From Natrinema salinisoli (GTDB lineage Archaea > Halobacteriota > Halobacteria > Halobacteriales > Natrialbaceae), in NCBI RefSeq assembly GCF_020405205.1, contig NZ_CP084469.1, forward strand, positions 3,720,001 to 3,784,000: a stretch of 64,000 nucleotides of DNA, in the 5' to 3' direction. How positions within the stretch are numbered: position 1 is the stretch's first letter; every line of letters begins with the position of its first letter. The notes under the pieces were generated by a model, which worked only from the letters and a program-made list of their open reading frames with translations, was not told the DNA's origin and searched no databases. Position numbers and translations under genes: made by a program. Shown piece after piece: positions 1 through 64,000 of the stretch.

Positions 1-801
1 GGCCTCGTCCCCGTCGGCTCGACCGGCGAATCGGCGACCCTGACCCACGACGAACACGTCCAGGTCGTCGAGGCGGTCATCGACGCCGTCGACGACGTCC
101 CCGTCATCGCGGGCACCGGCTCGAACAACACGCGCGAGGCGCTCGAGTTGTCCGAACGCGCCGCCGACGCCGGTGCGGACGGCCTCCTGCTCATCTCGCC
201 GTACTACAACAAGCCCGAGCAGCGCGGGCTGATCGAACACTACCGGACGATCGCGGACGCCGTCGATCTGCCACAGATCGTCTACAACGTGCCCTCGCGG
301 ACGGGCCGGAACATCGAGCCCGACACGGCAGTCGAACTCGCGAGTCACGAGAACATCGCGGGCTTCAAGGCCGCGAGCGGCGATCTCGGCCAGATCGGGG
401 AGATCGCCGAACGCACGGCGGACGAGGACTTCGCGGTTCTCTCGGGCGACGACGCGCTCACCCTGCCGGTCGTCTCCGTCGGCGGCACCGGAACGATCAG
501 CGTCTCGGCGAACATCGAGCCCGAGCGAACCTGTGCGATGGTCGGCGCGGCGCTCGACGGCGACTACGAACGCGCGCGTAACCTCCACCACGAACTCGGG
601 CCGCTGGTCCGCGAACTCTTCGTCGAGACCAATCCGATCCCGGTCAAGGAAGCCATGCAGATCCGCGGCTACGGGCCCGCCCGACTGCGCTCGCCGCTTT
701 CCCGGCTGGCAGACGAGTACCGCGACGACCTCGAGGCGGTGCTCGCCGACCTCGAACGGGACGAGACGGAACTCGCCGACGCGGCGGAGGGTGATCGATG
801 A
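1..801 (+). CDS. dapA: 4-hydroxy-tetrahydrodipicolinate synthase, 5'-truncated by window edge
   Basis: The last 266 residues of DapA, which condenses pyruvate with aspartate semialdehyde in the first committed step of lysine synthesis. The frame is open from base 1, so the start lies outside the window. Visible family signatures are GSTGES near the fragment start, the YNVPSRTG segment carrying the catalytic tyrosine, and GFKAASGD, where the lysine at about residue 123 of the fragment would form the Schiff base with pyruvate. GGTGTISV follows. The stop overlaps the dapB start as ATGA, so the two are translationally coupled. Family and context agree; related aldolases such as KDG aldolase are much less likely here. 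Confidence 0.95.
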   Translation, partial: GLVPVGSTGESATLTHDEHVQVVEAVIDAVDDVPVIAGTGSNNTREALELSERAADAGADGLLLISPYYNKPEQRGLIEHYRTIADAVDLPQIVYNVPSRTGRNIEPDTAVELASHENIAGFKAASGDLGQIGEIAERTADEDFAVLSGDDALTLPVVSVGGTGTISVSANIEPERTCAMVGAALDGDYERARNLHHELGPLVRELFVETNPIPVKEAMQIRGYGPARLRSPLSRLADEYRDDLEAVLADLERDETELADAAEGDR

Positions 802-1565
802 CGACGCGGATCGGTGTCACAGGCGCAACTGGCCGCATGGGGCGGGAAGTGATCGCCGCCGCGGCGGGCCGGGAGGACTGCGAGGTCGTCTTCGCGGTCA
901 ACCGGGAGCCGGGCGACGAGACGATCGCCGGCGTCGAGATCGAGCCCGCGGCCGAATTCGACTCGCTGGTCGTCGATCGCGAACCGACCGTCGTGATCGA
1001 CTTCACCGGACCGGAGTCGGCCGCCGACTACGCGCTGGCCTGTGCCGACGCCGGCGTCGCCTTCGTCACCGGCACGACCGGGTTCGACGACGACGAGTTC
1101 GAAGCCCTCGAGGCGGCGAGCGAGGACGTCGCCGTCCTCCACGCGCCGAACTTCGCCCGCGGCGTCCAGGCGCTGGTCAACGTCGTCGGCGAGGCCGTCC
1201 AGAACCTCCCGGGCTACGACGTCGAACTGGTCGAGACCCACCACAACGCCAAGCGCGATGCCCCGAGCGGGACGGCGAACCGCCTGCTCGAGGAGATCGA
1301 AGCGAACGGCGACTTCACCGAGCGCACGCACGGCCGCGAGGGCGAGGCGCCACGCGAAGACGGCGAGATCGGCGTCCACGCGCTGCGGGCGGGCGACGTT
1401 ACGGGTGAACACGAGATCATCCTCGCGGGCAACCACGAGGAAGTACGGCTCACGCATCGCGCGGAGGACCGCGGCGTCTTCGCCGCGGGCGCGGTCGACG
1501 CGGCGGTCTGGATCGCCGGACAGAAGGCGGGCTGGTACGAGTTTTCGGACGTGATCGCAGAATGA
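798..1565 (+). CDS. dapB: 4-hydroxy-tetrahydrodipicolinate reductase
   Basis: Reduces the DapA product with NAD(P)H to tetrahydrodipicolinate. The 255-residue protein begins with a dinucleotide-binding GVTGATGRMGRE segment. It has the GTTGF segment at about residues 90-95, and its catalytic and substrate-binding region includes the signature ELVETHHNAKRDAPSGTA at about residues 145-162. Length is normal for the family. The start overlaps dapA by 4 bases and the stop overlaps dapD by 4 bases, giving a tight dapA-dapB-dapD translational unit. Confidence 0.96.
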   Translation: MTTRIGVTGATGRMGREVIAAAAGREDCEVVFAVNREPGDETIAGVEIEPAAEFDSLVVDREPTVVIDFTGPESAADYALACADAGVAFVTGTTGFDDDEFEALEAASEDVAVLHAPNFARGVQALVNVVGEAVQNLPGYDVELVETHHNAKRDAPSGTANRLLEEIEANGDFTERTHGREGEAPREDGEIGVHALRAGDVTGEHEIILAGNHEEVRLTHRAEDRGVFAAGAVDAAVWIAGQKAGWYEFSDVIAE

Positions 1566-2398
1566 GTACACTCGAAAGCGAAATCGACGAGCTGTGGGAG
1601 CGCAAACAGAACGACGACATCAGCGCGGAAACCGCCGGCGAGGACGCGCACGCGACCCTCGAGGCATTCCTCGACGCCCTCGAGGACGGCGAGGTCCGCG
1701 CCGCCGAGAAATCCGGCGGCGAGTGGGAGGCCAACGAGTGGGTCAAGCAGGGGATCCTGCTCAACTTCGGCCTCCGCGCGACCGAGCCCCGCGAGTACGG
1801 CGGCGTCACGTACAACGACGTCCTGCCGCTCGCGGACTCGAGCGGCTACGGCGACCGCGGGAGCCGAAACACGCCGGATGGCACCGTCGTCCGCCGCGGC
1901 GCCAACATCGGCTCCGATTGCATCCTGATGAGTCCCGCGTTCGTCAACATCGGCGCTCGCGTCGGCGACGGTACGCTGGTCGACTCCTGTGACACTGTCG
2001 GCTCCTGTGCCCAGATCGGCGACAACGTCAAACTCGGCGCGAACACGCTCATCGGGGGCGTGCTCGAGCCGGTCGAGGACGCGCCGGTCATCGTCGAGGA
2101 CAACGTCTCGCTGGGTGCCGGCTGTCGCGTCACCAGCGGCTTCGTCGTCGGCGAGAACAGCGTCGTCGGCGAGAACACGCTCCTGACGCCGCGCATCCCC
2201 GTCTACGACCTCGTCGAGGAGGAAGTCATCTACGGCGAACTGCCCGCGGACCGGCGCGCGTTCACCCGCTTCGTCGAGTCCTCGATCAGCGACCACGACC
2301 TCTTCGAGGGCGGCGCGTACAAGCCCGCCGTCGTCGCGACGGATCTGGAGACGGAGACGCTCGAGGCGACCGAGCGCGAGGACGCGCTGCGGGAGTAG
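1562..2398 (+). CDS. dapD: 2,3,4,5-tetrahydropyridine-2,6-dicarboxylate N-succinyltransferase
   Basis: Transfers a succinyl group from succinyl-CoA to tetrahydrodipicolinate, which places this organism on the succinylase branch of lysine synthesis. The 278-residue protein has a helical acidic N-terminus, then from about residue 95 a run of hexapeptide repeats (RRGANIGSD, PAFVNIGARVG, AQIGDNVKLGANTLIGG, VSLGAGCRV, VVGENSVVGEN) that forms a left-handed beta helix. The start overlaps dapB (ATGA). The matching desuccinylase is encoded at 5589-6755. An acetyltransferase variant cannot be fully excluded from sequence alone, but the dapE gene in the same cluster argues for succinyl. Confidence 0.92.
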   Translation: MSTLESEIDELWERKQNDDISAETAGEDAHATLEAFLDALEDGEVRAAEKSGGEWEANEWVKQGILLNFGLRATEPREYGGVTYNDVLPLADSSGYGDRGSRNTPDGTVVRRGANIGSDCILMSPAFVNIGARVGDGTLVDSCDTVGSCAQIGDNVKLGANTLIGGVLEPVEDAPVIVEDNVSLGAGCRVTSGFVVGENSVVGENTLLTPRIPVYDLVEEEVIYGELPADRRAFTRFVESSISDHDLFEGGAYKPAVVATDLETETLEATEREDALRE

Positions 2399-2438
2399 CG
2401 GCTATCGCTGCGGTCCGTTTTCCGTGTGCTTGCTGTCA

Positions 2439-3233
2439 CTATTCCGTGTCGAACTCGGTAGCGGCGTCCGTCGCGCCCGTGTGGGTCACCTCGACGCGCT
2501 GCGAGACGTCGAGGGTTATAATGAGTCCTGCTAGTGGGGCGATATATCGCAGTACAAAATAGATACCGCTCGACACCGTCGAGGAGTCACCATACTCGGC
2601 TAGATACACCCGGTAGTACGCCCCGTCCTCGAGTCGGACCGGCGTTTCCGGAAGGTCCACCCTGCGGTACGCTCGAGCGTCGCCGTTTCGTGCGGCTTCG
2701 ACGACGGTCGGTGACAGGGTGTCCGACGTCGCGCGACGGCTCACGGACTCCAGTGCCTGTTCGGGCGCGGTCTGATTCAGGGCCAGCTCGATGCGATAAT
2801 ACCGAGTGAATTCGTCTTGTGCCGACTCGTTAGCGACGTACGTCGGCTCGTAGATGGCACCGTCGATGCGGACGTATCGGTAGCGTTCCTCGGTCGGCGC
2901 TGGCGCTCGAGTCGGACCTGGATGGCTGGAGTAGACCTTCGTCGGGACGGTCTCGTTGTCGAGCACTTTTTGCTCGAGCGCACAGGGACGGACCTCTAAG
3001 GAAGCCGCGGGGGCACACGCGATTTCGTCGCTGATGGGGCCGGGAAATCGTTCGGTGTCGGTTTCGTATTCGATGTCCGTTCCGTTTGTAACCACTTCGA
3101 CCCGCTCGTACTGATACGTCCGTTCCCCCACCGACAGGTGGGCGACCCACAAGGGAGCAGTGAGGAGTCCGAGCGCGACGACGGCGAAAACGAGGTCACG
3201 GCGAAGTGATGGGAGGAGACGATCGGGAGGCAT
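2439..3233 (-). CDS. hypothetical two-TM membrane protein with exported middle domain
   Basis: A 264-residue protein I do not recognise. It has one N-terminal membrane helix (VFAVVALGLLTAPLWVAHL), about 190 extracellular-looking residues with two cysteines, and a C-terminal helix (IYFVLRYIAPLAGLIITL) followed by a short acidic tail. The middle part contains several N-x-S/T sequons, fitting an exported domain. I chose the ATG at 3233 because GAGGTGG lies 7 bases upstream and the hydrophobic segment follows directly; longer frames extend into lysA DNA and are not credible. It is encoded opposite to, and interrupts, the lysine gene row, so it is probably a later insertion there. Function unknown. 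Confidence 0.7.
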   Translation of the reverse strand: MPPDRLLPSLRRDLVFAVVALGLLTAPLWVAHLSVGERTYQYERVEVVTNGTDIEYETDTERFPGPISDEIACAPAASLEVRPCALEQKVLDNETVPTKVYSSHPGPTRAPAPTEERYRYVRIDGAIYEPTYVANESAQDEFTRYYRIELALNQTAPEQALESVSRRATSDTLSPTVVEAARNGDARAYRRVDLPETPVRLEDGAYYRVYLAEYGDSSTVSSGIYFVLRYIAPLAGLIITLDVSQRVEVTHTGATDAATEFDTE

Positions 3234-3407
3234 CGATTCCACCTCTTCAATACAGAAAAATAATGTTTTGTTTCTACCCCGACGAGAGTGTATTTGCCTG
3301 CAGGCGATGTCCGACGCCTCGCCTGCCGGCCGCTGTGGCCAACGACGATAACGAGAGAGACGGCCGAAACCCAAACGTTGAATTCTCACGGGCACCTGAA
3401 CACGATA

Positions 3408-4757
3408 ATGACTGACGTGAGGGCTTCGCCGCCCGTCCGCCGCCTCTCCGAGTGGGACGCGGCCGAACTGCAGACTCTCGTCGACGAGTACGGCTCGCCG
3501 CTGTACGTCCTCGACCTCGAGCGCGTCCGGGAGAACTACCGGCGACTCGAGGCCGCCTTTCCCGACGCCGATATCCTGTATGCGGTGAAGGCGAACGCGC
3601 TGGGCGACGTGCTCTCGACCCTGTACGAGGAAGGCGCGGGCCTCGAGTGTGCCTCCGCCGGGGAAGTACAGCGCGCGCTCGAGGCGGGTGCATCGGGCTC
3701 GGAAATACACTATACCGCCGTGAACCCGCCCGCGGGCGACCTCGACTGGATCGTCGACGCCTGGGAGGAGAATCCGGGGCTGACGGTCGCCGCGGGCTCC
3801 GAGGATACGATCGACCGCCTCGCGGATCGGGGCTACGACGGCCGGCTCTGTCTGCGGGTCAACCCCGGGATCGGTGCCGGCCACCACGAGAAGGTGCGGA
3901 CGGGCGCTGCTGCAAAGTTCGGCGTTCCGGCCGAGCGCGCGGTCGACGTACTCACCGACGCCGCCGACCGCGGCTTCGACGTCGTCGGGATCCACGCCCA
4001 CGTCGGTTCGGGCGTCTCGAGCGACCAGCTCGACGCCCATCGGGAGTTCGTCGCGCGGATGGGTGACCTTGCCAGAGACGTCGCAAGGGCGGTCGGCGGC
4101 CTCGAGTTCGTCGACGTCGGCGGCGGCTTCGGCGTCCCCTACCGCGAGGACGAGGACCCGCTGGACCTCGAGTCCGTCGCGGACGCCACTCGAGACGCGA
4201 TCGGCGAGATCGACGCTCGACTGACGATCGAGCCCGGCCGTTACTTCGTCGCCGACGCGGGGGTACTCCTCACGGACGTGAATACCGTCAAGGACGCCCG
4301 CGACACGACCGTCGTCGGCGTCGATGCGGGGATGACGACGCTGATCCGGCCCGCGATGTACGACGCGTACCACCCGATCCGGAACCTGACGGCCGACGCG
4401 ACCGGAACCGACTCGAGCGATGCCGAGCGCGAGATCGTTTCCCAGACCGTCGCCGGCCCCATCTGCGAGAGCGGCGACGTTTTCTGTACCGAGCGCGAAC
4501 TACCAGTAAGCAAACGTGGGGATGTCCTCGGGATCGGTAACGCGGGGGCCTACGGCTACGAGATGGCGAACCAGTACAACTCCCGACCCCGACCCGCATC
4601 CGTCGTCCTCGAGGACGGCGACGTTCGGCTCTCGCGGTGCCGGGAAACCGTCGACGACGTGACGCGGCCGGAGCGCGGAGCCCGGAGCGACTCGCGCGGC
4701 AACCGAAAGAACGACCATCCCCGAGCGAACGACACAGACAACGACCCAGTACGATAG
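3408..4757 (+). CDS. lysA: diaminopimelate decarboxylase
   Basis: PLP enzyme that decarboxylates meso-diaminopimelate to L-lysine, the last step of the pathway. The 449-residue protein has the fold III barrel with YAVKANALG, where the lysine would bind PLP, then HAHVGSGVSS, VDVGGGFGVPY, EPGRYFVADAG, the VAGPICESGD segment with the dimer-interface cysteine, and GAYGYEMANQYNSRPRP near the C-terminus. The ATG at 3408 is preferred because upstream in-frame codons give a non-conserved extension. A 40-residue charged tail after the core is longer than usual. dapF begins 4 bases after the stop. Confidence 0.95.
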   Translation: MTDVRASPPVRRLSEWDAAELQTLVDEYGSPLYVLDLERVRENYRRLEAAFPDADILYAVKANALGDVLSTLYEEGAGLECASAGEVQRALEAGASGSEIHYTAVNPPAGDLDWIVDAWEENPGLTVAAGSEDTIDRLADRGYDGRLCLRVNPGIGAGHHEKVRTGAAAKFGVPAERAVDVLTDAADRGFDVVGIHAHVGSGVSSDQLDAHREFVARMGDLARDVARAVGGLEFVDVGGGFGVPYREDEDPLDLESVADATRDAIGEIDARLTIEPGRYFVADAGVLLTDVNTVKDARDTTVVGVDAGMTTLIRPAMYDAYHPIRNLTADATGTDSSDAEREIVSQTVAGPICESGDVFCTERELPVSKRGDVLGIGNAGAYGYEMANQYNSRPRPASVVLEDGDVRLSRCRETVDDVTRPERGARSDSRGNRKNDHPRANDTDNDPVR

Positions 4758-4761
4758 CACG

Positions 4762-5592
4762 ATGACTGTCCCATTCCAGAAGTACCACGGCACCGGCAAC
4801 GACTTCCTAATTATCCACGCGGACGAACACGTTCCGGATCGGGGCGTGCTCGCGGAACGCGAGTGCGACCGAACCGACGGCGTCGGTGCCGACGGGATCC
4901 TCTTTCTCGCCCTCGAGGAGAAATTCAACCCGCCACGCGTCGTGATGACGCTGGTCCAGCCCGACGGCTCGACGGCACCCATGTGCGGCAACGGCGCTCG
5001 CTGTGCCGCCGAGTGGGCCATGGAGCGGACGGGCACCGACAGCGTGATGATCGACACGCAGGCGGGGACCCTGCGCGCCGACCGCGACGGCGAGGACGTC
5101 GTCATCGAAATGACCGGGCTCACCTTCGACCCCGAGGAGGTTCCGGTGCTGGCCGACGAGCCGGTCCTTCGAGAAGAGATCGAGGGGCTCGAGGTCTCGG
5201 TCGTCAACACCGGCGTACCCCACGCCGTGAGTTTCGTCGACATCGTCGACGACGTCGACCTCGAGGAGATCGCGCCGCCGGTTCGCTACGCCGACGCCTT
5301 TCCCCGGGGGACGAACGTCTGCGTCGCGAGTCCCGACGGCTCGGGCGGCTTCCGTCAGCGCACCTACGAGCGCGGCGTCGAGGGCGAAACCGACTCCTGT
5401 GGCACCGGTGCGGTCGCCATCGCAGTCGCGGCGCGTCGCCTCGGCCTCACCGACGCCGACCCGGTTTCCGTTAGCCCGCCGGGCGGCGATCTCCGCGTGA
5501 GTTTCAACGAGCGCGGGCGGCCGACGCTCGCCGGCCCCGTCGAACACGAGTTCGACGGCGAGGTAGCCGTCGAGTCCCCGGTCGAGCCGTGA
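4762..5592 (+). CDS. dapF: diaminopimelate epimerase
   Basis: Converts LL- to meso-diaminopimelate without a cofactor, supplying LysA. The 276-residue protein shows both halves of the two-cysteine active site, MCGNGARC at about residue 74 and DSCGTGA at about residue 213, plus the N-terminal KYHGTGNDF signature. Length is typical. It follows lysA by 4 bases, and its stop overlaps the GTG start of dapE, so the lysA-dapF-dapE genes are probably co-transcribed. In a haloarchaeon without peptidoglycan the product serves lysine synthesis only. Confidence 0.96.
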   Translation: MTVPFQKYHGTGNDFLIIHADEHVPDRGVLAERECDRTDGVGADGILFLALEEKFNPPRVVMTLVQPDGSTAPMCGNGARCAAEWAMERTGTDSVMIDTQAGTLRADRDGEDVVIEMTGLTFDPEEVPVLADEPVLREEIEGLEVSVVNTGVPHAVSFVDIVDDVDLEEIAPPVRYADAFPRGTNVCVASPDGSGGFRQRTYERGVEGETDSCGTGAVAIAVAARRLGLTDADPVSVSPPGGDLRVSFNERGRPTLAGPVEHEFDGEVAVESPVEP

Positions 5593-6755
5593 CTGGTATC
5601 GAATCCTCCGGCGACACCGAGGTCGGTAGCGCGTTCGATCCGATCACTTTCCTCGAGACCGCCGTCCAGCACCCCTCCCACGAGGACGTGGGATCGATGC
5701 GCGAGTATCTCTGCGAGACGCTCGAAGCCCGCGGAATCGATCCTCGCGTCGACGACGCCGGGAACGTGCTCGCGAGCCGCGGCGTCCCGAAAGGCGAGGC
5801 CGAGACGCACGTCGTTTTGAATACCCACATCGACACGGTCTCGCCGCATGTCCCCTACGAGCGCGACGAAGATGCCGCCGAAGCCGACGGGGGACCCGTC
5901 ATCCGCGGTCGCGGCTCCTGCGACGCGAAGGGACCGCTCGCGGCCCTTCTCTCCGCGTTCTTCGGGGTCGAACCGACCGACGGCCGCGTCACGCTCGCGA
6001 TCACGCCCGACGAAGAAGTGCTCTCGACGGGTGCCTACGCGCTCGTCTCGAGCGACGATCCGCCCACCCGAGACGCGGACGCGGTGATCGTCGGCGAACC
6101 GACCGATCTCGACGTCTGTACGGCCGCGAAGGGGCGCTTTCAGGGGACCATCCACCTGACGGGTGCCAACGCTCACGCTGCCGAACCCGACACCGGGACC
6201 AACGCCGTCGCCGCCCTCGAGGGCGTCCTCGAGGCGATCCGGACCTTCGGGGAGCGCGCGGACGCGCCGCCGGCTCACCCCCAGCTCGGCGCGGCGACGC
6301 TGACCCCGACCGTGGTCGAGGGCGGCGAGGCGACGAATCAGGTGCCGGCCGACTGCGCGCTGACGGTCGACCGGCGGAGCGTGCCGCCGGAGACGGCCGA
6401 CGAGTTCCACGACTCACTGACGGCCCACCTGCGGGCCGCCGTTCCCGAGGCCGTCGGCCTCGAGTTCCGTTTTACCGACCGGCCGACGCCGTTCCTCGAG
6501 GCCTGGGACACCGATCCCGACGCAGCGGTCGTCGATATCCTCGCGGACGCGGCCGGCGGCGACGTACGGCCCTTCACGGCGGCGACGGAGGCCTCCTACT
6601 TCGCAGCGGACGCACCCACGGTCGTCTTCGGACCGGGCGTCCTCGCGGACGACGAGGGAGCAGTCGCACACGCGCCGCGGGAGTACGTCCGCGTCGACGC
6701 CGTCCGGGAGGCGGCGCGGGCGCTCGAGGCGACGGTGGCCGAACTGCTCGAGTGA
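5589..6755 (+). CDS. dapE: M20 metallopeptidase, succinyl-diaminopimelate desuccinylase
   Basis: Hydrolyses N-succinyl-LL-diaminopimelate to LL-diaminopimelate and succinate. The 388-residue M20 enzyme shows the expected di-zinc motifs in order: NTHIDTV, RGSCDAKGP, TPDEEVLS with the catalytic Glu pair, GEPTDLD, and the C-terminal HAPREYV histidine. A lid/dimerisation domain with TGANAHAAEP lies in the middle. The start is GTG inside the dapF stop (GTGA), typical of coupled translation. M20 sequences alone cannot separate DapE from ArgE or LysK; position in the lysine cluster beside dapD decides it. Confidence 0.9.
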   Translation: MTGIESSGDTEVGSAFDPITFLETAVQHPSHEDVGSMREYLCETLEARGIDPRVDDAGNVLASRGVPKGEAETHVVLNTHIDTVSPHVPYERDEDAAEADGGPVIRGRGSCDAKGPLAALLSAFFGVEPTDGRVTLAITPDEEVLSTGAYALVSSDDPPTRDADAVIVGEPTDLDVCTAAKGRFQGTIHLTGANAHAAEPDTGTNAVAALEGVLEAIRTFGERADAPPAHPQLGAATLTPTVVEGGEATNQVPADCALTVDRRSVPPETADEFHDSLTAHLRAAVPEAVGLEFRFTDRPTPFLEAWDTDPDAAVVDILADAAGGDVRPFTAATEASYFAADAPTVVFGPGVLADDEGAVAHAPREYVRVDAVREAARALEATVAELLE

Positions 6756-6846
6756 CGACGGGGTATCGCCGGACCGACGTGTCGGTCGACTGGTTCGATT
6801 GTCGGTAGCAGACGATTTAACCCGCGGGTCGGTGTACGGCGGGGTT

Positions 6847-7920
6847 ATGGGCGGTGACACGGAGACTGTTCCGCGGCCAGACGATACGATGCGCGAGCGC
6901 GTCGGCGAAACGCGCGTGAAGATCTGGTTTCTGATCAGTGCGAATCGCTGGTTCGTCACTGCCGTCTTTCTCGCGACCACGTACGTCCTCCTCCTCGTGT
7001 TGCACGTGTTCGGTCCCAGCGAACCGGGGAAACTGATATCGACGGGTGGAATCGCGTCCCTGTTCGGCTCGATGGTCATCGCCGTCGTGACGAGCGTGAC
7101 CCTCGTCCTGTCGATCTCGCAGTTCGTCCTCGCCGAAGAGATCGGCCCGCTCGGCGAACAGCGCAAACGGATGTCGAACGAGACAGACTTTCGCGAGGAG
7201 GTGGAGGACGCCGCGGCGATCGGTGTGAGTCCGGTCGAACCCGCTCGATTTCTCCAGACGCTCATCGAAACGGCCGAGACGCGAGCACGGAGCCTCGACG
7301 ACATGGTCTCTGGTGGCGCCGATTCTGAGGAGTTCGACGAAATCGCCGCGTTCACCGAAGGACTCATCGAACACAGCCAGATCGTCAGCGACGAACTGAC
7401 GGGTGCCGACTTCGGTTCGTTCGAGACGCTGCTTCCCATCCTGAATTACAACTACTCGTGGAAGATCTTCACCGCCCGAACCCTCCGGGAAAAGTACGCC
7501 GAGTCGCTTTCGTCCGACGCCACGGCGGCCTTCGACGACCTGATCGAAGCGCTGCAGTTCTTCGGTCCGGCGCGCGAACACTTCAAAACGCTCTACGTCC
7601 AGTGGGAGATCATCAACATCTCCCGCGGCGTCCTCTACGGTGCGATGCCGGCGCTGGCGATCGCGGCCTACATGATGCTCGAGTTCGACGCTGCGCAGGT
7701 CACCGGAACGGTGTCCGGAATCAGCACGGCCTACCTCGTCGTCAGCGCCCTCTACGTGCTCACGCTCACCCCGTTCGCCGTGTTGCTCGCGTACCTCCTG
7801 CGCGTCCTCACGGTGATGAAGCGGACGCTCGCGATCGGGCCGTTCATTCTCCGGGAAACGGAGCAACTGGAGTCAGTTCGGTACGAGGACGCGAGCGAGG
7901 TCGAGTCGAAAGAGCGTTGA
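6847..7920 (+). CDS. conserved haloarchaeal four-TM membrane protein, function unknown
   Basis: A 357-residue membrane protein with two N-terminal helices (WFVTAVFLATTYVLLLVLHVF and FGSMVIAVVTSVTLVLSI), a soluble cytosolic middle of about 170 residues, and two C-terminal helices (GAMPALAIAAYMMLEF and a longer one starting ISTAYLVVSALYVL). I recognise no catalytic motif. The ATG at 6847 is chosen over an upstream GTG because GATTTAAC at 6814-6821 is placed as a TATA box for a leaderless transcript beginning here. Monocistronic, downstream of the lysine genes and on the same strand. Confidence 0.75.
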   Translation: MGGDTETVPRPDDTMRERVGETRVKIWFLISANRWFVTAVFLATTYVLLLVLHVFGPSEPGKLISTGGIASLFGSMVIAVVTSVTLVLSISQFVLAEEIGPLGEQRKRMSNETDFREEVEDAAAIGVSPVEPARFLQTLIETAETRARSLDDMVSGGADSEEFDEIAAFTEGLIEHSQIVSDELTGADFGSFETLLPILNYNYSWKIFTARTLREKYAESLSSDATAAFDDLIEALQFFGPAREHFKTLYVQWEIINISRGVLYGAMPALAIAAYMMLEFDAAQVTGTVSGISTAYLVVSALYVLTLTPFAVLLAYLLRVLTVMKRTLAIGPFILRETEQLESVRYEDASEVESKER

Positions 7921-7955
7921 TTGCTACCGGCGAGCGGGAGCCGTTCTCCCGAGCG

Positions 7956-8372
7956 TTACACCGACATCAGTACGATGGCCAGCACGCTCAAACCGATGGC
8001 GGCTACTTTTCGGGCGGTGACGGTCTCCTCGAAGGCGACGATACCGACCAGCGAACTGACGACGATGAAGAGCCCGTAAATCGGGACGACGACGCTCACC
8101 GGGCCGAGCGCGAGCGCCCGGTAGTAGGTCAGCAGGCCGATCGTCAGTAACACGCCCATCGCGACGATGTACGGGGTGCGGGGGTGCCGGAGATAGGGTC
8201 GCACCGACAGACCGCGGTAGCGGATCACGAGGCCGACGGTCACGAACATGACGGAGTTCGACAGGAACACCGCCAGCGTGCTGGGCAGCTCCGTCATCGC
8301 GATCGAGAGCAGCGGTGCGACGAGGCTGTACACCAGACAGGCGATCAGCGACAGTCCGAGGTAGCGCCGCAT
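7956..8372 (-). CDS. half-size EamA/DMT-family transporter subunit (pair partner 2)
   Basis: A 138-residue membrane protein made of about five hydrophobic helices and covering a single EamA (drug/metabolite transporter) repeat, where full transporters carry two. The signature LTYYRALALGPVSVVVPIYGLFIVVSS is nearly the same as in the neighbour at 8374-8796, with which it forms a tandem pair. The ATG at 8372 lies directly after the neighbour's stop; a GTG at 8384 that overlaps the neighbour is an alternative. A heterodimer of the two halves is the likely working unit, as in paired SMR proteins. Substrate unknown. Confidence 0.8.
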   Translation of the reverse strand: MRRYLGLSLIACLVYSLVAPLLSIAMTELPSTLAVFLSNSVMFVTVGLVIRYRGLSVRPYLRHPRTPYIVAMGVLLTIGLLTYYRALALGPVSVVVPIYGLFIVVSSLVGIVAFEETVTARKVAAIGLSVLAIVLMSV

Positions 8373-8373
8373 C

Positions 8374-8796
8374 TCACTCCTCACCCCCCGCGGCGAGATA
8401 GATCGCGAGCGCTGCGACGAGGATTCCGGCGGCGCGGGTGGCCGTCAACTCCTCGCCGAGAAACGCGATCCCGATGACCGAACTCCCGACGATGAACAGG
8501 CCGTAGATCGGGACGACGACGCTCACCGGGCCGCGCTCGAGCGCCTGGTAGTAGGCGAGGATGCCCGTGGAGAGGAACAGCCCGGCGACGTAGACGATTC
8601 CCGCTGCGGGGCCCACTACATCGGCGGGGCGGCCGGTCCCCGTCGCGGCGAGGACGACGGCCGTCAGACAGAGAAAGATCGTCGTCGACAGGAAGAGCGC
8701 GACCGCGGGCGGGACGTCCGCCGTCACGGCGCTCGTCAGCGGTGCCATCAGTCCGTAGGCCACGAGCGCGACGAGCACCCAGAGGAGGTACTCCAT
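8374..8796 (-). CDS. half-size EamA/DMT-family transporter subunit (pair partner 1)
   Basis: A 140-residue single EamA domain with about five helices. Its LAYYQALERGPVSVVVPIYGLFIVGSS segment matches the downstream partner almost residue for residue, so the pair arose by duplication. The ATG at 8796 fits a leaderless transcript, because TACTAAAAG lies 25-33 bases upstream on the minus strand; a start at 8817 would lie almost on that element. First gene of a two-gene operon. Probable role: membrane export or exchange of a small metabolite, by family only. Confidence 0.8.
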   Translation of the reverse strand: MEYLLWVLVALVAYGLMAPLTSAVTADVPPAVALFLSTTIFLCLTAVVLAATGTGRPADVVGPAAGIVYVAGLFLSTGILAYYQALERGPVSVVVPIYGLFIVGSSVIGIAFLGEELTATRAAGILVAALAIYLAAGGEE

Positions 8797-8946
8797 ACGC
8801 ACTCGTCGTATCACCATCGACTTTTAGTACTCGATCCGTCCCGTTCGCGTCGGTGACTGGATCGAGAGACGGCGGTGACGGCGCTCGAATTTCGATGGCG
8901 TAACCGCACCTTTTTATCAGTCTGCTGTCTGTCTCGGGACGAAACC

Positions 8947-9780
8947 GTGGTCCTCGCTGAGTCCATCCTCGCTTTGCCGTCGCTTCCGTCCGGCGTTGTA
9001 CCAGCGGTCGCTCTCGGTCCGCTCGCCGATTCTCCCCTCTCGCAGGCCGCGGGCGTCGCGCTCTCCTGGATGGTCGTCACCGCAACCATCGCCGCCGTTC
9101 TCCTCGTCGCCGTCCCGCAGTCCGTGCGGGGACTTCGGGACGACGTCGTCACCGGGCCGGATACGAGCTTCGCAGTCGGATTCGTCTCCGTCTTCGGCCT
9201 GCTCGTCTGCTCCGCGCTGCCGCTGTACGTCGGGACGTCGCTCGAGCACGCGACGCTGATCACGGCCGGTTTGATCGTGGCCACGCCGGGACTGATCGGG
9301 TGCGCCGCGTTGCTGGTGGTCGGCGGCTGTGTCGGGACTATCGTCGCCGGCGATCGGCTCGTCGGCCGGTTCGGCTCCAAATCCTCGTCACTGTGGCGGT
9401 CGCTGGCGGTCGGGGCGCTGGTCGTCGGCGGGAGCCAACTGGTACCGATCCTCGGAACCATCGTGACGATCGCGGTGGGGGTCGTCGGCAGCGGTGCGAT
9501 CGTCAACGGCGGACACGAACGGTGGCGCGGGGAGCCGCTACTTGCGTCATCGATCACTCACGCCGGCGATCGAGAGATGACTGACCGAGCACCGAGCCGT
9601 CCGGAGCCGGTCGAATACGGAACCGATACGCCGGAGCAGCCGACCGACTCCCGTTCCGAGACGGAGCGGGTGCCGGCCCCGCCCGGCCGCGACGAAACGC
9701 GAGACGACCACGCGCTCGACGGTAGCCGGAGCGACGGCGGCGCTCGAGGAGACGATACGTCTCGAGACGGGCGTCCGTAG
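8947..9780 (+). CDS. hypothetical membrane protein with acidic disordered C-terminal tail
   Basis: A 277-residue protein with five or six hydrophobic segments in the first 190 residues, several glycine- and valine-rich (for example CAALLVVGGCVGTIVAG and GTIVTIAVGVVGSGAIV). A polar tail of about 80 residues follows, rich in D, E, R and S and probably disordered. Glycine-rich segments of this kind occur in bactofilin/polymer-like haloarchaeal membrane proteins, but I cannot assign a family. The GTG at 8947 is chosen because TTTTTATC at 8911-8918 fits a TATA box for a near-leaderless message; no RBS is visible. Confidence 0.6.
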   Translation: MVLAESILALPSLPSGVVPAVALGPLADSPLSQAAGVALSWMVVTATIAAVLLVAVPQSVRGLRDDVVTGPDTSFAVGFVSVFGLLVCSALPLYVGTSLEHATLITAGLIVATPGLIGCAALLVVGGCVGTIVAGDRLVGRFGSKSSSLWRSLAVGALVVGGSQLVPILGTIVTIAVGVVGSGAIVNGGHERWRGEPLLASSITHAGDREMTDRAPSRPEPVEYGTDTPEQPTDSRSETERVPAPPGRDETRDDHALDGSRSDGGARGDDTSRDGRP

Positions 9781-9837
9781 AAGTCACACGAGCGGATCGC
9801 TGTTCGGGAGCCACGCGCCGAAGACCGCGGGCGACGG

Positions 9838-10617
9838 TCAGGCGTAGGTCAGGTAGTTCGTGAGATAGACGGTCGCGTTGAAACAGCCGTGGATCAGCGC
9901 TGGAACGACCAGATTGCCGCTGAGTTCGTAGAGCGTGCCGAAATACAACCCCAGCGTCGTCACCGTCCCGAGACTCACGATCACCGCGCTCGGTTCGGTG
10001 CCCGCGTACACGGGCAGGTGGATCGCGCCGAAGACGAGGCCGGTGAGTCCGACTGCGACGACCGTCGGAAACGTTTCGTTGAGCCGCGACTGGAGGACGC
10101 CCCTGAACAGGAGTTCCTCGCCGGGACCGGTCAACAGCAGCGCGAGCGGAATCCCCAGGAGCAACAGGGCGGGATACTCCCGACCGGCCTCGATCCCGGA
10201 ATGGGTCGTCCCCTCGCTCCCCCCGAGCGGTTCGATCAGGTCCACGACCTGCTGGTAGCCGACGAGGACGACGAACGCCCCGACGAGTCCGACGACGACC
10301 CAGGCGAGATCCCACCAATCCGGCCGCCGAATTCGGAGCAAATCGACGGCGAACGCCGGGTCGAAACCGCTGCGCCGGATAATCAGATAGGAGAGCGCCG
10401 TGCCGCCGGCACCGACGACGTTGAACGCCACCGAGAGCCCGATCTCGTCGACGGTTTCCGTGCTGTACCCCAGTACCGAGAGGTGACCGACCGCTCCCGT
10501 TCCCGCGGCCATCCCGGTGAAATAGCCCAGGAGCCCGATAACGAGGCAGAGTCCGATCGCTCGAGTACCGCGTTCGAGTCGCGCTCCCACCCGGCCGGTC
10601 CGTCGTCTCGAGGACAC
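9838..10617 (-). CDS. CPBP family intramembrane glutamic protease
   Basis: A 259-residue membrane protein with about eight helices and the three CPBP (Abi/CAAX-type) motifs: EELLFRGVLQ with the catalytic Glu pair at about residue 165, FGAIHLP with the first His, and HGCFNATVYL near the C-terminus with the second His. Members cleave prenylated or membrane-embedded substrates; in haloarchaea their targets are mostly unknown. The N-terminus is basic. It stands alone, converging with the gene ending at 9780. A second CPBP protein is encoded at 24366-25406. Confidence 0.9.
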   Translation of the reverse strand: MSSRRRTGRVGARLERGTRAIGLCLVIGLLGYFTGMAAGTGAVGHLSVLGYSTETVDEIGLSVAFNVVGAGGTALSYLIIRRSGFDPAFAVDLLRIRRPDWWDLAWVVVGLVGAFVVLVGYQQVVDLIEPLGGSEGTTHSGIEAGREYPALLLLGIPLALLLTGPGEELLFRGVLQSRLNETFPTVVAVGLTGLVFGAIHLPVYAGTEPSAVIVSLGTVTTLGLYFGTLYELSGNLVVPALIHGCFNATVYLTNYLTYA

Positions 10618-10690
10618 AGCGTCACGTTGTCGGGAGAGACAAAAATAGGTAGTGACACGTCGGCGCCGTCGCCGATCACCGCAGCGTCGC

Positions 10691-12076
10691 CTACTCGAGG
10701 TCGTCGACCAGTTCGCTCGCGACGCCGGTGTAGCCCGTCGGCGTCAGCGCGTGCAGTTCCTCGCGCACGTCCTCGTCGACGTCGAGGTCGTCGAACATCT
10801 CGCGGAAGTCCGCGAGGGTGACGTCTTTCCCGCGGGTCACGGCCTTGACGCGCTCGTAGGCGTCGGCCTGCCCCTCGCGTCGGAGGATGGTCTGGACCGC
10901 CTCGCCGATGATTTCGGGGGTGTTCTCGAGGTCATCGCGCATGACCTGTTCGTTGGGGACGACCTTCGAGAGCCCCGACGCGGTCTTCCCGTAGGCGATC
11001 AGGCAGTGCGCGAAGGCGCCGCCGATGTTGCGCTTGACCGTCGAGTCCGAGAGATCCCGCTGGAGCCGGGACGTGGTGACGTAGTCAGCGAGGAAGGAGA
11101 GGTCCGAATTCGCCTTCGAGAGGTTGCCCTCGCTGTTCTCGAAGTCGATCGGGTTGACCTTGTGGGGCATCGTCGACGAGCCGGTTTCGCCTTCGACGGC
11201 TTCCTGACCCAGATAGCGGTCGGAGACGTAGAGCCACATGTCGAGGTCCAGGTCGAGCAGGACGGTGTTCGCCCCGCGGAACGCGTCGAACAGCGCCGCG
11301 AGGTCGTCACAGGGGTTGACCTGCGTCGTCAGCGGTTCGAATTTCAGGCCGAGGCCTTCGACGAAGTCTCGAGCGAACGCCTGCCAGTCGACGTCGGGGT
11401 AGGCGGCGACGTGGGCCGCGTAGGTGCCCGATGCGCCGCCGAGCTTGCCGCTGAGTTCGTCCGTCGCCTGTCGGATGCGACCGGTCGCTCTGCCGAGCCG
11501 CGCGGCGTAGACGGCCATCTCCTTACCGAATGTGGTCGGCGTGGCGGGTTGGCCGTGCGTGCGGGCCAGCATCGGGAGGTCGCGGTAGTCGCGCGCCATC
11601 TCGGCGAGCGTCTCCCGCACGTCGTACAGCGTCGGAAGGAGCACCTCGTCGACCGCGTCCCGGACGAGCAGTCGGTGGGCGAGGTTGTTCACGTCCTCGC
11701 TGGTCAGCCCGAAGTGGATCCAGGCGGAGGCGTCGCTGTCGTCGGGCAGCCGGTGCCGGACGAAGTACTCGACGGCTTTCACGTCGTGGTTCGTCGCGTC
11801 GAACTCCTCGTAGCCCTCCGTCTCGAGCGTCTTGATCAGGCGGGCGTCCTCCTCGGCGAAGTTGGTGTACAGCCCGCGGAGGTGCTCGCGTTCCTCGAGG
11901 GAGAGCTCGAGCGGGGTCACCTCGAGATCGGCCAGCGCGATGAGGTACTCGACTTCGACGCGAACGCGGGCGCGCATGAGGGCGGCCTCGCTCGCGTACG
12001 GCGACAGCGGTGCGGTCCGGCCGTCGTACCGGCCGTCCAGCGGCGAGACGGCGTACAGGGCGTCGGTCTCGGTCAT
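10691..12076 (-). CDS. purB: adenylosuccinate lyase
   Basis: Acts twice in purine synthesis: it cleaves SAICAR to AICAR and adenylosuccinate to AMP, releasing fumarate. The 461-residue protein starts DALYAVSPLDGRYDGRT, shows the ARTHGQPATPTTFGKE region with the catalytic histidine, and the fumarase/aspartase signature GSSTMPHKVNPIDFEN at about residue 305. Length is right for the family. The ATG at 12076 is chosen by this conserved start; frames upstream run into the divergent neighbour. It is divergent from the purN-purH fusion gene, which uses its product AICAR. Confidence 0.95.
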   Translation of the reverse strand: MTETDALYAVSPLDGRYDGRTAPLSPYASEAALMRARVRVEVEYLIALADLEVTPLELSLEEREHLRGLYTNFAEEDARLIKTLETEGYEEFDATNHDVKAVEYFVRHRLPDDSDASAWIHFGLTSEDVNNLAHRLLVRDAVDEVLLPTLYDVRETLAEMARDYRDLPMLARTHGQPATPTTFGKEMAVYAARLGRATGRIRQATDELSGKLGGASGTYAAHVAAYPDVDWQAFARDFVEGLGLKFEPLTTQVNPCDDLAALFDAFRGANTVLLDLDLDMWLYVSDRYLGQEAVEGETGSSTMPHKVNPIDFENSEGNLSKANSDLSFLADYVTTSRLQRDLSDSTVKRNIGGAFAHCLIAYGKTASGLSKVVPNEQVMRDDLENTPEIIGEAVQTILRREGQADAYERVKAVTRGKDVTLADFREMFDDLDVDEDVREELHALTPTGYTGVASELVDDLE

Positions 12077-12253
12077 CGGTGCGAACCTGTCCAGCGCGGT
12101 GCAAAAGCGTATCGAAACCCGGAGCGTCCGACGCCACGAGCGTGCATACCTTCGCAGAACTATTCGCGAATCGCGCCGTATTAATACACGATTGTGGATA
12201 TCACGGCGGTCGAGACCGCAACCACTTTGCCACTCGCGGGCGCGAGTCCGACC

Positions 12254-13894
12254 ATGACGCGAATCGCCGGGATGGCCGGCAACCGAGGGCGTAACCTGTT
12301 GAACATCGCCGACCGAGAGCCGGGCGGAGCCGAGTTCGCCGTGATACTCGCGACCGACGCGGACGCGCCGGTACTCGAGGCCGCGGCCGAGCGCGGGATT
12401 CCCACGGAGGTCGTTCCCCTCGCGGACGAGCTGAGCCGCCGCGAACACGAGGAACGGGTGCTCGAGGCCCTCTCGAACTACGAGTTCGATCTCGTCTGTC
12501 TGGACGGCTACATGCGGATCCTTTCGGACACCTTCCTCGAGGAGACGCCGACGACGCTGAACGTCCACCCCGCGCTACTGCCGTCGTTCCCCGGCATGGA
12601 CGCCTGGGGCGACGCGCTCGAGGCCGGCGTCTCGGTGACGGGCTGTACGGTCCACGTCGTCACGGACGCGACGGATGAGAACGGCGCGGTCGTCGAGAGC
12701 GAGGTCGACGCTGGGCCGATCGTCACGCAGGAGCCGATCCCGGTCTACGAGGGCGACGACGAGGACACGCTGAAGGACCGCGTCCTCTACGAGTGCGAAT
12801 TCCGCGCCTATCCGCGCGCCGTGAAGTGGTTCGCGGAGGGTGCGATGGACGTGGATCTCGAGGCGGGCGACGTCACCGTCGACGCCGACGTGGCGAGTAC
12901 CGACGGCGACGACCACGACGGGCTGCCGGCCCGTCGGCTGGTCTCCGACGACCGCGCGGACACGCTCCGCTACGGGGAGAATCCCCATCAGGGCGCTGCG
13001 ATCTACACCGACTACACCTGCGACGAGGCCAGCGTCGTCCACGCCGACCAGTTGAACGAGGGCGCGAAGGCGCTGTCGTACAACAACTACAACGACGCCG
13101 ACGGCGCGCTCAACCTGATCAAGGAGTTCGACGAGCCCGCGGCGGCGGTCATCAAGCACACCAACCCGGCCGGCTGTGCGACCGCCGACTCGCTTTCCAA
13201 GGCATACGAGAAGGCCCTCTCGACGGACCCGATGAGCGCCTTCGGCGGTATCGTCGCCCTCAACCGCGAGTGCGACGCCGCGACGGCCGAACAGATCGTC
13301 GACTCGTTCAAGGAGGTCGTCGTCGCGCCCGGCTACACCGACGACGCGCTCGAGGTCCTCTTCGAGAAGGAGAACCTCCGGGTGCTCGACGTCGGTGAAC
13401 TGAACGACGACCACACCGAACGGTTCACCGAGAAGCCGCTCGTCGGCGGCCGACTGGTTCAGGAGCGCGACCTCCAGTCGATCTCGGTCGACGACCTCGA
13501 GGTCGTTACCGAGCGCGAGCCGACCGAAGACGAACTCGAGACGATGGTCTTCGCGTGGCAGACGCTCAAGCACGTCAAGTCCAACGGGATCCTCTTCGCG
13601 GACGGCACCGAGACGGTCGGCATCGGCATGGGACAGGTCTCCCGCGTCGACGCGGTTCGACTGGCCGCGATGAAGGCCGACGAGCACGCGGAGGGGAAGG
13701 ACTCCCAGGGTGCCGTGATGGCGTCGGACGCGTTCTTCCCGTTCCCGGACGGCATCGAGGAGGCCGCCGAAGCGGGCATCGAGGCGGTTATCCAGCCCGG
13801 CGGCTCGGTCAACGACGAGGACGTGATCGAGGCCGCGGACGAACACGGCATGGCGATGGCGTTTACGGGCCAGCGGTCGTTCAAGCACGACTGA
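12254..13894 (+). CDS. purNH: PurN-PurH fusion: GAR transformylase domain joined to AICAR transformylase domain
   Basis: A 546-residue fusion of two formyl-tetrahydrofolate enzymes of purine synthesis. Residues 1-200 are a glycinamide ribonucleotide formyltransferase with the N-H-D catalytic set ([10 protein letters not shown] at about 103, EVDAGPIV at about 153). After an acidic linker, residues from about 230 are the AICAR formyltransferase domain: RYGENPHQ at 238, the catalytic KHTNPAGCA near 301, and [10 protein letters not shown] near the end. The IMP cyclohydrolase domain of bacterial PurH is absent, as expected where archaeal PurO does that step. The ATG at 12254 gives the conserved [14 protein letters not shown] start. 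Divergent from purB. Confidence 0.92.
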
Positions 13895-13895
13895 G
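13853..13895 (+). repeat. direct repeat copy 1: 3' end of purNH
   Basis: The last 43 bases around the purNH stop codon. A second copy at 14060-14102 matches at 41 of 43 positions. Between the copies is a non-coding stretch with A/T runs. Confidence 0.85.
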
Positions 13896-13940
13896 AGCGA
13901 GAGTGGAACGACCGCGAGCGAACGGAGTGAGCGAGCGGGC

Positions 13941-13946
13941 TTTTTT
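13941..13946 (+). terminator. T-run terminator after purNH
   Basis: Six T residues after a GC-rich GAGCGAGCGGGC segment, 47 bases past the purNH stop. U-rich tracts are the usual archaeal termination signal. A second run of six T occurs near 14006-14011 in the same spacer. Confidence 0.5.
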
Positions 13947-14059
13947 GGTCTCTTCGCGAACAGCGTGAGCGAAGGTCAGCGAAAGCTTCGATTTCGCCAG
14001 ACAGATTTTTTACGCGAGTGGTCGGCGGAGCCGACCCAAGCGCAAAAAAGGTGGATACC

Positions 14060-14102
14060 GCGATGGCGTTTACGTGCCAGCGGTCGGTCAAGCACGACTG
14101 AG
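14060..14102 (+). repeat. direct repeat copy 2: duplicated 3' end of purNH
   Basis: Repeats the final 13 codons and stop of purNH with two substitutions, 207 bases (69 codons) after the original. It is not preceded by the rest of the gene, so it is a scar rather than a gene. Confidence 0.8.
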
Positions 14103-14213
14103 TTTGCAACCAACGGTAGCTCACGGCGATGGTCCGCGTTGCGCCGCGGGGAAGCGATAGAACCCGCACTTCGAATCCGCTAGTTTTAGCGTTTCCCGGA
14201 AGACGGCTCGTCT

Positions 14214-14303
14214 ATGAAGGAGACGAGATCAGACCGTCGAGCCGCAGTCTCGAACGCCGGTTTCAGCGCTCTCTCGGGACCGAAAACGGGTGATCGACAG
14301 TGA
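14214..14303 (+). CDS. possible 29-codon leader ORF coupled to glycerate kinase
   Basis: A short frame, ATG at 14214, coding 29 residues starting MKETRSDRRA. A TATA-like TAGTTTTAG at 14181-14189 sits about 29 bases upstream, so this ATG is where a leaderless message would start. Its stop TGA (14301-14303) overlaps the GTG start of glycerate kinase as GTGA. It may allow termination-reinitiation at the kinase GTG, or simply mark a long leader. No homology is recognised, and it could be non-coding. Confidence 0.35.
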   Translation: MKETRSDRRAAVSNAGFSALSGPKTGDRQ

Positions 14304-15643
14304 TCGAAGGCCGCGACCGCCTCGCCTCGAGCGAGGGTCGCGACGTCGCGCTCGAATGCGTCGAAGCCGGCATCGAAGCGGGCCACCCGCGGCGGGTCGT
14401 CCGCGACGCCGTCGCGATCGAGGGCGACCACCTCCGCATCGCGGACGAAACGTACGACCTCGCCGAGTACGAGGAGATCGTCGTCCTCGGCGGTGGCAAC
14501 GCCGCAGCACACGTCGCCGTCGCCCTCGAAACGGTCCTCGGCGACCGGATCGATCGCGGAATCGTGGTCACGGACGACCCCGTCGAAACGGAGGCCGTGA
14601 CCGTTCGCGAGGGCGATCACCCGGTCCCGAGCGAACGCGGCGTCGACGGCACGCGGGCCCTACTCGAGGCGGCTGACGCGGCGACGGAAGACACGCTCGT
14701 TCTCGCGGCGATCACGGGCGGGGGCAGCGCGCTCATGGCCGCGCCTGCGGGCGACGTGTCCCTTGCGGACCTTCAGTCGACCACCGACGCCCTGCTCGCG
14801 AGCGGGGCCGATATCCACGAAATCAACGCGGTCCGCAAACACCTCTCGGCACTGAAAGGCGGTCGGCTGGCGCATCGCGCCGCCCCTGCGACGGTCGCCT
14901 CGTTGATCCTGAGCGACGTCGTGGGGAACGATCTGAGCGTGATCGCCAGCGGTCCCGTCGCGCCCGACGAATCGACCTTCGACGACGCGCTCGCGGTCCT
15001 CGAGCGATACGAAATCGACGCGCCCGATGCGGTCATCGATCGCCTCGAGCGAGGCGTAGGCGGCGAGATCGCCGAGACGCCGGGAGCCGACGATCCGGCG
15101 TTCGAGACCGTCTCGAATCACGTCGTCGCCGACGGGATGACCGTGCTCGAGGCGGCTCGCGACGCGGCAGTCGAGCGCGGATACGAGACCCTCGTGCTCT
15201 CCTCGCGCGTTCGCGGCGAGGCCCGCGACGCGGCCGCGACCCACGTCGCCATCGCGGAGGAGAGCCGGGCGACGGGCACGCCGGTCGAACCGCCGGCCGT
15301 CGTCCTCTCGGGCGGCGAGACGACGGTGACGGTTCGGGGCGACGGGACGGGCGGGCCGAACCAGGAGTTCGCGACGAGCGCGGCGCTCGAGCTCGGGAGC
15401 GGTCAGGACGTCGGAACTGACCGCGGAATCACGGTCGCCGCGGTCGACACCGACGGCATCGATGGCGCGACCGACGCGGCCGGCGCAGTGGCCGACGGGA
15501 CGACCGTCGAGGACCCCGATGCGGCGCGTGCGGCCCTCGCCGAGAACGACGTCTATCCGTATCTCGAGTCCCGGGAGGGCCTGATAGTCACGGGGCCGAC
15601 CGGGACGAACCTGAACGACCTGCGGGTGCTGGTCGTTCGCTAG
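14300..15643 (+). CDS. glycerate 2-kinase (MOFRL family)
   Basis: Phosphorylates D-glycerate with ATP to 2-phosphoglycerate, feeding glycolysis. The 447-residue protein has the GckA/TtuD two-domain layout: an N-terminal domain (VVLGGGNAAAHVA, VREGDHPVPSERG, TGGGSALMAAP, NAVRKHLSALKGGRLA) and the C-terminal MOFRL domain with SGGETTVTVRGDGTGGPNQEF and the closing TGTNLNDLRVLVV. The start is GTG at 14300, overlapping a short leader frame. The stop overlaps the convergent GntP permease by 4 bases, and the pairing suggests uptake and phosphorylation of glycerate or a related sugar acid. Confidence 0.88.
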   Translation: MIEGRDRLASSEGRDVALECVEAGIEAGHPRRVVRDAVAIEGDHLRIADETYDLAEYEEIVVLGGGNAAAHVAVALETVLGDRIDRGIVVTDDPVETEAVTVREGDHPVPSERGVDGTRALLEAADAATEDTLVLAAITGGGSALMAAPAGDVSLADLQSTTDALLASGADIHEINAVRKHLSALKGGRLAHRAAPATVASLILSDVVGNDLSVIASGPVAPDESTFDDALAVLERYEIDAPDAVIDRLERGVGGEIAETPGADDPAFETVSNHVVADGMTVLEAARDAAVERGYETLVLSSRVRGEARDAAATHVAIAEESRATGTPVEPPAVVLSGGETTVTVRGDGTGGPNQEFATSAALELGSGQDVGTDRGITVAAVDTDGIDGATDAAGAVADGTTVEDPDAARAALAENDVYPYLESREGLIVTGPTGTNLNDLRVLVVR

Positions 15644-17001
15644 AAGACTACTCCGGCGACGTTTCGGAGCACGACGATCCAGAGGATACTCGAGACGCCG
15701 AGCACCAGCGTCGCGAGGGTCCAGGCCTGGTAGGCCGTCTCAGTCTCCATGTCGGAGAACTCCGTGATGATCCAGAAGTAGGAGTCGTTGGCGTGGCTGA
15801 CGGTCATGCTGCCGGCCCCGATCGCGAGGACGGTGAACACCTGGCCGATCTCGGTGTTCAGGCCGAGCGAACCGAGTAGCGGCGCGATGAGGCTGGCCGT
15901 CGTCAGGATCGCGACCGTCGAGGAACCGAGCGCCGATTTCATCGCAGCGGCGACGACGAACGCGGCGAACAGGCCGATACCGAGGCCGCCGAGCGTGTCG
16001 GTGATGAAGTTCTCGAGCGGCAGCGCGGAGAGGACCTCGCCGAACGCGCCGCCGGCGCCGGTCACGGCGAGGATGACGGCAGCGTTCGTTATTCCGTCGG
16101 AGACCCACTCGTCGGTGACGCTGCTATCGAAGTCAGGGACGATCGCGAAGGCGATGAAGGCACCGACGAGCAGAGCGACGGCAGGATCGCCGACGAACAG
16201 CAGCCAGCGCTGGAGCGTCCCAGTGATGAGCTCCGGATTCTCGGCTTCCGGGTAGGCCGCGATCGAACCGAGTGCGATGAGCGCGATCGGGACGAGCAGC
16301 GGCGCAAAGGAGGCCGCACGCGAGGGCATCGTTCCGTACTCGGCTTTGATCTCGTCGATCGTCATCTCTGGGTCCGGATCGATGTGATAGTTCGACGCGA
16401 CTTTGTCGGCCCACGTCGCGGCGACGAAGACGATGGGAATACTGACGATGATACCGGCGAGCATAACGAGGCCGATGTCTGCGCCGATGATCCCTGCGGC
16501 CGCGATCGGACCGGGCGTCGGCGGGACGAAGACGTGAGTAACGTACAGACCGCCCGCGAGCGCCACACCGAGCGTCGACAGCGAGAGCCCGGAGCGCTGG
16601 GCGAGCGATCGGTTCAGTCCCGAGAGAATGACGAATCCGGAGTCACAGAACACCGGAATGCTGACGAAACTCCCGGTGATCGCCATTACCTGCGTCGTGT
16701 ACTCCTCACCGACGTAATCGAGGATCGTCTCCGCGATGACGATCGCCGCACCCGAGCGCTCGAGGCAGGTGCCGATGATCGTCCCCGCGATGATCACGAT
16801 CCCGATGTATCCGAGGATGCCGCCGAACCCGTCGGTCACGAGCGACGCGACTTCGGCGGGGTCGAGTCCCGCGGCGAGACCGGTCAGGTACGCGGCGAGG
16901 AGCAATGCGAGAAACGCGTGTAGATCGAGTTTCGCCGTGGCGAGGATGATAAAGGCCACCGCCGCGGCGAGCAACAGTACCAGTGGAAATCCTTCGAGCA
17001 T
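15640..17001 (-). CDS. GntP family sugar-acid permease
   Basis: A 453-residue transporter with about 12 helices of the gluconate permease family. Family segments include TDGFGGILGYIGIVIIAGTIIG, FVSIPVFCDSGFVIL, THVFVPPTPGPIAAAG and, near the C-terminus, GSMTVSHANDSYFWIITEF. Such carriers import gluconate, glycerate or related hydroxy acids with protons or sodium. The kinase gene converging on it supports glycerate as a substrate, but this is inference. The ATG at 17001 lies about 20 bases after the TATA-like ATATTTTATG of the minus strand, so the message is essentially leaderless. Confidence 0.88.
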   Translation of the reverse strand: MLEGFPLVLLLAAAVAFIILATAKLDLHAFLALLLAAYLTGLAAGLDPAEVASLVTDGFGGILGYIGIVIIAGTIIGTCLERSGAAIVIAETILDYVGEEYTTQVMAITGSFVSIPVFCDSGFVILSGLNRSLAQRSGLSLSTLGVALAGGLYVTHVFVPPTPGPIAAAGIIGADIGLVMLAGIIVSIPIVFVAATWADKVASNYHIDPDPEMTIDEIKAEYGTMPSRAASFAPLLVPIALIALGSIAAYPEAENPELITGTLQRWLLFVGDPAVALLVGAFIAFAIVPDFDSSVTDEWVSDGITNAAVILAVTGAGGAFGEVLSALPLENFITDTLGGLGIGLFAAFVVAAAMKSALGSSTVAILTTASLIAPLLGSLGLNTEIGQVFTVLAIGAGSMTVSHANDSYFWIITEFSDMETETAYQAWTLATLVLGVSSILWIVVLRNVAGVVF

Positions 17002-17319
17002 GCAGTCGGCCGTGGTTCATAAAATATGATTAATGTAGCGATCTATCGGTATTATTGATATTAGATACACGTATTTTCGGAGCATATTGGTCCTGAAGCG
17101 TACGAATCAATATATTATCAAGACACATTATATAATAGATATTATAGCATTTTGCGGGCATGCACTGCCGCGGGTTCCGAACGGCCGCTGACCGTCGCTC
17201 GTGGTCGCTACCGGTAGAACCGAGATAATCAAACACGTCGGTCGGAAGCGAGGGCGTGTTCGTCTCGACGGGGAGAGTCGAATTGCGTCGCGATCCGCCG
17301 CAGTGAAACCCGATCGAGC
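17002..17319. other. AT-rich intergenic spacer
   Basis: About 320 bases without a credible gene between GntP and the amidohydrolase-like gene. Bases 17021-17030 hold the GntP TATA box. Bases 17030-17155 are unusually AT-rich for this genome, with several TATA-like stretches (around 17110-17150) on both strands. I see no conserved ORF or RNA. Confidence 0.6.
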
Positions 17320-18159
17320 TCAGATTCGCCGGTCCGCGTGGACGGTGAGCGCCTCGACTATCCGACAGGCGTTCTTCGAGAACGCGCGCCGGAGCAGATC
17401 CTCCGACACGTCGAGGGTGAGTATCTCCATGACCGCGACGTTGGGGTGGCAGGCGGGCGCGCCGCTGCCGAAGAAGACGCGATCGGGGTGTTCCATGAGC
17501 GCGCGCTCGAGCTGTTCGCGGTACCGAACGAAGCTCGTCTCGAGGTAGCAGTCGTCGTACTCGTCGAGGAGGTCGATCATTTCGTCCATCAGCGCCCGAT
17601 TCAGCGGATGGCCGCCGAAGCGGCCGACGATAACGGGGAAGGTTCGATCGAGAAGGGTCTCCTCGAGCGTCTCGGGCGGTGCGTCGGTGCCGCCGCGAAC
17701 GATCACTGGAAGGTCGACGTCCTCGAGCGCCGCGATGACGTCCTCGTCCGGGTAGCCGTCGACGGCGGGATCGAGAACGAATCCGTGAAACCGGTCGTCG
17801 TACGCGTATTTCTCGATGTCGCTCGGCGACGTGTGGCGTTCCGTGCGGCGACTGACGGCGTTGCGGAGCTTCCCGGTCGCGTTCCGGCCCGGGGTCTGGG
17901 TCCCGTTGATCCGGGCGAACGCCACGAACGGCCGGTCGACGCTGCGTCTGGCGACGCCGTTGTTCGGCGCGACGTAGCTGGTTCCCGGATCTGACGGCGG
18001 GAAGACGACCGATTTCGTGACTCCGGCCTGATGCATCTCCCGCTCGAGTCGGTCCGCCGTAATCGGCGGTCCCCGATTCTCCCCACCGCCGTCGGTCGGC
18101 GGGAGCCGCGCCGAGATGTCGACGACGCGAAACCCGTGTTCCAGCTCCAGCATTCCCAT
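17320..18159 (-). CDS. amidohydrolase-family-2-like protein lacking metal ligands
   Basis: A 279-residue TIM-barrel-like protein of the amidohydrolase 2 type, recognisable by PVIVGRFGGHP, DDCYLETSF, RVFFGSGAP and the closing SKNACRIVEAL. The metal ligands normal for the family are missing: the N-terminal HxH position reads DISARLPP, the mid-barrel HxG position reads GRFG, and the GSDxP aspartate is Gly. It is therefore probably not a classical zinc hydrolase and may be a binding or structural protein, or use another mechanism. Possible starts are 18159 or the ATG two codons later. Divergent from the thermosome gene. Confidence 0.65.
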   Translation of the reverse strand: MGMLELEHGFRVVDISARLPPTDGGGENRGPPITADRLEREMHQAGVTKSVVFPPSDPGTSYVAPNNGVARRSVDRPFVAFARINGTQTPGRNATGKLRNAVSRRTERHTSPSDIEKYAYDDRFHGFVLDPAVDGYPDEDVIAALEDVDLPVIVRGGTDAPPETLEETLLDRTFPVIVGRFGGHPLNRALMDEMIDLLDEYDDCYLETSFVRYREQLERALMEHPDRVFFGSGAPACHPNVAVMEILTLDVSEDLLRRAFSKNACRIVEALTVHADRRI

Positions 18160-18268
18160 CGTGGTGTTCCGAGTCGAGCTATATCTTGCTACCGGCTCTT
18201 CGGCACCCCTTCCTGTGGGTAGCTCTCACACGCAATCGCAAGACGGAGCGGTGGTAGGAGGGAAAAGG

Positions 18269-18276
18269 TTATATAG
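18269..18276 (+). promoter_or_regulatory. TATA box of thermosome gene
   Basis: TTATATAG preceded by the purine-rich GGGAAAAGG, centred 38 bases before the ATG at 18310. This spacing gives a leader of roughly 10 bases. A strong TATA fits a highly expressed, heat-inducible chaperonin. Confidence 0.65.
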
Positions 18277-18309
18277 AAGTGCTAACGACATAGGTAGTGA
18301 GGATCAACG

Positions 18310-19887
18310 ATGGCACAACAGCGACGCATGGGTGGGCAGCCCATGTTCATTATGAGCGAGGACAGTCAACGAACGCAGGGTCGGGACGCGCAGTCGTCCA
18401 ACATCATGGCCGGCAAGGCCGTGGCCGAGTCGGTACGCACCACGCTCGGACCCCGCGGAATGGACAAGATGCTCGTCGACTCCGGCGGGGACGTCGTCAT
18501 CACGAACGACGGCGCGACCATTCTCAACGAGATGGACATCGAGCACCCCGCGGCCCAGATGATCGTCGAGGTCGCCGACTCCCAGGAAGAGGAAGTCGGT
18601 GACGGGACGACGACCGCGGCGGTGCTGGCGGGCAACCTGCTGGGCGAGGCCGAAGACCTCATCGAGCAGGACGTCCACGCGACGACGATCGTCGAAGGGT
18701 ATCACGAGGCCGCCGAGATCGCCCTCGAGGCGATCGACGAGCAGGTCAACGAGGCCGACGTCGACGACGAGATCCTGCGGCAGGTCGCCGAGTCCTGTAT
18801 GACCGGTAAAGGAACCGGCGGACTCACCGCCGCGTCGCTGGCCGAGACGGTCGTCGAAGCGATCCGTCACGTCGATACCGGCGAGGGCGTCGCACGCGAC
18901 AACGTCACCGTCCACACCCAGATCGGTGCGTCGTCGAACGCGACCGAACTCGTTCCCGGGATCATCGTCGACGAAGAGCCCGTCCACGACGGCATGCCCA
19001 GCGAGGTCGAAGACGCGTCGATCGCCATTCTCGACGTCGAACTCGGCGTCCGAACCGGCGACGTCGACGCAGAGTACGCCATCGACTCGATCGACCAGCT
19101 CAACGCCGCCATCGACGCCGAGGAAGGCGAGCTCGAGGGCTACGCCGAGACCGTCGCCGAGAGCGGGGCCGACGTCGTCTTCACCACCGAGGACGTCCAC
19201 GACCGCGTCGCCAACGCGCTCGCCAACGAGGGCGTCCTCGTCTTCGAGGGACTGGGCGACAGCGACGCCCGCCAGGTCGCGTCCGCGACCGGCGCGCGCC
19301 GCGTCGGCGACCTCGACGACCTCGAGGAATCCGACTTCGGCTCGGCCGACCGGATCCACACCGAAACCTACGGCGACGACGACCTCGCGTTCGTCGAGGG
19401 CGGTCAAGCGGCCGAGACCGTCACCGTCTTCGTCCGCGGCGGTACCGAACACATCGTCGACGAACTCGAGCGTGCCATCGGCGACGCCCTCGACGTCGTC
19501 GCGACGGCCCTGGAGTCCGGCGAAGTCGTCCCCGGAGCCGGCGCGACCGAGATCGCGATCGCGGACAAGATCCGCGAGGAAGCCGCGGGTATCGAGGGCC
19601 GCAAGCAACTCGCCGTGACGGCCTTCGCCGACGCGGTCGACATCGTCCCCCGGACCCTCGCCGCCAACACCGGCCGAGATCCCATCGACGTGCTGGTTGA
19701 CCTTCGGTCCGCCCACGAGTCCGACGGTCGAGCCGGGCTGATCACCAAGGGCGACGAGGTCACGATCGACGATCCCTTCGAGCACGGCGTCGTCGACCCT
19801 GCCGACGTCAAGCGCGAAGCCGTCGAGAGTGCGACGGAAGCCGCCACGATGATCGCCCGCATCGACGACGTCATCGCCGCCGAATAA
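18310..19887 (+). CDS. thermosome subunit without GGM tail (Cct3-like group II chaperonin)
   Basis: Subunit of the double-ring archaeal chaperonin that folds proteins with ATP. The 525-residue protein has the equatorial ATP site ([39 protein letters not shown]-type region changed to [13 protein letters not shown]) and the apical domain. Unlike most thermosome subunits it ends DDVIAAE with no GGM-rich tail, and the region around residues 340-380 is very acidic. That matches the divergent third haloarchaeal subunit (Cct3). It stands alone behind a strong promoter; five T residues at 19924-19928 follow as a likely terminator. Confidence 0.9.
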
Positions 19888-19983
19888 CGTCGCTGTTCGC
19901 AGCAGTCGTTCTCTCTATCTGACTTTTTCGACCGATACCGCATCGATGTAACGGTGAGCATGCCGCCCGGCCATCAATGTTAA

Positions 19984-19993
19984 GTGTTAACAC
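19984..19993. promoter_or_regulatory. perfect 10-bp palindrome at HalOD1 gene promoter
   Basis: GTGTTAACAC, a perfect dyad centred 23 bases before the ATG at 20012, overlapping the place where the TATA box of a leaderless message should be. It looks like an operator where a dimeric repressor could block promoter recognition. Confidence 0.4.
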
Positions 19994-20011
19994 ATATCAA
20001 TCAAATATATT

Positions 20012-20383
20012 ATGTCCGGACCCGCTCCGCGAAAGACCCTGACGGCGATCGGCGACACCGACGGTCGCACGGTCTACTACGACGAGGATCGGGAGACGTA
20101 CCACACGTGGTGTGACGAGGGCGATTACGAACCGGTGAGTACGGCCCTCCTCATGACCGTCTCGTCGGTGCTCGGGGTCGAGCCGAACGATCTCGAGGCG
20201 CTCTCGGAGTGCGTCGAACCGGACGCGTTGAACGCGCTGTTCGTCCACTGGCGAGGTGACGAGCCCCGCGTCGGCGACGGTTCGGTCTCCTTTACGTTCT
20301 CACAGTGTGCCGTGACGGTCCGGTCGGACGGCGAGATCGTGATCGATCCGACGCGACGACACCTCCCGTCAATCAGCGGCTGA
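20012..20383 (+). CDS. HalOD1 output-domain protein
   Basis: A 123-residue stand-alone halobacterial output domain 1, found alone or after response-regulator and PAS modules in haloarchaea, molecular role unsettled. Visible features are PVSTALLMTVSSVLGVEPNDLEALSECVEPDALNALF and a C-terminal strand region VSFTFSQCAVTVRSDGEIVI, matching the family pattern of a helix pair followed by beta strands. The promoter region has a palindrome (19984-19993). A second HalOD1 protein is encoded at 34964-35230. Confidence 0.8.
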   Translation: MSGPAPRKTLTAIGDTDGRTVYYDEDRETYHTWCDEGDYEPVSTALLMTVSSVLGVEPNDLEALSECVEPDALNALFVHWRGDEPRVGDGSVSFTFSQCAVTVRSDGEIVIDPTRRHLPSISG

Positions 20384-20425
20384 TGGGTCCGGGTGAGGCC
20401 CCCGCTCACAACTACTCGTCCCCCG

Positions 20426-21268
20426 TCAGTCACGGGCATTCCCGGCCGGCTCGAGGACGACCCGATCGCCGGGCTCGAGGCCGAACGCGTCGTCGCCACG
20501 CCCCTGATTGACGTCGAGTTCCACGTAGCCGTGGCTCCCGACGGTCGCGAGTCGGTCGCCGACGGGAACGGCCGCGAACGTCTCTCCGACCGGAACGGGG
20601 TCGCCGTTTACCAGCAGCCGCTCTCGCCCGTCGAGATACGAACCGGGCACGTTCGTGATCGCGTTCCCGAACCCGTCGACCACCAGCACCTCGCCCCTCG
20701 CCCGTTCCTCCTCGAACGTGGGGTCCGGAAGCTCGAGGTCGACATCAACTGCGTCCGGCTCGAGCCACTCGAGCGAGCCGAGCGCGTCGATATCGGTCTC
20801 GTGAACCCCACCGGCGGCGGGTGCGAAGACGTCCCGTCCGTGGAAGGTGTTGCTCCGTGGGACCTCCCCGTCGCTCGAGGCCGTCGGGGAGTCCGCCGGC
20901 GTCGTCGGATCCGCGGGACCGAGCGTCCGCTCGTCGATCACGTACGTCTCGAGTCGATCCTCGTCGCCGCCCGCGAGCCGCCGCGCTGCGGGCAGCAAGA
21001 CGCCGTTGTCCGGGCCGACGAGCGCGTGATCGCCCGCACGGAGAACGATCGCCGCCCGGTCGGTGCCGACGCCGGGGTCGACGACGACCAGGTGCGTTGC
21101 AGGCGGGAAGTACGGGAAGACCTCGCGCAGCCAGAAGGCGGCGGTTCGGACGTCCTGTCGGGGGAAATCGTGTGCGACGTCGACCAATCGAGCGTCCGTC
21201 CGCTGCAACAGGACTCCCTTCATGGCCGCAGGATACGGCGTGCCGAAGTCGGATGCGAGCGTAATCAT
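20426..21268 (-). CDS. SAM hydroxide adenosyltransferase (DUF62 / chlorinase-fluorinase fold)
   Basis: Hydrolyses S-adenosylmethionine to adenosine and methionine in characterised archaeal homologues. The 280-residue protein begins MITLASDFG and continues PAAMKGVL, with VVDPGVGTDR at about residue 58 and GPDNGVL at about 80, then the C-terminal barrel with VDGFGNAITNVPGS. Those motifs define the family. The start at 21268 is chosen to match the conserved MITLASDFG beginning. An acidic insertion of about 30 residues near 115-145 separates the two domains. It lies next to nadM on the same strand (92-base gap), a possible cofactor-salvage pair. Confidence 0.88.
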   Translation of the reverse strand: MITLASDFGTPYPAAMKGVLLQRTDARLVDVAHDFPRQDVRTAAFWLREVFPYFPPATHLVVVDPGVGTDRAAIVLRAGDHALVGPDNGVLLPAARRLAGGDEDRLETYVIDERTLGPADPTTPADSPTASSDGEVPRSNTFHGRDVFAPAAGGVHETDIDALGSLEWLEPDAVDVDLELPDPTFEEERARGEVLVVDGFGNAITNVPGSYLDGRERLLVNGDPVPVGETFAAVPVGDRLATVGSHGYVELDVNQGRGDDAFGLEPGDRVVLEPAGNARD

Positions 21269-21359
21269 GCTCGACCGTAGGCGGTGCTCGCTCAAAGACG
21301 GCGCGGACTCGGGTCATCGGCCGTCTCTCGTCGGGACCGATCGCTCGGCACTCGGCCCG

Positions 21360-21878
21360 TCAGTTCTCGTTCGAATCCGAGTCGCTGACCATCCGAATGC
21401 GTTCGAGACCGTCGGTCTCCTCGACGACTTCGACGACGGCCTTCGGGACGAGCGACTCCCAGTCGCCGCCGGTGATCATCCGCTCGCGAACCTCCGACCC
21501 CTCGAGGACCTCGCGGTTGAACATCGGGGACTGACGGATCTCGATACCGGCCTCGCGGAAGAGCTGGATGACCAGCGGATTGTTCGAGTACGCGACGTCG
21601 AAGTCGGGGCTCATACTCTGGACGTGGCTCACCCACACCGAGTTCCGCTCGAGGTCCTCGATGGGGACGGCGTAGGTTACGAGATCGGAATCGACGAGCG
21701 ACTTCGTGATCATCATGATCCGCTCGCCCGCTGTAAACGGGTTCCGGACGGTGTGTGAGTCGTCGGCGCTCCCGATTCCGAGGACGAGTTCGTCGACGTC
21801 CTCGGCGATCTTCTCGACCATACTTCGATGACCGTTGTGGAAGGGCTGAAAGCGACCGATGTAGAACCCCCGAGTCAT
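21360..21878 (-). CDS. nadM: archaeal nicotinamide-nucleotide adenylyltransferase
   Basis: Makes NAD from NMN and ATP. The 172-residue protein shows the nucleotidyltransferase signature GRFQPFHNGH at residues 8-17, the substrate segment GIGSADDSHTVRNPFTAGER, and the second ATP motif EVLEGSEVRERMI at about residue 122, all as in archaeal NadM enzymes. Length is typical, with a short acidic tail. The start is ATG at 21878. It is divergent from lonB across a 330-base spacer. Confidence 0.93.
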   Translation of the reverse strand: MTRGFYIGRFQPFHNGHRSMVEKIAEDVDELVLGIGSADDSHTVRNPFTAGERIMMITKSLVDSDLVTYAVPIEDLERNSVWVSHVQSMSPDFDVAYSNNPLVIQLFREAGIEIRQSPMFNREVLEGSEVRERMITGGDWESLVPKAVVEVVEETDGLERIRMVSDSDSNEN

Positions 21879-22208
21879 AGCGGGAACTGTTCGGGCACAG
21901 CGCTTAAGCGTGGCGAGTTTCCCGCGATCCGATACGTCGGCACGCCGAGTGTCGGTCGTTGGGAGCGATCACTGCGCTCATCCGTCGGCCAAGGGGGTAG
22001 TTATTGCTACACTCGGACACCACGATTTCGACAGGTCAGGTGACCGTATATTCCGACGCTAGTAACAACGTATTAAATAATCGAACGGTGTCTCCTGAAT
22101 CCCCCCGTCGACCGCTGTCCGCCCCGGTATCAGCAACTGACACCATACTCCGCATGGAGAAAGTATATCAGTCGCAATCCCTTCGACTCAGGTACCGAAC
22201 AGAGTTCT
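21879..22208. other. intergenic region between nadM and lonB with lonB promoter
   Basis: No credible gene. GTATATC at 22163-22169 is a good TATA box for lonB, giving a leader of about 15 bases. A second AT-rich stretch (CGTATTAAATAATCG, about 22068-22082) may be an upstream promoter. The rest shows nothing recognisable. Confidence 0.5.
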
Positions 22209-24365
22209 ATGAGTAACGATACGAACGTTGACGACCCTCCCGAAGACGTCACGGACGCTCCCGAGGACGGCGAGTCCGCGGAGCGCTCCGAGCGTCAGGG
22301 AGACCGGTCGCCGCCTGAGGAAGACGGTGACCGTCGTCACGACGTCGACGATCCGATCGACGAGTTCGAGCCGACGTCCGAGGAGGAGGACGACGACATC
22401 GAGACCGTCGAGGACCTCGGTAGCACGGTCGAGGTCGATCCGGGGGTCGAAGTCGACGAGGAGATCGCCGAGGACGACCTCCTGGGCGGGCTCAAGATCG
22501 ACTCGACGGAGGACATCGAGGTTCCCGATCGGCTCGTCGACCAGGTCATCGGCCAGGACGAAGCTCGAGATATCATTATCAAGGCAGCGAAGCAGCGTCG
22601 CCACGTCATGATGATCGGCTCGCCGGGGACCGGCAAGTCGATGCTGGCGAAGGCGATGAGCCAACTGCTTCCGAAGGAGGACCTTCAGGACGTCTTAGTC
22701 TACCACAATCCCGACGACGGGAACGAGCCGAAGGTCCGAACCGTCCCCGCCGGCAAGGGCGAACAGATCATCGACGCCCACAAGGAAGAAGCCCGCAAGC
22801 GCAACCAGATGCGCTCGATCCTGATGTGGATCATCATCGCGGTCGTCATCGGCTACGCGATCCTCAGCCCCGCCAGCATTCTGCTCGGCGTCCTCGCGGC
22901 GGGGATCATCTGGCTGATCTTCCGCTACACCTCTCGCGGCTCGGACGCGATGGTCCCCAACATGATCGTCAACAACGGCGATCAGCGCGTGGCCCCCTTC
23001 GAGGACGCGACGGGCGCCCACGCCGGCGCGCTGCTGGGCGACGTCCGCCACGACCCCTTCCAGTCCGGGGGTATGGAGACCCCGAGCCACGACCGCGTCG
23101 AACCGGGCTCGATCCACAAGTCCAACAAGGGCGTGCTGTTCGTCGACGAGATCAACACGCTCGACATCCGGACTCAGCAGAAGCTGATGACGGCCATCCA
23201 GGAGGGCGAGTTCGCCATCACGGGCCAGTCCGAGCGCTCCTCGGGCGCGATGGTCCAGACCGAACCCGTCCCCTGTGACTTCATCATGGTCGCCGCCGGG
23301 AACCTCGACGCCATGGAGAACATGCACCCCGCGCTCCGCAACCGGATCAAGGGGTACGGCTACGAGGTCTACATGGACGACACCATCGAGGACACCCCCG
23401 AGATGCGGCGCAAGTACGCCCGCTTCATCGCCCAGGAGGTCGAACGCGACGGCCGCCTCCCGCACTTCACCGACGACGCCGTCGAAGAGGTAATCCTCGA
23501 GGCGAAACGCCGCTCGGGCCGCAAGAACCACCTCACGCTGCTGTTCCGCAGCCTCGGTGGCCTGGTCCGGGTCGCGGGCGACATCGCCCGCGCCGAGGAT
23601 CGGGAGTTCACGACCCGCGACGACGTCCTGCAGGCCAAGAAGCGGTCGCGCTCGATCGAGCAACAGCTCGCCGACGACTACATCGAGCGCCGCAAGGACT
23701 ACGAACTGCAGGTCAACGAAGGCGGCGTCGAAGGCCGCGTCAACGGGCTCGCCGTCATGGGCGAGGACTCGGGCATCATGCTCCCGGTCATGGCCGAGAT
23801 CGCCCCCGCACAGGGCGGCGGGCAGGTCATCGCCACCGGGAAGCTTCAGGAGATGGCCGAGGAGTCCGTCCAGAACGTCTCCGCGATCATCAAGAAGTTC
23901 TCCGACGTCGATCTCTCGGAGAAGGACATCCACATCCAGTTCGTCCAGGCCGGGCAACAGGGCGTCGACGGCGACTCCGCCTCCATCACGGTGGCGACCG
24001 CCGTCATCAGCGCACTGGAAAACATCCCGGTCGATCAATCGGTCGCGATGACCGGATCGCTCTCGGTGCGCGGCGACGTGCTTCCGGTCGGGGGGGTCAC
24101 CCACAAGATCGAAGCCGCCGCGAAGGCCGGCTGTACGAAGGTCATCATCCCCGAGGCGAACGAACAGGACGTGATGATCGAAGAGGAGTACGAGGAGATG
24201 ATCGAGATCATCCCCTGTGCGAACATCAGCGAAGTCCTCGACGTCGCCCTGATGGGCGAACCGAAGAAGGACTCGCTCGTCGATCGGCTCAAGTCGATCA
24301 CCGGCACGGCGTTCGACCAGGGCACCGTCGGCTCCGCCGGCGGGTCGAACCCGAGCCCGCAGTAA
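22209..24365 (+). CDS. lonB: membrane-anchored ATP-dependent protease LonB
   Basis: Essential archaeal membrane protease that degrades regulatory and damaged proteins. The 718-residue protein has a very acidic N-terminus of about 100 residues, Walker A GSPGTGKS at 137, two adjacent transmembrane helices inserted in the AAA+ module (ILMWIIIAVVIGYAIL and LLGVLAAGIIWLIF, about residues 205-240), Walker B VLFVDEINTL, and the protease domain. The catalytic dyad is Ser590 in DGDSAS and Lys633 in THKIEAA. No intein is present. The next gene, a CPBP membrane protease, starts on the base after its stop. Confidence 0.96.
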   Translation: MSNDTNVDDPPEDVTDAPEDGESAERSERQGDRSPPEEDGDRRHDVDDPIDEFEPTSEEEDDDIETVEDLGSTVEVDPGVEVDEEIAEDDLLGGLKIDSTEDIEVPDRLVDQVIGQDEARDIIIKAAKQRRHVMMIGSPGTGKSMLAKAMSQLLPKEDLQDVLVYHNPDDGNEPKVRTVPAGKGEQIIDAHKEEARKRNQMRSILMWIIIAVVIGYAILSPASILLGVLAAGIIWLIFRYTSRGSDAMVPNMIVNNGDQRVAPFEDATGAHAGALLGDVRHDPFQSGGMETPSHDRVEPGSIHKSNKGVLFVDEINTLDIRTQQKLMTAIQEGEFAITGQSERSSGAMVQTEPVPCDFIMVAAGNLDAMENMHPALRNRIKGYGYEVYMDDTIEDTPEMRRKYARFIAQEVERDGRLPHFTDDAVEEVILEAKRRSGRKNHLTLLFRSLGGLVRVAGDIARAEDREFTTRDDVLQAKKRSRSIEQQLADDYIERRKDYELQVNEGGVEGRVNGLAVMGEDSGIMLPVMAEIAPAQGGGQVIATGKLQEMAEESVQNVSAIIKKFSDVDLSEKDIHIQFVQAGQQGVDGDSASITVATAVISALENIPVDQSVAMTGSLSVRGDVLPVGGVTHKIEAAAKAGCTKVIIPEANEQDVMIEEEYEEMIEIIPCANISEVLDVALMGEPKKDSLVDRLKSITGTAFDQGTVGSAGGSNPSPQ

Positions 24366-25406
24366 ATGCCTCAGTGGACGACGTTCGTCGGTATCACGGC
24401 CGTCGTCCTCGTGTTGCTGCTCGTTTTATCGCATCTGACACAGTCCGCGTTTACCGACGCCGAACCCGATTCCGGCGGCGACGCCGGTTCGCGAACTGAC
24501 TCGTCGACGAGGGATTCCGTCGACGAGGCGGCCGATCCGAGCCTGCGGGAAGACGCGCCGTTCGACTCGGACGCGAACTCGATCGCGACGGATCACGATG
24601 CTTCTCGGAGCGTGGACGCCGCTGATTCTCCCTCGAGCGCGAGCGGGGAATCGGATCCGACCGCCCCAGATACCGCCAACGAGGTCCGGACGAGAGCCGA
24701 CACCGACGCCTCGAGCGAGAGACGCGGCAATGCCGTCGAGGACGCAGAACTCCGACGGCCGGCCGATCGCGGCGTCGATCCGGACTCGCTGTCGACCGGG
24801 ATGGTCCTCGCGAACGTCGCCTTCTCGCAGGGCCTGTTCGCGCTCGTCCTGCTCGGTGCAGTGGTCTATACGGCCATCCCGGCGTCGGCGCTGGGCCTCG
24901 AGCTCTCCGTCGACTATCTCCGGACGGGATTGCTGTGGGGTACGGCCGCGGGGATCGTCCTCTACGTCGCGAACGAACTCGCCGCAGCGGCTGCGACCCA
25001 TCTCGGCTTCGATCACGACGAGGCCCTCCGGGAACTGCTCTCTCCCGACTCGATCGGGGAGTGGGTCATTCTGCTCGTCGGCGTCTTGCCGATCATCGCC
25101 GTCTTCGAGGAGTTCCTCTTCCGGGCGGCGCTGATCGGCGTCCCCGCCGCGGGCTTCGGTCTCTCGCCGTGGCTGCTCGCGATCGGTTCGTCCGTCGCCT
25201 TCGCCGTCGGCCACGGCATGCAGGGGTCAGTCGGCGTCGTCGTCACCGGCGCGCTGGGGTTCGTGCTCGCGGCCGTCTTCATCGTCACCGGGAGCTTCCT
25301 GGTCGTCGTCGTCGCCCACTACCTCGTGAACGCCCTCGAGTTCGTCGTCCACGAAGGCTTCGAGCTCGAGTGGGCCGAAACCCTCGAACGGTATAGTAGT
25401 CGGTGA
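24366..25406 (+). CDS. CPBP family intramembrane protease in LonB operon
   Basis: A 346-residue membrane protein. It has one N-terminal helix, then about 120 acidic Ser/Asp/Thr-rich residues that look disordered, then a bundle of about six helices with CPBP motifs: FEEFLFRAALIG (catalytic Glu pair, about residue 256), VGHGMQGSVG (His) and VAHYLVNALE (second His). The start abuts the lonB stop with no gap, so it is almost certainly co-transcribed and may act in the same membrane proteolysis pathway; that role is inferred. The acidic linker is unusual for the family. Confidence 0.87.
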   Translation: MPQWTTFVGITAVVLVLLLVLSHLTQSAFTDAEPDSGGDAGSRTDSSTRDSVDEAADPSLREDAPFDSDANSIATDHDASRSVDAADSPSSASGESDPTAPDTANEVRTRADTDASSERRGNAVEDAELRRPADRGVDPDSLSTGMVLANVAFSQGLFALVLLGAVVYTAIPASALGLELSVDYLRTGLLWGTAAGIVLYVANELAAAAATHLGFDHDEALRELLSPDSIGEWVILLVGVLPIIAVFEEFLFRAALIGVPAAGFGLSPWLLAIGSSVAFAVGHGMQGSVGVVVTGALGFVLAAVFIVTGSFLVVVVAHYLVNALEFVVHEGFELEWAETLERYSSR

Positions 25407-25529
25407 ACGTCATTGCACTCCCGGTCGCGAATCAGCGGCCAGTACTGTTCGTGCTGGTCGCTCCAGTGCGAGCGGTGAGTAAATCGTTTCAACGACTACT
25501 ATAAGGGGCGGGCTCGAGTGACTCGATTT

Positions 25530-25874
25530 ATGGACGTCTCCGCCGGCTCGACGGCTCGGTCTCGAGCGATCACCGCCCTGATTCTGGGGTACTTCGTCGT
25601 GTTGGCCTACGCGACGATCACGAACGATCCGCTGGCGGCCACCGTCGTGGAACTCGGCTTCGGCATCATCGCGATTGCCGTCGGGGCGATGCTGTACGAC
25701 CGGAGCGAGGGACCGCGATCGGTGCTGACCGTCGGTGCGGGCTGTCTGATCGCGGGCGGCGTGCTCGCGTTCGTCGCCGTTTTTACGAAGTCGATCACCG
25801 TCGACACGTTGTCGTCGCTCCTCGTCTTTGCCGGGGTCGGCTGCTACGTGTACGCCGTCTGGATCGCGAACTGA
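25530..25874 (+). CDS. small four-helix membrane protein, function unknown
   Basis: A 114-residue protein with four hydrophobic helices (ALILGYFVVLAYATI, LGFGIIAIAVGAMLY, LTVGAGCLIAGGVLAFVAVF, LLVFAGVGCYVYAVWI). No motif is recognised. The ATG at 25530 is preferred over a GTG at 25518 because ACTATAA at about 25497-25503 places the transcript start close to 25530. It lies between the LonB operon and the convergent rnhB. Confidence 0.65.
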   Translation: MDVSAGSTARSRAITALILGYFVVLAYATITNDPLAATVVELGFGIIAIAVGAMLYDRSEGPRSVLTVGAGCLIAGGVLAFVAVFTKSITVDTLSSLLVFAGVGCYVYAVWIAN

Positions 25875-25922
25875 GCCGCGCCGATTCAGTCGGCCGATCT
25901 GCCGATCCGTTTTCGTAGAACG

Positions 25923-26615
25923 CTAAAACTGCTCGAGCCCCGTCTGCTCCGCTGCGGCGAGCGCCTCTTCGCAGGTCGACCACGATTCTCGGGCGAACGG
26001 CGGGAGTTCGCGGTGTTCGTCGATGTAGGAGGCGAGGAACTCGCGGGTGGTCGAATCGCCGGGGTAACCGCTCCCGATCTCCCCGTACTCCTCAGCCAGG
26101 GTAGCGACGTGTGCGTCGCGTTCGACTTTGGCGACGATGCTGGCCGCCCCGACGAGCGGCGAGTCGTCGTCGGCACCGTGGCGCGCGTCGATCTCGAGGG
26201 CGTTTGCGAGCGCGTCCGACGATCGGTCCCCACAGGCTTCGGCGACGCGACGAGCGAATCGATCGGCGTCGGTGTCGCAGGCGTCACAGAGCCCGGAAAC
26301 GGGAGCGCCCTCGAGCTCGTCGCTCTCGAGGTCCGCGAGCGCCGCGTCGATCGCCTCGGCGTGGGCCGCGACGGCCAGCGAATTCATGTCCGTCTCCGGG
26401 TCGTCGATCCGCGTGGGGGTGATCTCGGCGACGCCGACCCGGATCCCGTCGTCCGCGTGGAGCGCCGCCGCCAGTTCTTCGCGGCGGGCGGGCGCGAGTC
26501 GTTTCGAATCCGCGATTCCCTCCGGGAGGGCGCCGGAATCCTCGCAGTGGACAGCCGCCGCGAACATCGACCCGAGTGCGGGTCCCTTGCCGGCTTCGTC
26601 GACGCCGAAAGGCAT
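25923..26615 (-). CDS. rnhB: ribonuclease HII
   Basis: Removes RNA from RNA-DNA hybrids and misincorporated ribonucleotides. The 230-residue protein starts MPFGVDEAGKGPALGS, giving the first catalytic Asp and Glu, continues with the LAPARREEL region, and has the ARHGADDDSPLVGAASIVAKVERD segment (about residues 138-162) typical of archaeal RNase HII, with the remaining acidic residues. Length is normal. Single gene; convergent with 25530-25874. Confidence 0.93.
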   Translation of the reverse strand: MPFGVDEAGKGPALGSMFAAAVHCEDSGALPEGIADSKRLAPARREELAAALHADDGIRVGVAEITPTRIDDPETDMNSLAVAAHAEAIDAALADLESDELEGAPVSGLCDACDTDADRFARRVAEACGDRSSDALANALEIDARHGADDDSPLVGAASIVAKVERDAHVATLAEEYGEIGSGYPGDSTTREFLASYIDEHRELPPFARESWSTCEEALAAAEQTGLEQF

Positions 26616-26659
26616 ACCTCGAGGATCCGTCGCCGACGGCTAAATCGTTGCGTTCTCGG

Positions 26660-27208
26660 TCACTCCGGGATCCACCCGGCGAACTCGCCGCCGTCGATCG
26701 GCACCGCCAGGGCGCTCAGAACGCGCGCGGTCATCAGGTAGTGGCCGGCCAGCATCGTCAGTCCCACGACGGTTTCGGTGTCGGTGACCTCGACGGCCGC
26801 CTCGAAGAGCGGATCGGTGACGGTGCCCGCCGCGACGGCGCTCGCGTAGCGCATAATCGCCTGCTCCCGTTCCGGGAACGGACAGTCATCGTCGCGGGCG
26901 ATCGCCGCCAGTTCATCGATCGTGATGCCCGCTTTCTGGCCCAGTTCGACGTGCTGGTGCCACTCGTAGCGCGCCCGGACGGCTCTGGCGACCGACAGGA
27001 TCGCCAGTTCCCGTTCGCGCGTCGATAGGTCGCCGGCGTTCCACAACGCAGTCCCGTAGCGCATGTACGCCTGCATCGCCCGCGGAACGTGGCCAATCGA
27101 CTGGAACAGGTTCAGTTCGCCGAGGACGTCTTCGTCGAAGAGATACTGATAGTCCTCCGGGAGCTCCTCCTGGGTCAGTAACGGAACGCGTGCGTCGTCA
27201 CGTGACAT
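26660..27208 (-). CDS. carboxymuconolactone decarboxylase-like (AhpD fold) protein
   Basis: A 182-residue all-helical protein of the CMD/AhpD superfamily, recognised from RERELAILSVARAVRARYEWHQHVELGQKAGIT (about residues 70-102). The CxxC redox pair of true AhpD peroxidase partners is absent (the protein has a single Cys, in DDDCPF), so a redox role is unlikely and the enzymatic activity is unknown. The ATG at 27208 is chosen because upstream codons give a basic non-conserved extension. Single gene. Confidence 0.8.
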   Translation of the reverse strand: MSRDDARVPLLTQEELPEDYQYLFDEDVLGELNLFQSIGHVPRAMQAYMRYGTALWNAGDLSTRERELAILSVARAVRARYEWHQHVELGQKAGITIDELAAIARDDDCPFPEREQAIMRYASAVAAGTVTDPLFEAAVEVTDTETVVGLTMLAGHYLMTARVLSALAVPIDGGEFAGWIPE

Positions 27209-27348
27209 AGTCCTACTGCGAGAGGGTATCACAAAACGATACTGTCAGCGATGCGCTACCGGGGACCGATCGTCCCAACGGCTTCGGAAATCGCTCACGC
27301 TGGTTTCCGTCGCTGGCTTTCCGACTAGCCGATCCGAGTTTCGATCGA

Positions 27349-27861
27349 TTAATTTTCGGTGAGCCCCTTTCGCATCTCCATCGCGGGCAGTTCGAGATTG
27401 CCCGAGTCGTAAGTCCCAACGGGTCCCTCGGCGCCGTTGGCGTTGCACCGGCCGATACGGTCGAATCCGCAGGCCTCGTAGAAGCCGACGGCGTTGAGAG
27501 CGGCGAAGACGGTGAGGGTCTTGTGGCCAGCTTCCCGGGCGTGGAACTCGACGTTCTCGATGATCTCGGCGCCGACTCCCGTTCCGCCGTACTCGGGGTC
27601 GACGAAGACGCCCAGGAGCGAGCCGTCGCCGAGACGCACGCCGCCGAATCCGATCACCTCGCCGTCGTCCTCGGCGACGGCGGCGTACCGGTCTTCCCCG
27701 AATACGTGTTCGCGTACATCCATGGGTTCGGCGTCGGTCGGAGCCAAGTATCGCAGCTCCTCTTCGTCGTAGCTGTCTGCCCCGTAGTGGTGGAGCGCGT
27801 CAGTGTGAATGCAGAGCATCGCCTCGGCGTCTGCCGATTCAGCCGCTCGTACATCGACCAC
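27349..27861 (-). CDS. GNAT family N-acetyltransferase
   Basis: A 170-residue acetyl-CoA-dependent acyltransferase. The core acetyl-CoA loop is VDPEYGGTGVGAEIIENVEF (about residues 87-106), followed by FAALNAVGFYEACGFDRIGRC, the usual GNAT C-terminal strand region. The start is GTG at 27861 with the conserved VRAAESADAEAM beginning. The substrate cannot be told. Single gene with a 186-base upstream spacer in which I see only weak AT-rich promoter sequence. Confidence 0.85.
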   Translation of the reverse strand: MVDVRAAESADAEAMLCIHTDALHHYGADSYDEEELRYLAPTDAEPMDVREHVFGEDRYAAVAEDDGEVIGFGGVRLGDGSLLGVFVDPEYGGTGVGAEIIENVEFHAREAGHKTLTVFAALNAVGFYEACGFDRIGRCNANGAEGPVGTYDSGNLELPAMEMRKGLTEN

Positions 27862-28047
27862 GGGGTACGCAAGCGTTGAGCGCCGAAAAAAGCGTATTGA
27901 AAATAACCTGCCACAAACGACATCGACAGAATCGGTCGTTAAATTACGTTTCCTTACCGAGTCGATCGATCTAGTTTCAGCTCCCGTTTCGGATAAGATG
28001 CCATATTACGAGCTACCGCTAGGCGACGGATCGACCGCTCGAGAGTG

Positions 28048-29400
28048 CTACGCGGTCGAACGCGGCTCGTCCAGGAAGTACTCCTCGAGTTCGAACGGTT
28101 CGTCCTCCCCCTCGACGCCGGTCACGTCCAGTGCCGTCACCTCGGCGTCGGTTTCGAGCAGGCCCGCCAGACTCGGCTCGGTCCGGCCGTCGTCGCTGCT
28201 GATGAGTTCTTTCACGTAGAGGCCGCCTTCGCCGTGGATCCGGATTTCGGCCTCGGTCGGCGAGCGGAGGTCGCCGTCGATCCCGTAGACGGTTCGCTCG
28301 CGGGTCAGTCCCGCCCGCCGGTGGTCGACCCGCTCGGGCGTGTACTGATCGACGGTCGTCCCCTCGAGTTCGGCGAGCGCCGTTTCGAGGGCGTCCTCCT
28401 CGACAGGCTCCGCGAACTCGACGTCGGCCCGGTACTGCTTGCTCGCGTCGTGTTCCTTGACCCGCTCGACCATTTCGTAGGTCGCGAGCCGGAGCCCCTC
28501 GACCTCGACGGAGCCGTCGGCGGCCGCGTTGATCTCCGCCTCGAGCGCGTCGGGATCCGGATCGCGCTCGCGCGGTCGTTTCACCTCGAGCACGAACGGC
28601 CGCCCGCCCTCGAGCATGCGGGCGTCGACGTCTTCCCGTCCCGCGCCGTGGAAGGTGCCCTCGTCGCCGTCCATGGCCTCGACGACGTGGGGTCGAACGA
28701 CCTGTTCCACGCTGGTGTCGTACATGTAGCCGGAGCCGCCGCAGTACTCGCAGTCCACCTCGCCGTCGTCGCCAAGCTGGATGCCGCTGCCGCCACACTC
28801 CCGGCAGGGCCACTCCGTCTGCGGGATATCGCGTTCGAGTTTGCGGTAGCGGCCGTAGACGAACGCGGGGTTGATCTGCACGTCGACCGCGTGGCTCGTG
28901 ACGGTGCCTGACTCGAGGGCCTCGAGCGGGTCGAACCCCTCGAGATCGACGATCGCGAGCACGTCGGGTCGGTCGAAGTCGACCTCGGTTTCGGTCGCCG
29001 CGCCGACGCGTCGGCCGACTTCGCGGTTGACCTCGCGCTTCATCGACTCGCCGGCGTCGGGCTCGAGACCGGCGTCCTCCCGGAGGAGTCGTTCGTTCTC
29101 TTCGACGAGCGGTGTGACTCGCGAGCCGACCTGGTAGGTGGCGAAGTCGACGCCCTCGAGGGCGTCCACGATCGTGTCGGCGATGGCGTCGAAGGTGCCA
29201 CAGTACCCCTCGCAGACCCAGCAGTCCGCCGGGTCCGTGGGCTCGAAGTCGTCGTCGTCGGCCAGCGCAACCGTCGTGCGCAGCGCTCGGCCCCGCTCGG
29301 CGTTGGTCAGCCCGAAACTCCGCTCGGCGAAGGGCCGCCCGAGACAGGAGTCGCAGATCGCTCCCGTCGCCAGCAACGCGCGGGCGTCTTCCGTGATCAT
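28048..29400 (-). CDS. pus10: tRNA pseudouridine synthase Pus10
   Basis: Makes pseudouridine at positions 54 and 55 of archaeal tRNAs. The 450-residue protein has an N-terminal THUMP-like domain with a zinc site: CDSCLGRPFAERS at residue 14 and CWVCEGYC at about 61. A further CRECGGSG and CEYCGGSG pair lies near residue 200, and the catalytic domain includes MLEGGRPFVLEVKRPRER and the conserved HEGGLYVKELISSDDGRTEPSLAGLL-like end (here HGEGGLYVKELIS). The ATG at 29400 is set by the conserved start MITEDARALLATG; the frame stays open well upstream but is antisense to htrA. TrmY, the next enzyme acting on position 54, is encoded at 32582. Confidence 0.93.
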   Translation of the reverse strand: MITEDARALLATGAICDSCLGRPFAERSFGLTNAERGRALRTTVALADDDDFEPTDPADCWVCEGYCGTFDAIADTIVDALEGVDFATYQVGSRVTPLVEENERLLREDAGLEPDAGESMKREVNREVGRRVGAATETEVDFDRPDVLAIVDLEGFDPLEALESGTVTSHAVDVQINPAFVYGRYRKLERDIPQTEWPCRECGGSGIQLGDDGEVDCEYCGGSGYMYDTSVEQVVRPHVVEAMDGDEGTFHGAGREDVDARMLEGGRPFVLEVKRPRERDPDPDALEAEINAAADGSVEVEGLRLATYEMVERVKEHDASKQYRADVEFAEPVEEDALETALAELEGTTVDQYTPERVDHRRAGLTRERTVYGIDGDLRSPTEAEIRIHGEGGLYVKELISSDDGRTEPSLAGLLETDAEVTALDVTGVEGEDEPFELEEYFLDEPRSTA

Positions 29401-29520
29401 GTCTCGTGACTCGGGGAGCCGCGGGTAACACGTTTTCCCTTCGGGGGAACGACCGCCGGTGGCCGAAATCGCCAGCCGTCGGCCCGGAGGTTCAAATGGG
29501 TCGGGTCCCATCCCCCGGCT

Positions 29521-30636
29521 ATGCAGGATTCCCGACTGGACCGCCGCTCTTTTCTCGCCGCCGCGAGCGCCGGCCTCGCCGGTGCCGTCGCCGGCTGTGC
29601 CGAGCCCCAGGCCGATAGCTCGATCGAGGGCGACTCCTCGTACACCATCGACCGAGAGAACCTCGCGGAGGGATCGGCGTTTACTGACCTCTACGATGCG
29701 ATCATCGAATCGGTGACACAGGTCCGCGTATTCGGCATCGAGGATCCGGATACCGGTGCCGAAGGTCGCGGTCAGGGTTCGGGCTTTCTCTACGACGACC
29801 GCCACGTCGTCACCAACGACCACGTCATCGCCGACGGCGAGGCGGCCGACCTCCAGTACATCAACGGCGACTGGACGAGCACGACGCTCGTCGGCCGCGA
29901 CTACTACAGCGATCTGGCCGTCCTCGAGGTCGACCACGCCCCCGACGCGGCGACGCCGTTGTCCCTGACCGAGCGCCGCCCCGTCGTCGGCCAGCAGGTC
30001 GCCGCGGTCGGCAACCCCTACGGCCTCGAGGGATCGATGTCCGCGGGGATCGTCAGCGGCGTCGACCGGACGCTCAACGCACCCCAGCGGCAGTTCTCGT
30101 ACCCGAACGTGATCCAGACGGACGCTGCGGTCAACCCCGGCAACAGCGGCGGGCCGCTCGTCGACCTCGAGGGGAACGTCGTCGGTGTCATCAACTCCGG
30201 CGGTGGCGACAACATCGCCTTCGCCATCTCGGCGGCGCTCGCCGGACGCGTCGTTCCGGCGCTCATCGAATCGGGCTCGTACGATCACTCCTACGTGGGG
30301 ATCGGGCTCAGAACGGTCGATCGCATCGTCGCCGAGGCCAACGACCTTCCCGAAGCGACCGGCATCCTCGTCGTCTCCGTTGCCGACGGCTCGGCCGCCG
30401 ACGGCGTCCTCCGACCGTCCTCGGAGACGGTCCAGCGACGCGGCGAATCGATCCCCGTCGGCGGTGACGTGATCCTCGAACTGGACGGTAACCCGATCCC
30501 CGATCGCCACGCGCTCTCGACGTATCTCGCGCTCGAGACCAGTCCCGGGGACACGCTCGCGATGCGTCTCCGACGGGATGGTCGGACGATCACCCGCGAG
30601 CTCACGCTCGGCGCCCGGCCGTCAGTTTCGAGATAG
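29521..30636 (+). CDS. HtrA/DegP-like serine protease, Tat lipoprotein
   Basis: A 371-residue surface protease. The N-terminus has the twin-arginine DRRSFLAAASAG segment ending in the lipobox AGC (Cys28), so it is probably exported folded and lipid-anchored outside. The trypsin-like domain holds the triad His101 (TNDHVIADG), Asp131 (SDLAVLEVD) and Ser209 (GNSGGPLV). One C-terminal PDZ domain follows from about residue 260 (VVSVADGSAADG to DVILELDGNPI). Likely role: cell-surface protein quality control. Divergent from pus10 across 120 bases. Confidence 0.93.
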   Translation: MQDSRLDRRSFLAAASAGLAGAVAGCAEPQADSSIEGDSSYTIDRENLAEGSAFTDLYDAIIESVTQVRVFGIEDPDTGAEGRGQGSGFLYDDRHVVTNDHVIADGEAADLQYINGDWTSTTLVGRDYYSDLAVLEVDHAPDAATPLSLTERRPVVGQQVAAVGNPYGLEGSMSAGIVSGVDRTLNAPQRQFSYPNVIQTDAAVNPGNSGGPLVDLEGNVVGVINSGGGDNIAFAISAALAGRVVPALIESGSYDHSYVGIGLRTVDRIVAEANDLPEATGILVVSVADGSAADGVLRPSSETVQRRGESIPVGGDVILELDGNPIPDRHALSTYLALETSPGDTLAMRLRRDGRTITRELTLGARPSVSR

Positions 30637-30920
30637 CACGTCGTTCCGGACGCCACTGGGAGATGACGGTCGATCGTCCGACAGTCGACAGCCAGCCGAA
30701 ATCGGTCGTTACTTCGTCCCCGTCGCCGGATTCCCGCGTGCATCGATCCGTAGCGGTATCGTACACGACAGGACTCGTTGAGTTCTTTTTCGCCCGATTG
30801 AGTCGTTCGAATCGTGCCGGAACCGAACGCTATCGACGGAAACGGTTGCGTTAGATACTCGATAACAATACTACCAGATCCGATAGCACTGCACGGCGAG
30901 TCGCTGTCGCCCGATACCCC

Positions 30921-31112
30921 ATGACCGACGCCGATTTCCACTCACCAACCACCGAGGAACCGCCAGTCGAACTCGATCACGTCACGGTCGAACCCGACGA
31001 CGCCCCGGCCGAGTGTGCAATCTTTCCCTGCGGGGCCAGCGAGGACGAACTGATGACTGCCTGGATCTCGGCGCACGACGATTCCTTCGTCGACCTCGAG
31101 TCGATGCGCTAG
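30921..31112 (+). CDS. small acidic conserved haloarchaeal protein
   Basis: A 63-residue acidic protein with two cysteines (AECAIFPCGASEDELMTAWISAHDDSFVDLESMR). The closing segment is a pattern I associate with a common haloarchaeal small-protein family of unknown role (DUF7511-like; recalled, not searched). The stop lies 4 bases before the next gene, so the two form an operon. The 284 bases upstream hold no other gene. Confidence 0.6.
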   Translation: MTDADFHSPTTEEPPVELDHVTVEPDDAPAECAIFPCGASEDELMTAWISAHDDSFVDLESMR

Positions 31113-31116
31113 TGCC

Positions 31117-31308
31117 ATGATACATCTGAACCGCTCCGTCACCGCTGCCGGCTTCTGGCTCGGGACCCTGCTACCCATTGTCTATCTCCCCGTCATCTTC
31201 GCCGGTATCGACTCGATGCAGCGCCTGTCGCTGTTCGTCGCGCTCCTGTCGATCCACGTTCTCGCCCTCATCGTCGGCCACGACTATTCCGGCTCTCGAT
31301 CCCGGTGA
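31117..31308 (+). CDS. small two-TM membrane protein
   Basis: A 63-residue protein with two hydrophobic helices (AAGFWLGTLLPIVYLPVIFAG and LFVALLSIHVLALIVGH) joined by a short loop. It follows the acidic small protein by 4 bases, suggesting co-translation and possibly a partner role at the membrane. No family recognised. Confidence 0.6.
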   Translation: MIHLNRSVTAAGFWLGTLLPIVYLPVIFAGIDSMQRLSLFVALLSIHVLALIVGHDYSGSRSR

Positions 31309-31412
31309 TACCCCTCCACAGCTCGTCGAGACGGAGTTTCGCGTCACTCCGAGCCGGCTGTCAGTCGCGATTTCGAACCGGTAAGCAGTGGGCTAAAAAG
31401 CGCTAAGTTGGT

Positions 31413-31433
31413 ATGTGTGGTATTCTCACACAT
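31413..31433. promoter_or_regulatory. inverted repeat across start of zinc-ribbon gene
   Basis: Seven-base arms ATGTGTG and CACACAT separated by 7 bases; the right arm ends inside the start codon at 31432. A TATA-like CTAAAAAG (31392-31399) lies about 15 bases upstream. It could be an operator in DNA or a hairpin hiding the start in RNA. Confidence 0.45.
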
Positions 31434-31590
31434 GAAAACCCGGTGTCCGCTCTGCCGTCGCCTCGTTCCCAGCGACGCACAGCACTGGTGTCGCTGTGGC
31501 AAGGCCATGGACTCGCGGTGTTACGATGCACACGACGACTGGTGTGCAGTTCGCAGCGGCGACGCGTGGATCGGTGCGCTCGAGCGATAG
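31432..31590 (+). CDS. small zinc-finger protein
   Basis: A 52-residue protein with eight cysteines/histidines arranged in two possible zinc knuckles: CPLC near residue 5 and HWCRC near 18-22, then CYDAHDDWC. Small CPxCG proteins of this kind are numerous in haloarchaea and several affect motility or biofilm, but this one is not identified. The ATG at 31432 is preceded by a TATA-like element and sits in an inverted repeat. Confidence 0.6.
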   Translation: MKTRCPLCRRLVPSDAQHWCRCGKAMDSRCYDAHDDWCAVRSGDAWIGALER

Positions 31591-31662
31591 CGTCGCGGTC
31601 GCGGTCTCCGATGACCGGGCCGACGACAGTGACTCCGGTCCCGGTCGCCGGCGACCCGACGA

Positions 31663-31848
31663 CTACTCGAGCGAGGCCGACCAGACCTGTACCTGGGGCA
31701 TTTCGCAGCTGTCACAGACGACCGCTCTGTTGTTCTTGTAGCGCCCTCGCTCGAGTTCGCCCTCGGCGCAGTCCGGGCAGGGCCGGCCCTCGAGTATCGC
31801 GAACAACTGCCGTTTCCCGCTGGGCTTCGACGGCTCTGATTTCGCCAT
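31663..31848 (-). CDS. HVO_A0556-type small zinc-ribbon protein
   Basis: A 61-residue protein with CPDC at about residue 25 and CDSC at about 46, separated by LERGRYKNNRAVV, the layout of the HVO_A0556 zinc-finger family (recalled, not searched). The start is the ATG at 31848 (MAKSEPSKPSGKRQL); longer versions add a non-conserved extension. It is encoded convergent to the zinc-finger gene ending at 31590. Confidence 0.7.
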   Translation of the reverse strand: MAKSEPSKPSGKRQLFAILEGRPCPDCAEGELERGRYKNNRAVVCDSCEMPQVQVWSASLE

Positions 31849-31956
31849 GTACTCACTCCATACCCGATATCGGGGAAACGGTTGGCCATGCCTATGCAGC
31901 GTCGACATGGGCTCGAGTCGAAGCCCCTATGGATCCCTTCGGCGTACTGCCGGGGG

Positions 31957-32514
31957 ATGTGGCCCTGGGGACACCTCGCCGTCGCCTACTTGTTCTACAC
32001 CATCAGCATACGCCAGCGGTTCGATCGGCCGCCGTCCACCCTCCCGGCCATCGCACTCGCCGTCGGTTCGCAAATCCCGGACCTGATCGACAAACCCCTC
32101 GCGTGGAACTTCGGAGTCCTGCCCGGCGGTCGAACCCTCGCACACTCGCTGTTCGTCGTCGCCCTCCTCGCCCCGGCCGTCCTCCTCGTGTCGGATCGGC
32201 TCCGACACCGAGCGATCGGCGTCGGCTTCCTCGTCGGCTACGGCTCGCACCTCCTCGCGGATATTCCGCCCGCGGTCCTCTCCGGTGAATTCGCCCACGC
32301 CGCCTACCTCCTGTGGCCGGTCCTCGAGCAACCCCCCGAAGAGCCCGTCGCCGGGATTCTCGATGCCATCCTCCACTACTACACCCTGGGGGCCTACGAG
32401 TGGGTCCAGTTCGGGCTGTTCGCCGTCGCCGTCCTCGCCTGGTATCGCGACGGTATGCCCGGACTCGAACTCGTCACCGCCCCGATCGTGCGGCGATTCG
32501 GGAGCCGGTCCTGA
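31957..32514 (+). CDS. membrane-bound metal-dependent hydrolase (YdjM/DUF457-like)
   Basis: A 185-residue membrane protein with about five helices and the family's metal-site pattern: WGHLAVAYL near the start, ALAVGSQIPDLIDKPLAW, RTLAHSL, and YGSHLLADIP. Such proteins are predicted membrane hydrolases, some LexA-linked in bacteria; the substrate is unknown. The ATG at 31957 starts the conserved MWPWGHLAVAYLF; an upstream start at 31882 would give an extra basic stretch. Co-oriented with trmY 67 bases downstream. Confidence 0.78.
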   Translation: MWPWGHLAVAYLFYTISIRQRFDRPPSTLPAIALAVGSQIPDLIDKPLAWNFGVLPGGRTLAHSLFVVALLAPAVLLVSDRLRHRAIGVGFLVGYGSHLLADIPPAVLSGEFAHAAYLLWPVLEQPPEEPVAGILDAILHYYTLGAYEWVQFGLFAVAVLAWYRDGMPGLELVTAPIVRRFGSRS

Positions 32515-32581
32515 GCGGTGAACGGCGGCCGACCCGGCACCGAACCGTGGCGGCTATCCCACCGGCCCGTCTCTCACCGGT

Positions 32582-33184
32582 ATGCGCCAGTTCGTACTCA
32601 TCGGTCACGACGTCCCCACGACGCCCGATTTTTCGCTCGACGACCTCGCGGGCGGGGCCGGTCGCCTCGACGCGCTCTGTCGCTCGATCACCGCCGCGTT
32701 CGTCACCTCACACGGCATCCGGGAGGACGTCCGCGTCCACCTGATCGCCCAGGACGAGTTCACCGTCACCTTCGACGGGCGCGAACTCCAGCGACTCAAC
32801 CCCGACGAACGAAGCACCGCCGCACTGGTTCGCAAGGCCCTCGAGCACCGCGAGGATGCAATCGGCGCGCTACCCGCGGAACCCAGCCCCGGTATCGAAC
32901 TCTACCGTCGCGGCTTCGAGGGCACGCTCGAGGCCATCGCCGACGACGGCCCGATCGTCCAGCTCCACGAGGACGGCGACGCGGTAGTCGACGTCGGTAC
33001 GGACGCGCTCGCGGAGTCGACCTTCGTCCTGTCCGACCACCGGGACTTCACTGACGAGGAGGCGGCGCTGCTCGAGGACTATGCCGACCGACGGCTTCGG
33101 CTCGGTCCCGAACTGCTGCACGCGGATCAAGCGATCACCGTCGCCCACCACTACCTGGATACGGACGGCTACGAGCGGTTTTGA
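32582..33184 (+). CDS. trmY: tRNA (pseudouridine(54)-N1)-methyltransferase
   Basis: SPOUT methyltransferase that turns pseudouridine 54 of archaeal tRNA into N1-methylpseudouridine, using SAM. The 200-residue protein matches TrmY with MRQFVLIGHDVPTTPDFSLDDLAG at the start, TAAFVTSHGIREDVRVHLI in the middle, and the knot region with FVLSDHRDFTDEE and LRLGPELLHADQAITVAHHYLD. Its substrate is made by Pus10, encoded about 3 kb upstream. The tRNA-Pro gene lies 107 bases downstream. Confidence 0.93.
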   Translation: MRQFVLIGHDVPTTPDFSLDDLAGGAGRLDALCRSITAAFVTSHGIREDVRVHLIAQDEFTVTFDGRELQRLNPDERSTAALVRKALEHREDAIGALPAEPSPGIELYRRGFEGTLEAIADDGPIVQLHEDGDAVVDVGTDALAESTFVLSDHRDFTDEEAALLEDYADRRLRLGPELLHADQAITVAHHYLDTDGYERF

Positions 33185-33257
33185 CGGTGGTTCTGGGCCG
33201 TCGATGACTCGAGGAATCGGACCTCCCTCGGGTGATCCGACGGCGACTTTCGGAAGC

Positions 33258-33264
33258 GTTAAAC
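33258..33264 (+). promoter_or_regulatory. TATA-like promoter of tRNA-Pro
   Basis: GTTAAAC centred about 31 bases before the first base of the tRNA, at the normal archaeal distance. Confidence 0.5.
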
Positions 33265-33291
33265 GAACGGATGCGTACACTCAGAATGTGC

Positions 33292-33364
33292 GGGCCGGTG
33301 GGGTAGCTTGGTATCCTTCGGCCTTCGGGTGGCCGTAACCGCAGTTCGAATCTGCGCCGGCCCA
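33292..33364 (+). tRNA. tRNA-Pro(CGG)
   Basis: A complete 73-base cloverleaf. The acceptor arms GGGCCGG and CCGGCCC pair fully with discriminator A. The anticodon stem CGGCC/GGCCG encloses loop TTCGGGT with anticodon CGG. The T-arm is CGCAG-TTCGAAT-CTGCG. The D-loop has the AG-GG-A pattern; the D-stem is weak. CCA is not encoded. The last 21 bases form one copy of a direct repeat (see 33344-33366), so this tRNA gene is or was an integration target. Confidence 0.93.
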
Positions 33365-33366
33365 CT
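33344..33366 (+). repeat. attachment-site-like direct repeat, tRNA copy
   Basis: Twenty-three bases from the T-loop of tRNA-Pro to just past its 3' end, repeated exactly at 33469-33491. Tyrosine recombinases of haloarchaeal viruses and plasmids commonly use tRNA 3' ends in this way. Confidence 0.7.
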
Positions 33367-33420
33367 TTCTCCCGCATTTCACGACGACGAGCGGAGCGAG
33401 GAGTCCGTAATGCGGGAGAA
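33367..33420. repeat. 12-bp inverted repeat just after tRNA-Pro
   Basis: TTCTCCCGCATT (33367-33378) and AATGCGGGAGAA (33409-33420) are perfect complements separated by 30 bases. It may end the tRNA transcript or belong to a repeat element. Confidence 0.7.
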
Positions 33421-33430
33421 ATGGATCCAA

Positions 33431-33480
33431 GCAGATTCGAATCAGGGAGGAGCTTCGCTCCGACCGTGGTTCGAATCTGC
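33431..33480. repeat. nested inverted repeat ending in second att-like copy
   Basis: GCAGATTCGAA (33431-33441) and TTCGAATCTGC (33470-33480) are perfect complements. Between them GGAGC-TTC-GCTCC forms a second small hairpin. The right arm overlaps the att-like copy. Confidence 0.7.
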
Positions 33481-33491
33481 GCCGGCCCACT
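33469..33491 (+). repeat. attachment-site-like direct repeat, distal copy
   Basis: An exact 23-base copy of the tRNA-Pro 3' end, 125 bases after the original. Directly after it come a TATA-like GCATATAAAC (33492-33501) and the first gene of the accessory region. No third copy was found to the right by eye. Confidence 0.7.
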
Positions 33492-33553
33492 GCATATAAA
33501 CCCCTTTTCCCGCACTTCCTGACACGTAGCGGCCGCTCTGCGGGGTGGTCTGC

Positions 33554-33784
33554 ATGACGGTCGCACCGTGGCCGTCGGTCGACAACTCGACGTGCAAGCA
33601 CTGCGGTGCCCACGTTACGGACCAGTTCCGTCGCGTTTTCGGTGACGATGACGATCGGGCCCACCGCTGTGGCGACTGCGATACCTACGCGCGACTGAGC
33701 CGCGGCTCTGCAGCTGGTGTCGACGTTTCGGTTCCAGATCCAGAGACATCGCACGGTCGGCACGGAGGTAGTGCCGATGCGTAG
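33554..33784 (+). CDS. small zinc-ribbon protein (DUF7563-like)
   Basis: A 76-residue protein with CKHCGAHVTDQFRRVFGDDDDRAHRCGDC (about residues 13-41), a pattern I associate with a small haloarchaeal family frequent in proviruses and plasmids (DUF7563-like, recalled not searched). The ATG at 33554 is preceded by GGGGTGG five bases upstream, a strong RBS. The stop overlaps the next frame by 8 bases. First gene after the att-like repeat, with its own promoter (33492-33501). Confidence 0.7.
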   Translation: MTVAPWPSVDNSTCKHCGAHVTDQFRRVFGDDDDRAHRCGDCDTYARLSRGSAAGVDVSVPDPETSHGRHGGSADA

Positions 33785-34268
33785 CGGATTCGTCCGGGCG
33801 AGTGAACTGTACGATGTCGAGAGTCGAACGACCATCGCCCATCCGGCCCATCAAGCGACCGATACCGACGTTCGGCAGGCGCTTGAGGATCGAGAGATTC
33901 GAGCCGACGGCGGACATTCTTCGAACGAGATTAGCGATTTCAATAGTGTCACCGCTCGGTATGACAACGATGCAGGTCTATCGGATAATCTCGATAAGGA
34001 TGGCCCCGATCGCTCCGGTCACCACCATAGCCAGCATCGGTTGGAGGGGGAAGGAATACAGCATGCCATAGGCTGCGATCCCGAACACGGCCATCGCTAT
34101 CAGCAGAAGCTGGATCGTCGACAGGATTGTACCGAGCATTGTCTTCTCCGAATCCCCATCTCTGTCGTCCACAGGGCCTCCCTCAGTGTGTTCCACCATG
34201 CCCTACTCCTAGAAATATCGACAAATATAGCTTTCGCAGATACTGGGACGGGTGAGGCCGATGAGTAA
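33777..34268 (+). CDS. uncharacterised protein, doubtful C-terminal part
   Basis: A 163-residue frame starting at ATG 33777, with GGAGGT 7 bases upstream and an 8-base overlap with the zinc-ribbon gene, so initiation looks real. The first 55 residues (SELYDVESRTTIAHPAHQATDTDVRQALEDREI) look protein-like. The remainder runs antisense to the membrane-protein gene 33978-34199 and is rich in His and Arg, as antisense frames are. The true gene may be a fragment whose original 3' part was lost. Function unknown. Confidence 0.4.
   Translation: MRSGFVRASELYDVESRTTIAHPAHQATDTDVRQALEDREIRADGGHSSNEISDFNSVTARYDNDAGLSDNLDKDGPDRSGHHHSQHRLEGEGIQHAIGCDPEHGHRYQQKLDRRQDCTEHCLLRIPISVVHRASLSVFHHALLLEISTNIAFADTGTGEADE
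33978..34199 (-). CDS. small two-TM membrane protein
   Basis: A 73-residue protein: a polar N-terminus of about 22 residues, then two helices (ILSTIQLLLIAMAVFGIAAYGML and PMLAMVVTGAIGAILIEII). Hydrophobic pattern and short polar ends look genuine. It lies entirely inside the opposite-strand frame 33777-34268; of the two, this one looks more like a real protein in the shared part. No family recognised. Confidence 0.55.
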   Translation of the reverse strand: MVEHTEGGPVDDRDGDSEKTMLGTILSTIQLLLIAMAVFGIAAYGMLYSFPLQPMLAMVVTGAIGAILIEIIR

Positions 34269-34374
34269 CGCGTTTAGCGGTGCCGACAGCGGTTTACCCC
34301 CGCTTGAGGATAGAGCAGACCTGTACTCGGACTGGACGCGCACAGTTCGTTACGCACGGGAGGGACCGGTATGA
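34261..34374 (+). CDS. 37-residue ORF in small-gene operon
   Basis: ATG at 34261 after GGTGAGG; encodes 37 residues ending SDWTRTVRYAREGPV. Its stop overlaps the ATG of the next gene as ATGA, and GGAGG lies before that ATG, so the two look like an operon of very short, virus-style genes. Homology not recognised. Confidence 0.5.
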   Translation: MSNAFSGADSGLPPLEDRADLYSDWTRTVRYAREGPV

Positions 34375-34577
34375 GCGTCGACGCCGACCGAGGAGATCAT
34401 GACCTCGAGGCTGAGCTGGCAAGCTCGGCGGCCGGTCGATTCGGTATTCCTGTCGACGCTGTCTGCGTGGGCTGTGGGCAGACTCGAGTCGGCGGTAAGT
34501 ACAGGCCAAAACTGTACTACCTGACTCAAGAAAAAGAGGAGCTCTTCATGGTTATCTATTTACACATCCTTTATTAG
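34371..34577 (+). CDS. small CxxC protein, probably truncated
   Basis: A 68-residue frame with an acidic start, then FGIPVDAVCVGCGQTRVGGKYRPKLYYL containing one CxxC knuckle. A zinc site would normally need a second CxxC, which is missing; the end LFMVIYLHILY is hydrophobic and AT-rich, unlike the rest, which suggests the original C-terminus was replaced by a deletion or insertion. Start overlaps the previous stop (ATGA) with an RBS (GGAGG). Confidence 0.45.
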   Translation: MSVDADRGDHDLEAELASSAAGRFGIPVDAVCVGCGQTRVGGKYRPKLYYLTQEKEELFMVIYLHILY

Positions 34578-34599
34578 CTACGGTATGGTAATACGTAAC

Positions 34600-34935
34600 A
34601 TGACTCTCGAGGGATGCTATCCAGATAAGGCACCGATGATAGACCAACTTATGGATACGCTGTGTGATAGTGTCCGGCGAGAGACGATCCACTATTTCGA
34701 GAATCACAATAGCGAAAAGACCAGTACGGTCGATCAATTGGTCGCTCACATAGAGACGCGAGTTCCAAATATAAATCACGAGGAACTATCACTTCTGCTC
34801 CAACATAACCATCTACCAAAACTGCAATCAAGAGGGTGGCTGGAGTTCGATCATCGAAGTAACACCATCCGATATCACGGACATGAATCAGCCCAGCAGT
34901 GGCTGGAAGAAATGTTAGAGGTATTTGACGAATAG
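34600..34935 (+). CDS. DUF7344-like winged-helix protein
   Basis: A 111-residue protein resembling the haloarchaeal DUF7344 winged-helix domain: LMDTLCDSVRRETIHYFENH, then TVDQLVAHIETRV, HEELSLLLQHNHLPKLQSRGWLEFDHRSNTIRYHG. This looks like a DNA-binding regulator module. The ATG at 34600 is preferred because CTTTATTA at 34569-34576 would start a leaderless transcript there; the ATG at 34585 is possible. Base composition is lower in GC than the core genome, fitting an accessory gene. Confidence 0.7.
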   Translation: MTLEGCYPDKAPMIDQLMDTLCDSVRRETIHYFENHNSEKTSTVDQLVAHIETRVPNINHEELSLLLQHNHLPKLQSRGWLEFDHRSNTIRYHGHESAQQWLEEMLEVFDE

Positions 34936-34963
34936 AGACAGTATCTTGAGCCCTCAGAGTGAG

Positions 34964-35230
34964 TCACACGAACGTTTTGTCAGGTTCCGATGCTGACACC
35001 TGATCTCTGACATCCACATCCCCCGTACTATCGACAGCTACCGTATAGCCTTTATATTCGAATTCGACTTTAGCAGGTCTCCTATCGGACGTATTTGATT
35101 GATAGAGCGAGTCGAGTGCGTCCGTATCAATAGCGTAGTGGATCGGTGGTTGGAGTTCCGCTGGTGACACCTGTTCGCGTTCGGCGATTTTCTCAACAAT
35201 CTTGAAGCTGACCGATTGAGTGTTGTTCAC
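34964..35230 (-). CDS. HalOD1 domain protein
   Basis: An 88-residue HalOD1 domain: SVSFKIVEKIAEREQVSPAELQPPIHYAIDTDALDSLY followed by VEFEYKGYTVAVDSTGDVDV, the same helix-then-strand layout as the protein at 20012-20383. Convergent with the DUF7344-like gene. Lower GC than the core. Regulatory role by family only. Confidence 0.75.
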   Translation of the reverse strand: MNNTQSVSFKIVEKIAEREQVSPAELQPPIHYAIDTDALDSLYQSNTSDRRPAKVEFEYKGYTVAVDSTGDVDVRDQVSASEPDKTFV

Positions 35231-35344
35231 AGCTATCGCTGCCAGATTCCTACATAGTCCATCCGGATCCGCCCGTGGCGGAGCCTGCGATCACGCCGGG
35301 AACGGACCGCTCGAGGGCACCCGAATACTCGAGCGCGCCGTCGA

Positions 35345-35476
35345 TCAGAAGACGACGACCCAGACGTGGCCGCAGTGCTGGCACTCGAAGGTCGTTCGGA
35401 GTCCGTCGTCGGTGACCGCTCGATCGGTCACGTCACAGGGGCTGGACAGACACTCCGGGCAGAGGGTATCGGGCAT
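35345..35476 (-). CDS. 43-residue CPxC zinc-ribbon protein
   Basis: A very short protein with two knuckles, CPEC at residues 6-9 and CQHCG at residues 33-37, about 24 residues apart, plus one extra Cys. The spacing is that of a zinc ribbon. ATG at 35476. It lies downstream of the other zinc protein at 35560-35793 on the same strand with an 83-base gap. Likely nucleic-acid or protein binding; unidentified. Confidence 0.6.
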   Translation of the reverse strand: MPDTLCPECLSSPCDVTDRAVTDDGLRTTFECQHCGHVWVVVF

Positions 35477-35559
35477 TGCTGGTGGCGGGGGTTCGATCGG
35501 GGTGCGGGTTGCTGGCAGCCGATCCGGTATCGGGGGCGGGGACTGCGGTGGGGACGGTG

Positions 35560-35793
35560 CTAGTCACGGTCGCCCTCCAGCGAGCTGGGGGGTATCGTGC
35601 AGCCACAGGGGGAGGCGGTGGCCTCGAGCGGGCCGGTGACGGAGACGACCCAGACGGTGCGGCCGCAGGTGGGACAGTCGGGGAGGGAGGCCTCGAACCG
35701 CTCCATGGCCGTGGCCGTCGAGTACTGCGTCTCGCCGGGTGGCTCGGGTTGTTCGCTGGGCGCGGTGTCGGCAGGGTCGCGATCGTCGGTCAT
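35560..35793 (-). CDS. small zinc-binding protein
   Basis: A 77-residue protein with an acidic, Pro-rich N-terminal half and CPTCG at about residue 40 plus SPCGC at about 63, giving four metal-ligand cysteines. The ATG at 35793 is favoured by a strong RBS (GGAGGT, 5 bases upstream); a GTG at 35865 would extend it. A TATA-like GATATAAAC lies near 35880-35888 on the minus strand. Confidence 0.6.
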   Translation of the reverse strand: MTDDRDPADTAPSEQPEPPGETQYSTATAMERFEASLPDCPTCGRTVWVVSVTGPLEATASPCGCTIPPSSLEGDRD

Positions 35794-36767
35794 CGCGACC
35801 TCCGGGAGCGGCGCGGGCGGCCGTTGTGGGCCAAAGCTGTAGCTGTTCGATGGAGTTGATTCCACTGTCGTGCGGGACGTTTATATCCCGGTAGGATGTA
35901 GGCGGTCATGGCTTTCGAATCCCCAGATGGGATTGGAAGCCAGGTCTCGGGTGCCACTAACACCCGGGGCGTTTCGAAGCGCCCCCACGCGGTTGCATTC
36001 GGAGACCGACTTCCGATTGCATTGTTATCATGAATTGACTTATATCTACTGCTAATTAATGGGGAAGATAGGTCGCAGCGGGTCGATGTACTGGGTGACA
36101 TGGGCTACTGCCCGAGGTAGGTTTCGTGCGGCGCGCTTCGATCTTCTGCGCGTACCTGCTAGAGCCTGACCGAAGCCGGTTGCCGGCTCATGTTGGCACA
36201 AAACCATTTACAATGTCAGCGCGCGCCAGCGATAATCTGTATTTTGGTGTCTGCTCACACTGGATTCACTGCGGCCACAGTGGTTGAAATCTCTTTACTG
36301 AGTGTTTTGCGCGGTATCTGTCAACAGCAGAGTCTTCCTCGACTGTTTCCTGTAGGCCCATAGACGACTTCTCACGGGTGTTTGGCGACGGCACGGTCGG
36401 TGCGAATGAGTTGAGGATTGTTCACAGGGCAGAATCATTCCTAGAATTAAAAGCAATAGTTGCTGACCAGCCAACGGAGTAAATCGCAATACGGCGGCGC
36501 TTCAAGACCGTTCTGTAACCCCTCTACGATAGCTTGATTATCATGTTTGAAAGCGTCTCGAGATACTCTAATGACATGTTGACTGTCACTATCCCATACC
36601 TATATATGGTCTAAATCTTCTGGTTACTATCAGCATCCGCGACGAACGGGACGGAAAGCGCAGGCGCGCAGATGGCCCCCTGGCCCCGTGCGCCACTTGA
36701 CCCAATCAGATGGGTTGAAATAAGTTTTCCTACCGTTCACGCCGGTGCTGTACGGTGGTTCAAAACT
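35794..36767. other. long low-coding stretch before pilin genes
   Basis: About 970 bases without a gene I can support. The left edge holds the promoter and leader of the minus-strand zinc gene. The middle (36050-36650) has only short open frames, none with a recognisable product or good RBS; it may be decayed mobile DNA but I could not identify a transposase. At the right edge a TATA-like GAAATAAG (about 36718-36725) precedes the first pilin gene, and ACCCA-ATCAGA-TGGGT (about 36702-36717) is a small inverted repeat next to it. Confidence 0.5.
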
Positions 36768-37163
36768 ATGGACGCAAAACGAATCAGATCGAAGCTGATC
36801 GGAAGCGAAGACGAACGAGCAGTATCGCCAGTTATCGGTGTAATCCTTATGGTCGCTATTACGGTCATTCTCGCGGCCGTGATCGCAGCATTCGTGCTTG
36901 ATCTTGGTCAAAGCCAAAGCGCAAGTGCTGCTGCTGGTGTCGAATTTGATGCCAGTAGTGGTGATGTCACGATCACCTATATTAGCAGTGATCGGATTGA
37001 TGACGGTACTTCCCTGGATATCCAACAAGATTCGGGAGGTTGTGACGGAGAATCTCTGAGCAGTGTTGGTGACTCAGTAACTTGCTCCCATAGTGATGAG
37101 TCAGTGACTGTGGTCGGGACATACCAAGGAGAGCAGACGGTTGTCGCAAGCTGGGAACCCTGA
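36768..37163 (+). CDS. archaeal type IV pilin (PilA-like), copy 1
   Basis: A 131-residue adhesion-pilus subunit precursor. Residues 17-44 carry the class III signal and H-domain, RAVSPVIGVILMVAITVILA and onward, processed by PibD just before the hydrophobic segment, which then packs the pilus core. The C-terminal 75 residues are polar, with two cysteines that may pair. The first 42 residues from the Arg before AVSPVIG are identical to those of the next gene. ATG at 36768 with GGTGG upstream; the stop overlaps the next ATG by one base (TGATG). Confidence 0.9.
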   Translation: MDAKRIRSKLIGSEDERAVSPVIGVILMVAITVILAAVIAAFVLDLGQSQSASAAAGVEFDASSGDVTITYISSDRIDDGTSLDIQQDSGGCDGESLSSVGDSVTCSHSDESVTVVGTYQGEQTVVASWEP

Positions 37164-37627
37164 TGAGATCGAGTCGACAATCTACGGAAGATCAGGATGA
37201 CCGAGCAGTATCACCAGTTATCGGTGTGATACTCATGGTGGCAATTACAGTCATTTTAGCCGCTGTGATTGCTGCATTTGTCCTTGATCTTGGCCAGAGC
37301 CAGAGTGCAAGTGCTGCTGCCGGTGTCGACTTCACCGAGAACGGTGACGAAGTCACCGCTCAATTAGTTCAGATCGATAGAGCGGACAACATCTACGTGC
37401 GGGCCACGGATAATAACGGAGACACGAGATGGATCGGACCCGATGATCAGGAGGTAGACAAATCTAGTCGTAATGCGTGGTCCGTTGGAAACTCTGTTAC
37501 AGTCGACACATCTAGCCCCGGGTCTGGCGATCTAAGCGGTTGGAGTGGCAGTGGTGGTACCATCGAATCCATTACTGTCATCGGAGATCTCGACAATCAG
37601 GATACCGTTATCCAGAGCTGGGACTAA
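37163..37627 (+). CDS. archaeal type IV pilin (PilA-like), copy 2
   Basis: A 154-residue pilin precursor. Its class III signal and H-domain begin at residue 14 and are identical over 42 residues to copy 1, while the surface-exposed C-terminal domain (about 95 residues, Gly/Ser/Asp-rich) is unrelated in sequence. The shared H-domain would let both subunits enter one filament; the different tails would change its surface. Co-translated with copy 1 through a TGATG junction. GC is low for this genome. Confidence 0.9.
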   Translation: MRSSRQSTEDQDDRAVSPVIGVILMVAITVILAAVIAAFVLDLGQSQSASAAAGVDFTENGDEVTAQLVQIDRADNIYVRATDNNGDTRWIGPDDQEVDKSSRNAWSVGNSVTVDTSSPGSGDLSGWSGSGGTIESITVIGDLDNQDTVIQSWD

Positions 37628-37906
37628 TTAACAAGCGGATCTCATTTTTTCTGCGGTCATTCTAAAGAATTGAGTCTCCTTAGGTACGCCCGACTGTAGT
37701 CGATGAATCGATAGAGATCCTCCTCGACACGCTTTACGGATCAATTTCCGGTGGTCTGAATTGAGTTGAAATTGTAAGAATACTGATTGGATATTGTTAT
37801 AGTGAAACCGTCCTTGTGTCAGAATAGTGTGGTCTGAAATTGACACTTGAATAAGAGAGTGACACAGCCGCTTGACTATGTATTATAGTAATTTAGACCC
37901 CATGTC
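37628..37906. other. AT-rich spacer between convergent pilin and GT-C genes
   Basis: About 280 bases with no supported gene. The pilin message and the opposite-strand membrane gene converge here; T-rich stretches at 37647-37651 could terminate the pilin operon. Confidence 0.4.
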
Positions 37907-39820
37907 CTATAGTATTATTTGAAGCACAAATTCGTCGGTGGGGCCATAAAACAAAAACGCAAACACGGCCATGAGAATGGTAGTGAGTCCACTCCCCAAA
38001 CCCAACAGGATCGCACCAACGGACTCATTCAGTCGGTCGAACGCCGCGAAGAGACTCCACAGCATGGCTCCGCTCGCGACTGCGAGGCTGAGGAGCGCGA
38101 TTCCCTGTATTGTCTCGTCGGCAGTGTAATTCTGTATCACGACGGCGATAAGGATGAGTTGTCCGCCGATGAAAACGGTTCCAGCGTAGCTAAACGCGAG
38201 CCACAGTGGTCGCTCCGACACTGTCGCACGCACCCATCGAAGACGGGCAATGGCATAGATGGCGAGCGGGAACAATGGGTACACGTATCGGACAGTGAGC
38301 ATTGCATGGAGCGGTAATCGGTAGATGTACAGTAGCGTGATCAGAACGCCGTAAATTACGACAAATACGTCGGCGGCAAAGACCGGTCTAGATCTAAAAG
38401 CAGGAGACGCACCTCCGATTACCCTGTTGACTACGGCCCGGATGGCGACGACGGGTGCAGCTACCAGTGCGCCCGCGATCGGGAGCGCCTCGAGGAAGGC
38501 GACGTTGATCGCGAGCCCAGTCGCACCCGGTGATGAAAACTCGAGATACCCGCTCCGAACGAACGTGTGGTACAGTCGACTCGGGTCCCGCTGGATCGCC
38601 TCGAGGCCGTGGGAGAGAAACTGCGTGAAGAGCAGTGCCCTGTCGATGGTACTGATGAGTGGCGCTGCGGCGTCCCCTATGGAACTACTGAGAATGGCAT
38701 CGACGATTCCGCCACCGCCGGCTCCGGTACTCCCACCGCCCGACGTACCCGCCGTTCCGCCTCCGGTCACCCGTGCTCCGACCGCGTCGCTGCCGTACCG
38801 GTCGAGCATCCGCGGCGGCGTGAACGGACCGCCGGAGATCAGGTAGTTCGTCAGGAAAAACGGAAGCAACGAGACGAGAAAGCCCGCTGCAACCGTCGCG
38901 AGCGTTCGGATCCCGTTTTCCCGTGCAGTGACGAAGTCCGCGACGACGATAGCGATGAGGAGAACGATCCCCTCGGCGGCGTTCAACCACGCGGTGAGGC
39001 CCACCGGAACGTAGGCGGCGGCCCTGTATCGCCGATACGTCGCGATCCGGTCGGTCTCTCGGCTTCGGTAGAGACAGAAGAGGGTGAGCAACGCGAACAG
39101 AGCGGTCAGAACGTGTCGCTTCGGGATCGTCGCCCAGAGCAGTGCCGGTGATGCGACCCCGGCCGCGACACCGGCCGCGAGCCCGATATCAGCCGAACAG
39201 ATCCGCGAGAGAAGCCGATAGACGACGACCGCGGATCCGGCGGCGGCGACGAGCGTCGCGAGCTGGAGCGCGAGATACGCGAGGTGATCGACCAGCAACG
39301 GCGTCGCCACGTACACGCTGCCGCCGAAACTGGCGAGAGCTACGACACCGCCGACGAGATGACCCAGTTCGCGACGGTCCACCAGTCGCCCGCCGACGCT
39401 GACGGTAGCGAACATCGAGAGACTCCACAGTGCCGCGAGAGCGATGCGAACGTCCGCGACCGCAGCGATCCCGTCCAGCACCCAGAGGAACGGGAGCGCG
39501 AAGACGATGTGCGCGAAGTTCCGGGGGTACGCCTTTCCGTCGTACTCGGCCATCCCCGGCGTCTCGAGCGTCTCGCCGTACGTCGGCGTATCCACGTGGA
39601 GGTGCCCCTCGCTCAGCGCGACGAGCCCGTTGGCGACGGTCAGGTTGTCGTTGATCGAGTAGGTCGTCCGCCAGAGTACCATCGCCGCGGTACACGTGAG
39701 CAGAAAGACGAATCCGCCGCCGTAATCCCCGAACACGAGCCGTCCGAGGCGACGGGCGACGACGCCCGCTCGGCCCGTAGATTCGTCGAGCGCGTCGCGA
39801 TACTGTGATCGGTAGCTCAC
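37907..39820 (-). CDS. large polytopic membrane protein, GT-C glycosyltransferase-like
   Basis: A 637-residue protein with about 12-13 helices. The pattern of a first helix, then an extracellular loop with charged residues (SEGHLHVDTPTYGETLETPGMAEYDGKAYPRNFAHIVF), then many helices resembles GT-C enzymes that use dolichol-phosphate sugars. A Gly/Ser-rich external loop occurs at about residues 350-375. I see no decisive catalytic motif, so this class is a fold-level guess. The GTG start overlaps the upstream gene's stop (GTGA), so it is coupled to the 169-residue exported protein. Near pilins and lipoproteins, glycosylation of surface proteins is a plausible job. Confidence 0.6.
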   Translation of the reverse strand: MSYRSQYRDALDESTGRAGVVARRLGRLVFGDYGGGFVFLLTCTAAMVLWRTTYSINDNLTVANGLVALSEGHLHVDTPTYGETLETPGMAEYDGKAYPRNFAHIVFALPFLWVLDGIAAVADVRIALAALWSLSMFATVSVGGRLVDRRELGHLVGGVVALASFGGSVYVATPLLVDHLAYLALQLATLVAAAGSAVVVYRLLSRICSADIGLAAGVAAGVASPALLWATIPKRHVLTALFALLTLFCLYRSRETDRIATYRRYRAAAYVPVGLTAWLNAAEGIVLLIAIVVADFVTARENGIRTLATVAAGFLVSLLPFFLTNYLISGGPFTPPRMLDRYGSDAVGARVTGGGTAGTSGGGSTGAGGGGIVDAILSSSIGDAAAPLISTIDRALLFTQFLSHGLEAIQRDPSRLYHTFVRSGYLEFSSPGATGLAINVAFLEALPIAGALVAAPVVAIRAVVNRVIGGASPAFRSRPVFAADVFVVIYGVLITLLYIYRLPLHAMLTVRYVYPLFPLAIYAIARLRWVRATVSERPLWLAFSYAGTVFIGGQLILIAVVIQNYTADETIQGIALLSLAVASGAMLWSLFAAFDRLNESVGAILLGLGSGLTTILMAVFAFLFYGPTDEFVLQIIL

Positions 39821-40326
39821 TCTTCGACCTCCACCGTGATATTTCGACTGACGAGCGTCCGTTCGACGGTGGTCTCGTTTTCCGTGCCGTGGTAGGTGAG
39901 ACTCAGTTCCGCGTCGTACTGGTCTTCGGTGACGCGGTCCGGGTCGACAGTCGTTTTCGGAATCGACAGTGTGGTCCGTTCCGGCGACTCCTCGCTCACT
40001 GTCGTCGTCGACAGGGACGTAATTCCGAGTTCACCGATGCTGATCTCGTACGTGAGTCGTACGCATCCCCGAATATCGGTCGTACGTACGTCGGCGTCGG
40101 GCACGGATAGCTTCCAGACCTCGGCCCCGAACTCGGAGCGGGTGAGGGTCGCGGACTCGGGAAGAGACGACGACTGGACCACCGCAGTCCCCTGGTCGGA
40201 GAGCGCACCGCCTTCACAGGGACTGTCACGGCTCGTAAAGTCCACCGGCACGAAGGGACCCGAAGTGAATACCGTCGCAGTAATAACTCCGATGACGACG
40301 AGCGACACGACCCGGTGCCCGATCAT
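39817..40326 (-). CDS. exported/membrane-anchored protein coupled to GT-C-like gene
   Basis: A 169-residue protein with one N-terminal hydrophobic segment (VVSLVVIGVITATVFTSGPF) serving as signal or anchor, and an exported beta-rich domain with two cysteines and N-x-T sequons near the end. The stop overlaps the next start as GTGA, so the two products are made in step. Upstream, 40327-40400 is AT-rich and probably carries the promoter. No family recognised. Confidence 0.6.
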   Translation of the reverse strand: MIGHRVVSLVVIGVITATVFTSGPFVPVDFTSRDSPCEGGALSDQGTAVVQSSSLPESATLTRSEFGAEVWKLSVPDADVRTTDIRGCVRLTYEISIGELGITSLSTTTVSEESPERTTLSIPKTTVDPDRVTEDQYDAELSLTYHGTENETTVERTLVSRNITVEVEE

Positions 40327-40677
40327 ACTGATCCTCTATATCGAAGTCGGTGAAATAAATATGTTGATACGACGAAAGCGCGCGAAAATTTGCTACGAGA
40401 CTCCTGTTTTCTTCGATAGTAGAAAATCTAATATCAAATATCCGTAGTTAATTACAAATATCTCATCCATAGAATTCGACGACGAAGGCGCGGAAATCAC
40501 GTAGATCAGCTGTTCGATCGGGCTCGTCGGTCTCGCACTCCGTACAATGGTGTCTGATACAGCGGCCCTCAATGACACCCCTGTCTCGGTTAGATGCCAG
40601 CGTATGATCGATACGCGAGAGCCGAACCGGAGAGTAGCGGTCGTCGCTTCTCTACGTTACGATCGGACTCCGAGGAG
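40327..40677. other. spacer with AT-rich promoter-like part
   Basis: About 350 bases between two minus-strand genes. Bases 40340-40470 are AT-rich with several TATA-like stretches and probably hold the promoter for 40326-37907. The remainder shows only short frames with no recognisable product. Confidence 0.5.
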
Positions 40678-40896
40678 TCACTGTCCATTCCGTCTGGGAT
40701 TCTCTCTCCCTCCCTTTTCACCCTCGAAGACTTCTTCTTCGTCGACGACCCGCGGAGCCGGCTCCGGACACGAACAAGCGTTGTGCGGACTGACCGGTCG
40801 CACCGTCCCGTCCTGGCACGCCCACACGGTAAACAGTTCGCCGCAGTCGTTACAGATCCCAGCCGCCTTCTCCCTGTCTTCGTTCGTTGGTGTCAC
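40678..40896 (-). CDS. small Cys-rich conserved haloarchaeal protein
   Basis: A 72-residue protein with CNDCGELFTVWACQDGTVRPVSPHNACSC, giving a CxxC and a CxC pair about 27 residues apart, a likely zinc site, then a charged tail. The pattern (CxxCG, TxWxxxDGTxRP, CxC) recalls a common family of tiny haloarchaeal proteins of unknown role. Start GTG at 40896. Same strand as its neighbours but separated from both. Confidence 0.6.
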   Translation of the reverse strand: MTPTNEDREKAAGICNDCGELFTVWACQDGTVRPVSPHNACSCPEPAPRVVDEEEVFEGEKGGRENPRRNGQ

Positions 40897-41077
40897 AGGA
40901 TTGATCTCACTCGCAGTACCATGTCAACAGTCCCCAGACGGAAAGTATTCGGGGTCGGGTTCGTACGGTAGTCCGTCGCTACGACGATCGATACGCGACC
41001 CTCTCCCCTCGAGACACGGCCACCCTTCGAAAACCCACGTCCCGCGTCCAGTCTCGAGGCGACAACCCGCCCCAGCG

Positions 41078-43162
41078 TCAGAGCTTCTCGGCGTCGCGAG
41101 CCTGCTGGGAACGCCGATCGGCCTGCTCGAGTCTGTTCGCCGCTGCGTTCGAGAGCGAGTCCGGAATCTCACCCTCCGCCTCGGCGAGTCGCGTCGTCAC
41201 TCGCTCGAGGCGGTCCCGGACGGCCTCGAGTTGCTTGTCGGCGTTGCCGCGGTCCTCGTCGCGTGCGCGCTCGGCCGCCCGCTGTGCGGACTCGGCGACG
41301 GCCGCGAGGGCGCGCTCGAGCCCGTTGACGGCGTTCGACGACCCGTCGTCATCGTCGTCGTCATCGTCGGAATCACCATCGGTCCGGGATTCGACCGCCG
41401 CCCGCGTCTCCTCGGCGATCTCCGCGACGAACTCCGAGAGGGACGCCTTCCCGGTCTCGGGTCGCTCGATTCGAACCCCCGAATCCGAATCCGGATCGGG
41501 GTTGACGCGATACGCACCGACGGCGTCGTCGCCGTCTCGCACCTCGGTCGTGTAGGCCCCGCCGTCGTGGACGTAGACGGCGTCGGTCCCGTCCGACGGC
41601 GACTCGTACAGCCGCCCGGCGAAGTCGTCCTCGACGGCGACCGCCGAGAGATCGGTCGACGCCGACTCGTCGCCGAGTTCGACTTTCGTCGCCCGATCGC
41701 GAGCGACCAGCGGAATCTCGCCGTCGACACCGGCGGCCGTCGTCGCCCCGTCGTCCGAAACGGTGACCCGCTCGCTGTGCGGCGCTTTTCCGGCCCCGTT
41801 GACCGTCAGCCGGTGGTCGCCGGCCGGCACGTCCTGTGCGACCGCAACCCCGCCGAACGTCGGGACCGCCTCGGGCTCGCTCTCGAGGAGGACGACCGAC
41901 TCGAGGCTCGACTCGACCGTGGTCAGCCCCTCGTCCTCGGGAGCGTCCTCGCTCGCGACCGCGTCCGTGACGCGGCTGACGACGGTATTGATCGGGGCCG
42001 CGTCGCCGATGGCGTCGTATCGATCGGCCAGTTCGGCCCGGTGGTTGGGGACCGAGATGTCCGCGGCCGGGTTCTCGTAGCGGGGCTGGCTCCACGGGGT
42101 CCCCGTCGTCGTGAGGTGGCCGGCGAGCGCGTCTTCGACCAGGTCCGGAACGGCGAACTCGAAGCTCAACTGCGGCCCGGTGAACTCCGCGATGTGTTCG
42201 CGCTCGGTGCTCGGAACGAGTTCGTACTCGATGTCGGCGTCGCCCGACCGCTCGCCGTGCTGGAAGACGAGTCCCGTTTCGCGGGTCGGGAGGTCCGTCG
42301 GCGGCGACGTCAGCGCGTCGAGCGATCGGACGGTTATGTCGCCCGAGATGAGCGACTCCTGCGTGACGGACGGCAACTTCTCGTGTTCGTAGATCGGCTC
42401 GCCCTCGTACTCCGGGACGACGTAGGGAAGCTGCGAGCCCTCGTCCCGCGGCAAGCCGTACGCCAGCGGGTAGTCGGCGAGGTCCTCGATCCCCTCGATC
42501 GCCGTGTTCGTGATGTCCGCGAACAGGTCCCCGTCGGGGAGCCGCTGAAACCGATCGGCGACGTCGTTGACGGACAGTGCGCTCGAGTGCGAGCCCAGTT
42601 CCGAGAGGATTCGCGGAACCATCTCGGGGTCGGGATCCAGAAACTCGTTGTTGGGGACCTTCCGGGAGTGGGAACTGGCGACGTACAGCTGGGGCTCGTC
42701 GGTCTCCGTATCGACGAAGACGTGCAACACTTCCCAGTCGTGCCAGTGGAAGTTGGTCGTGAACTGGTCGAACGCCGAGTAACACCAGAACTGGACCACG
42801 GCGAGCGGCGACTCCTCGTACTCGACGGCGTGGTAGAGGACCGTCGGGTTCGGCGGCTCGCCGTCGCTGTATTGCTCGTGGTAGCCGTCGAAGGCGTCGA
42901 ACCCGTCGACGATCGTCTCGCCGTCACGCTCGCTGGTGTACGGCTCCGGATCCGTCGGGAACCACGGTTCGCGGCTGTCGAAGTACAGCGTCGGGGCGAA
43001 TCGCGTCGCCAACTCGCGAGCCGTCTCGTCGTCGAGCTGGCTCGTCTCGCCGTCGTCGCCCTGTTCGAACGCCGAACAGCCGGCGAGCCCGGTCGCGCTG
43101 AGACCGACGATCGCGCCGAGGACCGTTCGCCGATCCAGGTCGACCGTCGTCTCGTCGGTCAC
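41078..43162 (-). CDS. large Tat lipoprotein with Vps62-like domain and C-terminal coiled coil
   Basis: A 694-residue secreted protein. The twin-arginine DRRTVLGAIVGLSATGLAGC start ends in a lipobox Cys. Residues 50-190 resemble the Vps62/DUF946 fold: RFAPTLYFDSREPWFPTDP, VVQFWCYSAFDQ and HWHDWEVLHVFVD at about 139-151, matching the family's YxP start and HxxDWE pattern. The middle is beta-rich; a run of eight Asp near residue 585-592 precedes a charged coiled coil to the end. The role of Vps62-like domains is unknown; cell-surface binding is a guess. A long opposite-strand frame exists here but has shadow composition. Confidence 0.75.
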   Translation of the reverse strand: MTDETTVDLDRRTVLGAIVGLSATGLAGCSAFEQGDDGETSQLDDETARELATRFAPTLYFDSREPWFPTDPEPYTSERDGETIVDGFDAFDGYHEQYSDGEPPNPTVLYHAVEYEESPLAVVQFWCYSAFDQFTTNFHWHDWEVLHVFVDTETDEPQLYVASSHSRKVPNNEFLDPDPEMVPRILSELGSHSSALSVNDVADRFQRLPDGDLFADITNTAIEGIEDLADYPLAYGLPRDEGSQLPYVVPEYEGEPIYEHEKLPSVTQESLISGDITVRSLDALTSPPTDLPTRETGLVFQHGERSGDADIEYELVPSTEREHIAEFTGPQLSFEFAVPDLVEDALAGHLTTTGTPWSQPRYENPAADISVPNHRAELADRYDAIGDAAPINTVVSRVTDAVASEDAPEDEGLTTVESSLESVVLLESEPEAVPTFGGVAVAQDVPAGDHRLTVNGAGKAPHSERVTVSDDGATTAAGVDGEIPLVARDRATKVELGDESASTDLSAVAVEDDFAGRLYESPSDGTDAVYVHDGGAYTTEVRDGDDAVGAYRVNPDPDSDSGVRIERPETGKASLSEFVAEIAEETRAAVESRTDGDSDDDDDDDDGSSNAVNGLERALAAVAESAQRAAERARDEDRGNADKQLEAVRDRLERVTTRLAEAEGEIPDSLSNAAANRLEQADRRSQQARDAEKL

Positions 43163-43383
43163 GTCGTATCACGACTCCGCTGAACGGTCAGCACTAATAC
43201 ATTATTGAGGAACCCCGTTTCGGACATACCTCTTCATGAGTCTCTCCGCAGAATAATCCTTCTGTCCGACTTAGTCACTAACTGTGTCTTCTTTGATACG
43301 ATGGGCCGCGTCGAATCGATAGTCCGACCGAAACGGCGGACGATCGATCGCACGACGGCCGTCGGATCGGACCCGGACGACCC

Positions 43384-46300
43384 TCAGCGGGTCCGCTCTT
43401 CGCCGCCGAACTCGCGGCGAACTCGCGCTCGCTCGTCACCGGTCACTCCGTAGCAGTCGAACACGCGATCCGCGATCCGCTCGTCGATCGTCGCGATCCG
43501 CTCGTCCAGCGCCGCGGCACGAGCGCGCTCCTCCTCGAACTCCCGGAGGCCGTCCGCGACGTCTGCGAGCCGCGGCAGCGTGATGGCGGCGACGCGCTCG
43601 AGCGGCGAGGTCGTCTTCGTCGCGGATTTCCTGAAGTCGGCGAACCCGCGTCCCCTGTCGACGGCGGCGGGAACGAACGCCTCGAGGAGGGCCCGTCGCT
43701 CCTCGTCGACGGGTGCGAGTTCGAGTGCCGGAATCGGCTCGGTCTCCGCGTACCCCCACCGATCGGTCTCGCGTGACGCCTCGTCCGGTTTGTATCGAAC
43801 GGTCGCCGACACGACGACCGACGATCCCTCCGTCGTCACGTCGACGGCACCGATTCGGAGGTCGGGCCACTCCGCGGTCATCGCCGTGAGCTTGGTCGTC
43901 GCAACCCCCGCAGCCCGGTGACAGCCGGCGAGATCGCCCAGCGCTTCGCCGTCGTCGTACTGGCCCAGGTGCTCGAGGACGTCCGGCGAGATCCCCGATC
44001 GCTCGCTCGTGAGCGCCAGCCGGTCGTCGACCGCGTCGACGAGCGCCGGATCCGGCCCCTCATCGAGTGCAATCGGAAACGCGTCGAACGTCGACTGGTT
44101 GATCTGCGGGAACACGGATCGGTACGCGGCGCGGGTGTAGTGGTGGTAGCAGTTCAGGAGCGGCGAGTTCAACACCCCGAGCAGGTGTTTGAGCTCGTCG
44201 CTCGAGTCCGAGTCAGCGCGGACGGTGTATGCCGACTTGATCGTCGCGCGGTCCGCATCGTCGTAGGTCCCGACGAGCGAGTCGCTGGTCTGCCTGAAGA
44301 CGAGCTTCGGGCTCCGATAGATCTCCTCCCGTTTCGCCACGTCTTCCGGCCGGATATAGCGGATCGCGTCGTCCTCGAGCCCGTATCGATGCACTGCACC
44401 CCCGGGAACGATCGGTCGGCTATCCGGCCCCCCGCTCGACGCCAGACACGCGTCCCGTTTGCCGATCTCTTCGCCGCGCGAGACGGTGGCGAACGCCTCG
44501 AGCGGGGGGTGTCGATCGACGGTTTCGATGATCGATCGCACCGCTTCGTCGAGGGAGAGCAGGAACCGCGTCGCGTCCCGCTCCTCGAAGACGTGCTCGG
44601 GAATCCGATCGTACGCCAGTGACGACAAGCTCGATCGATCAGACGCATCGGCACAGCGTATTTCGCCCGCAGTATCGGCACTGATACAGACGACGGCACC
44701 CGTTTCGACGCCGGGAAACGCCGTTCCGATCCGGACGAGCCGCGAGAGCGGCGTCTCACCGAGCACGAACTCCCGGATCGGTTCGTTCTGTTCCCGGACG
44801 AGGATCGAATCGGGAACGACGACCCCGACGCGGCCGTCGCGCGACTGCCGAACGGCCTGTTCGTAGAAGGCGACGTAGAGGTCGAACTGCTCCCGGGTCG
44901 TCTCGAACGCGTCCGCGAGATAGGACCGAAGGCGCGAGTCGATACTCGCGCTACAGCCGGTACGGCCCGCCGTCGCGACCCAGGGCGGGTTCCCGACGAC
45001 GGCGTCGAATCCGGCCGACCCGCTCGCCCCCGAGCCGTCGAGTATTTCGGGGAACTCCAGCGGCCAGTGGAAGTACCCCTCGTCGTCGGCCCGCTGCTGG
45101 GCGTCGTCGAACCACTCTTCTCGAGCGAGCCGGTCCCACGCGTCCGCATCGTCCACTGCGGCTGCCATGCGTTCGAACGCGTCGTCGGGCACCCCGTCCA
45201 GCCCGAACTCGAGCGCCGTTCGGACGTTCGCCATCGCCTCGAGCCGCCGATAGCGCTGGCGCTGGCCTCCCCGGACCGCCGCGGGTCCTCCCTCGAACTC
45301 CCCTCGACTCGCGGTCTCCGATCCTGTTCCGGTCGCGTCTCCGTCCGGATCGCGGGTCGCCGGTACCAGCTCGTCGATCGCCTCGCGGTCGCAGCCGACG
45401 AGCGCGTTCCCGGATTGCAGGTGGTGGCCGAGCGACTCCGGCGGCCGCTCGGCCGGCAGCGTTCGGAGCCACAGCGACAGTCTCGCGAGTTCGACGGCGA
45501 TCGGGTCGCAGTCGACGCCGTACAGACACCGCTCGGCGACCCGCCGGCGCGCCCAGTGGATGTCGCGCGACGTCTCGATCGTCGACGGCCCCGCTCGAGT
45601 CGCCTGCCTCGCTTGCGCATCGAGGACCTCGCACGCGAGATACTCGACGACACGGGTCAGGAAGTGGCCACACCCCATCGCGGGGTCGAGGACGTTCAGA
45701 TCGAACACGTTCCGGGCGAACGCCGCGGCGAACTCCCGGTCGCTTCGGGTCGCTCGGACGTCCTCGCGAATCTCGGTCACCAGGGGCTCGAGCGTGTGCT
45801 CGACGATGTAGTCGACGACGGACGCCGGCGTGTAGTACGACCCCGTGGTCTTCCGTTCGCCGCGTTCCGTCGTCAGGGAGACGCCGGCGGCGTCCACCAC
45901 CTCCTCGACGGCGTCGACGCCGCTCGGCGCTCCCCCGTCTTCCAGTGCCGATGGCTCGTCGGCGACGGTGAGCGTACGCTCGAGCAGTCCCTCGTAGAGA
46001 TCGCCGAGCTGGCGCGCGTCGAGCGAGGAGTAGTCGACGAACGGTCGGTCCCTCGCGGCGTCGCCGTCGGTCGGGGTCGGCCGCCGAGCCAGGCGGTCGA
46101 TCGCGGTTGCCAGGAAGGCGTCGCCGATCGCGTGGGTGGCGAGGAATTGCAGCTCTCGACGCGCGTCGTCGTCGGGTGCAGTGTCGAACAGCCAGCCGCT
46201 GTTCGTCGGGAGAGCCCCGTTCGTATCGGACGTGTCCGGCGTCCGTTTCCCGTCGATGCGCTCGAACAGATCCTCGAGCCGCGTCTGGAGGTCGTCGGTA

Positions 46301-47226
46301 TCGAGGCGGTACGCCGGCTCCGACCCGTCGAGTTCCGTCGCGATTTCGCGTTTCAGCGAGTGGAGGCCGTCCGCTCGCTCGTCCCGGTCGGTGGTCCCCG
46401 CGAGCGAGTCGATCTCGCGCTCGGCGGCGAAACCGAACAGTAGCCGGTACAGGTAAACGCGGGAACTCCGGGACAGCAATTCGAGCGTCTCCTCGTCGGG
46501 CTCGTCGTCGAGGCCGTTGTCCGGGTGTCGACGGAACCCCTCGGCGAGCACCGCGAGCGCGTCGGCGGCGGTTTCCTCGAGGTCCGCGGCGAGTTCCTCC
46601 GCGAAAGTCTCGGTCTCGCTGGCGACCTCGTCGCAAAAGCACGTCCCGTTCGCGTCGTCGAGAAACGCCTCGCGGCGAAAGAAACAGTAGAAGTATTTGA
46701 ACGCCTCGCGGTCGCCGTGCTCCAGCACGCCCGGAAGGTCGATCTCGTAGTAGGCGTCCGGACGGTGGGTCCCCGACGCGCGATAGAGACGCCATCGCCG
46801 TCCGTTCGCGAGCACTGCCCATCGGGCGGGCGTTTCCCGCAGGAACTCGTGGATTCGGTAATCGGGGACCCGGAACCCGCAATCGGCCGCATCTCGACCG
46901 GGCGTGTCGGGCGTGTGATCCCATTCCCCGACGGGAGCGACTGCGACCGGATCCGTCTCGCAGCCGCCGTCCGTTTCTCCCCGGTCGGCTTCCGTGACCG
47001 GCATATTCAGCGCTCGAGCGACCCCTCGGACGACCGACTCGTCTCGAGCGACGTCGGTCCGATTCGACGTCGCGTTCCGCTCCCAGCAAGCGCTGACGGC
47101 GTCGTGGGTCTCACGGAGGTCGGCCGCGTCGATCGCGTTCCACGCGGTCGTCTCGGGGAGGACGTCCTCGAGATAGCGCGTCGAGAACAGGCCGCGGTCG
47201 GTGCGGTACGGAGGCGTGTGCTGCAT
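43384..47226 (-). CDS. type IIG-like restriction-modification protein (Eco57I-class methylase)
   Basis: A 1280-residue stand-alone protein. The N-terminal part carries the FRVPDYRIHEFLRETPARW and WAVLANGRRWRLYR blocks shared by Eco57I-class and BREX PglX-like enzymes. The N6-adenine methylase core shows SYYTPASVVDYIVEH, motif I DPAMGCGHFL at about residue 511 and motif IV NPPW at about 745. The C-terminal half holds a TaqI-like specificity region (RYIRPEDVAKREEIYRSPKLVFRQ) and a coiled end. I do not see a confident PD-(D/E)XK nuclease, so it may modify only. No BREX or DISARM partner gene is adjacent. The ATG at 47226 starts the conserved part; a GTG at 47358 adds 44 residues. Confidence 0.85.
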   Translation of the reverse strand: MQHTPPYRTDRGLFSTRYLEDVLPETTAWNAIDAADLRETHDAVSACWERNATSNRTDVARDESVVRGVARALNMPVTEADRGETDGGCETDPVAVAPVGEWDHTPDTPGRDAADCGFRVPDYRIHEFLRETPARWAVLANGRRWRLYRASGTHRPDAYYEIDLPGVLEHGDREAFKYFYCFFRREAFLDDANGTCFCDEVASETETFAEELAADLEETAADALAVLAEGFRRHPDNGLDDEPDEETLELLSRSSRVYLYRLLFGFAAEREIDSLAGTTDRDERADGLHSLKREIATELDGSEPAYRLDTDDLQTRLEDLFERIDGKRTPDTSDTNGALPTNSGWLFDTAPDDDARRELQFLATHAIGDAFLATAIDRLARRPTPTDGDAARDRPFVDYSSLDARQLGDLYEGLLERTLTVADEPSALEDGGAPSGVDAVEEVVDAAGVSLTTERGERKTTGSYYTPASVVDYIVEHTLEPLVTEIREDVRATRSDREFAAAFARNVFDLNVLDPAMGCGHFLTRVVEYLACEVLDAQARQATRAGPSTIETSRDIHWARRRVAERCLYGVDCDPIAVELARLSLWLRTLPAERPPESLGHHLQSGNALVGCDREAIDELVPATRDPDGDATGTGSETASRGEFEGGPAAVRGGQRQRYRRLEAMANVRTALEFGLDGVPDDAFERMAAAVDDADAWDRLAREEWFDDAQQRADDEGYFHWPLEFPEILDGSGASGSAGFDAVVGNPPWVATAGRTGCSASIDSRLRSYLADAFETTREQFDLYVAFYEQAVRQSRDGRVGVVVPDSILVREQNEPIREFVLGETPLSRLVRIGTAFPGVETGAVVCISADTAGEIRCADASDRSSLSSLAYDRIPEHVFEERDATRFLLSLDEAVRSIIETVDRHPPLEAFATVSRGEEIGKRDACLASSGGPDSRPIVPGGAVHRYGLEDDAIRYIRPEDVAKREEIYRSPKLVFRQTSDSLVGTYDDADRATIKSAYTVRADSDSSDELKHLLGVLNSPLLNCYHHYTRAAYRSVFPQINQSTFDAFPIALDEGPDPALVDAVDDRLALTSERSGISPDVLEHLGQYDDGEALGDLAGCHRAAGVATTKLTAMTAEWPDLRIGAVDVTTEGSSVVVSATVRYKPDEASRETDRWGYAETEPIPALELAPVDEERRALLEAFVPAAVDRGRGFADFRKSATKTTSPLERVAAITLPRLADVADGLREFEEERARAAALDERIATIDERIADRVFDCYGVTGDERARVRREFGGEERTR

Positions 47227-47544
47227 GAGAGTCGGGACGGAGGTCGGGTCGCCGACGGCGTCGCCGCCGCCATCGTTCGCGACGGTAGCGCCGGCGACGA
47301 CCGGGGTATCGGTCCTCGCCTTTCTTTCGGTGTACGCTGCTACGACGGAAAACCACACAGGGACGTATAATAGTTACCCAGACCGCCCGTAGGTGTTCGC
47401 TGCGTCGCAGTCGTCCGACCGGGGGCTCGGGACCTGGGTGGGATCGGTCCTCCGGGAGGCTGAAGCGGACACGTGACCGGTCCTGACAGTCCGGATCGCC
47501 GTCGGACCCGAAGACACTTCCAGCGTCTGGGTGATGACGCACGT

Positions 47545-47793
47545 ATGGGTCGACGACTCCGTCCGGACGGCGCGAGACGGCGCCAGCGGCTACACAGACG
47601 GCTTCGGCAGCTCGAAGCGGAACTCGAGGAGAACGGACAGCGTCTCGTCCAGCTCGAGAACACGCTTCGACACGTCGTCCGAACGACGGCGGACGTGTCC
47701 ATCGGTGGGCCCTGCCAGTGCGGCGAGAGCCTGGTGATCGTCACGAAACAATCGCTGTACTGTCCGGAGTGTTCCTATCAGCGAACGGTCTGA
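47545..47793 (+). CDS. small coiled-coil zinc-ribbon protein
   Basis: An 82-residue protein: a basic Arg-rich helix, a coiled coil (QRLHRRLRQLEAELEENGQRLVQLENTLRHV) and a C-terminal ribbon PCQCGESLVIVTKQSLYCPEC with four cysteines. The fold suggests a dimeric nucleic-acid-binding protein. The ATG at 47545 follows a pattern without clear RBS; upstream in-frame codons give an Arg-rich extension that is less likely. Divergent from the restriction-modification gene, with about 320 bases between them (47227-47544) in which I see only the minus-strand TATA-like CTATTATACG (about 47366-47375). Confidence 0.6.
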   Translation: MGRRLRPDGARRRQRLHRRLRQLEAELEENGQRLVQLENTLRHVVRTTADVSIGGPCQCGESLVIVTKQSLYCPECSYQRTV

Positions 47794-47853
47794 GCGGCGG
47801 TCGCGGCCGCGTCAGAGCGACCGCTCGCGGCCCGGGTTCTCGGCGGAGCCGGC

Positions 47854-49461
47854 TCACTCGAGTCGAATCTCGATCAACGCGAGCTCGTCGGAGGGGACGG
47901 CCTCGTCGAACGCCTCTTCGACCGCCGCCCAGCTCTCGGGTCGGTACGCGTCGATCCCGAAGCTCTCGGCGAACGTCACCAGATCGGGGTTCGTCAGCTC
48001 CGTCCCGGTGTGTTCGCCGCGGTCTTCGTCCTGTTTCTCGGAAATGAGCCCGTAGTCGTCGTCGTTGAACACGACCGTCGTAAAACTACAGTCCAGCCGC
48101 GTCGCGGTCTCGAGCTCCGCCGCGTTCATCAGGAACCCGCCGTCACCGGTCCCGGCGACGACGTTCGACTCCACCGCCAGATCGGCCGCGAGCGCGCCGG
48201 GAACCGCGATTCCCATGCTCGCCAGCCCGTTCGAGATCACGCAGGTGTTTGGCTCGTACGTCGGGAACGACTGCGCGATCGCCATCTTGTGACTGCCGAC
48301 GTCCGAGACGAGCACGTCCGAATCGTCCATCGCCTCGCGCAACAGCGGCAACGCGTTTCGTACCGTTACCGGATCGTCGTCTGCCGGCGGCTCCGTCACC
48401 GACTCGAGCAGGCGATCGTGGAGGTCCCCACACCACAGGGTACAGGCATCCTCGGCGAGGCAGTCGTCGATGGCCTCGAGAGCCGCGCCGACGTCCGCGA
48501 CGATCTCGACGTCCGGGTTGTAATGGCGATAGACCTCGGCGGGCTCGTAATCGACGTGGACGATCGTCTTCTCGAGCTCTGGGTTCCAGCCCGCCGGGTC
48601 GTGCTCCGCGATATCGTAGCCGACCGCGACGACGCAATCGGCCTGCTCGATCGCACGCGCGGCCTCCTCGTCGGGCCCCGAATCGAGCGTCATCAGCGAC
48701 GCCGGCTCGCGGTCCGAGATCGCGCCTTTGCCCATGTACGTCTCGACGACCGGGAGCCCGACGCGACCGACGATGGCGCGAATATGCTCCGACGCGCGGG
48801 TCCGGACCGCGCCGTTCCCGGCCAGCATAATCGGCCGTTCGGCCTCGTCGATCAGCGCCGCGGCTCGCTCGGCCGACTCGTCGTCCGGATCGGGCCGCCG
48901 AACCGGATCCCGCCGCTCGATCGCCTCCTCATCGATCTCCACGGCGGCGACGTCCTCGGGGAACTCGAGGTGGGTCGCCCCCGGCTTCTCGTACTCGGCG
49001 AGTTTGAACGCCTTCCGGACCATCTCGGGAACGATCTCGGGCTCGGCGATCTGGGAGTTCCAGGCCACGATGGGCTCGAAGACGTCGACGACGTCCAGCG
49101 CCTGGTGGCTCTCCTTGTGCAGTCGCTCCCGGTCGCCCTGGCCGGTGATCGCGACGACCGGACTCTTGTCGAGTTGCGCGTCGGCGACGCCGGTCATCAG
49201 GTTCGTCGCGCCCGGACCGAGCGTCGAACAGCAGACGCCCGCCTCGCCGGTCAACCGCCCGTGGACGTCGGCCATGAACGCCGCCCCCTGTTCGTGGCGC
49301 GTCGGAACGAACCGGATCGACGAGTCCCGCAACGAGAACAACAGGTCCTCGATCTCCTCTCCCGGAACCCCGAAGACTCGATCGACGTCTTCCGCCTCGA
49401 GACAGGTGACGAGCAGGTCGGATGCCGTCTGCATGGTGGTCCCGTCCACACCGCTGTCCAT
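47854..49461 (-). CDS. thiamine-diphosphate enzyme, acetolactate-synthase-like
   Basis: A 535-residue IlvB-type enzyme that would use ThDP, Mg2+ and probably FAD. Visible are the cofactor-activating Glu in RHEQGAAFMAD, GPGATNLMTG, VVAITGQGDR, and the ThDP-binding GDGGFLMNAAELETATR ... FNDDDYGLI block. No ilvN or ilvC lies nearby, so it is not the standard branched-chain operon; alternatives are catabolic acetolactate synthase, pyruvate oxidase-like or another 2-oxoacid decarboxylase. The ATG at 49461 is used; the ATG at 49434 (MQTASDL) is an alternative close to the conserved start. Confidence 0.82.
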   Translation of the reverse strand: MDSGVDGTTMQTASDLLVTCLEAEDVDRVFGVPGEEIEDLLFSLRDSSIRFVPTRHEQGAAFMADVHGRLTGEAGVCCSTLGPGATNLMTGVADAQLDKSPVVAITGQGDRERLHKESHQALDVVDVFEPIVAWNSQIAEPEIVPEMVRKAFKLAEYEKPGATHLEFPEDVAAVEIDEEAIERRDPVRRPDPDDESAERAAALIDEAERPIMLAGNGAVRTRASEHIRAIVGRVGLPVVETYMGKGAISDREPASLMTLDSGPDEEAARAIEQADCVVAVGYDIAEHDPAGWNPELEKTIVHVDYEPAEVYRHYNPDVEIVADVGAALEAIDDCLAEDACTLWCGDLHDRLLESVTEPPADDDPVTVRNALPLLREAMDDSDVLVSDVGSHKMAIAQSFPTYEPNTCVISNGLASMGIAVPGALAADLAVESNVVAGTGDGGFLMNAAELETATRLDCSFTTVVFNDDDYGLISEKQDEDRGEHTGTELTNPDLVTFAESFGIDAYRPESWAAVEEAFDEAVPSDELALIEIRLE

Positions 49462-49577
49462 TAATCGCTCACCATCTAGAGAATCGTACACGTATGCGCA
49501 GTATCGAGTGACGGGCCTCCAGCCGTCGTCGCGGTCGCTCGAGGGATCGACCGACACCCCGCTCACTCCCGTCGACC

Positions 49578-49973
49578 CTACAGAATCCGGTCCGGCCGGA
49601 TCCGCAAGAGGACGCGCTCGGTTTCGATCGGGTTGGGATACTCCTCGACGTCCATGTACCGCCGGGCGAGTTCGTCGATGTGTTCGCGAGCGCCGTCGGT
49701 CGTGATCTCGTCGACCTCGCCGATCACCGAGAGGAACCGGTAGGGATCGTCGGGATCGGTCATGCTGACCCCGACGGCGGGGTTGTGCTGGACGTTTCGT
49801 TCTTTCTGGCGGCCGCGTTCGGTGTTGACCAGCAGCCGGTCGTCGTCCTCGTCGTAGTCGATCCACACCGGCGTGACGTGGGGAAGCCCGTCTTCGGTCA
49901 GGGTCGCGACGTGTGCGAACGTTTCCGTCTCGAACAGGTCGTGGAAGTCGTCGGGTATCGAGGTCACGTCCAC
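49578..49973 (-). CDS. PPOX-class flavin/F420-binding protein
   Basis: A 131-residue pyridoxamine-phosphate-oxidase-like protein, a split beta barrel: FETETFAHVATLTEDGLPHVTPVWIDYD, LLVNTERGRQKERNVQHNPAVGVSM, and RFLSVIGEVDEIT, the pattern of the small F420-dependent PPOX group. The substrate is unknown. Start GTG at 49973. Same strand as the acetolactate-synthase-like gene, 116 bases upstream of it. A related protein is encoded at 61293-61745. Confidence 0.85.
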   Translation of the reverse strand: MDVTSIPDDFHDLFETETFAHVATLTEDGLPHVTPVWIDYDEDDDRLLVNTERGRQKERNVQHNPAVGVSMTDPDDPYRFLSVIGEVDEITTDGAREHIDELARRYMDVEEYPNPIETERVLLRIRPDRIL

Positions 49974-50144
49974 CGCGTTCGCCGGCCTCGTTCTTGGGCG
50001 TGGTGCCTAACTACTCCGGCCGATGTGACCGTACTGATTCCCCGCTCTACGCTCTCGTACGCGTACATGTCCATAACTGAGAACGACATTGACCACGCAA
50101 GTGTCGGCTGACGGCTTATGCATCTCGACAACGATTAGGTCTGT

Positions 50145-50450
50145 ATGACAGATCGTCAACCGGTGACTCGTCGGCGAGTAGTGCAGCTAACAGGTGTCGC
50201 GGCTTCGACCGCCCTCGTTGCCGGCTGTGGTGGTCCGGGTGGAAATGGCGGAAACGACACCGAGGAAGACGACGAAACCGAAGCCGAAGAGGGAACCGGA
50301 AACGGTCAAGATATCGAAGACGAGCCGGTCGATAACGAGACCAACGAGACCAACGAGACCGGAATGAACGAGACGAACGAGACGAACGAGACCAACGAGA
50401 CCGGAATGAACGAGACGAACGAAACCAACGCGACCAACGAATCCGAGTAA
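50145..50450 (+). CDS. short Tat lipoprotein with tandem N-glycosylation sequons
   Basis: A 101-residue surface lipoprotein. The N-terminus TRRRVVQLTGVAAS carries consecutive arginines and a hydrophobic stretch ending in the lipobox AGC (Cys28). After an acidic spacer the last third consists of NET triplets in blocks (NETNETNETG, MNETNETNETNETG, MNETNETNATNES), giving about a dozen back-to-back N-x-T/S sequons. There is no folded domain; the mature product is probably a lipid-anchored, densely glycosylated spike. The repeated DNA has a 42-base period (50338-50443), so the number of units may vary between strains. Confidence 0.75.
   Translation: MTDRQPVTRRRVVQLTGVAASTALVAGCGGPGGNGGNDTEEDDETEAEEGTGNGQDIEDEPVDNETNETNETGMNETNETNETNETGMNETNETNATNESE
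50338..50443 (+). repeat. 42-base period repeat inside the sequon lipoprotein gene
   Basis: The unit encoding NET blocks plus GM recurs with a 42-base offset (for example CCGGAATGAACGAGACGAAC at 50359 and at 50401). It lies in frame and can expand or contract without breaking the gene. Confidence 0.75.
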
Positions 50451-50602
50451 TCACCCGCCGATACCCGTTCTCCGACCGGTAGCGGAACGGACTCGCCGCC
50501 GATTCGAAACCGCGGTCGTGGCGGTCACCCGTCCGGAAGCGGACTCCCGAGAGGCATCGCCGATCCGCAACCGTTACTCCCTCTCGCTCCCTTCCTCGAG
50601 TA

Positions 50603-51331
50603 ATGACCGACGGACTCGAGACGGAGGTCGAGGAGATGGGCGACGTCGCCGAGCGACGGGACGAACTGGCGGCCCGCGTTCGAACCCACGCCGGCGAAAT
50701 CGCGCGGGAACTCGCCGTCTTTCAGGGCGGCGACTACGGTCAGGAGACGTTCAATACGGACGGCGGCAGCTGGACGCTCAAATACGAGGCCGGCGACGTC
50801 CAGTACCTCCGATTCGACCCGAAATCGGGCTCGGAGACGTACGTCGTCTCGAGCAAGCAGCCGCCGGAACCCGAGGCCCTCGAGACGGCGATGGCCGACT
50901 ACGGGGCGTTCGTCGAGGCCTACAACGAGTACGTCCGCTCGTTCGAGGGGATGCTCGCGGACGTCTCCGGCGAGTTCCCCGCGGTCGAATCGACGGCGGA
51001 ACTGGTCGCCGAGCGGGATCGCATCGTCGAGCGGATCCGCGACGTCTGTAATGCGATGGCGAGCCAGCTCCACCGCTACGACGGGGACTACGGCACCTAC
51101 GCGACGACGATCTCGGGGACCCGCTGGGAGCTGAAGTGGGAGGAAGACCTCGCCTCCTACCTGCGTGTCGGCGGCTCGGACGGCGTCTACCTGCTCTCGC
51201 AGTACGGGCCGCCCGCAGCCCCTGAAGTCCGCCGGCTCGCCGACGACGTGCCCGCGTTCGTCGCCGACTTCAACGCCCACGTCGCCGACCTCGAGGCCGA
51301 CCTCGCGGAGATCAGCTTCGAGGACGTCTAG
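50603..51331 (+). CDS. conserved haloarchaeal protein with internal duplication
   Basis: A 242-residue soluble protein of two similar halves. Each has a helical lead, then GGDYGQETFNTDGGSWTLKYE (about residue 42) or DGDYGTYATTISGTRWELKWE (about residue 158), a beta segment ending YVVSSKQPP or YLLSQYGPP, and a closing helix with FVEAYNEYV or FVADFNAHV. The repeat suggests a pseudo-dimer. No family of known function recognised. No signal peptide. ATG at 50603; single gene. Confidence 0.75.
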   Translation: MTDGLETEVEEMGDVAERRDELAARVRTHAGEIARELAVFQGGDYGQETFNTDGGSWTLKYEAGDVQYLRFDPKSGSETYVVSSKQPPEPEALETAMADYGAFVEAYNEYVRSFEGMLADVSGEFPAVESTAELVAERDRIVERIRDVCNAMASQLHRYDGDYGTYATTISGTRWELKWEEDLASYLRVGGSDGVYLLSQYGPPAAPEVRRLADDVPAFVADFNAHVADLEADLAEISFEDV

Positions 51332-51473
51332 AAGTCTATCTCGACCTCAGCTCCCGTTCAGAACGATAGCGACGCCTCGAGGACGCCGGGTGAGATCGGC
51401 CGCGGATCACGAGCAGCGACGCGGAAGCGGGGCGCTATCGGCGAGCGGCTCCCGGAGAGAACGCGGCGAGGAA

Positions 51474-51749
51474 TTACACGTCGACGTACTGGTCGACCCA
51501 CTCCTGACGCCGCTGTAATGCGCGTCGACCTTTCGGCGTCAACGCGTAGTAATTCGTCCGTCGGTCGAGTTGCCCCTTTTCGACGAGTTCTTTCTCGACG
51601 AGCGTGTCGAGATTCGGATACAGCCGGCCGTGCGTAACCGGCTGATCGATGTAACTATTGATGTCGTCCAGAATCGCTTGTCCCGACGGCCGATCTTTCC
51701 CTGCGATCACGTACAACAGATCACGCTGGAAGCCAGTTAGCTGGTCCAT
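51474..51749 (-). CDS. PadR family transcriptional regulator
   Basis: A 91-residue winged-helix regulator. The PadR pattern is clear: LTGFQRDLLYVIAGKDRPSGQAILDDI, HGRLYPNLDTLVEKELVEKG, RRTNYYALTPKGRRALQRRQEW. It lacks the long C-terminal dimer arm, as many haloarchaeal PadR-like proteins do. The start is ATG at 51749. Convergent with 50603-51331; its targets are not evident. Confidence 0.9.
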   Translation of the reverse strand: MDQLTGFQRDLLYVIAGKDRPSGQAILDDINSYIDQPVTHGRLYPNLDTLVEKELVEKGQLDRRTNYYALTPKGRRALQRRQEWVDQYVDV

Positions 51750-51949
51750 GGATCACCCTCTGAGTGACGACGTTCACCGTGCTGTGGGTTTGTTATAGAG
51801 GCAGTACGGGCCCGGTGCGAACGGTAACGCTCCGCGTAGGACCGACGACGGACGCCACCGCACACGGCGATACCCGGCCCGCGGTACGCCGAACTCGAGC
51901 CCGCCCTCGTGACGCGGTTTTTTTGACGTCGACCGCCCTACCGGCCGGT

Positions 51950-52522
51950 ATGCCGACTGATCCGCTCGCCTGGGACACTCGCGATCGCCGGGTAGCCTAC
52001 TCCTGTCCCGGCTTCGACGTGGTTAACGAGTCCGTTCGACTGCCCGACGGGGCCGACGCCGAGTTCGATTACCTCTCGGAACCGCCGAGCGTCTGCATCC
52101 TCCCGTTCACCCCCGACGGCGACGTCGTCTGTATCGAGGAGTGGCGACAGGCCGTCTCCCGGATCAACCGCGGACTTCCCGTCGGTGGCGTCGAACCCGA
52201 GGACGACGACCTCGAGGCCGCGGCGCGCCGAGAGCTCGCGGAGGAGACCGGCCACGAGGCCGACGCCCTCGAGCCGCTCGTGACCGTCGAACCGGCCAAC
52301 GGAATCGCGGATTCCGTCTTGCACTTCTTCGTTGCCCGCGGCTGCCGGCCGACCGCCGAACAGCGACTCGATCACAACGAGAGCATTCGCGTGACCGAAC
52401 TGTCGCTCGACGAACTGACCGACGCGGTCGCCGACGGCGAGATCCGCGACGGGCGGACGGTCCTCGCCCTCTCGTACTATCGACTGTTCGACGAGGAGAG
52501 GAGCCCGGATACCAGCCAGTGA
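51950..52522 (+). CDS. Nudix hydrolase, ADP-ribose pyrophosphatase-like
   Basis: A 190-residue Nudix enzyme. The box GGVEPEDDDLEAAARRELAEETGHE (about residues 78-102) matches GX5EX7REUXEEXGU fully, so metal-dependent cleavage of a nucleoside diphosphate-linked substrate is expected. The preceding VVCIEEWRQAVSRINRGLPVGG is the ADP-ribose pyrophosphatase style (E-x-R-x-x-V, then P). ATG at 51950; upstream codons are non-conserved. Single gene. Confidence 0.87.
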   Translation: MPTDPLAWDTRDRRVAYSCPGFDVVNESVRLPDGADAEFDYLSEPPSVCILPFTPDGDVVCIEEWRQAVSRINRGLPVGGVEPEDDDLEAAARRELAEETGHEADALEPLVTVEPANGIADSVLHFFVARGCRPTAEQRLDHNESIRVTELSLDELTDAVADGEIRDGRTVLALSYYRLFDEERSPDTSQ

Positions 52523-52590
52523 TCCGGGCGGAATCGGCGGTTAGCGCCGTATCGAACCGCCACCGCGTCTCCCCGGCCCCTTCGCTTCGA

Positions 52591-53715
52591 TCAGCCGAGT
52601 GCGCCGAGTGACGGGGTTTCGTTTTCGCTTTCGTTCTCGGTCACGTTGGCGGTCTCGTTTCCTGCCGGCGGCTCGACCGACTCCTCGAGCGGTTCGCTGT
52701 CACCGACGGTGACGGTGTTCGCCGAGACGTTCTCGATCGTCATCGATCCTGCAGAGAGCGACGGGATCGTCTCGCCCGTCGCCGTCTCGTTTTGCGTCGC
52801 GTTGCCGGCCATCGCCGTTTCGTTCTCGGCGGTCTCGTTCTGGGTTGCGTTCTCGCCCGTCGCCGTTTCGTTTCCGGCGGTTTCGTTCTGCGTCTCGTTC
52901 TCGGCCGTCTGGTTCCCGGCGGCCTGCGTCTCGAGGCTGCCGACGGTCATCGACTCGACCGTAATCTCGTCGACGTCGAACTGTTCGACGGTCAGTTCGT
53001 CGATCTCCTGGGCGCTTTCGTTCTCGGTCGCGTTGGCTCCGCCGTCGCCGCCGTCGCCGCCGACCAGTCCGCCGATGAAGTCGGAGATTCCCGAGAGGAT
53101 TCCCCCGCCGTCTTCGTCGACGGTCAGATCGTTGATCGTCATCCGCTCGGTGCTCATCGACTCGATTGTCAGGTTCTGGACCGTGACGTTGTCGCTCCCT
53201 TCGCCGATCACTTGAGTGATATTGGCCGACGACTCGTTCTCGCCGTCGGTCGCGTTGGCACCGTCCATACCGCCGCCCGTCTGGAGGTCTTCGATCGAGA
53301 CGTTCTCGAACGCCAGCATCTCGAAGGAGGCGTTCGAAATCAGCACGCCCTGTGAGGTCTGGTTGTCCGCGGTCTGGTTCCCATCCGACTGGTTGTCCGC
53401 AGTTTGGTTCGCCTCGGACTGGTTGTCCGCGGTCTGATTCCCGTCGCTTTCGTTCAGTTGCTGCAGGAGCTCTTCACCGCCCTGCCCGGCCAGTTGCTGG
53501 ATCTCGAGTTCCTCGATCGTGGCGTTCTCGATCGTGGCGTTCTCGAGTTCCAGCGTGTCGACCTGGACGTTTGCAATCGTTGCGCTCGTCTCGCTCATGT
53601 CTCCGGCGTCGTCGTCCGCGGCTGCCGGTGTGCCACCGACGAGGGCGGGACCCCCCGAGAGCACGACCAGCAACGCGACGAACGCGACACCGAGTGTTCG
53701 CGATTGTGAAGCCAT
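52591..53715 (-). CDS. secreted sequon-rich repetitive protein
   Basis: A 374-residue exported protein with a cleavable Sec signal (VAFVALLVVLSGGPALVGG). The mature part holds about 30 N-x-S/T sequons. Between them, motifs such as ELENATIENATIEELEIQQL, NVSIEDLQ, NVTVQNLTIESMSTERMTIND and TVESMTVGSLE repeat with a five-residue rhythm (xxLxI), which suggests a regular beta solenoid like pentapeptide-repeat proteins. There are two low-complexity stretches of NQT/NET and no membrane anchor at the C-terminus. Probable heavily glycosylated extracellular fibre or matrix protein; inferred from composition. Confidence 0.75.
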   Translation of the reverse strand: MASQSRTLGVAFVALLVVLSGGPALVGGTPAAADDDAGDMSETSATIANVQVDTLELENATIENATIEELEIQQLAGQGGEELLQQLNESDGNQTADNQSEANQTADNQSDGNQTADNQTSQGVLISNASFEMLAFENVSIEDLQTGGGMDGANATDGENESSANITQVIGEGSDNVTVQNLTIESMSTERMTINDLTVDEDGGGILSGISDFIGGLVGGDGGDGGANATENESAQEIDELTVEQFDVDEITVESMTVGSLETQAAGNQTAENETQNETAGNETATGENATQNETAENETAMAGNATQNETATGETIPSLSAGSMTIENVSANTVTVGDSEPLEESVEPPAGNETANVTENESENETPSLGALG

Positions 53716-54008
53716 ACGCGCTGACGTACCGCCGTCGCGGGGCTAAAACGGGCCGACTGTTACGGGATTATTGCATCTAAAACGACCGTTGTCGCGTTGA
53801 ATCGACCGTTTACAGCCGATCCGTGACCGTCGTCTCGTCTCCGTATCGGGCCGCTCGACTCGATACGGCGCTCTCGTGCCGAAAATCATTGGTTTCGTGA
53901 TAGAACGGCGGCCATCGCCCCGACGATCGAGTCGCTGATCGTGTAACTCCCGTCACGGAACCTCGGCCGAGAGCAGGACCTCGAGTCGCCGGGCACGGCT
54001 CGGGACCG

Positions 54009-54200
54009 TCACCCGAGCCGTAGCTCCCTCGTTTCGACGGCGTCGCACGACGGGCAGACGAACTGATAGCGAACGCGCCCGCCCGAGGCGGTGACTCGCC
54101 AGCCGCCCTCGGTGTCGACGTAGCCACAGGACCGACAGCGTAGCTCCGACTCGTCGAACTTCTCCCGGAGGCGCTCGAACGGTGATCGATGTACTGACAT
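54009..54200 (-). CDS. HVO_0649-type small zinc-finger protein
   Basis: A 63-residue protein, SPFERLREKFDESELRCRSCGYVDTEGGW then VRYQFVCPSCDAVETRELRL, with CRSC and CPSC pairs about 26 residues apart. This matches the HVO_0649 family (recalled). ATG at 54200; GTTATATAATG (about 54220-54230 on the minus strand) gives a leaderless message. Divergent from the LOV-Bat gene. The 290 bases between it and 53715 show no gene. Confidence 0.78.
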   Translation of the reverse strand: MSVHRSPFERLREKFDESELRCRSCGYVDTEGGWRVTASGGRVRYQFVCPSCDAVETRELRLG

Positions 54201-54306
54201 ATGTTATTATACACCGTGGCATTATATAACATTCTAGCCTGCGCTGCCGTCAGTGGCCCGGTCGCCAATCACAACGGTTCTTATGGATCCTTCTCTAGAA
54301 GGAACT

Positions 54307-56202
54307 ATGGACGATGTCGACACGGAGCGTGGTGGCACCGGTGGTGACGCCGCGGCGGCGGTCCGGGCCCTCGAGCACGTGGTCGATCCGGTCGTGGCGA
54401 TCGCCGACGGGGCGATCACGTACGTGAACGAGGCCGCCCGGACGGCGTTCGACCTCGGTGACGCCGATCGGGACGCGGCGACTGCACTCGGTGCGCGCTG
54501 GGACCGGCTCGCGGCGGCGATCGACGAAACGACCGTCGGCACCGCCCGACGGGTCGATTTCGACGACGGGGAGAGCGTGCGTATCCATCGGGGGGCAAAC
54601 GGGGCGACGATCACGTTCGACCGCAACGGTGCCGATCCCGACGCCCGCGAGGGCACCGACACCCCCTCGCTATCGGGCACGAGCGACCGACTGGTCAAAG
54701 ACCGCGCGCTCGAGGAGGCGCCCGTCGGGATCACCATCTCGGATCCCGATCTCGAGGACAACCCGCTGGTGTACGTCAACGAGGCCTACGAGGAAATGAC
54801 GGGCTACGAGTACGACGAGGTCGTCGGTCGGAACTGTCGGTTCCTGCAGGGCGACGACTCCGACGAGGAGGCGATCGCCGAGATGGCGGCGGCGATCGAT
54901 GCTGACCGCCCGGTCACCGTCGAACTCAAGAACTATCGCAAGGACGGCACCGAGTTCTGGAACGAGGTGACGATCGCCCCCGTCAGGGACGAGGACGGCC
55001 GCGTGACCAACTACGTCGGCTTCCAGAACGACATCACCGCGCGCAAGGAGGCAGAAATCGCGCTCGAGCGCCGCACCGAGGAACTCGAGTACATCCTCGA
55101 TCGGGTCGGTGGACTGATCCAGGACGTCACCGCCGTCGTCGCCGGCTCGACTGACCGCTCGGAGCTCGAGGCCGAGGTCTGCGCGCGAATCGCCGCGGAG
55201 GAGGCCTACGACGGGGCCTGGATCGGCGAGCGAAACCCCGCGACCGGCACGATCGACGTCCGCTCGAGCGCCGGGGTCGAACCGGACGACACGCACATCG
55301 CAACGGACACCGACCACCCCGCCGTCGAGACGGTCACGACGAACGAGTCGACCGTCGACGCGGTCGACGGAACGACGTACGCCGCGTTCCCGCTTTCGTA
55401 CAACGGCATCGAGTACGGCGTCCTGACGGTGCTGATGAACCGGGACCGCGCCGTCGACGACCGCGAGACGGTGATCCTCTCCGCGCTCGCCCGCGCGGTC
55501 GCGAGCGGCGTCAACGCCCGCGAAACCAGCCGCATGCTCGCGACCGACGCCGTCGTCGCGGTCGAACTCGAGGTGACCGACCGCGCCCTCGCTCCCGTCG
55601 CCCTCTCCGCCGAGGCGGACTGCCGACTCGAGTACCGCCGCTCGGTCCATCGGACCGACGACGAGACGGCCTCGCTGTTTACCGTCACCGGCGCGAGCGC
55701 CGACGAGATCCTAGCTGCCGCCGACGACCTCGCCGACGTCGACTGCCGGATCGTCGTCGAGCGCGAGGACGAGTGTCTCGTCGAACTGACGAGCGATGAC
55801 GACCTCGTCGGCTGGCTCTCCGAACGCGGCGTGCGAACCCAGGCGATCGAAAGCGAGGCCGGTCGCGCCCGTCTCACCCTCGAGATTCCGCGATCGGCGA
55901 ACGTCCGCTCGATCGTCGAGGCCGTCGAGGACCGCTACGACGGGACCGACGTCGTCTCCTTCCAGCAGCGCGAACGCGACGGCGAAACGCGCCAGGAGTT
56001 CGCCGCCCGGCTCGAGGAGGCGCTGACCGAGCGCCAGTTCGGCGCGTTACAGCGGGCGTACCTCGGCGGCTACTTCGAGTGGCCCCGGCCGACGACCGGG
56101 GAGGAACTCGCCCAGTCGATGGGCGTCTCGCGGCCGACCTTCCACGAACACTTGCGGACGGCCGAGGCGAAACTGTGTCGCGCCTTCTTCGGGGACGCGT
56201 AG
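54307..56202 (+). CDS. LOV photosensor-containing Bat-type transcription regulator
   Basis: A 631-residue regulator. An N-terminal PAS-like region (about 15-110) precedes a PAS/PAC domain (about 135-250) with the complete LOV signature: GRNCRFLQG with Cys177, LKNYRKDGTEFWNEVTIAPV, and YVGFQNDIT. Those residues bind flavin and form the cysteine-flavin photoadduct in LOV proteins. A GAF domain (about 260-405) follows, then the BAT region, and the bacterio-opsin-activator HTH_10 (LTERQFGALQRAYLGGYFEW, VSRPTFHEHLRTAEAKL). A blue-light or redox-controlled transcription factor is the likely role. ATG at 54307; CTTATGG at about 54277-54283 suits a leaderless transcript. Confidence 0.9.
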   Translation: MDDVDTERGGTGGDAAAAVRALEHVVDPVVAIADGAITYVNEAARTAFDLGDADRDAATALGARWDRLAAAIDETTVGTARRVDFDDGESVRIHRGANGATITFDRNGADPDAREGTDTPSLSGTSDRLVKDRALEEAPVGITISDPDLEDNPLVYVNEAYEEMTGYEYDEVVGRNCRFLQGDDSDEEAIAEMAAAIDADRPVTVELKNYRKDGTEFWNEVTIAPVRDEDGRVTNYVGFQNDITARKEAEIALERRTEELEYILDRVGGLIQDVTAVVAGSTDRSELEAEVCARIAAEEAYDGAWIGERNPATGTIDVRSSAGVEPDDTHIATDTDHPAVETVTTNESTVDAVDGTTYAAFPLSYNGIEYGVLTVLMNRDRAVDDRETVILSALARAVASGVNARETSRMLATDAVVAVELEVTDRALAPVALSAEADCRLEYRRSVHRTDDETASLFTVTGASADEILAAADDLADVDCRIVVEREDECLVELTSDDDLVGWLSERGVRTQAIESEAGRARLTLEIPRSANVRSIVEAVEDRYDGTDVVSFQQRERDGETRQEFAARLEEALTERQFGALQRAYLGGYFEWPRPTTGEELAQSMGVSRPTFHEHLRTAEAKLCRAFFGDA

Positions 56203-56313
56203 CGTCCCGGGGCGATGACAGTCACGCCTCGAAGCCTGTAGCAGCCACTTAGAGCCGAAAACTGTGTTCGACGGTGACCGGCGTTTATATGTCTCGTCGT
56301 GGGAGTCGTCGCT

Positions 56314-56502
56314 ATGTTCACCTTCGCAACTCCGCTTCAGGTCGGTGGCGGTGGATTCCTGTACTGGGCGATCATCTTCTTCGTCCTCGCGATCGTCGCC
56401 GCCGCCGTCGGTGCCCGCGGCGTCGCCGGAATCTCGATGGAGATCGCACGGATCTTCGTGTTGATCTTCATCATCCTCGCGGTGGTCGCGCTCCTGTTGT
56501 GA
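56314..56502 (+). CDS. DUF1328-type small membrane protein
   Basis: A 62-residue protein with two helices: GGGFLYWAIIFFVLAIVAAAVG and MEIARIFVLIFIILAVVALLL, joined by ARGVAGISME, which is the DUF1328 pattern. The function is unknown; bacterial members are stress-induced. ATG at 56314; TTTATATG at 56283-56290 gives a leaderless message. The following 240 bases to the AOR start hold no gene but contain its promoter. Confidence 0.78.
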   Translation: MFTFATPLQVGGGGFLYWAIIFFVLAIVAAAVGARGVAGISMEIARIFVLIFIILAVVALLL

Positions 56503-56704
56503 CCGCCCCGACACCGAGGAGGCCACTCCCCATCTGACCGACTCCCCACCGCTCAGACGTGAGTACTACCGGTTACTGTCCGCAATACGTTCCGGCACGA
56601 CGGACGATCGGTCTCGCGTCACTGTCGATTCCCTCGAGCGATACGTCGATCGACTCGTTTCGGATGTGCGTAACGAATTATGGTTACATTTGATTGAGAA
56701 CGCC

Positions 56705-56723
56705 TAACACAATAGAGGTGTTA
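56705..56723. promoter_or_regulatory. inverted repeat over AOR promoter
   Basis: TAACAC (56705-56710) and GTGTTA (56718-56723) are perfect 6-base arms with a 7-base spacer; the right arm runs into the TATA-like GTGTTATAC. It ends 20 bases before the ATG at 56744, at the right place to block or recruit the transcription machinery. Confidence 0.5.
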
Positions 56724-56743
56724 TACAAGAGTGAACGGTTACT

Positions 56744-58669
56744 ATGACAGAACTCGGCGGATTTCAAGACAGAGTCGCTCGCATCGATCTCTCCGAGGGA
56801 GAGGTCGCCTACGAGTCGATCGACGAGGAGGACGCGAAGAAGTATATCGGCGCTCGAGGACTGGGGGCGAAGTACGTCTTCGACCAGGGACCGGACGTCG
56901 ATCCGCTCGGGCCCGACAACTTGCTGGCGTTCATGAACGGCCCGCTGTCGGGGACGCAGGTCACGATGAGCGGCCGGATCGCCGTCTGTACGAAATCGCC
57001 GCTGACCGGGACGATCACCGACAGTCACCACGGTGGCTGGTCGGGGGCCCGTCTCAAGTGGGCCGGCTTCGACGGCCTGACCTTCGAGGGGGAAGCCGAC
57101 GAGCCGGTCTACGCCTACGTCGAGGACGGCGAGGTCGAACTCCGGGACGCCTCCCACCTCTGGGGTGAGGGCGTCCACGACACCCGGGATCGACTCGAGG
57201 AGGAACACGAGGGATCCTACGGCAAGAACCTCTCGCTGATGGCGATTGGACCCGGCGGCGAGAACGGCGTCAAGTACGCCTGTATCATGAACGAGGACGA
57301 CCGGGCCTCGGGCCGCGGGGGCACGGGCTGTGTGATGGGGTCGAAGAACCTCAAGGCGATCGTCATCAAGTCGACCACGAAGATGCCCAAGCCGGCGGAT
57401 CCGGAGACGTTCAAGGAGGGCCACCAGCAGGCGATGCAGGCCATCACGGAGTCGGAGGTCACTGCACCCAACGAGGGCGGCCTCTCGCTGTACGGCACGA
57501 ACGTCCTGATGAACATCGGTGAGGAGATGGACGGGCTTCCCACGAAGAACGGGAAGTACACGTCGACCGAAAGCATGCGCGACGCGGAGGGCGTCGACAT
57601 CGACGCCGAGCGCGTCTCCGGCGAGAACGTCCGCGAGAACATCCTCGTCGACGAGCCGACCTGTCACTCCTGTCCGGTCGCCTGCAAGAAGGAAGTCGAA
57701 GTCGACGTGATGCACAAGGGCGAGGAGCTGAACGTCGAGACCGAGTCCTACGAGTACGAGACGGCCTACGCGCTGGGGCCGAACTCGGGCCACACCGAAC
57801 GCGACGAGATCGCCGTCATGCTCGACCGCTGTAACGACATGGGCATCGACACCATCGACGCGGGCAACATGATGGCGATGGCCATGGAGATGTCCGAGGA
57901 GGGCAAGCTCGAGGACGTGGGCGAGCTCGAGTGGGGCGACACCGAGACGATGATCGATCTGATCGAGCAAATCGGCCACCGCGAGGGCGACCTCGCGGAC
58001 CTGCTGGCCGAGGGGCCGCGCCGGGTCGCCGAACAGAAGGACGCCCACGAGAACTCGCTCGCGGTCAAGGGCCAGACGATCGCCGCCTACGACCCGCGCT
58101 GCATGAAAGGGATGGGCATCGGCTACGCCACGTCGAACCGCGGGGCCTGCCACCTGCGCGGCTACACGCCCGCCGCGGAGATCCTCGGCGTCCCCGAGAA
58201 GGTCGACCCCTACGAGTACGAAGGGAAGGGCCAACTCACCGCCCAGTTCCAGGACCTCCACGCGATCAGCGACTCCTTCGACATCTGCAAGTTCAACGCC
58301 TTCGCGGAGGGGATCGAAGAGTACGTCAACCAGTACAACGGGATGACCGGCCGCGACGTCTCCGAGGAGGAGCTCCTCGAGGCTGGCGAGCGGATCTACA
58401 CCCTCGAGCGCTACTACAACAACCTCAACGGCTTCGACGGGAGCGACGACTCGCTGCCCGAGCGCTTCCTCGAGGACGGCATTCGCGGCCAGGGTGCCAG
58501 CGAGGGCGAGTACTGCGAACTCGACGAGATGAAGGCTGAGTACTACGAGCACCGCGGCTGGGTCGACGGCGTCGTTCCCGACGAGAAACTCGACGACCTC
58601 GGGATCGAGGTCGGACCCGGAACCGGCGTCAGTGGCAGCGGCGGCGCGGCGGCACCGAGCGACGACTGA
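56744..58669 (+). CDS. aor: tungsten-containing aldehyde:ferredoxin oxidoreductase
   Basis: Oxidises aldehydes to acids with ferredoxin as acceptor, using a bis-pterin tungsten (or molybdenum) cofactor and a 4Fe-4S cluster. The 641-residue protein has the AOR N-domain (ARIDLSEGEVAYE, IGARGLGAKYVF, NGPLSGTQV, GPGGENGVKYACIMN, GRGGTGCVMGSKNLKAI) and the cluster ligands Cys307, Cys310 and Cys314 (CHSCPVAC) and Cys515 (DICKFN). Length is slightly above the Pyrococcus enzyme. Single gene behind a promoter with a palindrome. A NarO-like regulator lies 1.6 kb downstream. Confidence 0.95.
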   Translation: MTELGGFQDRVARIDLSEGEVAYESIDEEDAKKYIGARGLGAKYVFDQGPDVDPLGPDNLLAFMNGPLSGTQVTMSGRIAVCTKSPLTGTITDSHHGGWSGARLKWAGFDGLTFEGEADEPVYAYVEDGEVELRDASHLWGEGVHDTRDRLEEEHEGSYGKNLSLMAIGPGGENGVKYACIMNEDDRASGRGGTGCVMGSKNLKAIVIKSTTKMPKPADPETFKEGHQQAMQAITESEVTAPNEGGLSLYGTNVLMNIGEEMDGLPTKNGKYTSTESMRDAEGVDIDAERVSGENVRENILVDEPTCHSCPVACKKEVEVDVMHKGEELNVETESYEYETAYALGPNSGHTERDEIAVMLDRCNDMGIDTIDAGNMMAMAMEMSEEGKLEDVGELEWGDTETMIDLIEQIGHREGDLADLLAEGPRRVAEQKDAHENSLAVKGQTIAAYDPRCMKGMGIGYATSNRGACHLRGYTPAAEILGVPEKVDPYEYEGKGQLTAQFQDLHAISDSFDICKFNAFAEGIEEYVNQYNGMTGRDVSEEELLEAGERIYTLERYYNNLNGFDGSDDSLPERFLEDGIRGQGASEGEYCELDEMKAEYYEHRGWVDGVVPDEKLDDLGIEVGPGTGVSGSGGAAAPSDD

Positions 58670-58922
58670 AGGTAGTCTCGAGCCGTCGGTTCCACCGATT
58701 ATTTTTCCTCTGGTACGGTCGCAGACCGACGACAGTAATTAGCGGTGCGACGGTGGTTCGTCCATCCATTTCGTCGGACACCTCACATCAAATATTGGTG
58801 TTAGTAATTGTCATATCTCGGCCAGTATGTTCGGGTCGTGGCTTTTCAGCCTTCGAAGCTCTTCTAAACGGGATATTCTAGATATTCGTTACATTATTAT
58901 AATCCTATTCGTATGTAGTTGT

Positions 58923-59519
58923 ATGAGCCTACTGAACCAGTGGAAGGGCGTGAACGGGTACATGATCAACGATCCGGGAACGTTCTTTTCGGAGTACAAC
59001 GAGAGCCACGGGATCGGATATCCGATCGCGTTCATGCTAATTTCGTACCTCGCTGTCATGCTTCCGGCTGCGGTGCTCACTGCAGCGCTGAACATTACAG
59101 CACCGGGCGAGGCAGCCATCGGTGTCGTGATTTTCCTGGCATTCGGAATCGCGTACTGGATCCTGGGGCTCGTCGAAGCGTTACTCGCTCACGGTGTCGT
59201 GTATCTCTTCGGTGCACGAGGTATCGCAAAGACGTTCGAGGCGTACGCGTTCCCGACGGTCGTCCGGTACGGGCTGTGGTGGTTCCCGCTCGTCAACATC
59301 GCACTCGGATTCTACGGTCTGTATCTCCAGATCAAGGGACTGTCGACGTTTCACGACATCTCGACCGGAAAAGCCGTGATCGCCGCCGCCCTCCCGGTAG
59401 TGGTGTTCATGCTTCCCGGGATCCTTGTCATCGCCGCCGTAGTCGCCACGTTCGTCCTCGATATGGGCTCACAGACGGGCACCCAGCCGGCCATGCTCCT
59501 GTTCGACGTCGTCGCGTGA
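58923..59519 (+). CDS. Yip1-domain membrane protein
   Basis: A 198-residue protein with about five helices and the NDPGTFFSEY beginning and internal layout of haloarchaeal Yip1-like proteins, for example GVVYLFGARGIAKTFEAYAFPTVVRYGLWWFPLVNI followed by GLSTFHDISTGKAVIAAALPVVV. No known role in archaea. The ATG at 58923 is chosen because CATTATTATAATCC (about 58892-58905) sits the right distance upstream for a leaderless transcript. Upstream in-frame codons cross this promoter and are unlikely to be used. Confidence 0.75.
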   Translation: MSLLNQWKGVNGYMINDPGTFFSEYNESHGIGYPIAFMLISYLAVMLPAAVLTAALNITAPGEAAIGVVIFLAFGIAYWILGLVEALLAHGVVYLFGARGIAKTFEAYAFPTVVRYGLWWFPLVNIALGFYGLYLQIKGLSTFHDISTGKAVIAAALPVVVFMLPGILVIAAVVATFVLDMGSQTGTQPAMLLFDVVA

Positions 59520-59681
59520 TCGGCGGACGGTCGTGATCGCCGGCTCGAGCGATCCGGCGAACTCGGAGCGAGGTGGGGAACCACGATACGCGAGAAGAGA
59601 CGATCGACGGCCGATCGTGCCGTCCGCTATACTGCGACCCGATCGGTGTTGACGACGGAATTCGCGTCTTCCGCCGACCGA

Positions 59682-60074
59682 TCAGTCGTCGGCGACGGCG
59701 TAGGACGCGCCGGCGTCGGTGTCTGCGTCGGCGTCGGGCGTGGTCATCTCGATTTCGATGTTGCCGTCGTCGATCGAGACCAGCACGTCGTCGAAGCACT
59801 TGCGGTACTCGGTCGCGTGCTTCCCGGAGGTGTTGATCCGGACCTGCTCTTCGACCAGGTCGGCCTCGGTCAGGAGTTCGACTTTCCGGTAGGCGGTGGA
59901 CATCGGGATATCGCACTGCTCGGAGACTTCCGTCGCCGTCAGCGACTCCTCGGTCGTCGCCTCGAGGATGGCGCGACAGGCGTCGTCGTCCAGCGCAGTG
60001 AGAACGGCCTGCGGGTCGGTCTGATCGTCGCTGTGCCAGCCTCGCGTCCGGGCGTCAGAGTTCGTAGCGGACAT
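59682..60074 (-). CDS. winged-helix transcription regulator (ArsR-like)
   Basis: A 130-residue regulator with VLTALDDDACRAILEATTEESLTATEVSEQCDIPMSTAYRKVELLTEADLVEEQ, a standard winged helix, and an acidic tail of about 30 residues. Haloarchaeal relatives control cell-surface and light-response genes, but this one's targets are unknown. ATG at 60074. Divergent from the Bat-type gene at 60274 with about 200 bases between them. Confidence 0.88.
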   Translation of the reverse strand: MSATNSDARTRGWHSDDQTDPQAVLTALDDDACRAILEATTEESLTATEVSEQCDIPMSTAYRKVELLTEADLVEEQVRINTSGKHATEYRKCFDDVLVSIDDGNIEIEMTTPDADADTDAGASYAVADD

Positions 60075-60273
60075 CTGTTACACCTTCTAGTACCGACCGG
60101 GACCCCTCCAAATGAGTCCCAATAAATACAGGGTTCTTTATATGGGGTTGTCGAACCCGGGCCGTGGGACGATCTAACACGGGTTTTCGAGCCGTCACTC
60201 GGGCGAAGACGTTCGGTCGGGGTTCGCATCGCGGACGCAGGGTTTAGGGGCCCGGACTCCCCAGCAGAGAGTA

Positions 60274-60933
60274 ATGGCTTCGGGGATTCGCGCGGAGATA
60301 AAAATCGACGACCCGCCCGACTGCGTCGTCGCGCAAGCGTCGGCCGAGACGGACGGTCGGGTCACGTCCGTTTCGCGGAGCACGAACCCGTCCACACCCG
60401 AGCGCGTGACCGAGGAGTTCATGCTCGAGGCCGAGACCTATCCAGACGAGCTCGACGTCAACGCGGATCTCTCGCCGATCTTCGCCTACGGCTCGAGTTC
60501 GGTCTACCGATTCCAGCGAGAGCTCGGCTGTGGTTGTCCCTGTGAGTGTATCGAGCGACACGACTGTCCCGTCATCGATATCCGGACGCAGGGCGCCTCG
60601 CTCCACCTGACCTTTCACGCGCCGGATATGCAGGACCTACAGGCGATCATCGGTGACTTGCGCGAGCGCTACGCGACCCTCGACGTCCAGCGACTCCTCC
60701 AGTCCCAGCAGGACCACGACGACCGAAACCTCGTCTTCGTCGACCGGAGCACGTTGACCGACCGCCAGACCGAGGTCCTCGAAACGGCCCACCGGATGGG
60801 CTACTTCGAACACCCCAAGCGGGCCAACGCCGGCGAGGTCGCCGCCGAACTCGACATTACCGGGACGACCTTCACCGAACACCTCGCGGCGGCCCAGACG
60901 AAGCTGCTGGATGCGATTCTGGATCACGAGTGA
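60274..60933 (+). CDS. Cys-rich Bat-type HTH regulator, NarO/DmsR-like
   Basis: A 219-residue regulator. The N-terminal sensing half has a cysteine cluster at Cys86, 88, 90, 92 and 98 (CGCPCECIERHDC), which fits the CXnCXCX7C pattern described for NarO and DmsR (recalled), the haloarchaeal regulators of denitrification and DMSO respiration; Cys17 may be the distant ligand. The C-terminal HTH_10 is LTDRQTEVLETAHRMGYFEHP ... ITGTTFTEHLAAAQTKLLD. A redox or oxygen sensor is likely. AOR, a low-potential tungsten enzyme, lies 1.6 kb upstream. No opsin is nearby. Confidence 0.8.
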   Translation: MASGIRAEIKIDDPPDCVVAQASAETDGRVTSVSRSTNPSTPERVTEEFMLEAETYPDELDVNADLSPIFAYGSSSVYRFQRELGCGCPCECIERHDCPVIDIRTQGASLHLTFHAPDMQDLQAIIGDLRERYATLDVQRLLQSQQDHDDRNLVFVDRSTLTDRQTEVLETAHRMGYFEHPKRANAGEVAAELDITGTTFTEHLAAAQTKLLDAILDHE

Positions 60934-61108
60934 CCGATCGTCTTCACGGTGGCCGCGACTCGAGTCCCGGGACGGCGACGAGCGTCGACTCGAGCTATAT
61001 GAACGTATCGGGACCTACAGACCGACGGCATCGAACCGCAACCCTATATATACTGGACCTACAGCTATACGGTAGACGACTGAAGTTTCACGCGACTCAC
61101 CACCCGAC

Positions 61109-61258
61109 ATGAGTAGATACGAGTTCACGTGCCCGGAGTGCGGGCAGGAGATCGAGGTCAACGAATCGATGCGTGAGGCCACGCTATCGCACGGCTGCCC
61201 GGTCTGCAGCGCGTCGGTCGGATCGTCGGATTTCGTCGCAGAACAGGAGACGAACTAA
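61109..61258 (+). CDS. small zinc-ribbon protein (DUF7560-like)
   Basis: A 49-residue protein, YEFTCPECGQEIEVNESMREATLSHGCPVCSASV, with two CPxC knuckles about 20 residues apart: a complete zinc ribbon in miniature. A family of near-identical tiny proteins is common in haloarchaea. ATG at 61109. A TATA-like ACCCTATATATAC (about 61041-61053) lies upstream. Confidence 0.75.
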   Translation: MSRYEFTCPECGQEIEVNESMREATLSHGCPVCSASVGSSDFVAEQETN

Positions 61259-61292
61259 TCCCACCCCACGGCCGCCGCTCCGACTCCCCTTC

Positions 61293-61745
61293 TCACTCCT
61301 CGCGATCGATTTCCGTTCGCCGCCCGCCGAGCGTCGCCGGCGCGAGACGGTAGAGTTCGATGTTCAGCGCGTCCTTCCCGTCGGCCCAGATCTCGAACAG
61401 CGGCCGCTTCGCCTCGCCGTACTGGGCGATCTGCTCCGGCGTCAGCTCCGAGGGCTCGATGCTCTCGAGGTCTCCCGTGGCGATGACGCTCCGGTAGGTC
61501 GAGTCGACTTCGTCGTAGACGACGAGCCGCGCTTGCGGCGTTGACTCGAGGAACTGGCGCTTCTCGCTGTCGGGCGTCGATACCATCCGCATGTAGAACT
61601 CCCGCTCGTCGTCGTCGTAGCCGTACGAGATCGGAATCGCATAGGGTTCGTCCGTGCGCGCGAGCGACAACACCCCCGTCTCGTGACGACTGAGGAAGTC
61701 GTCGATCTCGCCGTCGGTCATCTCGGTTTCCTGGTCGATAGCCAT
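61293..61745 (-). CDS. PPOX-family flavin-binding protein
   Basis: A 150-residue pyridoxamine 5'-phosphate oxidase-like protein with a split barrel: SRHETGVLSLARTDEPYAIPISYGYD, FYMRMVSTPDSEKRQFLESTPQARLVVYDEV, and YRSVIATGDLESIE. The family holds flavin or F420 and reduces small molecules. ATG at 61745; ACTATAAAGA (about 61775-61784) precedes it on the minus strand. The stop is 34 bases from the zinc-ribbon gene that converges on it. Confidence 0.85.
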   Translation of the reverse strand: MAIDQETEMTDGEIDDFLSRHETGVLSLARTDEPYAIPISYGYDDDEREFYMRMVSTPDSEKRQFLESTPQARLVVYDEVDSTYRSVIATGDLESIEPSELTPEQIAQYGEAKRPLFEIWADGKDALNIELYRLAPATLGGRRTEIDREE

Positions 61746-61852
61746 CGTTTCAGTGGTTTGCCAAAGGTGAAACACGATCTTTATAGTTGCCATCGACCGC
61801 GAGGAGCGTCGCCGCGACGGTGCCAGCGCACCGCGGCGCGTCGCATTCGATC

Positions 61853-62266
61853 TCACCCGGGATACTCGCCGTCGTCACCGTCCGTCGCGCTCTCGGAAGT
61901 CCCGCCGCTATCAGTGCCGATGACCACCGGTTCCCGGATCTCGAGTGCCGTTTCGAACTCGTCTTCGCGGTCCGTCCGCCGACCGATCCGCAGCAACTGC
62001 TCTTCGTGTGCCCGGCGGATCGCCGACAGCTCGCGGTCGGTCACGTCGATCTCGTCGCCGAGCTCCTCCCAGTGGCCCCAGTCGACGAGGAATATCTCGA
62101 CGTCCTCGCCCGCGTAGAGCCGTTCGTACTCCCGGCGGTACCGCTCGAGTGCCGGGCCGAGCGCTACCTGGGCGCGCTCGACCAGGTCGGGCAGGCGGGT
62201 CCCCGGCACGCTCGCCTTGGCCGCGGTGAGCAGGAGGACCTGCCCCTCGATCGGCTCGCCCGCCAT
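61853..62266 (-). CDS. conserved haloarchaeal hypothetical protein
   Basis: A 137-residue protein, largely helical, with a conserved-looking core VERAQVALGPALERYRREYERLYAGEDVEIFLVDWGHW and a disordered acidic tail. It starts directly after the stop of the MoaD-C-terminal-like gene (ATG at 62266, stop at 62267-62269), so the two are co-transcribed. No family function recognised; partnership with the neighbour is the only clue. Confidence 0.65.
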   Translation of the reverse strand: MAGEPIEGQVLLLTAAKASVPGTRLPDLVERAQVALGPALERYRREYERLYAGEDVEIFLVDWGHWEELGDEIDVTDRELSAIRRAHEEQLLRIGRRTDREDEFETALEIREPVVIGTDSGGTSESATDGDDGEYPG

Positions 62267-62527
62267 CTACCCACCTGCGCGCATCGCCTTCTGTGCGAAC
62301 TTGTCGACGAGGGGATCGAGCGTGTCCGCCTCGCCCTCGAACACTATCGAGATCTCGGTCAGTTGGAGGGAGGGGCCGATATCGACTTTCTCCGACGAAA
62401 AGGTCGCGCTCCAGCCGTCGCCCTCGACGGTATCCTCGGCGACCTGTTCGCCGCCCAGATTCGTCAGATAGCGGACCACGAGCCGTTCGGAGATCCCACG
62501 AAAAGAACGACTGACACGAGCTACCAT
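62267..62527 (-). CDS. MoaD C-terminal-domain-like protein (DUF1952)
   Basis: An 86-residue stand-alone domain: FRGISERLVVRYLTNLGGEQV, GDGWSATFSSEKVDIGPSLQLTEISIVFEGEADTLDPLVDKFAQKAMRAGG. This resembles the domain fused to the C-terminus of archaeal MoaD (DUF1952 type, recalled). The MoaD ubiquitin fold with its GG tail is absent. It may serve molybdopterin synthesis for enzymes such as AOR (56744), which is inference. ATG at 62527. First gene of a two-gene unit. Confidence 0.65.
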   Translation of the reverse strand: MVARVSRSFRGISERLVVRYLTNLGGEQVAEDTVEGDGWSATFSSEKVDIGPSLQLTEISIVFEGEADTLDPLVDKFAQKAMRAGG

Positions 62528-62583
62528 ACCGTCGAATTCGACCGCCGGACGGATAAAGTCACGTTCGCCGGTAATGGGGCGGT

Positions 62584-62904
62584 TCACCCAACTGCTCGGA
62601 ACAGGACCACGGCCCCGACGCCGCCACACAGCGACAGCAGGATGCTCTCCGTTCGCCACATGACCAGCACGACGATACCGGCCGCGCTCCACTCCGCCGG
62701 TCCGCCCGTCGCCAACTCCGGCGCGAGGATCGCGATCACGATCGCCCCCGGCAGAACCGAAAGTCCCGCCTCGAGTCGCTCGCTCACCTCGATCCGGCGC
62801 AGGAGCCAGAGGCCGCCGACCTTCGTCAGCGCCGTCACGAGCGTCATCGCGAGGATGACGCCGACGACGAGCGGATCGAGCGCGAACGCCCCCTCACCGA
62901 CCAT
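62584..62904 (-). CDS. azlD: AzlD family branched-chain amino-acid exporter small subunit
   Basis: A 106-residue protein with about four helices in AzlD style: GVILAMTLVTALTKVGGLWLL, LSVLPGAIVIAILAPEL, and two C-terminal helices. It forms a complex with AzlC that exports branched-chain amino acids in bacteria. Its ATG overlaps the azlC stop by 11 bases, so it is the second gene of the pair. Confidence 0.9.
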   Translation of the reverse strand: MVGEGAFALDPLVVGVILAMTLVTALTKVGGLWLLRRIEVSERLEAGLSVLPGAIVIAILAPELATGGPAEWSAAGIVVLVMWRTESILLSLCGGVGAVVLFRAVG

Positions 62905-63688
62905 GGCGGACCACCTCCACCGCGGCGGCCGCGAGCCCGCCGAGCAGGATGTACCACCGCCCCGGCAAGAGTTCCGCGGCGGTGACCGCGGTCGCGAGGG
63001 AGACGAGCCACGGCACGAGCGTCGAGTACCCCTCCCAGAGGTCGACCGCGAGCGCGACGAACACCGCCGCCAGGACGAAGTCGATGCCGTACTGGGCCGG
63101 ATCGCCGATCGCGCCGCCGGCGGCCGCCCCGACGATCGTCGACGCGACCCAGAAACACCAGATCGCGATCCCGGTTCCCAGGAGGAACGCCCCCCGGCCG
63201 CTGCCGGACTTGAGATCGCGCATCGTCAGCGCCCAGTTCTCGTCGGCCATCAGCAGGAGGCTCCCGTAGCTTCGGAGCGGCGAGAGCCGCTCGAGCCAGG
63301 GACCCAACGCAGCCCCCATCAGCGAGTACCGGAGGTTGATCGCGAGCGTCGTGAGGACGATCGTGGCGACCGGGAGCGGCTCCGCCCAGAGTTCGACGGC
63401 GACGATCTGGGCGGCACCCGCGAGAACCGTCGCACTCATCAGCGTCGCCTCGGCGACGCTCAGCCCGGCTCGACGGGCGAGCATCCCGAACGCGACGCCG
63501 TAGCCGCCGACGCCGAGCGCGACCGGGACACAGGTCAGAAAGCCGGCGCGGACCCCCGCTCGATCGAAGGTTATCGCCTCGCGGTCGTCCGCTACTGGCG
63601 ATCCGCTATCGGCCGCCGGCTCGTCCGACGCTCGGTCGGCGTGCGCACCCGGGCTGGGATCCGTATCGTCGCCGTCGGTTCGCGTCAC
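62894..63688 (-). CDS. azlC: AzlC family branched-chain amino-acid exporter
   Basis: A 264-residue membrane protein with about seven helices and the AzlC pattern: RAGFLTCVPVALGVGGYGVAFGMLARRAGLSVAEATLMSATVLAGAAQIVAVEL, LTTLAINLRYSLMGAAL, and FVLAAVFVALAVDLWEG. The N-terminus has about 45 acidic, disordered residues. The GTG at 63688 is chosen because CTTTAGG (about 63711-63717) lies 25 bases upstream on the minus strand. Works with AzlD, whose gene overlaps its end. Confidence 0.9.
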   Translation of the reverse strand: MTRTDGDDTDPSPGAHADRASDEPAADSGSPVADDREAITFDRAGVRAGFLTCVPVALGVGGYGVAFGMLARRAGLSVAEATLMSATVLAGAAQIVAVELWAEPLPVATIVLTTLAINLRYSLMGAALGPWLERLSPLRSYGSLLLMADENWALTMRDLKSGSGRGAFLLGTGIAIWCFWVASTIVGAAAGGAIGDPAQYGIDFVLAAVFVALAVDLWEGYSTLVPWLVSLATAVTAAELLPGRWYILLGGLAAAAVEVVRHGR

Positions 63689-63780
63689 GTTCGCCTCGAG
63701 TCGAACGAGGCCTAAAGCGTTCTCGAAATCGCCGCCGAGGGCGGTCGCCTCGATCGGTTCCGACGAACACCGGCGTCCGA

Positions 63781-63990
63781 TCACGCCCCGTAGAGGAGCA
63801 GCGCCAGCGCGACGATGCCCGCAGCGAGTCCGTACAGCGGACCGCTGACGACCCACAGCGCGATCGCGACGAGAACGAACACGAGGCCGACGAACCGACA
63901 GAGTTGCTGGACGAGCGTCCTGTTCTCGTTGCGATCGAGGAGCGTGTCGAATCCCAGCTCGAGTACCAGTTCGACGACTGCATCCAACAT
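63781..63990 (-). CDS. small membrane protein
   Basis: A 69-residue protein: an amphipathic N-terminal part with RNENRTLVQQLCRF, then two helices (FVGLVFVLVAIALWVVSG and LAAGIVALALLLYG). No family recognised. The start is ATG at 63990, 10 bases from the window edge, so an upstream partner may exist outside. Same strand as azlCD, 92 bases upstream. Confidence 0.65.
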   Translation of the reverse strand: MLDAVVELVLELGFDTLLDRNENRTLVQQLCRFVGLVFVLVAIALWVVSGPLYGLAAGIVALALLLYGA

Positions 63991-64000
63991 ACGCGTTAGT

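Follow-up and report, generated by a model that had tools for sequence, protein, structure and literature searches.

A predicted lipoprotein of Natrinema with a sequon-array tail that is exchanged for acidic tails in related genera

The 64,000-nucleotide stretch of the Natrinema salinisoli genome analysed here (the window) encodes a small predicted lipoprotein whose tail is packed with N-x-T/S sequons, which raises the question of whether these are acceptor sites for N-glycans or by-products of a polar, repetitive sequence. The features of the locus are collected in Table 1. The translated frame (50145–50450, forward strand) reads MTDRQPVTRRRVVQLTGVAASTALVAGCGGPGGNGGNDTEEDDETEAEEGTGNGQDIEDEPVDNETNETNETGMNETNETNETNETGMNETNETNATNESE. 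Its N-terminus (TRRR...LVAGC) displays, by motif, a twin arginine, a short hydrophobic stretch and a lipobox GC near residue 28. The lipid anchor claimed in the original prediction is supported by this motif and by the Tat lipobox proteins of haloarchaea described in the literature (PMC2945643), in which a twin-arginine signal is likewise followed by a lipobox cysteine; the window protein differs from them in having no folded domain past the predicted anchor, its mature part consisting of a motif and the repeat array. The tail is of low complexity and free of Lys and Arg, and searches of Pfam, NCBIfam and PDB with the 101-residue protein gave no match.

Table 1. Features of the sequon-rich lipoprotein locus (positions in the window).
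Feature	Position	Strand	Remarks
CACGCA element	50094..50099	+	~51 nt upstream of start codon; at -50 to -53 in 26/28 Natrinema orthologs
TATA-like box GCTTAT	50114..50119	+	at -31; at -30 to -33 in 28/28 Natrinema orthologs
Sequon-rich lipoprotein CDS	50145..50450	+	ATG start, 101 aa
Predicted Tat-type signal peptide, RRR and lipobox LVAG/C	50145..50225	+	from sequence; kept in orthologs
Cys28, predicted lipid attachment	50226-50228	+	from lipobox position
EEGTGNGQD motif	50286..50312	+	sole strongly conserved mature part across genera
Sequon array, residues 64-100	50334..50444	+	11 sequons (nine NET, one NAT, one NES) on 42-bp in-frame repeat
NET374, neighbouring secreted protein	52591..53715	-	374 aa, 32 sequons, signal-like N-terminus; conserved synteny

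About a dozen sites with almost no spacing had been predicted, and we counted 12 sequons (N37, 64, 67, 70, 75, 78, 81, 84, 89, 92, 95 and 98; one NDT, nine NET, one NAT and one NES), 11 of them within residues 64–100, where the N-to-N steps are 3 or 5 residues. The in-frame repeat of 42 bases, also part of that prediction, was confirmed by TRF (50334–50440, 2.5 copies at 93% match) and had the top score in the window (193). Against a background sample of 464 kb comprising 310 ORFs of the genome, the lipoprotein contained the densest 50-residue cluster of sequons (11), followed by NET374 (9) and then by a cluster of 5.

The frame is a real gene, judging from its syntenic orthologs (E ≤ 1e-9) in 28 of 29 Natrinema genomes and from a conserved promoter-like element. 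The orthologs are flanked, in constant order, by PNPOx, a coiled-coil-like protein, PadR, NUDIX, NET374 and an HTH protein; they carry 5–16 sequons each, with 3 as the commonest N-to-N spacing. The position of the TATA-like box, ~31 nt before the ATG, fits a leaderless haloarchaeal transcript, and the CACGCA element, some ortholog copies of which have one change, is a possible regulatory site. When 392 genomes of the order were searched for the EEGTGNGQ motif, lipobox proteins were confined to the family Natrialbaceae; the five matches outside it, in ~300 genomes, had no lipobox ahead (0/5) and were taken as chance. Immediately downstream (50603–51331, forward strand), a conserved protein of 242 residues, which matches the DUF7310 coiled coil weakly and below the cut-off, adjoins the lipoprotein in all Natrinema examined. 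Elsewhere in the window, 43384–47358 (reverse strand) encodes a large protein that seems to contain the core of an N6-adenine methyltransferase (NPPW) and may be a type IIG restriction-modification enzyme; it was detected at the syntenic place in only some relatives.

The array had further been predicted to change length by slippage. Between species this was supported: the mature part ranges from 52 to 93 residues among the Natrinema orthologs, all arrays compared are distinct (N. pallidum, L079/L038, was left out because an N interrupts the array in the draft assembly), and most close pairs are separated by in-frame gaps. The closest relative, N. salsiterrestre, has an identical N-terminal part and flanking proteins that are mostly 94–100% identical; its repeat unit, GMNETEGNET, differs from that of the window array. 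No length change was seen in the close trio N. limicola, N. hispanicum and G019 (L072–L074), whose members differ by substitutions only. As far as these sequences tell, array length evolves between species.

Could the sequons simply follow from the composition of the tail? Shuffling the mature sequence of the window protein gave a mean of 2.6 sequons, and 12 were reached in 0 of 5000 shuffles. Shuffled mature Natrinema orthologs yielded 1–3 sequons versus the 5–16 observed, and the observed count was matched in 0 of 5000 shuffles for 26 of the 28. Across the genus, N-[EDAM] occurred 303 times and was followed at the third position by T or S in 298 of them (253 T, 45 S) and by another residue in five, whereas the middle residue is variable (E, D, A, M, N, T, G or S), and the stretches that separate the sequons (GM, G, E, EM, DM, EG) vary freely. 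Codon changes in ten close pairs comprised 58 synonymous (770 opportunities), 19 sequon-preserving (1058) and 6 sequon-breaking ones (1629); relative to the synonymous rate, this corresponds to 0.049 for sequon-breaking and 0.24 for sequon-preserving changes, compared with 0.35 for other mature codons (sequon-breaking versus sequon-preserving, p = 0.0003), in a test that uses repeat alignments, which favour matches, and pairs that are partly non-independent.

The strongest test is a control of residue order. DNA encoding (NET)3 was found in 10 of 80 genomes and DNA encoding (NTE)3, of identical composition, in none of the 80. Within Natrinema, (NET)3 was restricted to the lipoprotein gene and one site in G012, ~2.6 kb off, at the place of the neighbour. 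Pairs of NET within 30 nt number 20–73 per Natrinema genome; 0–1 NTE pairs were counted in each tested Natrinema, and other genomes had no more than 2. Because shuffles give 1–3 sequons, the NTE order is near absent and the rate of sequon-breaking changes is ~0.05 of the synonymous one, the sequons go beyond composition, and by these sequence comparisons a composition effect does not account for them. The same order control bears on the alternative that the tail is a plain acidic, hydrophilic spacer of a halophile, with no glycan and with sequons that are incidental to the favoured polar residues N, E and T. Such a spacer would suit the Glu present in every NET unit and the pure Asp/Glu tails, free of sequons, in most other genera, where the rest of the protein is kept; we nevertheless consider it unlikely, given that N-T-E is nearly absent and N-E-T common despite equal composition, and that conservation is stronger at N and T/S than at the middle residue.

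A single PF02516 match (G000:C1:1857651, a 980-residue frame) represents AglB/STT3 in the window genome. With selection on sequon positions 1 and 3, the order control and this one AglB gene, the assumption that the sequons are functional acceptor sites is well supported, though indirectly. AglB/STT3 is present in all genomes tested, those of acidic-tail relatives included, which led us to reject an absence of AglB from sequon-poor lineages; since the acidic-tail relatives also carry AglB, glycosylation of the lipoprotein would be dispensable in the family. The ORF at the AglB position of the window genome (L151:7562–10468; 968 residues) itself has 10 sequons and a sequon-containing tail end (NETAGNESG...DNETT).

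How does the protein compare with known glycoproteins? AglB of Haloferax volcanii glycosylates dozens of exported proteins, for example the Tat lipobox protein HVO_1624, and 19 N-glycan sites have been mapped on HVO_2160 (PMC8241124). The window protein shares with these N-x-S/T sequons (x not Pro) on a predicted exported segment and an AglB gene in the genome; it differs in that glycans were mapped there and sequons are known from sequence here, and zero-spacing sequon arrays are not described in the sections of PMC8241124 consulted. A literature search found no glycoproteomics for any Natrinema. The Sulfolobus thread subunit Saci_0406, also an archaeal surface protein, bears five N-glycans, and because two of them sit on N80 and N83, a spacing of 3 residues can be occupied (PMC9715654). 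Saci_0406 differs from the window protein in belonging to another phylum, in being a folded subunit of a filament, in its glycan and in having no repeat array. Acidic middle residues of sequons are disfavoured in eukaryotes. Human STT3A skips closely spaced NXS sites and uses NXT better (PMC4750078). By analogy with this skipping, and considering steric limits, full occupancy is doubtful and some of the sites three residues apart may stay vacant; the Natrinema arrays are mostly NXT (253 T versus 45 S), the type better used in PMC4750078.

Outside Natrinema, the picture changes. Most other genera of Natrialbaceae keep the signal and EEGTGNGQD and have a poly-Asp/Glu tail with 0–2 sequons; such tails, here with 0–1 sequons, were seen in Natrialba chahannaoensis and SSL1 and in Natronorubrum, Natronolimnohabitans, Natrarchaeobius, Salinadaptatus and Natronosalvus. 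The lipoprotein has 4–5 sequons in Natrialba aegyptia, N. taiwanensis and Halopiger djelfimassiliensis and 4–7 in genus g51, and in genus g52 (L098) there are 17, placed before the EEGTGNGQ motif, on the opposite side from the Natrinema array. NET374, second-densest in the genome sample and with 91% of its Asn in sequons, has 17–39 sequons in Natrinema, 24 in Halopiger, 11 in one other and 0–2 in most others, turning Asp/Glu-rich in other genera together with the lipoprotein. NET pairs per genome correlate with lipoprotein sequons (rho 0.82 for 67 genomes, 0.84 for 17 genus means); their counts are high in g1, g51, g52, g50 and g40 and low elsewhere, and NET-rich genomes also occur in some other families of the order. 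A concatenated tree of the neighbouring proteins, with modest support at several nodes, placed Natrinema, g51 and Halopiger apart, so that the sequon-rich state was probably gained or lost more than once and the switch apparently occurred in at least three lineages. Judged by these comparisons, sequon richness is not a property of the whole lipoprotein family and the switch is genome-wide, two points absent from the first reading; the repeated exchange of sequon arrays and acidic tails is a more interesting result than the array itself. In another Natrialbaceae genus, a secreted protein (L084, genome G067) has a C-terminal hydrophobic anchor preceded by NETNETNETNET, by its sequence an independent zero-spacing array.

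A genome-wide change of composition, such as a loss of Asn and Thr from exported disordered segments of soda-lake alkaliphiles, would say little about the lipoprotein itself. We regard it as improbable: the lipoprotein is the extreme of its Natrinema genome sample, Natrialba aegyptia and N. taiwanensis are NET-poor (7 and 6 pairs genome-wide) yet have their 4–5 sequons in the lipoprotein, and the genera, as samples, are non-independent, although the rho of 0.82, the parallel switch of NET374 and the 0–1 sequons in seven named alkaliphile-type taxa are on its side. It addresses why lineages differ and is compatible with the explanation that we prefer. These two Natrialba species we take to be neutral; outside Natrinema and Natrarchaeobius, an alkaliphilic or neutral habitat was assumed from the name of the taxon. 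The NET-poor genomes of the neutral Natrialba weaken a clean neutral-versus-alkaline rule. Natrinema has its optimum at pH 6.0–8.2 (PMC8530250) and soda lakes are the source of Natrarchaeobius (PMC9726719); the alkaliphily trend, which is confounded with phylogeny and which neutral Natrialba do not fully fit, is a lead only. A neutral slippage product, in which a NET motif of chance origin and no function was multiplied in repeat-prone DNA, would match the 42-bp tandem repeat and the units and lengths that differ between species, but is very improbable because sequons are kept by different units (NETNETGM, GNMTGNET, NATNETG, NDTNDT), substitutions are mostly synonymous and the codon test disfavours it, the array persists with an open frame in 28 of 29 species, and another genus built its 17-sequon array on the opposite side of the motif (L098).

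We favour a polyanionic, lipid-anchored tail whose charge would be supplied by side chains in one set of lineages and by AglB glycans, together with Glu, in another. The protein would be exported via Tat and lipid-anchored, its mature part forming a disordered, strongly charged tail. N-E-T-type repeats would have been retained in Natrinema as acceptor sites of the AglB oligosaccharyltransferase, and N-glycans would occupy some or all of the 12 sites, so that the protein would form a short, glycosylated brush directly outside the membrane; Asp and Glu side chains would form an equivalent brush in related genera. Uronic acids are present in the best-studied haloarchaeal N-glycan, so the glycan could supply tail charge, with uronic-acid glycans standing in for Asp/Glu in sequon lineages. 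Whole repeat units are gained or lost in frame between species, changing the length of the array. We consider this combination of a Tat-exported charged tail, sequons as AglB sites in Natrinema, Asp/Glu in relatives and in-frame length change probably correct; the sequences themselves establish the gene and its conservation, the promoter-like element, selection on sequon positions, the swap with acidic tails and the change in length, and export, lipidation, glycosylation and function as a brush are what we infer within it.

Sequon array and plain acidic tail, set side by side, suggest two ways to one charged brush. The wider proposal that haloarchaea make one lipid-anchored polyanionic brush by two interchangeable chemistries (Asp/Glu side chains, or uronic-acid N-glycans carried by back-to-back sequons), repeatedly switched across many exported proteins and possibly with habitat pH, is tentative and rather doubtful. 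If true, AglB of the sequon lineages must modify Asn just three residues apart, in bulk. N-glycosylation sites have usually been studied singly and in folded proteins, and here the tail is almost wholly sites. The orthologs are natural variants with 0 to 17 sites and make it possible to examine how crowded the sites of an archaeal oligosaccharyltransferase may be and whether acidic residues can give way to glycans in saturated salt.

The EEGTGNGQ motif also occurs in a different setting. In three relatives (L129, L131 and L139), the lipobox and EEGTGNGQ precede a cupredoxin-like domain in which Cys, His and Met appear to be copper ligands; the usual lipoprotein neighbours were sought beside them and none was found. 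The window protein shares lipobox and motif with these halocyanin-like lipoproteins and differs in that its 101 residues gave no Pfam match and contain no cupredoxin domain. Our reading of the three sequences suggests a linker common to the short lipoprotein and the halocyanin-like proteins.
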